Positions 1-35,809 of a stretch of 35,809 nt of DNA are shown here, in pieces; position 1 is the first letter of the stretch; each line of letters begins with the position of its first letter. Location: the NCBI GenBank assembly GCA_012689325.1, contig JAAYEA010000273.1, forward strand, positions 1 through 35,809. Direction: 5' to 3'. A program made the translations under genes and the position numbers. The stretch is from Chloroflexota bacterium (lineage in GTDB: Bacteria; Chloroflexota; Anaerolineae; JAAYEA01). The notes under the pieces are model-generated. The model was given only the letters and a program-made list of their open reading frames with translations, did no database searches and was not told the DNA's origin.

Positions 1-757
1 GCCGCAGCTCCCCGAGCTCGGCCATGCGGGACAGGATGACCAACAGGTGCGGCGATGGGCTCCCCTTGGCGGCAGGCCCCGCCAAGGCATCCTGCACCCG
101 GGCCAAATCTGGGTAGCCGTGCAGGGTCTGCGCGATGATGCCCTCCAGCCCGCGCATCAGGTCCAGCATGTGCCCGGTATCCAGGTTGGAGGGCGGCTGG
201 GTGTCCATCTCGGCAAGCTCGTCCATGAGGACGATCAGGTTCTCTTCCAGGTCTCCTCTCTCCACCGGGACGCGGCCCCCGTAGCTGCCCGACTCGGGGG
301 CGTTCTCCAGCCACCACTCCAGATAATGGGCCACACTGCAAAAGCAGATCCGCGACGCCTCGTGGGAAATGGCGATGGCGTGGTCAGTGGCGGCCCCACA
401 GACCGCGCAGGTCCCCGCGCCGCTATCCAGGGGACGCTGATCGCCGCAATAAGGCAGCCTGTACTCACCGGGGACGTCGCGAGGCGGGACCAACTCGGGG
501 ATAGCCAGGACGCGCGGAGACAAGGGAAGCTCCTGCGGCGGGTGCGAAACCGCTCCCCAGAGGGGCCCTCGGGGCTCGCGGATCAAGAGGGGGTTGCGCC
601 GCTGGTGGTTGTTGCAGAAGGTCCAGAAGGGGCTCGCGATGGCGAGCTGGCGGATTCGGCAGAGGAAGGCCTGCTCTCCCTCCGCCTGGGCGCCCCCCAG
701 TTGGTGGATCGCATTGAACTCGCACGTGCTGCAGCAATCATTGGTCCTCACTGGCAT
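1..757 (-). CDS. Cysteine-rich putative metal-binding protein, 3' part missing (left edge)
   Basis: This frame stays open from an ATG at 757 to the window edge (252 codons, no stop), so the C-terminus is missing. The start has a GGGAAGGG Shine-Dalgarno-like stretch just upstream and a consensus promoter at 788-816. The protein is rich in Cys and His. An N-terminal cluster holds C8, C9, C12, C33, C48 and H51. A second cluster has C117-x2-C120-G and then C138-F-C140-S-x2-H144-Y, which looks like the CxxCG...FCSxxC/H layout of TRASH/YHS-type metal-binding modules. Residues beyond about 165 look helical and lack cysteines. I see no signal peptide or membrane segment, so it is probably cytoplasmic. 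Metal binding is inferred from residue spacing only, and I do not recognise a named family. An overlapping plus-strand frame at 47-808 is its shadow. Confidence 0.72.
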   Translation of the reverse strand, partial: MPVRTNDCCSTCEFNAIHQLGGAQAEGEQAFLCRIRQLAIASPFWTFCNNHQRRNPLLIREPRGPLWGAVSHPPQELPLSPRVLAIPELVPPRDVPGEYRLPYCGDQRPLDSGAGTCAVCGAATDHAIAISHEASRICFCSVAHYLEWWLENAPESGSYGGRVPVERGDLEENLIVLMDELAEMDTQPPSNLDTGHMLDLMRGLEGIIAQTLHGYPDLARVQDALAGPAAKGSPSPHLLVILSRMAELGELR

Positions 758-787
758 ACTGTTCCCTTCCCAGAACTCCTTGTTGGC

Positions 788-816
788 ACTATAGCATGGG
801 TGCTCTGACCTGTCAA
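788..816 (-). promoter_or_regulatory. Sigma-70-type promoter for the cysteine-rich gene
   Basis: Read on the minus strand, TTGACA (816-811) and TATAGT (793-788) are separated by exactly 17 bp (794-810). Transcription should begin near 781, giving a leader of about 24 nt with the SD before the ATG at 757. This is a near-perfect housekeeping promoter. Confidence 0.8.
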
Positions 817-884
817 GCGAGCCGGGGCGGTCACAAAGTGAGCTGCGGCTGATTTGCTGTCTTCCATGATTGCTCATCCATAAC

Positions 885-914
885 TTGACGAAGGTTTCAT
901 GTATATAGTATAAT
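885..914 (+). promoter_or_regulatory. Sigma-70-type promoter for the coiled-coil membrane gene pair
   Basis: TTGACG (885-890) and TATAAT (909-914) are 18 bp apart. The predicted start near 921 implies an unusually long untranslated leader of about 150 nt before the ATG at 1070. Confidence 0.8.
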
Positions 915-933
915 GTGGTTGACCCAGTCGTTA

Positions 934-977
934 CCAGGGTATCCTTCGCGTCCTGGCTGTGTTGCCGGACGGGCAAC
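934..977 (+). promoter_or_regulatory. Two hairpins in the 5' leader
   Basis: The leader can form CCAGG (934-938) with CCTGG (952-956), loop 13 nt, then GTTGCC (961-966) with GGCAAC (972-977), loop 5 nt. Neither has a U-run, so they are not terminators. A regulatory role is possible, and I do not recognise a known riboswitch class. Confidence 0.35.
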
Positions 978-1069
978 GAGGGTTCGGTGACCTGGGCCCG
1001 GTTTCACTGTACGGCTGACCGCCCAAGCTGTCTTTTGCCTCGCGGTTTGGAGAGAAAGGAGTTCATTCC

Positions 1070-2275
1070 ATGACCAGGAGACGCAAGTCGAAGAAGCCGC
1101 CCCTGGAGCCTACGCCCAAGATCGTCGATCTGGACCTCGTGGACGATTGGGAAGGGGACGATGCGGTTCCCGAGAGGGAAGACGCGGAGGTAGTGTCCGA
1201 GCTGGAGCCAATGCCCGAGCCTGGCGACGAGCTAGGCCTGGTGCGGGATGCCGTCGGCGAGACGGCGGATCTGCTGCGGGAGGAGGTCTCTGAGGAGGCC
1301 GACGAGTCGAGGGACTGGCTAGAGGACAGGGTGACGGATCTTGTGCCGGAAGATGTGCTGGCCGGAGAGATCGTAGCCAAGGAAGCTCTGGAAGCTTCAG
1401 ACGTGGCTGCCGAGCTTGGCGACGAGGGCGCCGATTGGCTTCCTCACGAGCGCGAGCAAGGGCCGGCGCCAGAGCTGGAGGAAGGCGTCGGCGAGGAGAA
1501 GCCTTGGCTCGAACTCGAAGAGGTTGCGCTGGAGAGGTCGCCGGAGGATGAGGCTGTGGTCGTGCGAGCCGAGGAGCCGGCGATTTCCCAGGCCGCGCCG
1601 GCGGATCAGCCGGCGGAGGCGGTCGAGGAGCGCGTAGCAGAGCCCGCCTTGCCGCTGGCGGCGGCCGTTGCGGCAGCCCCGGCGACGACAGTGCGCGCGC
1701 CCAGGCTGGTGGGCTGGTTCATCGCCTCCGTGTTGATGGGGGCGGTGCTAGGGTCGGTGATCACCCTACTTATCCTGAGTGGCATCAATGGCGGCCTGAG
1801 CTATACCGCTGGCGTCCGCGGCGCCTGGATGATGGAAGAGCAGAATCGGCTATCCGGCGAACTGCTGGGCCTGACGCAAGACCTTGCCGCGACGGACAAC
1901 CAGTTGGCCTCGCTGGCCGTGTTGCCTTCGCAGATCGAGATTATCTCTGGTGATGTGAACACGATGCGCAAGGGGCTGACCGATCTGGGCAACGGATTGG
2001 AGCGGCTCACCTCCGACCTGGGGGGCGTCTCGCGAGGCCTGGATGGGGTCGGCGGCGACGTGACCGCCCTCAAGGGCAACCTGGGCAACGTCACCCAAGA
2101 AGTGCAGGGGCTGGTCAAGCAGAGCACTGACCTCCAGGCGGGCGTGACCAAACTGGGCGCGAGCGTGAGCGCCGTGGAAGAGCAAGTCGCGGGGTTCAGG
2201 ACCACCAAAGAGACCTTTGACACCTTTATCCAGGGGCTTCGTGACCTCCTTACCGCGGTGCCGCCGGCCAAGTAG
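1070..2275 (+). CDS. Single-pass membrane protein with acidic N-terminal tail and extracytoplasmic coiled coil
   Basis: This 401-residue protein starts at an ATG with AAAGGAG 8 nt upstream. Residues 1 to about 205 are a long, very acidic, low-complexity segment full of Glu, Asp, Ala and Val, probably disordered and cytoplasmic. Residues about 213-240 form one hydrophobic membrane segment with a Gly-rich face. Residues about 255-401 are predicted coiled coil with repeating Leu/Val positions and short Gly-containing units such as GLTDLGNGLERL and GLDGVGGDV. No enzymatic motif is visible. The next gene downstream (2380) has the same plan of membrane helix plus coiled coil without the acidic tail, so the two products may form a complex. 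A structural or cell-envelope role, by analogy with other membrane-anchored coiled-coil proteins, is inference only. Confidence 0.85.
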   Translation: MTRRRKSKKPPLEPTPKIVDLDLVDDWEGDDAVPEREDAEVVSELEPMPEPGDELGLVRDAVGETADLLREEVSEEADESRDWLEDRVTDLVPEDVLAGEIVAKEALEASDVAAELGDEGADWLPHEREQGPAPELEEGVGEEKPWLELEEVALERSPEDEAVVVRAEEPAISQAAPADQPAEAVEERVAEPALPLAAAVAAAPATTVRAPRLVGWFIASVLMGAVLGSVITLLILSGINGGLSYTAGVRGAWMMEEQNRLSGELLGLTQDLAATDNQLASLAVLPSQIEIISGDVNTMRKGLTDLGNGLERLTSDLGGVSRGLDGVGGDVTALKGNLGNVTQEVQGLVKQSTDLQAGVTKLGASVSAVEEQVAGFRTTKETFDTFIQGLRDLLTAVPPAK

Positions 2276-2293
2276 ATCGGCGCGCCCTCCGGA

Positions 2294-2320
2294 GCGGCTG
2301 CGGGCAGTCCGGGCAGCCGC
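2294..2320 (+). repeat. Intercistronic inverted repeat (hairpin)
   Basis: GCGGCTGC (2294-2301) pairs with GCAGCCGC (2313-2320) around an 11-nt loop, between the two coiled-coil genes. There is no U-run, so it is more likely an RNA-stability or processing element than a terminator. I see no promoter in this 104-bp gap, so the two genes are probably co-transcribed. Confidence 0.45.
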
Positions 2321-2379
2321 GCCCGGGTCTCGATCGCGGAACGGGTAGAGCGGAGCCAATCGATGAGAGGGAGGATACG

Positions 2380-3618
2380 ATGGGCGAGACGCCTGAGAAG
2401 CAGCCGAGTACCTGGAAGCGTTTCTGGAAAGGTGTCTGGCTATTTGTCCTTTGGCTGATCCGGTTGGTGCTTGCCCTTGGCATAGGGGTGCTGCTGGGGG
2501 CCACGATCTTTTACATCGCGTACATCGGCGTGCCCCAATTCTACACCCAGGTGCTCAATCCGATCCAGGTGAACCGCGTCAAGTTGGATATCCTCGAGGC
2601 GGATGTGCGCAACACCCAGGCGGGCCTGAACGCCGAGCTCAAGTCGGCGCAAGAGGAGATCCGTTCGCTGCTGCAGACGATCAGCACGCAACAGGCGGCG
2701 ATCACCGTATTGCAGACCGAGCTCGAGACCGAAAAGCTCAACCGCGAGCAGTTCCAGGAGCTCTTGCAGTCTGACGTGAAGCGGCTCGACGAGACGACGC
2801 AGTTCCAGGGCATCGAGGTCTCCGAACTGGGTACCGCGGCCGAGTCCAGCGCCGCGGGCCTGGTCGACCTGGACAAAGCGGCCAAAGCGTTGCAGGCTAC
2901 CGTGGATGCGCTGATCCAGGCTCGCGATGCCACGGATCGGGACCTGGAGGCGCTGGCCGGCCGGGTGACTACCGCGGAGACGGGGCTCAAGGGAAGTAGT
3001 GAGCAACTGGCCGATCTGAGCGCTGAGCTGATGTCGATCTCTGGGACCCTGGACGTCGCCAGCGCGGAGGTGCTGAGCCTCCGCGAGGTCATCACCATGC
3101 CGATCAAGCTGAGCGACGCGCTGGAGCGGAAACTGGTGCTCATGCAGGCATGGCAGAGCATCCTGAAGGCCAAGGTGGATCTCCTGCAAAAGAACGCGGG
3201 GTACGCCAGCCAGTCGCTGTCCATGGCGGAGAGCTATGTCCGCCAGTTCGTCGCCCTGAGCACCGATGTGCCGGAGGCCAAGCTGGCGCCCATCGTCGCG
3301 CGGATGGAGGCTGCGCTCCCCTATATCGAGAGCGATCCATTCGTCGCGGTCCAGGACCTGGAGATCGTCTGGCACGAGCTCGAGGGGCTGATGACGACCC
3401 GGTTCGCCACGCTGACGATCACGCCGGCAGAGTCACCCACGCTGGAGGCGACGCCGCAAGGGACACCGGAGGCCACGACGTCTCCTGAGCCGACGGGGTC
3501 GCCGACGCCGGTGGAGACGGCGGCGGCCACCGGGACGCCGCCTGCGACGGCTTCGCCGGAGGCCACGCCACCTCCAGAAACGCCTACCGCTGGCCCGACG
3601 CCCACGCCGAGCCGGTAG
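2380..3618 (+). CDS. Single-pass membrane coiled-coil protein with Pro/Thr-rich C-terminal tail
   Basis: This 412-residue protein starts at an ATG preceded by a purine-rich GGGAGG. After a short basic N-terminus, residues about 17-50 are a long hydrophobic membrane segment. Residues about 60-250 are dominated by heptad-like coiled coil (many Leu, Ile, Ala, Glu and Gln), followed by a helical domain at about 250-345. The last 65 or so residues are a low-complexity tail of Thr, Pro, Ala and Glu, typical of extracytoplasmic wall-spanning or spacer segments. There are no catalytic motifs. It follows the 1070-2275 gene with which it shares architecture, and a strong terminator follows 20 bp after its stop. 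The pair probably forms one transcription unit with a shared but unknown function. I do not recognise a named family. Confidence 0.85.
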   Translation: MGETPEKQPSTWKRFWKGVWLFVLWLIRLVLALGIGVLLGATIFYIAYIGVPQFYTQVLNPIQVNRVKLDILEADVRNTQAGLNAELKSAQEEIRSLLQTISTQQAAITVLQTELETEKLNREQFQELLQSDVKRLDETTQFQGIEVSELGTAAESSAAGLVDLDKAAKALQATVDALIQARDATDRDLEALAGRVTTAETGLKGSSEQLADLSAELMSISGTLDVASAEVLSLREVITMPIKLSDALERKLVLMQAWQSILKAKVDLLQKNAGYASQSLSMAESYVRQFVALSTDVPEAKLAPIVARMEAALPYIESDPFVAVQDLEIVWHELEGLMTTRFATLTITPAESPTLEATPQGTPEATTSPEPTGSPTPVETAAATGTPPATASPEATPPPETPTAGPTPTPSR

Positions 3619-3637
3619 AACAGCCAGGCCGAGATGG

Positions 3638-3670
3638 ACCTCCGAGCTCCCCAGGGAGCTCGGAGGTTTT
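3638..3670 (+). terminator. Strong rho-independent terminator
   Basis: A perfect 12-bp stem pairs CCTCCGAGCTCC (3639-3650) with GGAGCTCGGAGG (3655-3666) around a 4-nt loop, followed by TTTT (3667-3670). It closes the coiled-coil pair. The opposite strand lacks a U-run, so it mainly serves the rightward transcript. Confidence 0.9.
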
Positions 3671-3674
3671 CCGT

Positions 3675-4412
3675 CTATGGACTGGAGTGATCGAGGATGT
3701 GGCGCGCCACTGTGGCCACGGGCGCGGTCCAAACGCGGCCCTGCTGCCGGACCAGGTAGTCGAGCAGGGCGCAGAGCTCGACCTCGGGCATGGGCAGATG
3801 CCCCTCGTTGATGCCGTGGATGGTCAAGATCCCCCACCACCCATTGGCGAGGCATTGCTCGACCAGCCCGATCAGGTCCCAGGCAGACATCCGCTCGACG
3901 GCCCACGAGCTAAGCAGGTGCAGGTCAGCGTTCAGCGGGTGATTGCCCCGGTTCGACAGCCCCTTGCCGCGTCCCGCGATGAGATGGCGCGCCACCACGG
4001 GCACGTACGAGCGGCGGGTGGGGCCGCGGCCGATGTCCGACTCGTAACAGGGATAGGCAAAGCTGCGGTCGTTGGCGGGGAACAGGACGGAAAGCCGGCG
4101 CTCCGTCTCCACGATGTCGGCTTCGATCTGCTCCAGGGTCCAGCCCTGCAGGGTCAGTTGGGTGTTCAGGCTGCAAGGATGGGCCATGGTGTGGTTGCCG
4201 ATCTCGTGGCCAGCCTGGTACGGCGCGAGCCACGAGGCGCAGCGGCTCTGCCAGTCATCGCCGCGCGGGTTCAGGTAGAAGGTGCCGCGAAAGCCACGCT
4301 CCTCCAGTCGAGGGACGGCGATCTCGAGCTGGGAGCGCATCCCGTCATCAAAGGTGAGCGAGATCGCGCCCTCGCAGCCTTGGGGCCAAGAAAAGATGGG
4401 TGCGGAACTCAT
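3675..4412 (-). CDS. Polysaccharide deacetylase (NodB-homology, CE4-like)
   Basis: This is a 245-residue metal-dependent carbohydrate deacetylase. T-F-D-D-G (residues 20-24) supplies the catalytic and metal-binding aspartates D22 and D23. NHTMAHP supplies the metal histidines H74 and H78. A later FAYPCYES segment resembles the third NodB motif, and ILTIHGIN resembles the Leu-x-His motif. I chose the ATG at 4412 because AGGAGGAG lies 8 nt upstream. The frame stays open to 4520, but that would place the start upstream of the SD and across the predicted promoter. There is no signal peptide, so the enzyme is either cytoplasmic or exported by another route. Likely substrates are N- or O-acetylated sugars. 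It is transcribed away from the ABC transporter set and convergently with the coiled-coil pair. Confidence 0.88.
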   Translation of the reverse strand: MSSAPIFSWPQGCEGAISLTFDDGMRSQLEIAVPRLEERGFRGTFYLNPRGDDWQSRCASWLAPYQAGHEIGNHTMAHPCSLNTQLTLQGWTLEQIEADIVETERRLSVLFPANDRSFAYPCYESDIGRGPTRRSYVPVVARHLIAGRGKGLSNRGNHPLNADLHLLSSWAVERMSAWDLIGLVEQCLANGWWGILTIHGINEGHLPMPEVELCALLDYLVRQQGRVWTAPVATVARHILDHSSP

Positions 4413-4452
4413 CAGTGCGTCTCCTCCTGCGACCGAGTGTTGGTGCCACCCC

Positions 4453-4480
4453 ATTCTAGTCGGCATGGCACTGGCGGCAA
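4453..4480 (-). promoter_or_regulatory. Probable promoter for the deacetylase gene
   Basis: On the minus strand, TTGCCG (4480-4475) and TAGAAT (4458-4453) are 16 bp apart. The predicted start near 4446 leaves a leader of about 34 nt containing the AGGAGGAG SD. Confidence 0.55.
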
Positions 4481-4507
4481 CTTGCCCAGTTTCTCCGCTG
4501 CTTCTCC

Positions 4508-4536
4508 ATGATTTCTCCACAGTCTGCGCCTATACT
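4508..4536 (+). promoter_or_regulatory. Possible promoter for the ABC exporter set
   Basis: TATACT (4531-4536) is a good -10 box. The best -35 at 17 bp spacing is ATGATT (4508-4513), which matches the consensus at only three positions. It may therefore need an activator. Confidence 0.4.
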
Positions 4537-4577
4537 GGGAGCCAAGCCTGAGGCCAAGAAGGAGAGGCAGAGGAGAC

Positions 4578-5351
4578 ATGGGCGAGGCATTGATCGAGAT
4601 TCGCGAGATCGCCAAGATCTACGAGATGGGGGAGATCAGGGTCCACGCGTTGCGCGGGGTCTCTCTGGACATCGAGAAGGGTGAGCTGCTGGCCATCATG
4701 GGCCCCTCAGGGTCCGGCAAGTCCACGATGATGAACGTGCTGGGCTGCCTGGACCAACCCACGTCGGGCCAGTACTACCTCGATGGCCGGGATGTGGCCA
4801 AGCTGGACGACGACGCATTGGCCGACGTGCGCAACCGTCGCATCGGTTTTGTCTTTCAGACTTTCAACCTGCTTCCTCGCACCACCGCTCGCAAGAATGT
4901 CGAGCTGCCGCTGGTCTATCGCCACCTCGGCCACAAGGAACGCCAAGGGCGCGTGGAGCAGGCGCTGGAGATGGTGGGGCTGGCCGACCGGATGGACCAT
5001 CGCCCCAGCGAGCTTTCGGGCGGGCAGCAACAGCGCGTGGCCATCGCTCGCGCCCTGGCGGCGCGGCCCGATATCATCATGGCCGATGAGCCGACTGGTA
5101 ACCTGGACTCGCGCGCCGGCGCGGAGATCATGACGATCTTTCAGAGATTGAACCGTGAGATGGGCATGACGGTCGCGTTTGTGACCCATGACCCCAACAT
5201 CGCCGCGCATACGCGGCGCATCGTGCGCCTGGCGGACGGCCGGCTGGTTGCCGATGAAAGGGTAGCGGAAACGCTCGACGCGCGGCAGACGCTCGCGGCC
5301 CTTGTGGCTGCGAGCAATGATGGCGATAACGGCAACAACGGGCATAGCTAA
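4578..5351 (+). CDS. ABC transporter ATP-binding protein, MacB/LolD type
   Basis: This 257-residue ATPase has all ABC motifs: Walker [10 protein letters not shown] (42-50), Q-loop Gln94, signature LSGGQQQRV (from about 146), Walker B IIMADE (166-171) followed by the D-loop, and switch His204 in VTHD. The insertion and the EPTGNLDS run are typical of the MacB/LolD/FtsE branch, which powers mechanotransmission rather than bulk substrate import. The start ATG has AGAGGAG just upstream. It is the first gene of a rightward set with a membrane-fusion adaptor (5461) and a separate FtsX/MacB-type permease (7256). The ATPase and permease, fused in E. coli MacB, are here on two polypeptides. Export of a small molecule or peptide is likely, but the substrate is unknown. 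Confidence 0.95.
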
Positions 5352-5460
5352 CGGATGGGCGCTCCTGCCCGGCGGGATCGAGTAGCCCGCTCTTGATCGG
5401 TATTGCGACGCCAACTGGCGAATCCGCTGGACACAGGCTCTCGAGTGGAGGTTCTCTGGC

Positions 5461-7230
5461 ATGAAAAAGGCTGTAGCGATCATTGTGGTGGTGGCGGTGC
5501 TGGCAGGTCTGGGCTATGCGGGGTACAAGAGGTTCGGCCCGCAGCCTGCGGTCGCTTCATCTCTGCGCACGTCCACTGCGGTCACCGGGACGCTGGACAT
5601 CACCGTCTCGGGGGCCGCCAACGTGGAAGCGTCGGATAGCCGCGCGGTGGCGTTTGAGGCGGGCGGCAAGGTCACCCAAGTGCACGTCAAGGCGGGTGAC
5701 CGGGTGGAGGCCGGGCAACTCCTGGCCGAGATCGACACGAGCGATCTGGAGTTGGCCGTGGCCAAGGCGCAGTTGACGTTACATAGCTCCGAGATCGCGC
5801 TGGCCAAGCTGAAGGAACCAGCCAGCGAGGCCGCGATCGCCACGGCGCAGGCCAATCTGGAGACCGCGCGCGAGTCGCTGGCTGAGCTGGAGGCTGGGAC
5901 TGCGGCTTCCGAGCTGGCGGAGGCGCAGGCCACCCTGGCCAGCGCTCAGGAGACGCTGGATGAGCTCAAGGCCGGGCCAGCTGCCGAGACCATCGCCACG
6001 GCGGAGGCGGCGGTCAAGACGGCGGAGCAGGCGCTGGCCGAGCTGAAGGCCAAGCCCGACGCTGCCACCATCCAGGCGGCGAAGGCCAAACTGGACCAGG
6101 CGAAAAACAGCCTGTGGAGCTCCCAATCGAGCCGCGATTCCACCTGTGGTGGGGTGGCGGAGGGCCGGTCGTCCAGCTCGGCCTGCAATAGCGCCAACGC
6201 GGGGGTCGCCAACCAGGAGATCAACGTTCAGCTTGCCGAGGCCGACTATCAGGAGGCGCTCTTGCCGGCAACCGCGGTGGAACTGGCCAGCGCGGACGCT
6301 CAGCTCAAGAGCGCCAGGGCCAGCCTCGAGAAGGCCAAGACGGGCGCTTCTGCCGCCGAGCTTGCAGCCGCCGAGGCGAAGGTGCAGGCGGCTCAAGAGA
6401 ACCTGGCCAAGGTCCAGCAAGGCGCCTCCGCGGCCAAGCTGGCCATGGCGCGCGCCGAGGTTGCCAAGGCCGAAGAGTCGCTCAGTGAGCTGCTTGCAGG
6501 CGCCTCCGAGGATGATCTGACCGAAGCCCAAGATCAGATGGAGCAGAACCGCCTCTCGCTGGAAAAGGCCCAACGCGAGCTCGAGTACGCCAAGTTGAGG
6601 GCGCCCATCGCGGGCACGGTGACGGCGGTGAGCATCAAACAGGGCAACAACGTGTCTGCGGGCGCGACGGCGGTCACCATCGTCGATCTCGCCAAGCTCC
6701 AGCTCACGGTGCCACTGGCCGAGACCGATGTGGTGAGCGTGGCCGTGGGCCAACTGGCCGAGGTGACCATCGACGCTCTCTCGGCGCTCACCCTGCAAGG
6801 AGAAGTGACCTACATCGCGCCGGTGGCGACGATCTCGCAAGGGGTGGCCAACTTTCCGGTGACGATCCAACTGGCGCATCCCGACCCCACGGTGCGCGTC
6901 GGCATGACGGCGGCGGTGAACATCATCCTGGAACGGCATGAGGGCGTCCTGATGGTGCCCAATCGCGCCATCAAGACCGTGGATCGCCAGAAGGTGATCG
7001 ATGTGGTGAATGTCGACACGGTGATCCAGGTGCCCGTGCAGACTGGAACGACCAACGGCAGCTACACCGAGATCACCGCCGGCGCGCTCAAGACGGGCGA
7101 CACCGTGGCGCTCAACGTCAGCTCGGGCAATACCTCGGCAACGACGGGCGCTTCGACACAGATCGGCGGCGGCATGGGCGGCGGGTTCATGATCAGGGAA
7201 GGCGGCATTCCCGGCGGCCCTGGGTTCTAG
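5461..7230 (+). CDS. HlyD/MacA-family membrane fusion (adaptor) protein with very long coiled-coil hairpin
   Basis: This 589-residue adaptor carries an N-terminal membrane anchor (about 3-23). A first half-lipoyl segment lies around 63-95 and a second around 376-412 (RAPIAGTV...). A beta-barrel/membrane-proximal region follows (about 412-555), and the protein ends in a Gly-rich tail. The hairpin between the lipoyl halves spans about 280 residues, longer than in E. coli MacA. It consists of repeated units of about 30 residues with Ala/Leu heptads separated by short Gly-Ala or Gly-Pro hinges. At its tip is a Ser/Gly-rich loop with two cysteines, C229 and C242, that could form a disulfide. GGAGGT precedes the ATG, and the permease gene follows after 25 bp. 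It presumably links the permease to the cell exterior. A genome lacking an outer-membrane TolC would make the long hairpin a puzzle. Confidence 0.93.
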   Translation: MKKAVAIIVVVAVLAGLGYAGYKRFGPQPAVASSLRTSTAVTGTLDITVSGAANVEASDSRAVAFEAGGKVTQVHVKAGDRVEAGQLLAEIDTSDLELAVAKAQLTLHSSEIALAKLKEPASEAAIATAQANLETARESLAELEAGTAASELAEAQATLASAQETLDELKAGPAAETIATAEAAVKTAEQALAELKAKPDAATIQAAKAKLDQAKNSLWSSQSSRDSTCGGVAEGRSSSSACNSANAGVANQEINVQLAEADYQEALLPATAVELASADAQLKSARASLEKAKTGASAAELAAAEAKVQAAQENLAKVQQGASAAKLAMARAEVAKAEESLSELLAGASEDDLTEAQDQMEQNRLSLEKAQRELEYAKLRAPIAGTVTAVSIKQGNNVSAGATAVTIVDLAKLQLTVPLAETDVVSVAVGQLAEVTIDALSALTLQGEVTYIAPVATISQGVANFPVTIQLAHPDPTVRVGMTAAVNIILERHEGVLMVPNRAIKTVDRQKVIDVVNVDTVIQVPVQTGTTNGSYTEITAGALKTGDTVALNVSSGNTSATTGASTQIGGGMGGGFMIREGGIPGGPGF

Positions 7231-7255
7231 CGGCGACGCGAAGGAGCAATCGACG

Positions 7256-8506
7256 ATGAGTATCATAGAGAGCCTGCGCATCGCCCTGGCCAGCCTGATG
7301 GCCAATCGGATGCGGGCTTTGTTAACCATGTTGGGCGTGATCATCGGGGTGGCCGCCGTGATCGCCTTGATGAGCATCGGCCAAGGGGTGCAGGCGGCCA
7401 TCGCGTCGCGGATCGAGGGGCTGGGAACGAACCTTCTATTCGTCTCGCCCGGGTCAACCACCGAGGGAGGGGTGCGGTCGGCGCAGGGGTCGGCGGCCTC
7501 GTTGACCATGGAGGACGCCGAGGCGATGGCCGATCCCCTGGAGGCCCCCTCGGTGCTGATGGTGGCGCCTATCGTGCAGAGCATGACCCGGGTGACGGCC
7601 CAGGGCCAGAACGCGATGGCACAGGTCACGGGCGTCACTGAGGAATACCAGTGGGTGCGCAGCGTGGCCGTCGAGTTCGGCAGCTTTATCGATGGCAGCC
7701 AGGTCTCCGCCAAGTCGCTGGTGGCGGTGCTGGGCCACCAGGTGGCGGCCACCCTCTTTGGGGAGGACAACCCGGACCAGGCCGTCGGCGAGACCATCTA
7801 TATGAACAACGTGCCCTTCAAGGTGCTCGGCGTGGCCGAGTCGGGCGGCAGCAGCATGAACAGCGCCGACCAGACGATCTTGGTGCCGATCACCACGGCC
7901 CAGTCGCGCCTCTCGCGGGCCTTTGGGCGCGGCGGCACCAGCGTCATCTCGACCATCTATGTGCAGGTGGCCGACGAGAAGCTGATCGAGCAGGCCAAGA
8001 CCGAGATCACCGAGCTGCTGCGTGCCCGGCACAACATCACGGCCGAGGACGACTTTACCGTGACCACGCAGGAGGATGTCATCGAGTCGGCCACGGCCAT
8101 CACGGGGGTGTTGACCTTGTTTCTGGGAGCCATCGCCGGCATCTCACTGCTGGTGGGCGGCATCGGCATCATGAACATCATGCTCGTCTCGGTGACCGAG
8201 CGCACGCGCGAGATCGGCATCCGCAAGGCCGTGGGGGCCAAGCAACGCGACGTCCTGGTCCAGTTCTTGGTGGAGGCAGTGGTCATGAGCCTGAGCGGCG
8301 GCATCCTGGGCGTCTTGCTGGGAGCGGCCATCAGCCGGCTCATTTCCGGCGTGACGGTGGCGGGCACGACACTGGCCCCGGTGATCCAGGCGAACACGGT
8401 GGTGCTGGCGGTGCTCTTTTCCGCCGGGGTGGGGCTCTTTTTCGGCGTGTATCCTGCCTGGCGCGCGGCGCAACTGCACCCCATCGAGGCTTTGCGTTAC
8501 GAGTAG
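7256..8506 (+). CDS. MacB/FtsX-type ABC transporter permease
   Basis: This 416-residue permease has the four-helix MacB plan. TM1 lies near the N-terminus (about 17-42, with MLGVIIGVAAVIAL). A large extracytoplasmic domain follows (about 43-280), then TM2-TM3 (about 283-370) and TM4 (about 382-402). The conserved cytoplasmic stretch RTREIGIRKAVGA between TM2 and TM3 is the family's coupling-helix region, and the protein ends with HPIEALRYE, as is typical. The ATPase is encoded separately at 4578. A GAAGGAG SD precedes the start. It works with the upstream ATPase and adaptor as a tripartite-like exporter or envelope-stress pump. The transported substrate cannot be read from sequence. Confidence 0.95.
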   Translation: MSIIESLRIALASLMANRMRALLTMLGVIIGVAAVIALMSIGQGVQAAIASRIEGLGTNLLFVSPGSTTEGGVRSAQGSAASLTMEDAEAMADPLEAPSVLMVAPIVQSMTRVTAQGQNAMAQVTGVTEEYQWVRSVAVEFGSFIDGSQVSAKSLVAVLGHQVAATLFGEDNPDQAVGETIYMNNVPFKVLGVAESGGSSMNSADQTILVPITTAQSRLSRAFGRGGTSVISTIYVQVADEKLIEQAKTEITELLRARHNITAEDDFTVTTQEDVIESATAITGVLTLFLGAIAGISLLVGGIGIMNIMLVSVTERTREIGIRKAVGAKQRDVLVQFLVEAVVMSLSGGILGVLLGAAISRLISGVTVAGTTLAPVIQANTVVLAVLFSAGVGLFFGVYPAWRAAQLHPIEALRYE

Positions 8507-8508
8507 AC

Positions 8509-8598
8509 GGGGCGATAATAGCGTCTCAGTAGCCCCGGCGCCCATGGCCGCGAGCGGCCAGCAGGGTCGAGTGCGCGGCGGACGGGGTAGATCGCCCC
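8509..8598 (+). promoter_or_regulatory. Candidate structured RNA element ahead of the nitrilase SD
   Basis: Three nested helices can form. GGGGCGAT (8509-8516) pairs with ATCGCCCC (8591-8598). GCCCCG (8532-8537) pairs with CGGGGT (8583-8588, one G-U pair). TGGCCG (8545-8550) pairs with CGGCCA (8555-8560) around a 4-nt loop. The element starts just after the permease stop and ends directly against the AAGGAGG SD (8599-8605) of the next gene, so folding could affect its translation. It matches no riboswitch class I know. GC-rich DNA forms such helices by chance, so confidence is low. Confidence 0.3.
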
Positions 8599-8611
8599 AA
8601 GGAGGCCTTTC

Positions 8612-9586
8612 ATGCCCCGTCAAGTCAGGGTCAGCACCATCAGTTGGCAACGTAACGCCCTTGCCGCCACCGTCGACCAGAACCTCGCCAAGGCGCAGCG
8701 GCTGCTCGAGCTCGCCTGCGCCACCAAGCCGGACATCGTCTGCTTGCCGGAGACGTTCTCCTCCGTGAACGTGCCCGGGCGAGCTGCTGACCTGGCCGAG
8801 TCCGTCCCTGGACCGACCACGGACATGGCGGCCGCCGCGGCGCGCCGACACGGCTCCTATGTCATCTGCCCGCTTCTGGAGCGGCGGGGAGACCGCGTGT
8901 ACAACGTGGCGGCTCTGCTCGACCGGCGCGGGCAGATCGTAGGGACCTATGAGAAGGTGCATCCGGTGACCTCTACGGCGGACTATACCGAGCTGGAGAG
9001 CGGCGTCACCCCCGGGGCGGCCGCCAAGGTGTTCGAGACGGACTTGGGGCGGATCGGCATCCTGATCTGCTTCGACCTCACCTTCCCGGCCGAGTGGGCG
9101 GCTGTGCACAAGCTGGGGGCGGAGTTGGTGTTCTGGCCGTCGGCCTACAACGGCGGTTTCCCGTTGCGGGCGTTTGCGTCCCTCTACAACTATAACGTGG
9201 CGACGGCCGTGCAGAGCGACAAGTCCTGCATCATCGATATCACGGGCGAGATGCTGGCCGAGTCGAACCACTACACACCCATCATCGAGGCGCAGCTGGA
9301 CCTGGAGAAGAAGGTGTACCACACCGATTTCAACGCGAGCCAGCTTGAGGCCATCCGGGCCAAGTACGGCCGTGACGTGCTGGTGCGCGTCCTGCGAGAT
9401 GAGAACTGGATGACCATCGAGTCGCGGCGCCAGGACCTGACGGTGTCGCAGATCGAGGCCGAGTTTGCCCTCGAGCGACTGGACGGCTATCGAGCCCGCA
9501 ACCAGGCGGCTCGGGATGCCTTGGCCGCAGGGGAGACGCCCAGGCCGCAGCAGACTCGCTACATGGACCACGCGATCTATGTGTGA
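8612..9586 (+). CDS. Carbon-nitrogen hydrolase (nitrilase superfamily)
   Basis: This 324-residue protein is a C-N bond hydrolase with the nitrilase triad Glu47 (LPETF), Lys115 (YEKVHP) and Cys153 (ICFDLTFPAEW). It is likely an amidase or carbamoylase acting on a linear amide, and the exact substrate is not evident. The fold covers about residues 5-260. A C-terminal extension of some 70 residues, rich in charged residues, follows and is longer than in minimal family members. The ATG at 8612 has a perfect AAGGAGG 6 nt upstream. It sits between an ABC exporter and a small secreted protein, all on the same strand. It may act on a compound handled by the pump, but that link is only positional. Two further nitrilase-family genes in this window (21944 and 33457) are clearly different in sequence. 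Confidence 0.92.
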   Translation: MPRQVRVSTISWQRNALAATVDQNLAKAQRLLELACATKPDIVCLPETFSSVNVPGRAADLAESVPGPTTDMAAAAARRHGSYVICPLLERRGDRVYNVAALLDRRGQIVGTYEKVHPVTSTADYTELESGVTPGAAAKVFETDLGRIGILICFDLTFPAEWAAVHKLGAELVFWPSAYNGGFPLRAFASLYNYNVATAVQSDKSCIIDITGEMLAESNHYTPIIEAQLDLEKKVYHTDFNASQLEAIRAKYGRDVLVRVLRDENWMTIESRRQDLTVSQIEAEFALERLDGYRARNQAARDALAAGETPRPQQTRYMDHAIYV

Positions 9587-9607
9587 CCTCGCTGGGTAAC
9601 AGCGGGG
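9587..9607 (+). repeat. Hairpin directly after the nitrilase stop codon
   Basis: CCTCGCTG (9587-9594) pairs with CAGCGGGG (9600-9607, one G-U pair) around the loop GGTAA. It begins at the base after the TGA. No U-run follows, so it may be a partial attenuator or an mRNA-protecting stem between this gene and the next. Confidence 0.4.
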
Positions 9608-9636
9608 CATGCTTGTGAAAGGAAGGCGCTGAACCG

Positions 9637-10152
9637 ATGAAGACGGTGATTTTGGTGGTTGGGGTCGCACTGGTGGTGGGCGCGGCGGCTGCCGCCGGAG
9701 GATACCTGTACGGCCAGAACGCCGGCAAGGCGCAGGCCCAGGCCGAGTTCGAGGCATTCCTGGCCGAGCGGCTGAGCCAGTCGGCGGGCACGGCGCAGCC
9801 AGGCGCCGTGACGGGCCAGGGCTTCGGCGGCGGGCAAGGCCTGGACCGCCAGGGCGCGGGCGCCGGGGTCACCGGCAGCGTCGAAAGCGTCGACGGGCAG
9901 ACCCTCGCCGTGAAGGGGAGCGACGGCGCCAGCGTCAAGGTGCTGGTCACCGAGAACACGACGATCTCCAAGACCACCAAGGTCGAGGCGGCGGAGCTGG
10001 TAGCCGGCGAGCAGGTCACCATCATGGGGCAGCGCGACACCGAGGGCAACCTGGTGGCGCGCATGATCCAGGTGGGCCAGGGAGGCTTTGGAGTGTTCGG
10101 CGGCGCGGCCCCTGGCGGCGGCTTCCCGCAGGGTGGCAGGACCGCGCCCTGA
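9637..10152 (+). CDS. Small exported protein with DUF5666-like beta domain
   Basis: This 171-residue protein begins with an N-terminal hydrophobic segment (about 3-23, Val/Gly/Ala-rich) that should act as a signal anchor. Residues about 24-50 are helical, followed by a Gly/Gln linker. Residues about 80-145 (VTGSVESVDGQTLAVKG ... ITKTT-like ... GEQVTIMGQRD) resemble the repeated beta units of DUF5666, an OB-like extracytoplasmic domain of unknown role. A Gly/Phe/Pro-rich tail follows. AAAGGAAGG lies about 10 nt before the ATG. It ends the exporter gene set, immediately before a strong terminator. The adaptor at 5461 has a similar Gly-rich tail, so the two proteins may share an extracytoplasmic location. 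Function unknown. Confidence 0.82.
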   Translation: MKTVILVVGVALVVGAAAAAGGYLYGQNAGKAQAQAEFEAFLAERLSQSAGTAQPGAVTGQGFGGGQGLDRQGAGAGVTGSVESVDGQTLAVKGSDGASVKVLVTENTTISKTTKVEAAELVAGEQVTIMGQRDTEGNLVARMIQVGQGGFGVFGGAAPGGGFPQGGRTAP

Positions 10153-10165
10153 TCCGACTCCTGCG

Positions 10166-10197
10166 AGGGCCCCGGCGTCGCGCCCGGGGCCCTTTTT
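10166..10197 (+). terminator. Strong rho-independent terminator
   Basis: AGGGCCCCGG (10166-10175) pairs with CCGGGGCCCT (10184-10193) around an 8-nt loop, and a run of five T ends at 10197. It closes the exporter set. The convergent gene ends at 10209. The reverse strand has no U-run next to the stem. Confidence 0.9.
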
Positions 10198-10208
10198 GAT
10201 AGGTTTCG

Positions 10209-11408
10209 CTAGACGGTCACCGCGTAGACGTCGCTGCGTCCGCGGTGGGCGGCGTTGAACGAGATGTAGCGGCCCGCGGGGTCGCAGAGCGGATGCGGGT
10301 GGGGGAACTGCCCGCCGATGCTGTTCCACTCGGTCTCGTGGCGGGCGATCACCTCGATGCGGGGCTGCTCCTGGTCGTAGTAGAGCCAGAGGAGCAGGTC
10401 GGTGCTCAGGTTGCCGTCGAGGATGATGGCGGGACGGCCAGCCATGGCCGAGACGTGGCCGTAATGGGGCGCCTTGTCGAACAAGTACTCGCGCACCGTC
10501 TCCCCGCGCTTGTTCACCACGCCGATATAGTGCCCGCTGACTGCGCTACGGCCGTGATAGACCACCCCCTCGCCGTCCCAGGTCCAGGCCGAGTGCACCT
10601 GGAAACGGGCCTGGTCCCGCGGGGGCAATTCGGTGAGCTGCTGGGTGGAGATGCGCAGCGTCCAGATGCGGTTGGTGCGGCCATCGCTGCCGCCCCAGAA
10701 CTTGGGGGGAAAGTCGCGGTCGATGAGCAGCAGGTCTCCATCGGCGGGGCAGTGGGGGTTGTGGGAGCAGCCGATGTTGTCCTCGCGGTAGATCACTTCC
10801 ACCGGGCCGCCGGCGAGGGGGACCTGCCAAAACTCGAGCTTCATGCCTCCCCCGGCAAAGTGCTCCATGTAGCCCTTGGTGGGGCGCTGGCCCAACATCA
10901 GCTCGGGGTGCGCGCTCTTGACCGAGATCACCACGTGCTCTTCCGCCGGGTCGATGCTGGGCATGCCGGTCATCCACTGCTTGCCGATGTGAGGGATCAG
11001 CACGCGTTCCTTCAGCGTGCCCAGTTGCACCGCGCGCAGCGCCTCGTCATCGCAGAAGGCCACCCAACCGCTCCTCGGCGCGATGCACATGCTGCCGATG
11101 ACGCCCTTCCCGGAGCTCATGGCGCTGCCGGCGCTGTACTGCAGCGACCCATACCCGCCGATGCCATCGATCGGATCGATGAGCTGCGTGATATCGCCAG
11201 TGGGCACATGGGCGGCAAAGATGGCGCTCATCCCGTCCCTGGCGGAAGCGAACACCAGGTACTCGCCATCCTCGCTAAAGCCGACGTTCGTATGATAGGT
11301 GGGCGTCTGGTTATAGAGGCCCTGCGTGGTGATCTGCCGCACCTCGCGCAGCGTCCAGGCGTCGCGGTAGGTCTTGGACTCGTTCCAGGTCTCGCCTTTG
11401 TGAGCCAT
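10209..11408 (-). CDS. Oligogalacturonate lyase-like beta-propeller (PL22-type)
   Basis: This 399-residue, apparently cytoplasmic seven-bladed propeller has TolB/WD-like blades. The opening (SKTYRD..T..EVRQIT... with YFxxxxxFSEDGEYLVFAS-like spacing) and the ending HPHPLCDPAGRYISFNA resemble oligogalacturonate lyases of family PL22. These cleave short uronate oligomers by Mn-dependent beta-elimination. Gln367, His370 and His372 (G-G-Q-F-P-H-P-H-P) reproduce the Q-x2-H-x-H spacing of the PL22 metal site. His318 is a candidate additional ligand. I chose the ATG at 11408 because AAGGAGGGG lies directly upstream, although the frame extends to 11438. It is the last gene of the sulfatase operon, 39 bp after the sulfatase stop. 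It could instead be a non-catalytic TolB-like propeller. Confidence 0.65.
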   Translation of the reverse strand: MAHKGETWNESKTYRDAWTLREVRQITTQGLYNQTPTYHTNVGFSEDGEYLVFASARDGMSAIFAAHVPTGDITQLIDPIDGIGGYGSLQYSAGSAMSSGKGVIGSMCIAPRSGWVAFCDDEALRAVQLGTLKERVLIPHIGKQWMTGMPSIDPAEEHVVISVKSAHPELMLGQRPTKGYMEHFAGGGMKLEFWQVPLAGGPVEVIYREDNIGCSHNPHCPADGDLLLIDRDFPPKFWGGSDGRTNRIWTLRISTQQLTELPPRDQARFQVHSAWTWDGEGVVYHGRSAVSGHYIGVVNKRGETVREYLFDKAPHYGHVSAMAGRPAIILDGNLSTDLLLWLYYDQEQPRIEVIARHETEWNSIGGQFPHPHPLCDPAGRYISFNAAHRGRSDVYAVTV

Positions 11409-11447
11409 TTCCCCTCCTTGGGATGTCCTCAGGGCCAACGAAACTGG

Positions 11448-12848
11448 TCAGGCGCCGTACCCGCTCCAAAAGGTCTGCCCCCACTTGGTATCGCGATCGC
11501 CCCACTCGTCTCGATAGCGGACCAGCTCGGCGCGCAGCTCGGCGAGCTTGGCTGCATAGGCCGGGTCGCCCGCCAGGTTGTGCACCTCGATGGGGTCGTT
11601 CTGCAGGTCGAAGAGCTGGGTGTGCCGCTCGCCGCGAACCACGTACTCGATGAGCTTGTGGCGGCGGTCTCGGATGCTGCGTTGCAGGCCCGAATAGGCG
11701 TAGAAGAAGGTATCTCGCACCTTCTCCCGCGGGTCGCGCATGGCCGGCACGAGGCTGCGCCCCTCCACGGTGGCGGGAGCGGGTGCGCCGATGAGATCGC
11801 AGAGGGTGGGGTAGATGTCCAGAAGATAGGCAAAGGCATCGGTGCGCACATTGCGCGGGATGCCGGGCCCGCACATGATCAGCGGCACGCGGACGCTGTG
11901 CTCATAGTTGCTCTGCTTCCCCATCAGGCCGTGCTGGCCGAGGGCCAGGCCATTATCCCCGGCAAAGACGACGATGGTGTTGCCCGCGCGGCCGGTCTCC
12001 TCCAGGGCGCGCAGTATCTCGCCGATCTGGTAATCCAGATGGGAGATCATGGCATAGTACTCGGCGATGTGGCGGCGGATCTCATCCGGCGTGCGCGGGA
12101 AGGCCGCCAGTTCCTCGTCCCGGATGTGCAGCGCGCCGTTATCGAAGGGGTGCTCGGGCATGAAATTGGCGGGCAGTTCGATCCGGGCCGGGCCATACAT
12201 CTCTAGGAAGCGCTTGGGCATGGAGCGCGGGTCATGCGGCGCCATGAAAGCGACATAGGCGAAGAAGGGTGCCTGGGAGTCGTAGCCCCGCAGAAAGCTG
12301 ATGGCCGCCTCGCCGAACAGGTCCGTGGAGTGCTTGCCAAAGGTGACGTGGTCGACGTGCTGCGGCGTGACCGTGTTGTCCCCATACGGGTTGCGAATCC
12401 AGGGCGTGGCCTCGGGGTAGCGTCCGCTCGGGTCGAAGCGACAGGCGGGCACATTCCAATGATCGGCCATGCCCCCGAAAAAGATCTCAGCGCCATCGGA
12501 GAAGCTGCGGGCGTAAGAGCTGGGGCCGTTGTGCCACTTGCCGATGCCATAGGTGCGGTAGCCTTGAGCCTGCAGATGCTCACCCAAGAGCACGTGCTCG
12601 TCGGGGATATACTGACCCGCCTCGGCGAGGTGAAAGAGGGTGCGGCCGGTGTGCAGCATCGCTCGGCTGGGCATGCAGACCGCGCCCACGGTCCCGCAAG
12701 GGATGCAGGCGTGGGTAAAGCTGACGCCCTGGCTGACCAGGCGGTCCATGTTGGGGGTGTGGATGGCCTGGCAGCCCAGTGCATGGATGGTATCGAAGCG
12801 CTGGTCGTCGGTGAAGAGCAAGAGGATGTTGGGCTGGTGGCTGGACAT
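11448..12848 (-). CDS. Sulfatase (type I, formylglycine-dependent), cytoplasmic
   Basis: This 466-residue sulfatase of the alkaline-phosphatase superfamily has Asp14 and Asp15 (FTDDQR) as calcium ligands. The activation motif C58-M-P-S-R62 carries the cysteine that is converted to formylglycine. GKWHNG follows, and AGDNG supplies the later Asp-Asn metal ligands. The C-terminal subdomain ends with [15 protein letters not shown], typical of the family. There is no signal peptide, so desulfation should take place inside the cell. I chose the ATG at 12848 because AAAGGAG lies just upstream. The open frame continues to 13385 but there overlaps the next gene. It is the third gene of a four-gene operon with another sulfatase and two propellers. 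Maturation needs a formylglycine-generating enzyme or anSME, and none is encoded in this window. Confidence 0.95.
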
Positions 12849-12871
12849 GGTCGCTCCTTTCGCGGTGGCGG

Positions 12872-13981
12872 CTAACGCAGCAAGCTCTCGGCGTCTTGCC
12901 GGCTCAGTTGGTGCATCACGAGCGGTTGGGAGCCGTTGGGCTGCGACTGCTCCCAGGTGGCGAGATAGCCGTCCTCGGTGGGCAGCACGTCCACGTAGCG
13001 GCTGGCGCCGGTGCCCCAGGGCGAGACGAACATGGGCAGATAGAGCGACAGCCGCTCGTGCACCCGCAGGTCGCGCTCCAGCGCCACGGCCACGCCGCCC
13101 AGTTCCTCGCACGAGTAACCCCGCGGGCGCCGGACCGCCTTCGCGTGCTCGTCGAGGTTGCGCACGGACTCGCCGCCATCGTAGAACATGAGCACCAGCG
13201 GCTCGCCATCGGTGAAGGGGCCGATCTGCGGCACGCGCAGCAGGCCAGTGATCCGGCTCATGGCTACGTCCCAGGTGGCGCCACGGGGAAAGAACTCGAA
13301 TACCGGCGGGCCAAAGGCCGCCGCTCCGGCGCGCCGCACCGCGTAGGCCGAGTTGGAGCTGGTCCAGCAGTAGGGATGGGTGCAAAAGACCAGCACCGTG
13401 TCGCCGTTGGTCCGCTCATAGACCACCGGGTCCTTGACGTGCACGTAACGCAGGTCGCGGCACTCCAGCAGCGGCTCCACCTGCGCTTGGCGGAGCTCAT
13501 AGATGGTTGGCGCGCGGAGCCGCTCGATCGTCCAGACGCCGGTGCCCGGCTTTTGATAGGCCTCCCAACCCTCGGGATAGCGGATGTCGCCCTTCTCGCT
13601 GGAGACGAACAGCTCGACGCTGCCGTCAGCCGCAAAGCGCAGCGCGGAGCCCTCGATGGATTCGACGGCATGGCCCGCGACGTCCAGGTCGCGCTTGGAG
13701 AAGGACAGGATGGTGTTCCAGGTGAAGCCGCCGTCTCGCGACGTGAGGATGTCCAGCGCAAGGCCGCGCTCGCCCAGGCCCAGGCCCGTGCGCGAGTCGC
13801 CCTGGTTGCGGAAGCGGCCGGTCAGGTAGAGCGCCCCGTCGGGCCCGGCGACCATGTTGCCGCCGCCGAACCAGTGGCCGCTGGCAGGACGCTTGGGGGC
13901 GACGATCACCTGGGCGCGTTGCTGATTGACGAGCGCCTGGCAGAAGCGGATCAGGGCGATTCTCTGCGTCTCGGTTAGCAA
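12872..13981 (-). CDS. Asp-box (sialidase-like) beta-propeller protein
   Basis: This protein of about 369 residues lies between two sulfatase genes. The N-terminal part has a G-N-M-V-x-x-P-D-G strand pattern and an Asp-box (S-R-D-G-G-F-T-W), hallmarks of BNR/sialidase-type or five-bladed glycosidase propellers. Further blades follow with repeated aromatic and DG turns. I cannot assign a catalytic triad with confidence, so it may be a glycoside hydrolase or a binding protein. Start choice: the ATG at 13999 has no SD, whereas TTG at 13981 has AAGGAG at 6 nt spacing, so I prefer TTG. There is no signal peptide. The stop lies 23 bp from the next sulfatase start. It probably acts on the same sulfated oligosaccharide as its neighbours. 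Confidence 0.8.
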
Positions 13982-14007
13982 GATGATCTCCTTCCCCATG
14001 TCTGGGT

Positions 14008-15423
14008 TCAGGCCGATGCGCCGGGGCGGCTGTAGCCCTGCTCTTGGTAGCGCGACAGCAGGCTGCTGAGGTGCGCCACGATCTCGGGCTGTGCGGCCCA
14101 GCGGTTGCGCGCCTCGCCTCGATCATCGTCCAGACGATAAAGCTGTCCCAGGGGGTCGCCCGGCCGAGGCTCCGCAGAACGTGGCTCGGAGAACCCGCCC
14201 GAGCCTAGCCCCATGATCAGCTTCCAGGGTCCCTGGCGGATGGAGAACATCCCCTCGCCGGAGTGGTGGACGATGGCCTCCCGGATCGGCGCAGCGAGCG
14301 GCTCTGCGAGCAGCGCGGGCAAGACGCTATGGCTATCTGAGGCGGCGCTGGGTGGCAGCGCGTAGCCGACGATCTCGGCCACGGTGGCCATGAGGTCCAC
14401 CAGGCAGATGGGCTCCTGGCTGACCGCGCCCGCGGGGATCACGCCCGGCCAACGGGCGATGAAGGGCTCGCGGTGGCCGCCGTCCCAGATGTCCGCCTTC
14501 TGGCCGCGCAGGTCGCCGCAAGCTTTGTGCCCATAGTCGCGCCCGTCATAGTTGGTCAAGCGGGCGCCGTTATCGCTGGTGATCACCAGCAGCGTGCGAT
14601 CGGCGATCCGGTGGCGGCGCAGCGCCTCGTCGATCCGGCCCACCATCCAGTCCACCATCACGACCATATCGCCGCGCTCGCCAGCCTGGCTCGCGCCCTT
14701 GACAAAGTCCGGCGGCACGCAGGGACGGTGCGGCGCGGAGGGGGTCAGGTAGAGGAAGAAGGGCCGGTCCGGGTCACGCCGCATCTGCCGGTCGATGAAA
14801 CCGACGGCCTTTTCCGCAAAGACGGTGTCCACCTGGGCGTCATCCCAGCCGGGGACCATTAGCCCCGGGCGCTGTTGCGGGTTGTAGGGGTGCTTTTCCT
14901 CGCTGGGGATGCCTACAGTGTGGTTGTCCTCGATGAAGCAATAGGGGGCCATGTCCAGCGAGCCCGTGATGATAAAGCACGTGTCAAAGCCGTGCTCCCG
15001 CGGGCCGCCTTGGATGGGAGCGCGATAGTCGACGTTGGCGCCGTCGGCGGCCGGAGGCTCGCCGTCCAGGGTGGTCCAGCCCAAGCCCAGGTGCCACTTG
15101 CCCACGGCCGCGGTGGCATAGCCAGCCTGACGGAGCATCTGGGCGATGGTCAGTCGGCTGGGCTCGATGAGCGGCGGCTCAAAGCCCCAGAGGACCCAGC
15201 GCTTGAGCGGGCTGCGCCAGCAATAGCGGCCCGTCAACACGCTGTAACGGCTGGGGGTGCAGACCGCCGAAGAGGAGTGGGCGTCCGTGAAACGCATCCC
15301 TTCGGCGGCGACACGGTCGGCATGGGGGGTCTGGATCTTGTGCGCGCCGTAGCAACTCAGGTCGCCGTAGCCCATGTCATCGGCCATGATATAGATGATA
15401 TTTGGCCGCTTCGGGTCGCTCAT
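14008..15423 (-). CDS. Arylsulfatase-type sulfatase, cytoplasmic
   Basis: This 471-residue type I sulfatase has Asp15 and Asp16 (MADDMGYGD) and the formylglycine motif C55-T-P-S-R59 followed by LTGRY. Further family motifs are GKWHLG, PSAPHRP and TSDNGA, with the C-terminal LYRLDDDRGEARN. The layout is that of arylsulfatase A-like enzymes and resembles sulfatases acting on carbohydrate sulfates. There is no signal peptide. The ATG at 15423 has AGGAGG about 10 nt upstream and a consensus promoter at 15467-15495. It is the first gene of the leftward operon. Its two catalytic partners downstream (a second sulfatase and a PL22-like lyase) suggest ordered intracellular depolymerisation and desulfation. 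Confidence 0.96.
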   Translation of the reverse strand: MSDPKRPNIIYIMADDMGYGDLSCYGAHKIQTPHADRVAAEGMRFTDAHSSSAVCTPSRYSVLTGRYCWRSPLKRWVLWGFEPPLIEPSRLTIAQMLRQAGYATAAVGKWHLGLGWTTLDGEPPAADGANVDYRAPIQGGPREHGFDTCFIITGSLDMAPYCFIEDNHTVGIPSEEKHPYNPQQRPGLMVPGWDDAQVDTVFAEKAVGFIDRQMRRDPDRPFFLYLTPSAPHRPCVPPDFVKGASQAGERGDMVVMVDWMVGRIDEALRRHRIADRTLLVITSDNGARLTNYDGRDYGHKACGDLRGQKADIWDGGHREPFIARWPGVIPAGAVSQEPICLVDLMATVAEIVGYALPPSAASDSHSVLPALLAEPLAAPIREAIVHHSGEGMFSIRQGPWKLIMGLGSGGFSEPRSAEPRPGDPLGQLYRLDDDRGEARNRWAAQPEIVAHLSSLLSRYQEQGYSRPGASA

Positions 15424-15466
15424 GCGCTGGTCTCCTCCTCAGGTGGACTGCCAACCTTGCGCCCGG

Positions 15467-15495
15467 ATCATAGCACGCTCCGCGCCGGATGACAA
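15467..15495 (-). promoter_or_regulatory. Promoter for the sulfatase operon
   Basis: On the minus strand, TTGTCA (15495-15490) and TATGAT (15472-15467) are exactly 17 bp apart. The predicted start is near 15460, giving a leader of about 37 nt. It is back-to-back with the rdgB promoter, and only 18 bp separate the two -35 boxes. Confidence 0.78.
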
Positions 15496-15513
15496 AGGGG
15501 AGTCCCGGGGTTT

Positions 15514-15542
15514 TTGACGAATAGGGGCTGCTGGGCTATCAT
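15514..15542 (+). promoter_or_regulatory. Promoter for the rdgB-murJ unit
   Basis: TTGACG (15514-15519) and TATCAT (15537-15542) are 17 bp apart. Transcription should begin near 15549, downstream of the first possible ATG (15543). That rules the ATG out as the start of rdgB. Confidence 0.78.
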
Positions 15543-15581
15543 ATGCAGACGTGGCCAAGAACCTATCCAGAGGCGGGAACA

Positions 15582-16190
15582 GTGTTGGACAGTCTGCTGA
15601 TCGCCACCACCAATCCGGGGAAGAGACGCGAATTCGCCGAACTGCTGGTGCGCTTGCCGGTGACCCTGGTCTGGCCGGATGAACGGGGCCTGAGGATCGA
15701 GGTCGAGGAAACGGGAGATACCTTCGAGGAGAACGCCCGGCTCAAGGCCTTGGCCTATGCCCAGGCCAGCGGGCTGTGGGCGCTGGCCGATGATTCGGGC
15801 TTGGAGGTGGATGCGCTAGGGGGCGCCCCGGGGGTCCACACGGCCAGGTACGCCGGGCCTGAGGCCAGCGACGCCCAGCGGTACGGGCTCCTGCTCGCCC
15901 GGATGCGGGAGGTCCCAAGCAATCGGCGCGGCGCTCGCTTTCGGTGCGCCATCGTGGTCGCCGCGCCCGATGGGCGGAGTTGGGCCACTGAGGGCGCCTG
16001 CGAGGGGATGATCGCCCAAGCCCCTAGCGGAGCCGGCGGGTTTGGCTACGACCCCGTCTTCTACATGCCCGAATGGGGCTGCACCATGGCTGATCTGCCT
16101 GCGGAGATCAAGAACCGCGTCAGCCACCGAGCCAGGGCGGCGCAGGCTATGAGGCGCCTCCTGCTCGACGAGATTATCCCCCATGGATGA
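15582..16190 (+). CDS. rdgB: Non-canonical purine NTP pyrophosphatase (RdgB/HAM1)
   Basis: This enzyme hydrolyses dITP, ITP and XTP to monophosphates and so keeps deaminated purines out of DNA and RNA. The Ham1 motifs are all present: TNPGK near the N-terminus, ADDSGLEVDALGGAPGVHTARYAG, GFGYDPVF and the final NRVSHRARA with the conserved Ser-His-Arg. The longest frame starts at ATG 15543, but that lies against the -10 box of its own promoter. GTG at 15582 is therefore the likely start (TTG at 15585 is an alternative), giving about 202 residues, normal for the family. The 3' end overlaps murJ by 8 bp (ATGGATGA), which indicates translational coupling. Confidence 0.95.
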   Translation: MLDSLLIATTNPGKRREFAELLVRLPVTLVWPDERGLRIEVEETGDTFEENARLKALAYAQASGLWALADDSGLEVDALGGAPGVHTARYAGPEASDAQRYGLLLARMREVPSNRRGARFRCAIVVAAPDGRSWATEGACEGMIAQAPSGAGGFGYDPVFYMPEWGCTMADLPAEIKNRVSHRARAAQAMRRLLLDEIIPHG

Positions 16191-17775
16191 GAACCGCCAA
16201 CCGCCGGAGGTGGCGGTGGCAGTGACCATCGAGGCGCGGGGGATCGCCGGCGCGGCGAGCATCGTCGCGGTGGGCAACCTGGTCAGCCGGGTGCTGGGGT
16301 TGGCCCGGGAGAGCATCAGCGCGGCGCTGTTCGGCGCATCGGGCCTGGTGAGCGCTTTCGGTGTGGCCAATATCATCCCCAAGCAAATCTATGAGCTGCT
16401 GATCGGTGGGATGCTGGACTCGGCGTTGGTGCCGGTCCTCTCCGAATATGTGGCGCTCAAGCGGCAGAGAGAGCTAGGGCAGCTCGTCGGGGTGATCCTC
16501 TCCCTCGTGGCGGTCGTGCTGACGGCCATCGTGCTGTTGCTCGAGCTCCTCGCGCCGCAGCTGACCTGGCTGGTGGCCGGCGGCTTTGACGACCCGCAGC
16601 GAGTGGCGACCCAGTCGCTGCTGCGCATCATGCTGCCCTCGGTGCTGTTCGTCAGCCTGGCGGGGGTGACCACGGCGCTGCTTCATGCGCAGAAGCGCTT
16701 CGCCTTGCCGGCGGCGGCCGCGGCGGTCTATAACGCCGGGCTGATCGTCGCCATGCTGACCCTGTCGGGCCGGTTGGGCATCTATAGCCTGGGCGTGGGC
16801 GTGCTGTTGGCGGCGGCGCTGCAGTTGGCTGTCCTGCTGCCCGGGCTCCGCCGGATCCCGCTGCGCCTTCGCCTGGACCTCAAACACCCAGCGTTGAAGC
16901 GCATCGCGCGGCTCTATGCGCCGATCGTGCTGGGCCTGGGGGTCTCGCTGGTCCAGGTGACCATCGACCGGCGGCTGGCCTCCGGCACTGGCGCCAGCAG
17001 CATCGCCTGGATGGACAAAGCGACCACGCTGGTGCAATCGGCCCATGGGCTGGTGGCGGTGGCCATCTCGACGGCGGTGTTGCCGCCTTTGGCCCAGGCC
17101 ATCGCGCGCGCCGATCTGGAGGGCTATCGCCGCACCCTGGGCACCGGGCTGCGCCTGGCGCTGCTGCTGATCGTGCCGCTGACCGTTGGCATGTTTCTGC
17201 TGGCCGAGCCGCTCGTCGCGCTGATGTTTCAGCGCGGCGAGTTCGCGGCCATCGATACCTACTGGACCATGCGGGCGCTGCGACTGTACTTGTTCGGGCT
17301 GGCCTTTGCGACCCTGGACTGGCCGCTGAACTATGCCTCCTATGCTCGCCAGGATACCCTGACCCCGGCGCTGGTGGGCATCCTCTCGGTGGGCGTCTAC
17401 CTGGCCGTGGCGCTGTCGTTGGTTGGGCCGTTGGGCATGCTGGGGCTCGTCCTGGCCGATTCGGCAAAGCACCTGAGCCATGCGGCCACCATGCTGGCGC
17501 TGACCTCGCGCCGGGTGGCGGGGCTCGGCGCGGAGCGACTGGGGACCACGGCCGCCAAGGTCGGGCTGGCCGCCGCCGCGATGGGCGCGGCCGTCTGGGC
17601 GGTTGGCGAGGCGCTGGGCGAAACAGCCTCCATGGCGTCGCTACCGGGGCAGTTGGCGGCCTTGGCAGCGCCCGCTGCGGCCGGAGTGGCGGTCTATGCG
17701 GCGCTCATCTCGCGGCTGCGCATCGACGAGGTCGGCCTGTTGCTCGCGGCCGTGCGCAGGCGCCTGGGCCGCTGA
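16183..17775 (+). CDS. murJ: Lipid II flippase MurJ (MviN family)
   Basis: This 530-residue integral membrane protein has about 14 hydrophobic segments, as expected for the MOP-superfamily flippase that moves lipid II across the membrane in peptidoglycan synthesis. The diagnostic N-terminal GNLVSRVLGLARE is present. The early RESI...FGASGLVSAF and the later LAEPLVALMFQRGEF segment are also typical of the family. The first 25 or so residues before TM1 are more polar than in E. coli. The start ATG overlaps the end of rdgB by 8 bp. Together with the peptidoglycan requirement this marks a housekeeping region. A promoter for the next gene lies 23 bp after the stop. Confidence 0.95.
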   Translation: MDENRQPPEVAVAVTIEARGIAGAASIVAVGNLVSRVLGLARESISAALFGASGLVSAFGVANIIPKQIYELLIGGMLDSALVPVLSEYVALKRQRELGQLVGVILSLVAVVLTAIVLLLELLAPQLTWLVAGGFDDPQRVATQSLLRIMLPSVLFVSLAGVTTALLHAQKRFALPAAAAAVYNAGLIVAMLTLSGRLGIYSLGVGVLLAAALQLAVLLPGLRRIPLRLRLDLKHPALKRIARLYAPIVLGLGVSLVQVTIDRRLASGTGASSIAWMDKATTLVQSAHGLVAVAISTAVLPPLAQAIARADLEGYRRTLGTGLRLALLLIVPLTVGMFLLAEPLVALMFQRGEFAAIDTYWTMRALRLYLFGLAFATLDWPLNYASYARQDTLTPALVGILSVGVYLAVALSLVGPLGMLGLVLADSAKHLSHAATMLALTSRRVAGLGAERLGTTAAKVGLAAAAMGAAVWAVGEALGETASMASLPGQLAALAAPAAAGVAVYAALISRLRIDEVGLLLAAVRRRLGR

Positions 17776-17797
17776 CGACGGGCCCGGCCCGGGTTCG

Positions 17798-17826
17798 TTG
17801 TCAGAAACGGCACTCAATGCTATAAT
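17798..17826 (+). promoter_or_regulatory. Promoter for the TPR membrane gene
   Basis: TTGTCA (17798-17803) and TATAAT (17821-17826) are exactly 17 bp apart. Transcription should begin at about 17832-17833, which coincides with the GTG that opens the following reading frame. Confidence 0.8.
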
Positions 17827-17831
17827 AGGTC

Positions 17832-18983
17832 GTGGCGAAACACTCGTATTGGACAAAGGGGCTGATGTACCTCGATTCGGGGCGCGAGAGAAGAAAATGG
17901 CCGGGGATGCTGCTGGCCGTCTTGTGCGGCGTGGCGCTGGGCGTCTTGGTCTACTGGCGGCCGCCCGCTTTTCTGCACGTGATGATCCAGCCGACGCCCA
18001 CCATCGTCATCAGTACGCTGAGCAGCGAGGAGTTGCTGGCTGAGGGCGACCGCCTCTTTCGCGAGGGGCGCATGGATGACGCCATCGAGGCTTACAAGCA
18101 GGTGACTGATATGAGCCCCAAGAGCGCGGTGGCGCACGCCCATCTGGCCAGGCTGCTGGCGATGCGGCGGCGCTACGACGAGGCGTTGCGAGCGGCGCAG
18201 CGGGCGGTGGAGATCGACGCCGAGTCCGCCGAGGGCCAGGCAATCCTGGGCATGGTGCTGGACTGGAGCGGGCGGGCCCATGAGGCCATGACGCCGCTTC
18301 TGCGGGCGGTGCAACTGAACCCCAGCCTGGCGGAGGCCCACGCCTATCTGGCTGAGGGCTATGCGGACACCGACCGGCTCGCCAGGGCGCAAGAGACGGT
18401 GGCGCAGGCGGTGGCGCTGGAGCCCGACAACCCGTACGTGCTGCGCAGCGTGGCCTATGTGCGCGAGCGGGCGGGCGACTATGAGGGCGCCATCGAGCAG
18501 TACCTCCTTGCGGCGGAATTGCAGCCCAACTGGGCGCACCTCTACGTGAGCCTGGGGCAGAACTATCGGGTGCTAGGGAGGAACGAGGAGGCCATCGCCA
18601 GCTTTAAGCGGGCGATCGAGATCGATCCCGTGGATCCGCTGGCCTATGATACCTTGGGCCTGCTGTACTATGTGGCGCAAGAGTACGATGCTGCCGCCAT
18701 CGAGTTTCAGCACGCCATCGAGGTGTCGCCGGACTATGGCCCGGCCCATGGACACCTGGGCTGGGCCGACTATGTGCGGCGGCACTATGAAGAGGCCGTC
18801 CCGCACTTTGAGAAAGCCATCGCGTTGGGTGAGACGTCGCTCGAGTACTATTACGAATTGGGCCTCTCCTACGCCTACTCCGGGCAGTGCGACGAGGCCG
18901 TCAAATGGCTGAACAAGACGCTAGAGATGGAACCCACCAACAATCCGGCCAAGCAGGGGCTGGCTTACTGTGCTGGCCGCTAG
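17832..18983 (+). CDS. Membrane-anchored TPR protein
   Basis: This protein is 383 residues if it starts at GTG 17832. One hydrophobic segment (about 24-45) anchors it. From about residue 60 to the C-terminus it is made of about nine 34-residue tetratricopeptide repeats with the usual W/L-G-Y-A-F-A-P pattern (for example AEAHAYLAEGYADTDR and YDTLGLLYYVAQEYDAA). Such repeats bind protein partners. Start is uncertain. The promoter places the first transcribed base at the GTG (possible leaderless mRNA), while ATG at 17865 lies 3 nt after a weak AAAGGGG. The ATG version still keeps the membrane helix. It is followed by a 38-residue membrane protein and nadK. The 25767 gene is another TPR protein with a similar topology. 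Partner unknown. Confidence 0.88.
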   Translation: MAKHSYWTKGLMYLDSGRERRKWPGMLLAVLCGVALGVLVYWRPPAFLHVMIQPTPTIVISTLSSEELLAEGDRLFREGRMDDAIEAYKQVTDMSPKSAVAHAHLARLLAMRRRYDEALRAAQRAVEIDAESAEGQAILGMVLDWSGRAHEAMTPLLRAVQLNPSLAEAHAYLAEGYADTDRLARAQETVAQAVALEPDNPYVLRSVAYVRERAGDYEGAIEQYLLAAELQPNWAHLYVSLGQNYRVLGRNEEAIASFKRAIEIDPVDPLAYDTLGLLYYVAQEYDAAAIEFQHAIEVSPDYGPAHGHLGWADYVRRHYEEAVPHFEKAIALGETSLEYYYELGLSYAYSGQCDEAVKWLNKTLEMEPTNNPAKQGLAYCAGR

Positions 18984-19019
18984 GTTGGGGTGCCACAGGG
19001 GCTCGAAGGGGGAAGATAG

Positions 19020-19136
19020 ATGAAACGTGCTGATCAGAGGCGGCAGCGGCTGTTCTGGATTCTTAGTGTGCTCCTGGTGCTGACCATGATCGGTGGGTCG
19101 CTCCTGGTGATCTTTTCCAATCCGGCGACGCCATAG
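19020..19136 (+). CDS. 38-residue single-pass membrane protein
   Basis: A short frame, ATG 19020 to TAG 19134-19136, begins with a basic stretch (K2, R3, R7, R8, R10) and continues into an uninterrupted hydrophobic helix of about 22 residues, ending in a short SNPATP tail. GAAGGGGGA, an SD-like sequence, sits about 6 nt upstream. The positive-inside N-terminus predicts an N-in, C-out orientation. It lies 36 bp after the TPR gene and just before nadK on the same strand. Such small proteins often act as regulators of membrane complexes, but the function here is unknown. Confidence 0.6.
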   Translation: MKRADQRRQRLFWILSVLLVLTMIGGSLLVIFSNPATP

Positions 19137-19198
19137 CCGGCGCCGAGGCCGTGCACGCGCCTATCTCGGCGATCAGTTGCGAAATCGAGGGCCCTATC

Positions 19199-20062
19199 TT
19201 GACAAAGCGACCATGCAACCAGGTCGGCCTGCTCTATCACGAGACGCTGGCGGATTCGGCGCAACTGGCCGGCGAGATCGCGCGCATCCTGGGTGGATTC
19301 GGCGCGACGGTCTGGGCCGGCTGCTGTGACGACCAGGGGCGGATCATGGCCGAGGTGGGCAAGCTCGACATGATCATCACCCTGGGCGGCGACGGGACGA
19401 TCCTCCGGACGGCCCGCCTGGCGGCGCCCTACCGCATCCCCGTGCTGGGCGTCAACCTGGGCCGGCTGGGCTTTTTGGCCGAGATGCAGCCCAGCGAGGT
19501 CCTCGCCAAGCTGCCCCAGTTGCGCGACGGCGAGTTCTGGCTGGAGGAGCGGCTGATGCTCCACGCCGAGCATCGTCGGAACGCTCATGTGGTGGGGAGC
19601 TATGAGGCCCTCAACGATGTGTTCGCTGGGCGCGGCCGGGCGGCGCGGGTGGTGCGCATCGCCGTCACCGTGGACGGGGCGCGCGTGGGAACCTATGTGG
19701 CCGATGGCGTGGTGGTGGCGACGCCGACCGGTTCCACCGCCTACAACCTTTCCGCTGGCGGGCCGATCGTGGCTCCCGATACGGACGACCTGCTGCTCAC
19801 GCCCATCGCGCCCCACCTGACGCCGGCGCGTTCCATTGTCCTGCCGAGCGAGTCGACCATCAAGATCAGCATCGCCACCCAGCACGACGGGATGCTCACC
19901 GTGGATGGCTGGGTGGATGTGGACGTCAAGAACGAGGACGAGCTGGTGATCACCAAAAGCGCCTATACCGCCCAATTCGTCCGGCTGGGGCCGCGCAACT
20001 ATTTCTACGAGACGCTGATTCAGCGCCTGAATCGCAGGACCGACAACCTCTCCAGTAGCTAG
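19199..20062 (+). CDS. nadK: NAD kinase
   Basis: This enzyme phosphorylates NAD to NADP with ATP or polyphosphate. The family's GGDGT motif lies at about residues 63-67. The glycine-rich NADP/active-site segment (VADGVVVATPTGSTAYNLSAGGPIV) follows around 165-190. The C-terminal beta region ending in FYETLIQRLNRR is typical. The frame opens at GTG 19151 with only a weak SD. TTG at 19199 has GAGGG 7 nt upstream, and it gives about 287 residues with the usual short lead into VGLLYHE, so I prefer it. Cytoplasmic. recN begins 3 bp after the stop, as in several other bacterial nadK-recN pairs. Confidence 0.93.
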   Translation: MTKRPCNQVGLLYHETLADSAQLAGEIARILGGFGATVWAGCCDDQGRIMAEVGKLDMIITLGGDGTILRTARLAAPYRIPVLGVNLGRLGFLAEMQPSEVLAKLPQLRDGEFWLEERLMLHAEHRRNAHVVGSYEALNDVFAGRGRAARVVRIAVTVDGARVGTYVADGVVVATPTGSTAYNLSAGGPIVAPDTDDLLLTPIAPHLTPARSIVLPSESTIKISIATQHDGMLTVDGWVDVDVKNEDELVITKSAYTAQFVRLGPRNYFYETLIQRLNRRTDNLSSS

Positions 20063-20065
20063 AAT

Positions 20066-21808
20066 ATGCTGAGCGAACTAGGCATCCAGGATTTCGCGAT
20101 CATCGACAAGCTGGTCATCCGCTTCGGGCCGCGTTTCAACGTGCTGACCGGCGAGACCGGGGCGGGCAAGTCGATCATCATCGACGCCGTGGGCCTGCTA
20201 ATGGGCAACCGCGCCGATAGCGACATGATCCGGACCGGCGCGGACGGCGCGCGCATCCAGGGCCTCTTCGAGCTTGTCCCGGAGACCCGCGAGAGGCTGG
20301 CGCCGCTGTTCGCCGAGTATGGACTCGACTTGGAGGAGGACGTGCTCGTCGTTAGCCGCGAGATCAACTCCTCTGGGCGCAATATCTGCCGCGTCAACGG
20401 CGTGGCCACCACACTCGCCATCCTCAAGCAGGTCAGCCAGCAACTGGTCGACATTCACGGGCAGGGGGATAACCAATCCCTGCTGCGCCCGCGCCAGCAC
20501 GTGGACCTGCTCGACCGCTACGCCGGATTGGGGGCCCAACGCGCCGCGCTGGCCGAGCAGGTCAAGCTGCTGCACCAGACGCGCCAAGAGATTGCCAGGT
20601 TGGCCCGCAGCGAGCGCGAGACCGCCCGACGCATCGACCTCTTGCGGTACCAGATCGCCGAGATCGCGGCGGCTGAGCTGCGCCCCGACGAGGAAGAGGA
20701 ACTGGTGAAGGAGCGGGGGCGGCTGGCAAATGCCGAGCGGCTGATCACCCAGGCGGCGAAGGCGTATGATCAGCTCAACGGCGGCGACGGGCAGACCAAC
20801 TCGGCGCTGGACCTGGCGAACCGGGCGCTGGGCGCCCTGATGAGCCTGGAGCGGCTCGACCCGGACCTGGGCGAGATCCGCCAGATGGCCGAGGAGGGCG
20901 CGGTGCTCCTGGAGGAGGCCAGCAAGGCGCTGCGGCAGTATCGCGATGCCCTGGAGTATAACCCCGCCAGACTGGAACAGGTCGAAGATCGGCTGGAGCT
21001 GATTCACAACCTGCAGCGCAAGTACGGCGACTCGATCGAGCAGGTCCTTCTATACCGTGAGCAGGCGGTCGCCGAGTTGGAGGAGATCACCCACCACGAG
21101 GAGCGGCTGGGCGAACTGGCGGCCCAGGAGGACACGCTGTTGCGCGAGATCGGGCGCCGGGGCGAGACCCTGTCGCAGGCTCGCGCCGAGGCCGCTGGCC
21201 GGCTTGCTCGGTCGATCGAAGCCGAGCTAGACGAGCTGAGGATGGCCAACACGCGCTTTGTGGTCGACATGAAGCGCGCCCAGGCGCCGGATGGCGCCTG
21301 GGTGGGGGAGCGGCGCTATGCCTTTGACGCGACTGGCCTGGACCAGGTCGAGTTCCTGATCTCGCCCAATGTGGGCGAGGAGCCCAAGTCGCTGGCGGGC
21401 ATCGCCTCCGGCGGCGAGACCTCGCGGCTGATGCTGGCGCTCAAGTCGGTGCTCTCCGCAGTGGATGAGGTGCCCACCCTCATCTTTGACGAGATCGACG
21501 CAGGTATTGGCGGCCGGGTGGGCGTCGTGGTCGGCCGCAAGCTGTATGGGCTGGCCGCCGACCACCAGGTGCTCTGCGTCACGCACCTGCCGCAGATGGC
21601 CGCCTTTGGCGACGCCCACTATCAAGTCGCCAAGGAGGTGCGCGACGGGCGCACCGTTACCACCGTACTGCCCCTGGAGCGAGCATCGCGCATCCGCGAG
21701 CTGGCGACGATGCTGGGCGCGCCGGATAGCCCCAACACGATCCGCAGCGCCGAAGAGCTGCTGGCCCAAACTGCCGAGCTGGGCAAGGCCGCGCCCATCC
21801 CCAAATGA
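20066..21808 (+). CDS. recN: DNA repair protein RecN
   Basis: RecN is an SMC-like ATPase that gathers at double-strand breaks. The 580-residue length is usual for the family. Walker A GETGAGKS is at residues 29-36 and the DIHGQGDNQSLL segment around 130. A long central coiled coil runs from about 165 to 370. The ABC-type signature ASGGETSRLMLALK begins near 450. Walker B (LIFDEIDAG) is at about 473-481, followed by the D-loop and the VTHLPQMAA switch His. The ATG follows the nadK stop by 3 bp and I see no SD, so translation is probably coupled. Cytoplasmic. Confidence 0.96.
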   Translation: MLSELGIQDFAIIDKLVIRFGPRFNVLTGETGAGKSIIIDAVGLLMGNRADSDMIRTGADGARIQGLFELVPETRERLAPLFAEYGLDLEEDVLVVSREINSSGRNICRVNGVATTLAILKQVSQQLVDIHGQGDNQSLLRPRQHVDLLDRYAGLGAQRAALAEQVKLLHQTRQEIARLARSERETARRIDLLRYQIAEIAAAELRPDEEEELVKERGRLANAERLITQAAKAYDQLNGGDGQTNSALDLANRALGALMSLERLDPDLGEIRQMAEEGAVLLEEASKALRQYRDALEYNPARLEQVEDRLELIHNLQRKYGDSIEQVLLYREQAVAELEEITHHEERLGELAAQEDTLLREIGRRGETLSQARAEAAGRLARSIEAELDELRMANTRFVVDMKRAQAPDGAWVGERRYAFDATGLDQVEFLISPNVGEEPKSLAGIASGGETSRLMLALKSVLSAVDEVPTLIFDEIDAGIGGRVGVVVGRKLYGLAADHQVLCVTHLPQMAAFGDAHYQVAKEVRDGRTVTTVLPLERASRIRELATMLGAPDSPNTIRSAEELLAQTAELGKAAPIPK

Positions 21809-21827
21809 GGCGCGCGCCGTGCGTACC

Positions 21828-21861
21828 CTCCGGCCATTCAGACTTTGGATATTGGCCGGAG
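21828..21861. repeat. Inverted repeat between convergent genes
   Basis: CTCCGGCCA (21828-21836) pairs with TGGCCGGAG (21853-21861) around a 16-nt loop. It lies between recN (rightward) and the nitrilase (leftward). It has no U-run on either strand, so it may be a weak or factor-dependent terminator for both transcripts. Confidence 0.4.
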
Positions 21862-21943
21862 AAGGACGCAGCCTTGTGCGCACTCGGAACTGGGGCAACT
21901 CCCCCGATGCTGCCGATGCGACGGGTTCCCTGCCTCGGGACCC

Positions 21944-23044
21944 CTAGATCACCACGTCGATCAAGGCGGCGCCATTCACGCCGGCTGCCTCGATGATGCG
22001 CCCATTCTGCACGATGATCGTGTGCCCATCCGAGCCCTGGTCCCAGAGCTGTCCACGCAGAAAGACGTTCATGCCATGCCGGATGCCCGACTGCGGGAGG
22101 CGTCCCGCCAGGGCATAGCGCAGCCAAGCTTGCCCCTCGGTGAGGCCGTCCAGCTCCTCTGGGCGCAGCCCCTCGGGCGCAGCGGATCCGTCGTACCCCC
22201 GCCACGGCTGGTCCCAGACGCTGTCGCCGGTGAGAAACGAGGGCACGGCGACGAACTCGGCGCCCTGGCGGGCGATGGCGCGGTAGGTGTCCGGGTACCA
22301 GGAGTCGGCGCAGATGAGCACGGCCAGCTTGCCCAGGGGCGTATGGTAGATGGGCAGTTGGTCGGCGGTCCCCTTGGCCGTGAAGGGCAGCTCGCTGCTG
22401 ATGGGGTAGACCTTGCGCGCGAGCTGTTCGTGCGCGCGACCGTCAGGGCCATAGACCACTGCCACGTTGTAGAGTGGCCCGCCGCCGCTGGACAGGCGGC
22501 CGTTAGCAATCCGCGGCGAAGGGAGCAGGATGGACCCGGCCACGATGGTGACGCCATAATCGCGGGCCAGCGCCGCAAAGGTCTGCTGGTGGACCATGGC
22601 CATGCGGCGCGCTTTCATCCGAAAGAGGCTATACCTGGCCAGGTCGCTCGCAGGCCGGGAAAGGGCCGCCCCGAGCATCGTCGCGGCGAACGCCAGCGGG
22701 TGTCGTCTGACCAGCGCGCGCATGGCGCCCTCGATGGTGGGCGCCTGGATCGCGGCCTCGCTCTCCCCCAACGCCACCAGCCAGGTGCCGATGTGCTCGG
22801 GAAAGATGACCACCGCTCGCTCGCTGAGCCAGCCCCGGCTGCAGACCTCGTCCAGGTAACCGCCCAGCTTGGCGCGAAAGTGGTCCGCGGTGGCATAGTC
22901 AGTCGGGCGCATATCCGGCTGGATGCCGACGAGGTGCCCCAGCAAGGGGGCGCGGCTCGCATCGCCCTCCGCTGCGCGCGGCTCATCCGCGTCGCCGTAC
23001 TCGGCGACGTCCTGGATGTTCAGCTCGACCGGATCTGCCTGCAT
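21944..23044 (-). CDS. Carbon-nitrogen hydrolase (nitrilase superfamily)
   Basis: This 366-residue nitrilase-family amidase has Glu83 (IFPEHIG), Lys211 (ARKVYPIS) and Cys245 (LICADSWYPD) as the catalytic triad. It has an extra N-terminal region of about 35 residues and a long insertion between the Glu and Lys segments (about 95-160), so it is larger than the nitrilases at 8612 and 33457. The ATG at 23044 has AAGGAG 7 nt upstream. It is the last gene of the long leftward operon and follows the GNAT gene by 17 bp. The paired acyltransferase and amidase could act on the same nitrogen-containing metabolite, though this is inference. The substrate is unknown. Confidence 0.9.
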   Translation of the reverse strand: MQADPVELNIQDVAEYGDADEPRAAEGDASRAPLLGHLVGIQPDMRPTDYATADHFRAKLGGYLDEVCSRGWLSERAVVIFPEHIGTWLVALGESEAAIQAPTIEGAMRALVRRHPLAFAATMLGAALSRPASDLARYSLFRMKARRMAMVHQQTFAALARDYGVTIVAGSILLPSPRIANGRLSSGGGPLYNVAVVYGPDGRAHEQLARKVYPISSELPFTAKGTADQLPIYHTPLGKLAVLICADSWYPDTYRAIARQGAEFVAVPSFLTGDSVWDQPWRGYDGSAAPEGLRPEELDGLTEGQAWLRYALAGRLPQSGIRHGMNVFLRGQLWDQGSDGHTIIVQNGRIIEAAGVNGAALIDVVI

Positions 23045-23061
23045 CCCGCTCTCCTTCGCAC

Positions 23062-23499
23062 CTACGGCTGGCTCGCGCGCAGCTCTTTCTTGAGATAGTA
23101 CCAGCTATGCCCGATGGGCTTGTCCTTGAGCTCGGCAAAGGCCTGATAGCCGCACTTGAGGTAGAAGCCCAGCGCCTGAAAGCTGATCGTCTCCAGATGG
23201 CTATGGGTGATCCCCTTGGCGAGGGCTTCCTCTTCGGCCAGACGGACCAGGTGCGTGCCGATGTCCTGGCCTCGCTGGTCCTCCCGAACCCACAACGCGC
23301 CGATGTGCAGCCAGTCCCAGCGGAGATTGCCCGATATCCCGCCCACGACCTCCCCGGCCTCGTTCCGCACCAGGACGGCAAAGCGGGCGCTGGGGTAGTC
23401 GCCCATGACCTCGCGGTTGAACGCCTGCAGGCCTGCGCCCAGTGTCTCGAGCGCCTCGCTGGGCGGGTCATACACGGTCTCGTAGGTGATGGTTGTCAT
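23062..23499 (-). CDS. GNAT-family N-acetyltransferase
   Basis: This 145-residue GNAT acetyltransferase has the acetyl-CoA binding motif A as WVREDQRGQDIGTHLV, with the QRGQDIG P-loop. It is followed by the ALGFYLKCGYQ motif B. GNAT enzymes move an acetyl group from acetyl-CoA to an amine, and the substrate is not evident. The ATG at 23499 has GGAAAG close by, a weak SD. It is cytoplasmic and lies between the GH4 gene and the nitrilase in one transcription run. A 9-bp hairpin sits in the 66-bp gap upstream. Confidence 0.87.
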   Translation of the reverse strand: MTTITYETVYDPPSEALETLGAGLQAFNREVMGDYPSARFAVLVRNEAGEVVGGISGNLRWDWLHIGALWVREDQRGQDIGTHLVRLAEEEALAKGITHSHLETISFQALGFYLKCGYQAFAELKDKPIGHSWYYLKKELRASQP

Positions 23500-23512
23500 G
23501 GTCTTTCCAGGG

Positions 23513-23540
23513 CACGGGCGGCCTGGGCGCGCCGCCCGTG
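23513..23540. repeat. Intercistronic inverted repeat
   Basis: CACGGGCGG (23513-23521) pairs with CCGCCCGTG (23532-23540) around a 10-nt loop. It lies between the GH4 stop and the GNAT start, and there is no adjacent U-run on the transcribed strand. It may tune expression of the two distal genes of the operon. Confidence 0.45.
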
Positions 23541-23565
23541 TATCCCCACTAGTATGGTCCCGCGA

Positions 23566-24897
23566 TCAGGAAAACATGCTGCCCATGCCGTGAGCCTCGA
23601 TCAGGTCGTCGCACAGGCTGCGGATCTGATCCAGCGTCAGCTCGGCGCTGGTATGCGGATCGAGCATGGCCGCGTGATAGACCGTGTCGCGCCTGCGGGT
23701 GAACGCCGCTTCGATGGTGAGGAGCTGCGGGTTGATGTTGGTGCGGTTGAGCGCTGCCAACTGCTCGGGTAGCTCGCCGACGTAGCAGCCCTGCACGCCA
23801 TTGCGGTCCACCAGGCAGGCCAACTCGACCACCGCTTTGGCGGGCAGGTTGGGGATGAGGCCGGTGTTGAGCACGTTGCCGCCGATGCGGAACGGCTCGT
23901 CGGTCTCGATGGCGTTCATGATCCCGGAGCCGTATTCGTGGGTGCGGGTATGGGTGAGGGCGGGGTTATGCACCAGCTCCTGGCTCTGCGTCTTCCAGCG
24001 CTCGATCTGGCGGATGCAACGCCGCGGGTACTCGTCCAGCGGGATGTTGAACTCTTCGATCAGTTCTGGGTATTGGCTCTTGATCCAATAGGGCATGTAT
24101 TCAGCGCTGTGCTCGGAGGATTCGGTGACATAATACCCGAATTGGCGCATCATCTCGAAGCGAACCATGTCGGTGTGCTTGGGGCCGCCGGCGCGGGCCG
24201 CGCGGTTCATCTCGGCGGCGCGGCGCTTGACCTCCGGGTAGAGGTCCACGCCGCCATCGGTGATCTCCAGGAGCCAAGCCTGGTGGTTGATGCCGCCCAC
24301 CTTCCACTGGAGCTTGCCGACCTGGTCGAACATCCCGACGCGCTTGAGCAAGCCCGTGGCGCAGCCCTGCACCGAATGGCATAGCCCCACCGTCTTGATG
24401 CGGGAGCCGCGCAGCATGGCCCCGGTGATCATGGCCATCGGGTTGACATAGTTGAGGAACCAGGCCTCCGGGCAGACCTCTTCCATGTCGCGGGCAAAGT
24501 CCAGGCAGACCGGGATGGTGCGCAGGGCGCGAAAGATGCCGCCGATGCCCAGGGTATCGGCGATGGTCTGGCGAAGGCCGTACTTTTTCGGGACCTCAAA
24601 GTCGATGACGGTGGCGGGCTCGTAGCCGCCCACCTGGATGGCGTTCACCACATAGTTGGCCCCGCGCAGCGCCTCCTTGCGGTTCTCGACTCCGAGGTGG
24701 CCGGTGATGGTGGCGCGACCGGCGTTGATGTTGCGGTTCAGCACGTCCATCATCATCTTGGACTCTTGCAGGCGCTGCCCGTCGATGTCATAGAGCGCGA
24801 TGTGCGCGTCGCGCAGCGAATCGGTGAGCATGCTATCGCCCAGCACGTTCTTGGCAAAGATGGTGCTGCCCGCGCCCATAAAGGTGATCTTTGGCAT
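23566..24897 (-). CDS. GH4 family glycosidase, alpha-galactosidase (MelA) type
   Basis: This 443-residue NAD- and Mn-dependent glycosidase uses the oxidation/elimination route of family GH4. The N-terminal Rossmann motif is FMGAGS. The class-defining motif is C173-H-S-V-Q, the form found in alpha-galactosidases (alpha-glucosidases have CHG-, glucuronidases CHE-). GGINHQAW supplies His205, the second metal ligand. The length matches the family. There is no signal peptide, so it acts on imported sugars. The ATG at 24897 has GGAGGA 9 nt upstream. The sugar isomerase gene lies 44 bp upstream in the same operon. A galactose-containing oligosaccharide is a plausible substrate. The motif-based specificity call is less certain than the family call. 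Confidence 0.92.
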   Translation of the reverse strand: MPKITFMGAGSTIFAKNVLGDSMLTDSLRDAHIALYDIDGQRLQESKMMMDVLNRNINAGRATITGHLGVENRKEALRGANYVVNAIQVGGYEPATVIDFEVPKKYGLRQTIADTLGIGGIFRALRTIPVCLDFARDMEEVCPEAWFLNYVNPMAMITGAMLRGSRIKTVGLCHSVQGCATGLLKRVGMFDQVGKLQWKVGGINHQAWLLEITDGGVDLYPEVKRRAAEMNRAARAGGPKHTDMVRFEMMRQFGYYVTESSEHSAEYMPYWIKSQYPELIEEFNIPLDEYPRRCIRQIERWKTQSQELVHNPALTHTRTHEYGSGIMNAIETDEPFRIGGNVLNTGLIPNLPAKAVVELACLVDRNGVQGCYVGELPEQLAALNRTNINPQLLTIEAAFTRRRDTVYHAAMLDPHTSAELTLDQIRSLCDDLIEAHGMGSMFS

Positions 24898-24941
24898 CTG
24901 TGAATTTCCTCCAAATGGATTAGTGGACTAGTTGGCGCGCC

Positions 24942-25754
24942 TCAGGCGAGGGCGCTGAGCCAGTCAAAGTTGCGCTGGAGCGTCGCGACCCTCTCTTGGG
25001 GCGTCGCGCCGTCGATCTTGGCCTCATAGTTGAATGGCCCCGTGTACCCGATCTCGGCCAGCGCGGCCACAAAGCCGCGCCAATCGAGCACGCCCTTGCC
25101 GGGCATCTCGTGCTTTTCGTCGATGCCGTCATAGTCGGACATGTGCAGTGTCCAGAGGCGGGCGCCGAGCTGGCGGACCACGTCGGGAAGGGTAGCGTAG
25201 CGATTCATCAGATGGTTGGTGTCCAGGCAGACGCCAAAGACCTGAGGGTCCAGCGGCTCGAGGATGGTGAAGAGATCCTCGACGGTATTGCCCAGACAGG
25301 TGCGGGGCAGCAGCTCGATGGCGATGCGCTTGCCCGCCTTGCGGCAGCGCTCGCCGACCTCGGCCAAGGCTCGCTGAGCCAGGGCGGTGCGCTGCGCCCG
25401 CTCCTCGGGCAGCACGGGCTCGGCGCTCGAGTGCATGACGATCATCGGCGCGCCGAGGGCGATGGCGGCGTCCAGGGCGAGGTCGGTGTGGGTTAGCGCC
25501 TGCGCCCGTTCCGTGGGGTCCAGCACCGAAAAGTCGTACCCTTTGCCGAAAAGCGCGTGGATGGTCATGGGACGCACGCCGCAGCGCTCCAGCATCCGGT
25601 CCAGGACGGCCATCTTGGCGCGGCCGCCTTCTTCAAAAAAGCGCGCCATGACCTCCACGGTGGCGATGCGGGAGGCGCGGAGGGCTTCCTGGAGGGTGTC
25701 GTCGATCTCGCTCGAGATACCGTGCAGGGAGACACCGAGTTTGGGTTGGTACAA
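24942..25754 (-). CDS. Sugar phosphate isomerase/epimerase (xylose-isomerase-like TIM barrel)
   Basis: This 270-residue AP-endonuclease-2/xylose-isomerase-like TIM barrel shows the metal-site residues of the family: Glu in IAIELLPR, Asp in CLDTNHLM, His in HMSDYDG and Glu in FNYEAK near the end. The length is typical of the sugar phosphate isomerase/epimerase group. TTG at 25754 is the start, because AAAGGAG lies 6 nt upstream. It is cytoplasmic. It stands next to the GH4 gene, so it may convert a ketose or keto-acid released from that substrate. The exact reaction cannot be read from sequence. Confidence 0.9.
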   Translation of the reverse strand: MYQPKLGVSLHGISSEIDDTLQEALRASRIATVEVMARFFEEGGRAKMAVLDRMLERCGVRPMTIHALFGKGYDFSVLDPTERAQALTHTDLALDAAIALGAPMIVMHSSAEPVLPEERAQRTALAQRALAEVGERCRKAGKRIAIELLPRTCLGNTVEDLFTILEPLDPQVFGVCLDTNHLMNRYATLPDVVRQLGARLWTLHMSDYDGIDEKHEMPGKGVLDWRGFVAALAEIGYTGPFNYEAKIDGATPQERVATLQRNFDWLSALA

Positions 25755-25766
25755 GACGGACTCCTT

Positions 25767-26468
25767 TCAGTCGCCGGTTGACGGGGGCGCGGTCGTCCCC
25801 TGTAGGCTTTTTAGGTTCCCCACGTACTCGCGCAGCACGTCCGGGTCGTCATATCCGCGGCGAATGGCCAACTGGACTTCTGCGTCGGCCTCGGCAGGTC
25901 TCCCGGCCATGGCGTAAGCGGCGGCCAGGTTGCCGTGGGCCACGGCCAGGCGCGGATCGAGCGCCACGGCCCGCTGAAGGTGCCCGATGGCGCGCTCCGG
26001 CTCGTCACCGTGGATGTATAGAGCTCCCAGGTTGTTGTACGCCTCGGCGGACTGGGGCTCGGCGGCCAGGGCCTTCCGGTAGCACGCTTCCGCTTCCTCC
26101 ACTTTGCCCTCGGCATCGTGGAGCAGGCCAAGTTGCAGCCAGCCCGACACGTGCCCGGGGTTGATGCTGAGCGCTTTCTCAAAGGAAGCAATGGCCCGCT
26201 CCCGCTGCCCCAGCGCCCGCTCCGCCTTGCCGAGGACGGTGTAAACGTCCTCTCGCTTGATCTGTTTCACTCCGAGGATGGTCGCCTGGCGGAGCTCCTC
26301 CGCCGCGGTCACATAGTCCTTGCGCACATAGGCTGCCATCCCTCTCTGGGCGCGCCCGTCGCCTGTCCGGCTGTTGCCGGCCAGCGCGGCGACCTTTTTC
26401 ACCGAAAAGTAGACGATGGCCAGCGATAGGGCAGTGCGAATGATCCGCAGAATGATCTCTTCGTCCAT
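25767..26468 (-). CDS. Membrane-anchored TPR protein
   Basis: This 233-residue protein has an N-terminal membrane segment (about 7-27). About five TPR units follow from residue 45 onward (SGWLQLGLLHDAEGKVEEAE, AYNNLGALYIHGDEPERA, AHGNLAAAYAMAGRPAEAD), and a short disordered tail ends the protein. The probable role is scaffolding of other proteins at the membrane. It lies 15 bp from the gene upstream and 12 bp from the isomerase downstream. Its topology resembles the TPR protein at 17832 but the sequence is clearly different. Partners unknown. Confidence 0.87.
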   Translation of the reverse strand: MDEEIILRIIRTALSLAIVYFSVKKVAALAGNSRTGDGRAQRGMAAYVRKDYVTAAEELRQATILGVKQIKREDVYTVLGKAERALGQRERAIASFEKALSINPGHVSGWLQLGLLHDAEGKVEEAEACYRKALAAEPQSAEAYNNLGALYIHGDEPERAIGHLQRAVALDPRLAVAHGNLAAAYAMAGRPAEADAEVQLAIRRGYDDPDVLREYVGNLKSLQGTTAPPSTGD

Positions 26469-26483
26469 GTGCGCTCGCGCTTC

Positions 26484-26987
26484 CTATTTGCACCAGAGCT
26501 GGCCGATGCTGCCGCCCAGGGTGCTGTAGATCACTTTCCAGTGGCGCCAGGGCAAGTTGGCGCCCACGGTGTCCAGCGTCGCCTCGCCGGTCTGGCGCTG
26601 GCCGCCGGGGCAGGCGACGGTGACGCCGACGGCTAGGTTGTGCCGCCCCGCCTCGGTGCGCGCCGGCTCGCCCACGTGAACTTCGACGACCTCATAGGGG
26701 GTGCCCAGCACCCGTTGCAGGCAGATCTCCGAGCAGCCCGCCCCGAGATCATAGTAAGCGCGATTGTCCCAGCAGCGGGTGAGCGCGTCGCGGTCACCCT
26801 GGCCGACCAGCCCGAGCAGGCTGCGAACGACCGCCTCCGGGGATCGGTCGAACCCGCCAGTGCAGTTGTCATAATACAGTGCGCGTCCTACTAGATAGAC
26901 GATAACGGGCAACAGGAGCAGGCCCAAGATGAGCGCCATCTGCCGGTTGCGGCGCGCCATCCTCTCGCGATAGTAGGTGTCGGTCAA
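26484..26987 (-). CDS. Small membrane-anchored protein with NTF2-like extracytoplasmic domain (tentative)
   Basis: This 167-residue protein has a basic N-terminus, one membrane helix (about 18-38) and an outer domain of about 125 residues with five or six cysteines. SPEAVVRSLLGLVGQGDRDALTRCWD looks like the helix-turn-helix opening of NTF2-like/DUF4878 domains, but I cannot confirm the fold. TTG at 26987 is the start, with a perfect AAGGAGGTG 5 nt upstream. An internal ATG at residue 10 is an alternative. It sits between the glycosidase-like gene and the TPR gene. Function unknown. Confidence 0.8.
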   Translation of the reverse strand: MTDTYYRERMARRNRQMALILGLLLLPVIVYLVGRALYYDNCTGGFDRSPEAVVRSLLGLVGQGDRDALTRCWDNRAYYDLGAGCSEICLQRVLGTPYEVVEVHVGEPARTEAGRHNLAVGVTVACPGGQRQTGEATLDTVGANLPWRHWKVIYSTLGGSIGQLWCK

Positions 26988-26999
26988 CGATACACCTCC

Positions 27000-29162
27000 T
27001 TACGGCATCCGTTGCAGCCCCTCCCAGCGCACGCTCCACGAGCCATCCTGCGGAAAGCCAGGGGCGTTGACCTCCGGCGCGCCATCCCATCCCGCGGCCA
27101 TCATGGCGGCCGCCATGAGCAGCCCGCCGTTGCCGGGCAGGTAGATGGTCAGGCCCTCACGGTTATAGTTGTGCCCGTTGGGCAGGTAGGTGTTGCGCGG
27201 GTTGGGCGAAAGCAGGGCGTCCACTGCCAGCCCTGGCTCGCCGACGCGGGCCGCGGTCATGGCGGTCATGGGATAGTCCCAGCCCCAGGTCTTGTCCTGC
27301 CAGCGCCAGGTTTCCAGCACGCGATGCAGCGTGCGGCGCATGGTCTCGCGATCGGCCAGGGCCCCGGGCAGGATGCCCAGCGCGCCGAGCAGCGAGGGGT
27401 GATCGTTGCGCTGGCTCTTGTCGGTGAAGGTGTGCGGGTGGGAGCCGGCGTTGACGTACATGCCGCCGGCCATGGGGAGCGGCGGAAGGTGGCGCAGGAC
27501 GTGGTCCCAGCGCTCGTCGCGGGCCAGCCCGAGGCGCTCTCGCCAGGACTGCGCGGTCGCCAGTCCCCAGGACCAATACTCCAGCTCAAAGGTGGGGTCC
27601 CAGGTCTCCTCGGCGCGATAGGTCTCCTGGGCGGGGATCAGCGGCGGGCCCAAGCGGTAGCAGCCCGCGCTCTCGATCCACACGGCGAAGGAAGACATGA
27701 ACTCGGCGGTCTCGAGCACGATGGCGCGGTACCGCTCTAGCGTCTGCCGGTCGCCGCGCAGCCGATAGAGCAACTCGGCGTAATAGATGGGGTGCGGCTG
27801 CTGCCAGATCAGGAACGGCCCGATGGGCGAGGGCGAGTCCAGCCCATCCGGGCCGACCATCTTGGGCCAGCGCGCTCCGGTGTAGCCCTGGCGGCGCGCC
27901 GTCTCTTGCGCGCCGGGGAGGATGCGGTCATAGTAGCCAAGGCTTCTCTCCAGCAGCTCGGCGCGACCCCACAGGGCAAAGTGAGCCGCGTGCCACCAAT
28001 GCATCTCCAGGTGGAACTTGCCGTACCAGCTATTGAAGGTCAGGCCCGTCTCCTGGGGCGGCAGCGACCCGGCGCATTGGATCGCGGTCAGGTACTGGGA
28101 GAGGACGATCCGGCGCTCCAGCTCGGCGGCACGCGGGTCGGCGCTGCCGGAAAGGTCGATGGCGCCGCCGGCGCTCCAGAAGCGCTCCCAGTGCGCCCGG
28201 CAGGCGCTCGCGGTCTCGGCCACTGTGGGCAAGTCCCCGAGGGGCCCTTGGGAGAACGCCACGGCGCACTCGATCGCCTTTTGCCCAGCCCCAGGCATGA
28301 CCACAAACGAGTGCGGTCCGACCTCCTGAAGCGCTCCTTCAGGCGACCAGGCCACGGCCACATGGTAGCGGTCCGCGTCCAGGGTGCGCAGCAGGTCGGC
28401 GCGCCGCGGCCCGTGCTGCGAGGGCTGCGTCTGATGCCGTTCCGGCGCATTCCAGTCGCCACCGGAGCCCGTGTGGGTGGCGGAGCCGTACGGAAAAGCA
28501 AGCGATAGGCTGATCCGGCCGCTGGCGAGGAGCAACGACTCGACGCGGACGGCCACCAGGTCCAGCGCCGGGTGAACCCAGGTGTGGACCAGGACGGGCT
28601 CGCCATCCACGGAGAAGCGGCTGATCAGCGTGCCGGTCCAGAGGTCGAGGGTCTGGTGCGGATCGCCGAGCTCGGGGAGCGCCACCGGCGCGCCGTCGAC
28701 GTGGCGCAGGACCAGGCCCAACCGCCCCAGGTCGAGCCGGTGGGGGTTGGCGCGGAGCCAATCAACGGCGACGGGGTCCACGCGCCGGTCGGGCTGCGCG
28801 GGGTCGCGCGCCGACCAGGCCGCTGCCGGGCCGTGCGGGCTGGGGCTGACCGGGTAGGGCGCCGGGCGGCCATAGGTGTCGTAATAGCGAAACGCCTGCT
28901 CCTGGTGGAAGCCATGCAGGTTGGGGAAGGAGTGCCAGCCCCACTGCGCCTGGGTGCCCAGGGGGATCACGCCGGGGAGCGCGGGGTCTCCTCCCGTCTC
29001 GTAGAAGCCAGGGAAGGTCTGTAGCCCGGTGATATCGGCGGTGAAGGCGAACTCGCCGTTGCCCACGGTGAGCGGCGAGAGCGGCGTTGGCTGTCGCACC
29101 GTGGGGTTGTGGCGGGTCACCAAACGGCGCCTGTCGATGGGCGCGGAGATCTCGTCGGGCAT
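27000..29162 (-). CDS. Large six-hairpin glycosidase-like protein
   Basis: This protein has 720 residues from the ATG at 29162, which has AGGAGG just upstream (the frame reaches 29192). The N-terminal 270 or so residues look like a beta-sandwich domain. From about 330 on, aromatic-rich helical segments (FHLEMHWWHAAHFALWGR, RWPKMVGPDG, ETYRAEETWDPTFELEYWSWG, DKTWGWDYP) fit an (alpha/alpha)6 barrel as in GH65/GH95 and related families. It has several Glu and Asp candidates but I cannot name the catalytic pair. There is no clear signal peptide, so it may be intracellular. It lies 26 bp from tpl and 12 bp from the next gene, in the middle of the nine-gene run. Family unassigned. Confidence 0.82.
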   Translation of the reverse strand: MPDEISAPIDRRRLVTRHNPTVRQPTPLSPLTVGNGEFAFTADITGLQTFPGFYETGGDPALPGVIPLGTQAQWGWHSFPNLHGFHQEQAFRYYDTYGRPAPYPVSPSPHGPAAAWSARDPAQPDRRVDPVAVDWLRANPHRLDLGRLGLVLRHVDGAPVALPELGDPHQTLDLWTGTLISRFSVDGEPVLVHTWVHPALDLVAVRVESLLLASGRISLSLAFPYGSATHTGSGGDWNAPERHQTQPSQHGPRRADLLRTLDADRYHVAVAWSPEGALQEVGPHSFVVMPGAGQKAIECAVAFSQGPLGDLPTVAETASACRAHWERFWSAGGAIDLSGSADPRAAELERRIVLSQYLTAIQCAGSLPPQETGLTFNSWYGKFHLEMHWWHAAHFALWGRAELLERSLGYYDRILPGAQETARRQGYTGARWPKMVGPDGLDSPSPIGPFLIWQQPHPIYYAELLYRLRGDRQTLERYRAIVLETAEFMSSFAVWIESAGCYRLGPPLIPAQETYRAEETWDPTFELEYWSWGLATAQSWRERLGLARDERWDHVLRHLPPLPMAGGMYVNAGSHPHTFTDKSQRNDHPSLLGALGILPGALADRETMRRTLHRVLETWRWQDKTWGWDYPMTAMTAARVGEPGLAVDALLSPNPRNTYLPNGHNYNREGLTIYLPGNGGLLMAAAMMAAGWDGAPEVNAPGFPQDGSWSVRWEGLQRMP

Positions 29163-29188
29163 TTCGCCTCCTGCAGAGGGTATCGCGC

Positions 29189-31208
<2,020 letters not shown>

Positions 31209-31244
31209 ATCGGCCTCCTTTCGCTCATCAAGCCGCTCAGCCGC

Positions 31245-31273
31245 ATTATACGGCAGGCGACGAAAGGGGGCAA
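31245..31273 (-). promoter_or_regulatory. Promoter for the nine-gene flavoredoxin-tpl operon
   Basis: On the minus strand, TTGCCC (31273-31268) and TATAAT (31250-31245) are exactly 17 bp apart. The predicted start near 31238 leaves a leader of about 30 nt carrying the AAAGGAGG SD of the first gene. No other good promoter is visible before 21944. Confidence 0.78.
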
Positions 31274-31282
31274 GGTGGAACC

Positions 31283-31305
31283 GCGATCCGCCCGCGAAGG
31301 ATCGC
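31283..31305. repeat. Inverted repeat upstream of the operon promoter
   Basis: GCGATCC (31283-31289) and GGATCGC (31299-31305) flank a 9-nt spacer, ending 10 bp before the -35 box of the tpl operon. It could be an operator for that promoter or part of the terminator of the glycosyltransferase gene that stops at 31340. The lack of a U-run argues for the former. Confidence 0.4.
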
Positions 31306-31339
31306 CTGACCAAGGCAGTGGGCGGGACGGGGGCGCGGG

Positions 31340-33310
31340 TCAGCGCAAGGGGCCGATGGTCAAGTCATCGGCGAAGGGGTTAGCGGCCTGGTCCAGCACC
31401 GGCTGGGCGCGCAGCGAGGGGTACTCGTACATGCCCACGCGCATGGCGAATGGGCCCACTGCTCGCGCGGGTAGCCCGAAGCGAAAGCGTTGCACCACCA
31501 CGTCGCCCGCCTGCCAGTCGTTGACGGGGGTGGTGGGACTGTCCACCTGCGCCACGCGCTGGCCTCCGGCATCCAGCAGGTGCGCGTAGAGTTGGTAGGC
31601 GGCCCCCGGGTTGGCAGAGACCTTCCAGACGCGCCAGACAATCCACCAGGCCAGCGATTGGCCGGGCTGCGCCAGCTGCTCTTGGCCATAGCCGATCAGC
31701 TCAGCGCCGTTTGCCAGCGCGCGTGGCCCAGGGATCTCCTCCCACACGGGCCACGATTGCCCATCCCAGCGCGCCAGCCGGAAAGGTTCCTCGCCGGCTC
31801 GCGCCGGGATCAACGCCCCCGCGCGCCACAGGCCGGCGCTGGCGTAGGTGGCCACGGCCGCCTCCGCGCCGGGCGTGACCAGGACCGTGGCGGGGCTGGC
31901 GGGAAAGAGCGCGGCATGGCGGCCGTCTACGAAGCGATGAGGCAGGCCCCGCAACAGCACATCATAGACCGCGACCCACTCGGCCGTGCGGGGATCGTCG
32001 CCGGGGCTGACCACGACGACGAGGTCCCCCCAGTCCCGGGCCTGCCGGCGGGTCTCCAGCAGCACGCGGAGCGGGACGCCGAACCCACCGGGCGTGGCTT
32101 GGCGGCCGATGACGTCGAGCAGGACTCCGAACGCAGCAGCCTGGGCCAAGGAGATGGCGACCACCAGGGGAGCGGCCAACCGCCATGCGCTCCTGGCCGC
32201 TCGTCCGGCCGAGCCGCGGCCAGCGGTCGCCTCAGGCGCCTTGGAGAGCAGCCAACCGACCGCCAGGAACGGCGCAGGCAGCAGCGAGGTGAAATAGTGC
32301 GGATAGAGCTCGGTAGAGTGTCGCAGCATAACCAGGATCGGCAGGATGGACCAGATGGCCACGACGGCCGCCGCCCCTGCGGCGCGGTCGTCCCGCCTGC
32401 GCAGCCCGCGCCATAGGCCCCAGGCTACTGCGGCAATTGCCAGCACTCCGGTGAGCGCCTGCGGCAGGCTCAAGCCTGGGACGCGACGCAGGAATTCGAG
32501 GTACGTTGGGTCGCCCGCCAACGAGTGGATATCGGCGCCGGTCACCAGCATCCACCACATCTTGAGCGACGCGGAATCCAGCGCCGCGGGGCGAGAGAGA
32601 AAGGCGGCGAGACCTGGCGAGACGCCGCTCTGCTGCCCCAGGACATGCCACAAGAACGGCAACGCGGTTAGTGCCCCCAACCCGGCGCCGGCCAGCAGGG
32701 CAGGAAGGTGGACGCGGCGGCGATAGAGGACGAGCAGGATCGGCGTCAGGGGCGCGACCAGCACGGCATGGTAGTGGAGCTGGACGATCAGCACCAGCAG
32801 GAGCACGTGCGCGGCCTGAGCCCAGCGCTTGCCTTCCAGGAAGCCCAGCAGCCCGGCGGCCGCGTAGACGAGGACCAGTGGCGACATCAGGTTGGGCTCC
32901 CAGATCTTGCGGGAGTAAAAGACGGCCCACGGGCTGGTGGCGTAGAGCAACGCGGCGATCCAGGCGGCCCGGGCGCCCCAGTACCGGCGGGCCAGCCACC
33001 AGCAGAGGGCCACGGCCAGCACGTTCAGCGCGCCCGTGAACAGCACCCCGGAAAGCGGGTTGGAGGAGAGGCGGAAGGGAAGCGCATAGATCCAGATGCT
33101 GAGCGGCGCTTTGGGGAGCCCTACCGAGGTCTCGATACCGTGCAGCGGAAAGGCGCGCCCCCCGGCCAGGTCCAGCGCCATCTGGGCGATATGCGCCTCG
33201 TCCTTCTTGAACTCGGTGATGCCGGGCCAGCCCAGGCGCAAGATCGCCGCCAGGACGAGGATGGCAATCAGCGTCCAGCGTTCGCTGACCCGACGATGCT
33301 CAGATTGCAT
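31340..33310 (-). CDS. Multi-pass membrane glycosyltransferase (PMT/ArnT-like, GT-C)
   Basis: This 656-residue GT-C-fold enzyme should move a sugar from a polyprenyl-phosphate carrier on the outer face of the membrane. TM1 (about 12-28) is followed by the first outer loop with EFKKDEAH, where Asp37-Glu38 fit the DE/DD catalytic motif of the PMT_2 group. About 10-12 hydrophobic segments follow up to about residue 400. The C-terminal 230 residues are a soluble extracytoplasmic domain, beta-rich. I start at ATG 33310 because GGAG lies 6 nt upstream. The earlier ATG at 33340 overlaps the -10 box of the gene's own promoter and cannot be in the mRNA. The gene diverges from a nitrilase. Acceptor unknown. 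Confidence 0.9.
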   Translation of the reverse strand: MQSEHRRVSERWTLIAILVLAAILRLGWPGITEFKKDEAHIAQMALDLAGGRAFPLHGIETSVGLPKAPLSIWIYALPFRLSSNPLSGVLFTGALNVLAVALCWWLARRYWGARAAWIAALLYATSPWAVFYSRKIWEPNLMSPLVLVYAAAGLLGFLEGKRWAQAAHVLLLVLIVQLHYHAVLVAPLTPILLVLYRRRVHLPALLAGAGLGALTALPFLWHVLGQQSGVSPGLAAFLSRPAALDSASLKMWWMLVTGADIHSLAGDPTYLEFLRRVPGLSLPQALTGVLAIAAVAWGLWRGLRRRDDRAAGAAAVVAIWSILPILVMLRHSTELYPHYFTSLLPAPFLAVGWLLSKAPEATAGRGSAGRAARSAWRLAAPLVVAISLAQAAAFGVLLDVIGRQATPGGFGVPLRVLLETRRQARDWGDLVVVVSPGDDPRTAEWVAVYDVLLRGLPHRFVDGRHAALFPASPATVLVTPGAEAAVATYASAGLWRAGALIPARAGEEPFRLARWDGQSWPVWEEIPGPRALANGAELIGYGQEQLAQPGQSLAWWIVWRVWKVSANPGAAYQLYAHLLDAGGQRVAQVDSPTTPVNDWQAGDVVVQRFRFGLPARAVGPFAMRVGMYEYPSLRAQPVLDQAANPFADDLTIGPLR

Positions 33311-33338
33311 GTGGCGCGCTCCGACCGAAGTACTGTCC

Positions 33339-33366
33339 ATTATACCCAGGCTCGCCCGCCCACCAA
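33339..33366 (-). promoter_or_regulatory. Promoter for the glycosyltransferase gene
   Basis: On the minus strand, TTGGTG (33366-33361) and TATAAT (33344-33339) are 16 bp apart. Transcription should begin near 33332, giving a leader of about 22 nt before the ATG at 33310. Confidence 0.7.
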
Positions 33367-33385
33367 GTCGGTTCAGAGGCGGCTC

Positions 33386-33414
33386 TTGCCGGGGCAGCGA
33401 AGGTGTGTTATACT
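33386..33414 (+). promoter_or_regulatory. Promoter for the third nitrilase gene
   Basis: TTGCCG (33386-33391) and TATACT (33409-33414) are exactly 17 bp apart, with the predicted start near 33421. It is back-to-back with the glycosyltransferase promoter, and 19 bp separate the two -35 boxes. Confidence 0.75.
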
Positions 33415-33456
33415 CGGCCTATTAGCTAGCGTCTTCGTGCGGAGGGAGGCACGCCC

Positions 33457-34257
33457 ATGCGGGACCTACACATCGCTTGCGGGCAGTTCGCCCCAGAGCC
33501 TGGCGACAAGGCTAAGAACGTCGCGCAGATGATCCGGCAGGCCACCGAGGCGCGGGCCGTGGGCTGCGAGCTAATCTTGTTCCCCGAGCTCGTGGTCACG
33601 GGCTATCTCGAGCCTGAGCAAATCCGTCCGCTGGCCGAGCCGCTCACGGGGCCGTCGGTGGAGTCCCTGGGCGCGGCGGCGCGCAAGCTGGGCATCGCCA
33701 TCGCCTTCGGGTTCGCCGAGGTGGACGAGGGGGAAGGGGCGCTCCATAACAGCCTCGCCGTGCTCGACCGTGAGGGGAGCGTGGCAGGAGTCTACCGCAA
33801 GATGCACCTGTGGGCCACGGAAAAGTTGTGGGCCAAGCCGGGAGCTCGCGCTACCACCTTTGACCTGGGCGACGTGCGCTGCGGCGGATGGATCTGCTAC
33901 GACACCCGCTTTCCCGAGCTGGCGCGCCTGCTGGCCCTCTCTGGGACGGACGTCGGCCTGGTGTCCACGGCTTGGCTGGGGCCTGGGGATGAGTGGAAGC
34001 TCGCCTTGCGCGCCCGCGCGCTGGATAACAGCATGTTCGTCGCCGGTGCCGACATCATCAGCTATGACCCGGTGTTGCGCTGCTACGGCCTGAGCATGAT
34101 CGTGGGCCCCAAGGGCAATGTGCTGGCAGAGGCCAAACCCGAGCAGGAGGGGATCATCCACGCGGTGCTCAAAGGCCAAGACCTGCTGGCTCAGCGCAAG
34201 CGCGTGCCCCTGTTGGCCGACCGACGCCCGGGCCTGTATGGCCTTTTGACCCGCTGA
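33457..34257 (+). CDS. Carbon-nitrogen hydrolase (nitrilase superfamily, omega-amidase-like)
   Basis: This is a compact 266-residue nitrilase with Glu44 (LFPELVVTGY), Lys115 (YRKMHLW) and Cys147 (GGWICYDTRFPE). The length and the GYDTRFPEL-type Cys motif are close to the omega-amidase/predicted amidohydrolase branch, which hydrolyses alpha-ketoglutaramate or similar amides. Substrate prediction is only approximate. The ATG has GGAGGGAGG upstream. It has its own promoter and diverges from the glycosyltransferase gene. It is followed 98 bp later by the NHL-repeat gene. Cytoplasmic. Confidence 0.92.
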   Translation: MRDLHIACGQFAPEPGDKAKNVAQMIRQATEARAVGCELILFPELVVTGYLEPEQIRPLAEPLTGPSVESLGAAARKLGIAIAFGFAEVDEGEGALHNSLAVLDREGSVAGVYRKMHLWATEKLWAKPGARATTFDLGDVRCGGWICYDTRFPELARLLALSGTDVGLVSTAWLGPGDEWKLALRARALDNSMFVAGADIISYDPVLRCYGLSMIVGPKGNVLAEAKPEQEGIIHAVLKGQDLLAQRKRVPLLADRRPGLYGLLTR

Positions 34258-34283
34258 GTTCTGCCGAGCCTTTTTCGACCTGA

Positions 34284-34301
34284 GCGCCGCGCCCCCGGCG
34301 C
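34284..34301 (+). terminator. Weak hairpin after the nitrilase gene
   Basis: GCGCCG (34284-34289) pairs with CGGCGC (34296-34301) around a 6-nt loop, followed a few bases later by only three T. It may reduce read-through into the NHL gene. I see no clear promoter in the rest of this 98-bp gap, so the NHL gene may be read from the nitrilase promoter. Confidence 0.35.
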
Positions 34302-34355
34302 AGGCCTTTCCGGCGGACCATCGCGATACGCCTGTCATTGGAGGATCACTTCACG

Positions 34356-35809
34356 ATGCTGCACCCGGCTGGGCGCACCCTCGGCACGCTGCTTGTGGCG
34401 GTGTGCGCCGCTCTGCTCTCCATCGGGCTGGCCATCTCGCCCAGCCTCACGGTCTCTTCCGCCCCTCAGGGCCAGTCGCCCCTGACCCCTGGCCCCTTGC
34501 CCACAAGCACCCCCACGCCTGCGCCGGACTATGGCTTCGTCGAGTCATGGGCGCCGCAAGCCACCGAGCCGGATGCGATCAACGACCCGGGCTGCCTGAT
34601 CTCGACGGGAGGGGCATTCTACCTGGCGGACACGGGCAACCACCGCATCCGAGTTTATGACGCTGCGTGGCAGTTGGTGCGCGAGTGGGGCACGCCCGGC
34701 GGTGGGCCAGGCGAGTTCTGGTTCCCCGAGGGCATCGCCGTGACGCAGGATCGCGTCCTGGTGGCGGACACGGGCAATCGTCGCGTGCAGGCTTTTACGC
34801 TGGATGGCGTCCATGTGGCCAACTGGGGTGTGAGCGGGCTGGGACGCCTGTCCATGCCCTGGGGCATCGCGGTCGATGGCGGGCTTGTCTACGTCAGCGA
34901 TAGCAGCACTCACCGTATTGTGGCGTTCAGCCTGGCGGGGGCTTTTCGTGGCGCCTGGGGCGGGGAAGGGTCGGCCAACGGCCTGTTGCGCGCGCCCCGC
35001 GGGCTGGCCGCGGCGGACGGCCTCCTCTACGTGGCCGATAGCGGGAACAACCGCATCCAGGTCTTCACCGGCGATGGCCTCTACGCCTCTCAATATGGTG
35101 GGCTGGGCACGGAGCCGGGCAGATTGCACCAGCCCTCGGGCGTGGCGCTTTCCGCCAACGCCATGTATATCGCCGACACCGACAACAGCCGTTTGCAGGT
35201 CTGGGATCGCCAAGGCCGGTTCCTCTGGGAGTGGCGAGGAGACAACGGGGGGCTGGTGCGCCCGCGCGGGGCGGCTCCGTCGTCGGATGGGGGCGCCTGG
35301 GTGGTGGATAGCGGCAATCACCGGCTGGCGCGGGTCATCCCGCAGGGAGGCGAGATCGCCCTATGGCCCAGAGAGGAGGGCGGAGGGTTCGGCGGGGCCC
35401 GCGCAATGGCGCCCGGGCCCGATGGCAACCTCTATAGCCTGAACCTGGAGGGCAGCCGCGTGCAGGTGCAGGGCTCAGCCGGCGAGCTGCTGCGCTCGTG
35501 GGGGGCGGTCGGGAGCGGGCCAGGCCAGCTCAGCGCGGCGCAGGGGCTGGCCGTGTTGCCGGATGGCCGCGTGTTCGTCGCCGATACGGGCAACAACCGG
35601 GTGCAAGTCTTTTCCAGCGTGGGCGAGTATGGCCGCAGTTGGGGAAGCGCGGGGAGCGGGCCGGGGCAGTTCGAGGGGCCCAAGGAGATCACGGTGGACG
35701 CGTCCGGCCGCGTGTACGTGACGGATGCTCGGCGCGTCCAGGTGTTTGACCTCGCAGGGCATTGGCTGGAGCAGTGGCCGACGCTCTATGCCGACCTGGC
35801 GGCAGGCCC
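34356..35809 (+). CDS. Exported NHL-repeat beta-propeller protein, 3' part missing (right edge)
   Basis: The frame is open from ATG 34356 (GGAGG about 11 nt upstream) to the window edge, 484 codons with no stop. An N-terminal hydrophobic segment (about 9-30) looks like a signal peptide or anchor, followed by a Ser/Thr/Pro-rich linker (about 33-58). The rest is a series of NHL blades marked by the A-D-T-G-N-x-R-V/I-Q-V-F motif. Copies begin near residues 91, 137, 181, 227, 273, 317, 363 (degenerate), 409 and 456, at very regular spacing of 44-47 residues. NHL propellers usually have six blades, so nine copies indicate a longer or double propeller. It is probably extracytoplasmic and ligand-binding. 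Partner unknown. Confidence 0.85.
   Translation, partial: MLHPAGRTLGTLLVAVCAALLSIGLAISPSLTVSSAPQGQSPLTPGPLPTSTPTPAPDYGFVESWAPQATEPDAINDPGCLISTGGAFYLADTGNHRIRVYDAAWQLVREWGTPGGGPGEFWFPEGIAVTQDRVLVADTGNRRVQAFTLDGVHVANWGVSGLGRLSMPWGIAVDGGLVYVSDSSTHRIVAFSLAGAFRGAWGGEGSANGLLRAPRGLAAADGLLYVADSGNNRIQVFTGDGLYASQYGGLGTEPGRLHQPSGVALSANAMYIADTDNSRLQVWDRQGRFLWEWRGDNGGLVRPRGAAPSSDGGAWVVDSGNHRLARVIPQGGEIALWPREEGGGFGGARAMAPGPDGNLYSLNLEGSRVQVQGSAGELLRSWGAVGSGPGQLSAAQGLAVLPDGRVFVADTGNNRVQVFSSVGEYGRSWGSAGSGPGQFEGPKEITVDASGRVYVTDARRVQVFDLAGHWLEQWPTLYADLAAG

Follow-up and report, generated by a model that had tools for sequence, protein, structure and literature searches.

Organization of the locus

The 35,809-nucleotide stretch of DNA that we analyzed (the window) comes from an Anaerolineae bacterium and carries four co-directional genes on its minus strand, which we call, in order, SULF1, PROP, SULF2, and PL22L (Table 1). 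The existence of these genes, with sulfatase, propeller, and PL22-like identities, is confirmed. Intergenic gaps are only 8, 23, and 39 nt, and one promoter-like site, which is a consensus match only, is located 44 nt upstream of SULF1, in agreement with the shared orientation and single promoter described in the initial annotation. Two promoter-like sites were observed in the 6.5 kb scanned when 0.6 would be expected by chance, the second of which faces a divergent gene. This arrangement is consistent with transcription of the four genes as one unit. The SULF2 start is assigned to the ATG at 12848, which is preceded by a Shine-Dalgarno sequence, in preference to a 645-aa open reading frame that over-extends the gene from a TTG codon. 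The ATG of PL22L is preceded by AAGGAGG, and a TTG located a few codons inside PROP is a possible alternative start. No transporter for the four-gene set is encoded within the window, and no SusC/SusD-type gene is present among the annotated neighbors of the locus. A polysaccharide utilization locus of the Bacteroidota type was rejected on the basis of the missing SusC/SusD pair in these neighbors and the lack of export signals in the proteins.

Table 1. Coordinates of the four genes and the promoter-like site within the window.
Feature	Position	Strand	Description
SULF1	14008-15423	-	471 aa, FGly-type S1 sulfatase, C55-T-P-S-R
PROP	12872-13999	-	375 aa, predicted five-bladed beta-propeller, GH43/GH32-like fold
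SULF2	11448-12848	-	466 aa, FGly-type S1 sulfatase, C58-M-P-S-R, SGSH_C-type C-terminus
PL22L	10209-11408	-	399 aa, divergent oligogalacturonate-lyase-like (PL22) propeller
Sigma-70-like promoter	15467-15495	-	TTGTCA-17 nt-TATGAT, TG before -10 (extended -10); consensus match only

The sulfatases and the PROP propeller

Both sulfatases give significant matches to the Pfam Sulfatase model (E 2e-53 and 4e-43) and have the C-x-P-S-R motif together with the full catalytic set of S1 formylglycine enzymes, the type to which the initial annotation had assigned them. These residues (D15, D16, K109, H111, H232, D284, N285, and K309 in SULF1; D14, D15, K104, H106, H205, D298, N299, and K311 in SULF2) are invariant across the respective orthologues. 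Profile searches place SULF1 closest to the solved structures of S1_15 sulfatases (E 1e-106 to 1e-94), and the complete FGly catalytic set of BT3333 (6S20), BT1624, and S1_15A/B (9BAS/9BAU) is also found in SULF1. The Asp-Arg-His recognition triad of the S1_15 galacto-6-sulfatase (PMC6994673, PMC10154612), however, is broken: the Asp is kept, but the Arg is replaced by Met (SLDMAP in SULF1 versus TVDRVP) and the segment bearing the triad His is absent. As a result, SULF1 was not accepted as a 6-sulfo-GalNAc sulfatase. Moreover, BT3333 is a periplasmic enzyme with an SPII signal (PMC6994673), whereas SULF1 lacks a signal peptide.

PROP had been described as an Asp-box propeller, but it does not clearly belong to the sialidase type of Asp-box protein. 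Whereas an Asp-box sialidase (GH33) would have several such boxes, six blades, and a Pfam BNR/sialidase match, PROP contains a single Asp box (S87-RDGGFTW), has no Pfam match at E values up to 1, and is predicted to adopt a five-bladed fold, so that this assignment was rejected. Five-bladed GH43 enzymes are the first fold matches, with sialidases also being listed (E 1.5e-7, TM about 0.5, model pLDDT 67). GH43/GH32 glycosidases have three catalytic carboxylates; in PROP, residues D89, E116, D190, D244, D274, D337, and E350 are invariant, but a clear first-blade Asp is not seen. A plasmid search returned one distant haloarchaeal PL22-family protein and no match to PROP.

PL22L and the oligogalacturonate lyases

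Assignment of PL22L to the PL22 family appears weak when judged by the Pfam model (PF14583), on which the single sequence scores 26.8 bits against a gathering cut-off of 30; L070, another member of the phylum, scores 148.8. The assignment is nevertheless firm on the basis of the family profile, the predicted fold, and seven active-site positions. Thus, the PL22L family profile matches 3PE7 over its full length at E=3e-14 and 3C5M at 1.5e-11, and the predicted model (pLDDT 81, pTM 0.85) has an oligogalacturonate-lyase-type propeller fold for which 3C5M and 3PE7 are the best matches (E 3e-20, TM 0.73-0.74), separated from the next match (6e-10) by ten orders of magnitude. Although PL22L is only 18-19% identical to the solved PL22 enzymes, H216, R247, H272, H318, Q367, H370, and H372 align with the 3PE7 active site. 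Abbott et al. reportedly described in 2010 a metal site in 3PE7 composed of three His and one Gln (H287, Q350, H353, and H355), with H242 and R217 being catalytic. These six residues align with H318, Q367, H370, H372, H272, and R247 of PL22L, all of which are invariant in six homologues. PL22L therefore shares with the PL22 oligogalacturonate lyases the propeller fold, the positions of the His/Gln metal site and the His base and, by prediction, a cytoplasmic location. PL22L is, however, linked with sulfatases, and its relatives with heparinase II/III-like proteins, rather than with the enterobacterial pectin system. Our literature search found no report of PL22 with sulfatases in Anaerolineae or of sulfated-pectin lyases.

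Cellular location and the rest of the genome

The N-termini of SULF1, PROP, SULF2, and PL22L have no hydrophobic core, Tat motif, or lipobox, which upholds the earlier view that the four proteins lack signal peptides; neighboring membrane or exported control proteins score high in the same reading. All four proteins hence appear to stay intracellular, which fits import of sulfated sugar fragments followed by desulfation. Cytoplasmic sulfatases do not, however, set this locus apart, as had been thought: signal peptides are absent from all 30 sulfatases inspected in this genome, as they are from all 25 readable sulfatases of ten sulfatase-rich relatives, and these enzymes likewise appear to be intracellular. 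The sulfatases of two sulfatase-poor relatives do carry signal peptides, and so the reading is able to detect them. In Kiritimatiellales F1 and F21, by comparison, most sulfatases bear signals (354 of 521 and 339 of 480, respectively; PMC6388578), although these strains resemble the present genome in having very many S1 sulfatases but just one anSME, along with several proteins that contain an FGE domain. The loci with which Bacteroides thetaiotaomicron and Pedobacter heparinus utilize glycosaminoglycans combine sulfatases with uronate lyases and GH88 that act on sulfated uronic oligosaccharides, enzyme types also present in this genome, but the sulfatases there are periplasmic (PMC10154612), whereas here none of the proteins appears to be exported and no SusC/SusD-type gene was seen at the locus.

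The genome, which has 35 sulfatase matches, also encodes a maturase and importers, two functions for which the initial annotation advised a search. One true anaerobic sulfatase maturase (anSME) is present (TIGR03942, 418 bits versus a cut-off of 349), with the CxxxCxxC motif and SPASM cysteines. There are seven matches to the FGE domain (PF03781), but the paired active-site Cys in the C-terminal segment is absent from all of them, and a canonical FGE was rejected as the maturase. Importers are encoded away from the locus, one of them an ABC importer directly preceded by another signal-less sulfatase (a Tat-signal SBP and Opp permeases follow in line), and the genome contains nine heparinase-like (Hepar_II_III) lyases and two GH88 enzymes. 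A PL22L paralogue adjoins a GH4 gene. Export signals, the lack of a PL22 profile match, and the absence of a maturase, any of which would have counted against the initial annotation, were therefore not encountered, with the caveat that the Pfam PL22 score falls below the curated cut-off.

Gene neighborhoods in relatives

Viewing the neighborhoods of SULF1, SULF2, PL22L, and PROP relatives shows that the four-gene set occurs together in no other genome examined, and a conserved four-gene system was rejected on this basis. Each gene is found elsewhere without the other three, and close orthologues of SULF1 (68-72% identical), SULF2 (59-67%), and PL22L are either solitary or surrounded by different genes. 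Among the 12 sampled genomes in which SULF1 is strongly matched, 9 also match SULF2 strongly, compared to 27 of 298 overall, a difference inflated by kinship. The relatives of PL22L have lyases and importers as neighbors rather than sulfatases of the SULF1/SULF2 type: Hepar_II_III-like proteins lie beside PL22L in three relatives (those with 65-69% identical PL22L, plus G507), two of which additionally encode ABC importers (SBP_bac_5 or SBP_bac_1) together with sugar-acid genes (UxuA, mannitol-type dehydrogenase, or PfkB).

Discussion

We favor the view, with a probability of roughly 0.57, that these genes are a catabolic operon whose substrate is a sulfated, uronic acid-containing oligosaccharide taken up by the cell. 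An importer encoded elsewhere in the genome would bring in the oligosaccharide, and the radical-SAM maturase would generate, within the cytoplasm, the formylglycine residues at C55 of SULF1 and C58 of SULF2. The two sulfatases might then remove two differently placed sulfate esters, after which PL22L would use a histidine base to cleave the uronosyl linkage in a metal-assisted beta-elimination, while PROP probably hydrolyzes or binds a further sugar. Transcription as a single unit, the sequence of these steps, what PROP does, and the nature of the sugar are what we infer, as is action on one substrate, because the four-gene linkage is seen in one genome only. The initial interpretation is thus supported in part, namely in the lack of export, the PL22 site and fold, the maturase, and the importers, heparinase-like lyases, and GH88 enzymes elsewhere in the genome, but not in the special character of the locus or the type of propeller.

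Alternatively, the four genes may be catabolic but have different substrates, having come together by chance or only recently as enzymes of intracellular salvage. Each sulfatase would then have a small sulfate ester or a sulfated sugar of its own as substrate, and PL22L would act on oligouronides that carry no sulfate. The uniqueness of the grouping, the SULF1 and SULF2 orthologues that lack the other genes beside them, and the company kept by PL22L relatives are all in line with this idea; moreover, the genome has more than 30 sulfatases, and so chance neighbors arise easily. Given the very short gaps, the one promoter, and the kinship-inflated co-occurrence of strong SULF1 and SULF2 matches, we consider such a grouping the less likely reading, albeit a serious competitor. 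That PL22L has kept its fold for another job (a different metal-dependent reaction or sugar sensing), leaving a locus for desulfation only, might be argued from the sub-threshold Pfam score, the 18-19% identity to solved PL22 enzymes, and the large distance from characterized members. We regard this as improbable, since the aligned metal-ligand and base positions are invariant and the neighbors in relatives are uronate enzymes. Far less credible still is that the enzymes leave the cell through a pathway that needs no classical signal and act outside it, an idea for which the one available precedent is the broad observation that Bacteroidota and PVC bacteria export sulfatases (PMC6388578, PMC10154612). 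Signals are missing from every inspected sulfatase of this genome and its sulfatase-rich relatives, yet are found in the two sulfatase-poor ones. Known PL22 enzymes, moreover, are cytoplasmic.

Sulfation shields polysaccharides from microbial attack, and well-studied systems take sulfate off outside the cytoplasm. A more tentative idea, which we hold with less than even confidence, is that sulfatase-rich Anaerolineae break down sulfated uronic polysaccharides in an import-first manner. A divergent PL22 clade and all of their sulfatases, which number tens per genome, would be cytoplasmic, with the PL22-type lyase acting on sulfated or formerly sulfated uronic oligosaccharides rather than on pectin. 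If true, both the substrate and the pathway would be ones not described for PL22, and a lineage with intracellular sulfatases would necessarily possess importers capable of taking up sulfated oligosaccharides. Such a system would extend PL22 beyond pectin, and would point to a way in which sulfated matrices supply Anaerolineae with carbon and sulfate.

Organization and conservation of the operon

The genes for the two sulfatases (SULF1, SULF2), the propeller protein (PROP) and the PL22-like protein (PL22L) lie in the order SULF1-PROP-SULF2-PL22L with gaps of 8, 23, and 39 nt, and a promoter-like site precedes SULF1 at 44 nt. SULF2 is best read from the ATG at 12848, which has AAAGGAG in front of it, rather than from the distant TTG that opens the longest ORF upstream. 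The operon is genuine, and the enzymes it encodes are intracellular and directed at carbohydrate. The window is contig C159, 35,809 bases long, and the draft genome holding it (G000) is 5.29 Mb in size and 97% complete. The best related contig is from an "uncultured Anaerolineae bacterium" placed in the same class, followed by a Caldilineaceae MAG, which makes the host a member of Anaerolineae. The same contig carries a second carbohydrate cluster, the GH4 gene of which scores 613 bits to the alpha-galactosidase subfamily.

Positions of the operon genes and of related loci
Feature	Location	Strand	Length or content
SULF1	C159:14008-15423	-	471 aa
PROP	C159:12872-13999	-	375 aa
SULF2	C159:11448-12848	-	466 aa
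PL22L	C159:10209-11408	-	399 aa
Second cluster	C159:23566-29192	-	GH4 gene, xylose-isomerase-like protein, 730-aa protein without Pfam match
PL22L paralogue	L056:4113-6757 (G000)		directly downstream of a GH4 gene; no sulfatases
Importer locus	L057:1721-8546 (G000:C317)	one direction	FGE-domain gene, sulfatase, Tat-signal SBP, two Opp-type permeases
Sulfatase pair	L061:1-4910 (G000:C346)		SelA-like PLP enzyme next to two sulfatases without a signal peptide
EgtB/FGE-like gene	L088:574-1437 (G592)		convergent with a SULF1 orthologue

At E<=1e-60, relatives of SULF1 and SULF2 occur in 12 and 27 of 298 class genomes, respectively, and both occur in 9; in the neighborhoods viewed, several on short contigs, neither PROP, PL22L nor the other of the two sulfatases is near them. 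Close PL22L copies are present in 4 of 16 other genomes tested (G001, G031, G507, G551); in two of these four, SULF2 occurs as well, but unlinked. A phylum-wide draw of 400 genomes yielded close PL22L in G000 only. As far as seen, the four-gene operon is private to G000.

Folds and catalytic residues

Both sulfatases match Pfam Sulfatase strongly and contain C-x-P-S-R. Matching by motif to the catalytic positions of AtsA (listed in PMC6388578) gives D15, D16, C55, R59, K109, H111, H232, D284, N285, and K309 in SULF1, and D14, D15, C58, R62, K104, H106, H205, D298, N299, and K311 in SULF2, all invariant in seven-member orthologue alignments. No clear subfamily was found for SULF2. Among solved structures, those nearest to SULF1 belong to S1_15, for example that of the GalNAc-6-sulfatase BT3333 (6S20; PMC6994673). 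Whereas the S1_15 recognition triad is Asp-Arg-His (PMC6994673), SULF1 keeps only the Asp, with Met replacing Arg and the His-bearing stretch missing. As a result of the broken triad, and of the lack of a clear subfamily for SULF2, no substrate is assigned to either sulfatase.

The proposed PL22 match stood at the level of the family, although the single PL22L sequence scores under the Pfam cut-off: a profile from a full-length alignment of six homologues (G000 and other genomes) retrieves 3PE7 and 3C5M, the only two PL22 oligogalacturonate lyases with solved structures, far ahead of TolB propellers. The predicted structure matches these two at E 3e-20, and all others at 6e-10 or worse. Counted along the printed profile alignment, PL22L residues H216, R247, H272, H318, Q367, H370, and H372 correspond to H192, R217, H242, H287, Q350, H353, and H355 of 3PE7. 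The PL22 metal is reportedly bound by three His and one Gln, with a His as the base (work of Abbott et al. in 2010); the alignment tests residue identities, and the putative residue roles follow that work.

PROP had been called an Asp-box propeller. The propeller fold and one Asp box, the only one, are present, but GH43 ranks first among the fold matches and no Pfam match is obtained even at E 1. The structural matches of the AlphaFold model, which is of moderate quality (pLDDT 67, pTM 0.74), are propellers of the GH43, sialidase, and GH32 types at TM about 0.5, and we regard PROP as a putative glycosidase-like propeller. Homologues elsewhere in the phylum are 26-32% identical, two of which adjoin Gfo/Idh/MocA-like oxidoreductases as judged by sequence.

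The proposal of intracellular desulfation and beta-elimination is sound in its chemistry. On each point named as refuting the initial annotation, our findings (no export signal on any of the four proteins, a PL22 profile match, a maturation enzyme) left it standing.

Genomic context of uptake, maturation and cleavage

At L052 (G031:C86), a gene 69% identical to PL22L neighbors an SBP_bac_5 importer, a UxuA-like dehydratase, and a xylose-isomerase-like protein. Two Hepar_II_III_C-like proteins are encoded there as well, scoring 24.2 and 23.5 bits against a cut-off of 24. At L053 (65% identity), one Hepar_II_III_C protein (32.8 bits) follows the PL22L relative, with a full heparinase II/III protein further on. 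The relative at L142 (G507) lies with PfkB, a mannitol-type dehydrogenase, an SBP_bac_1 importer, and a weak Hepar_II_III_C-like protein (19.5 bits) similar at its N-terminus to the L052 counterpart. These neighborhoods, together with that of the G000 paralogue directly after a GH4 gene, provide independent support for uronate work; neither SULF1 nor SULF2 is found at any of the four loci. Importers and sugar-acid genes adjoin the PL22L relatives at two of the three loci. The heparinase II/III-like proteins, near the Pfam cut-off, may represent a divergent lyase group. Other lyase-type matches in G000 comprise nine Hepar_II_III and two GH88.

The window had shown neither a transporter nor a maturation gene, and both were located elsewhere in the genome. 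One anaerobic sulfatase maturase scores over the cut-off, its gene adjoining a Gfo/Idh/MocA-like gene near a PfkB kinase. Canonical FGE has paired active-site Cys, and this pair is absent from all seven FGE-domain matches in G000 (L031-L037) and from the EgtB/FGE-like protein at L088. At L057, a signal-less sulfatase (N-terminus MPIETRPN) precedes an importer, a Tat-signal SBP with two Opp-type permeases, and this gene set is a direct model for import then desulfation in one cell. The FGE-domain gene directly preceding that sulfatase lacks the Cys pair. A SelA-like PLP enzyme of the L061 type also occurs near a PROP homologue (L073).

Cellular location of the sulfatases

Cytoplasmic sulfatases had been taken as the mark of this locus, a view that gives way to that of a general habit. 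As judged by hydropathy and start-codon reading rather than SignalP, none of 30 inspected G000 sulfatase loci (L001-L030) encodes a signal peptide; the conserved N-terminal motif comes 1-10 residues after a start codon, which in most cases has a Shine-Dalgarno match, except in L030, where the upstream part is short and polar. We also read 30 loci (L151-L180) from 12 related genomes, taken as best-scoring matches rather than a random draw: 26 from ten genomes with 8-39 sulfatases and four from two genomes with 3-5. In the sulfatase-rich relatives, a hydrophobic N-terminus is seen in 0 of 25 readable loci, L162 being unreadable because it starts inside the domain. In the sulfatase-poor relatives, L160, L172, and L174 have signal or lipobox sequences, and L161 has a long Ala/Thr-rich N-terminal extension. 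Given 0/30 in G000 and 0/25 in the sulfatase-rich relatives, signal-less sulfatases are therefore a trait of the lineage and not of the locus. In contrast, about 70% of sulfatases in Kiritimatiellales strains carry a signal (PMC6388578). No description of a cytoplasmic-sulfatase habit in these bacteria was found in the papers searched, and cytoplasmic sulfatases across the lineage are a more interesting point than the single operon.
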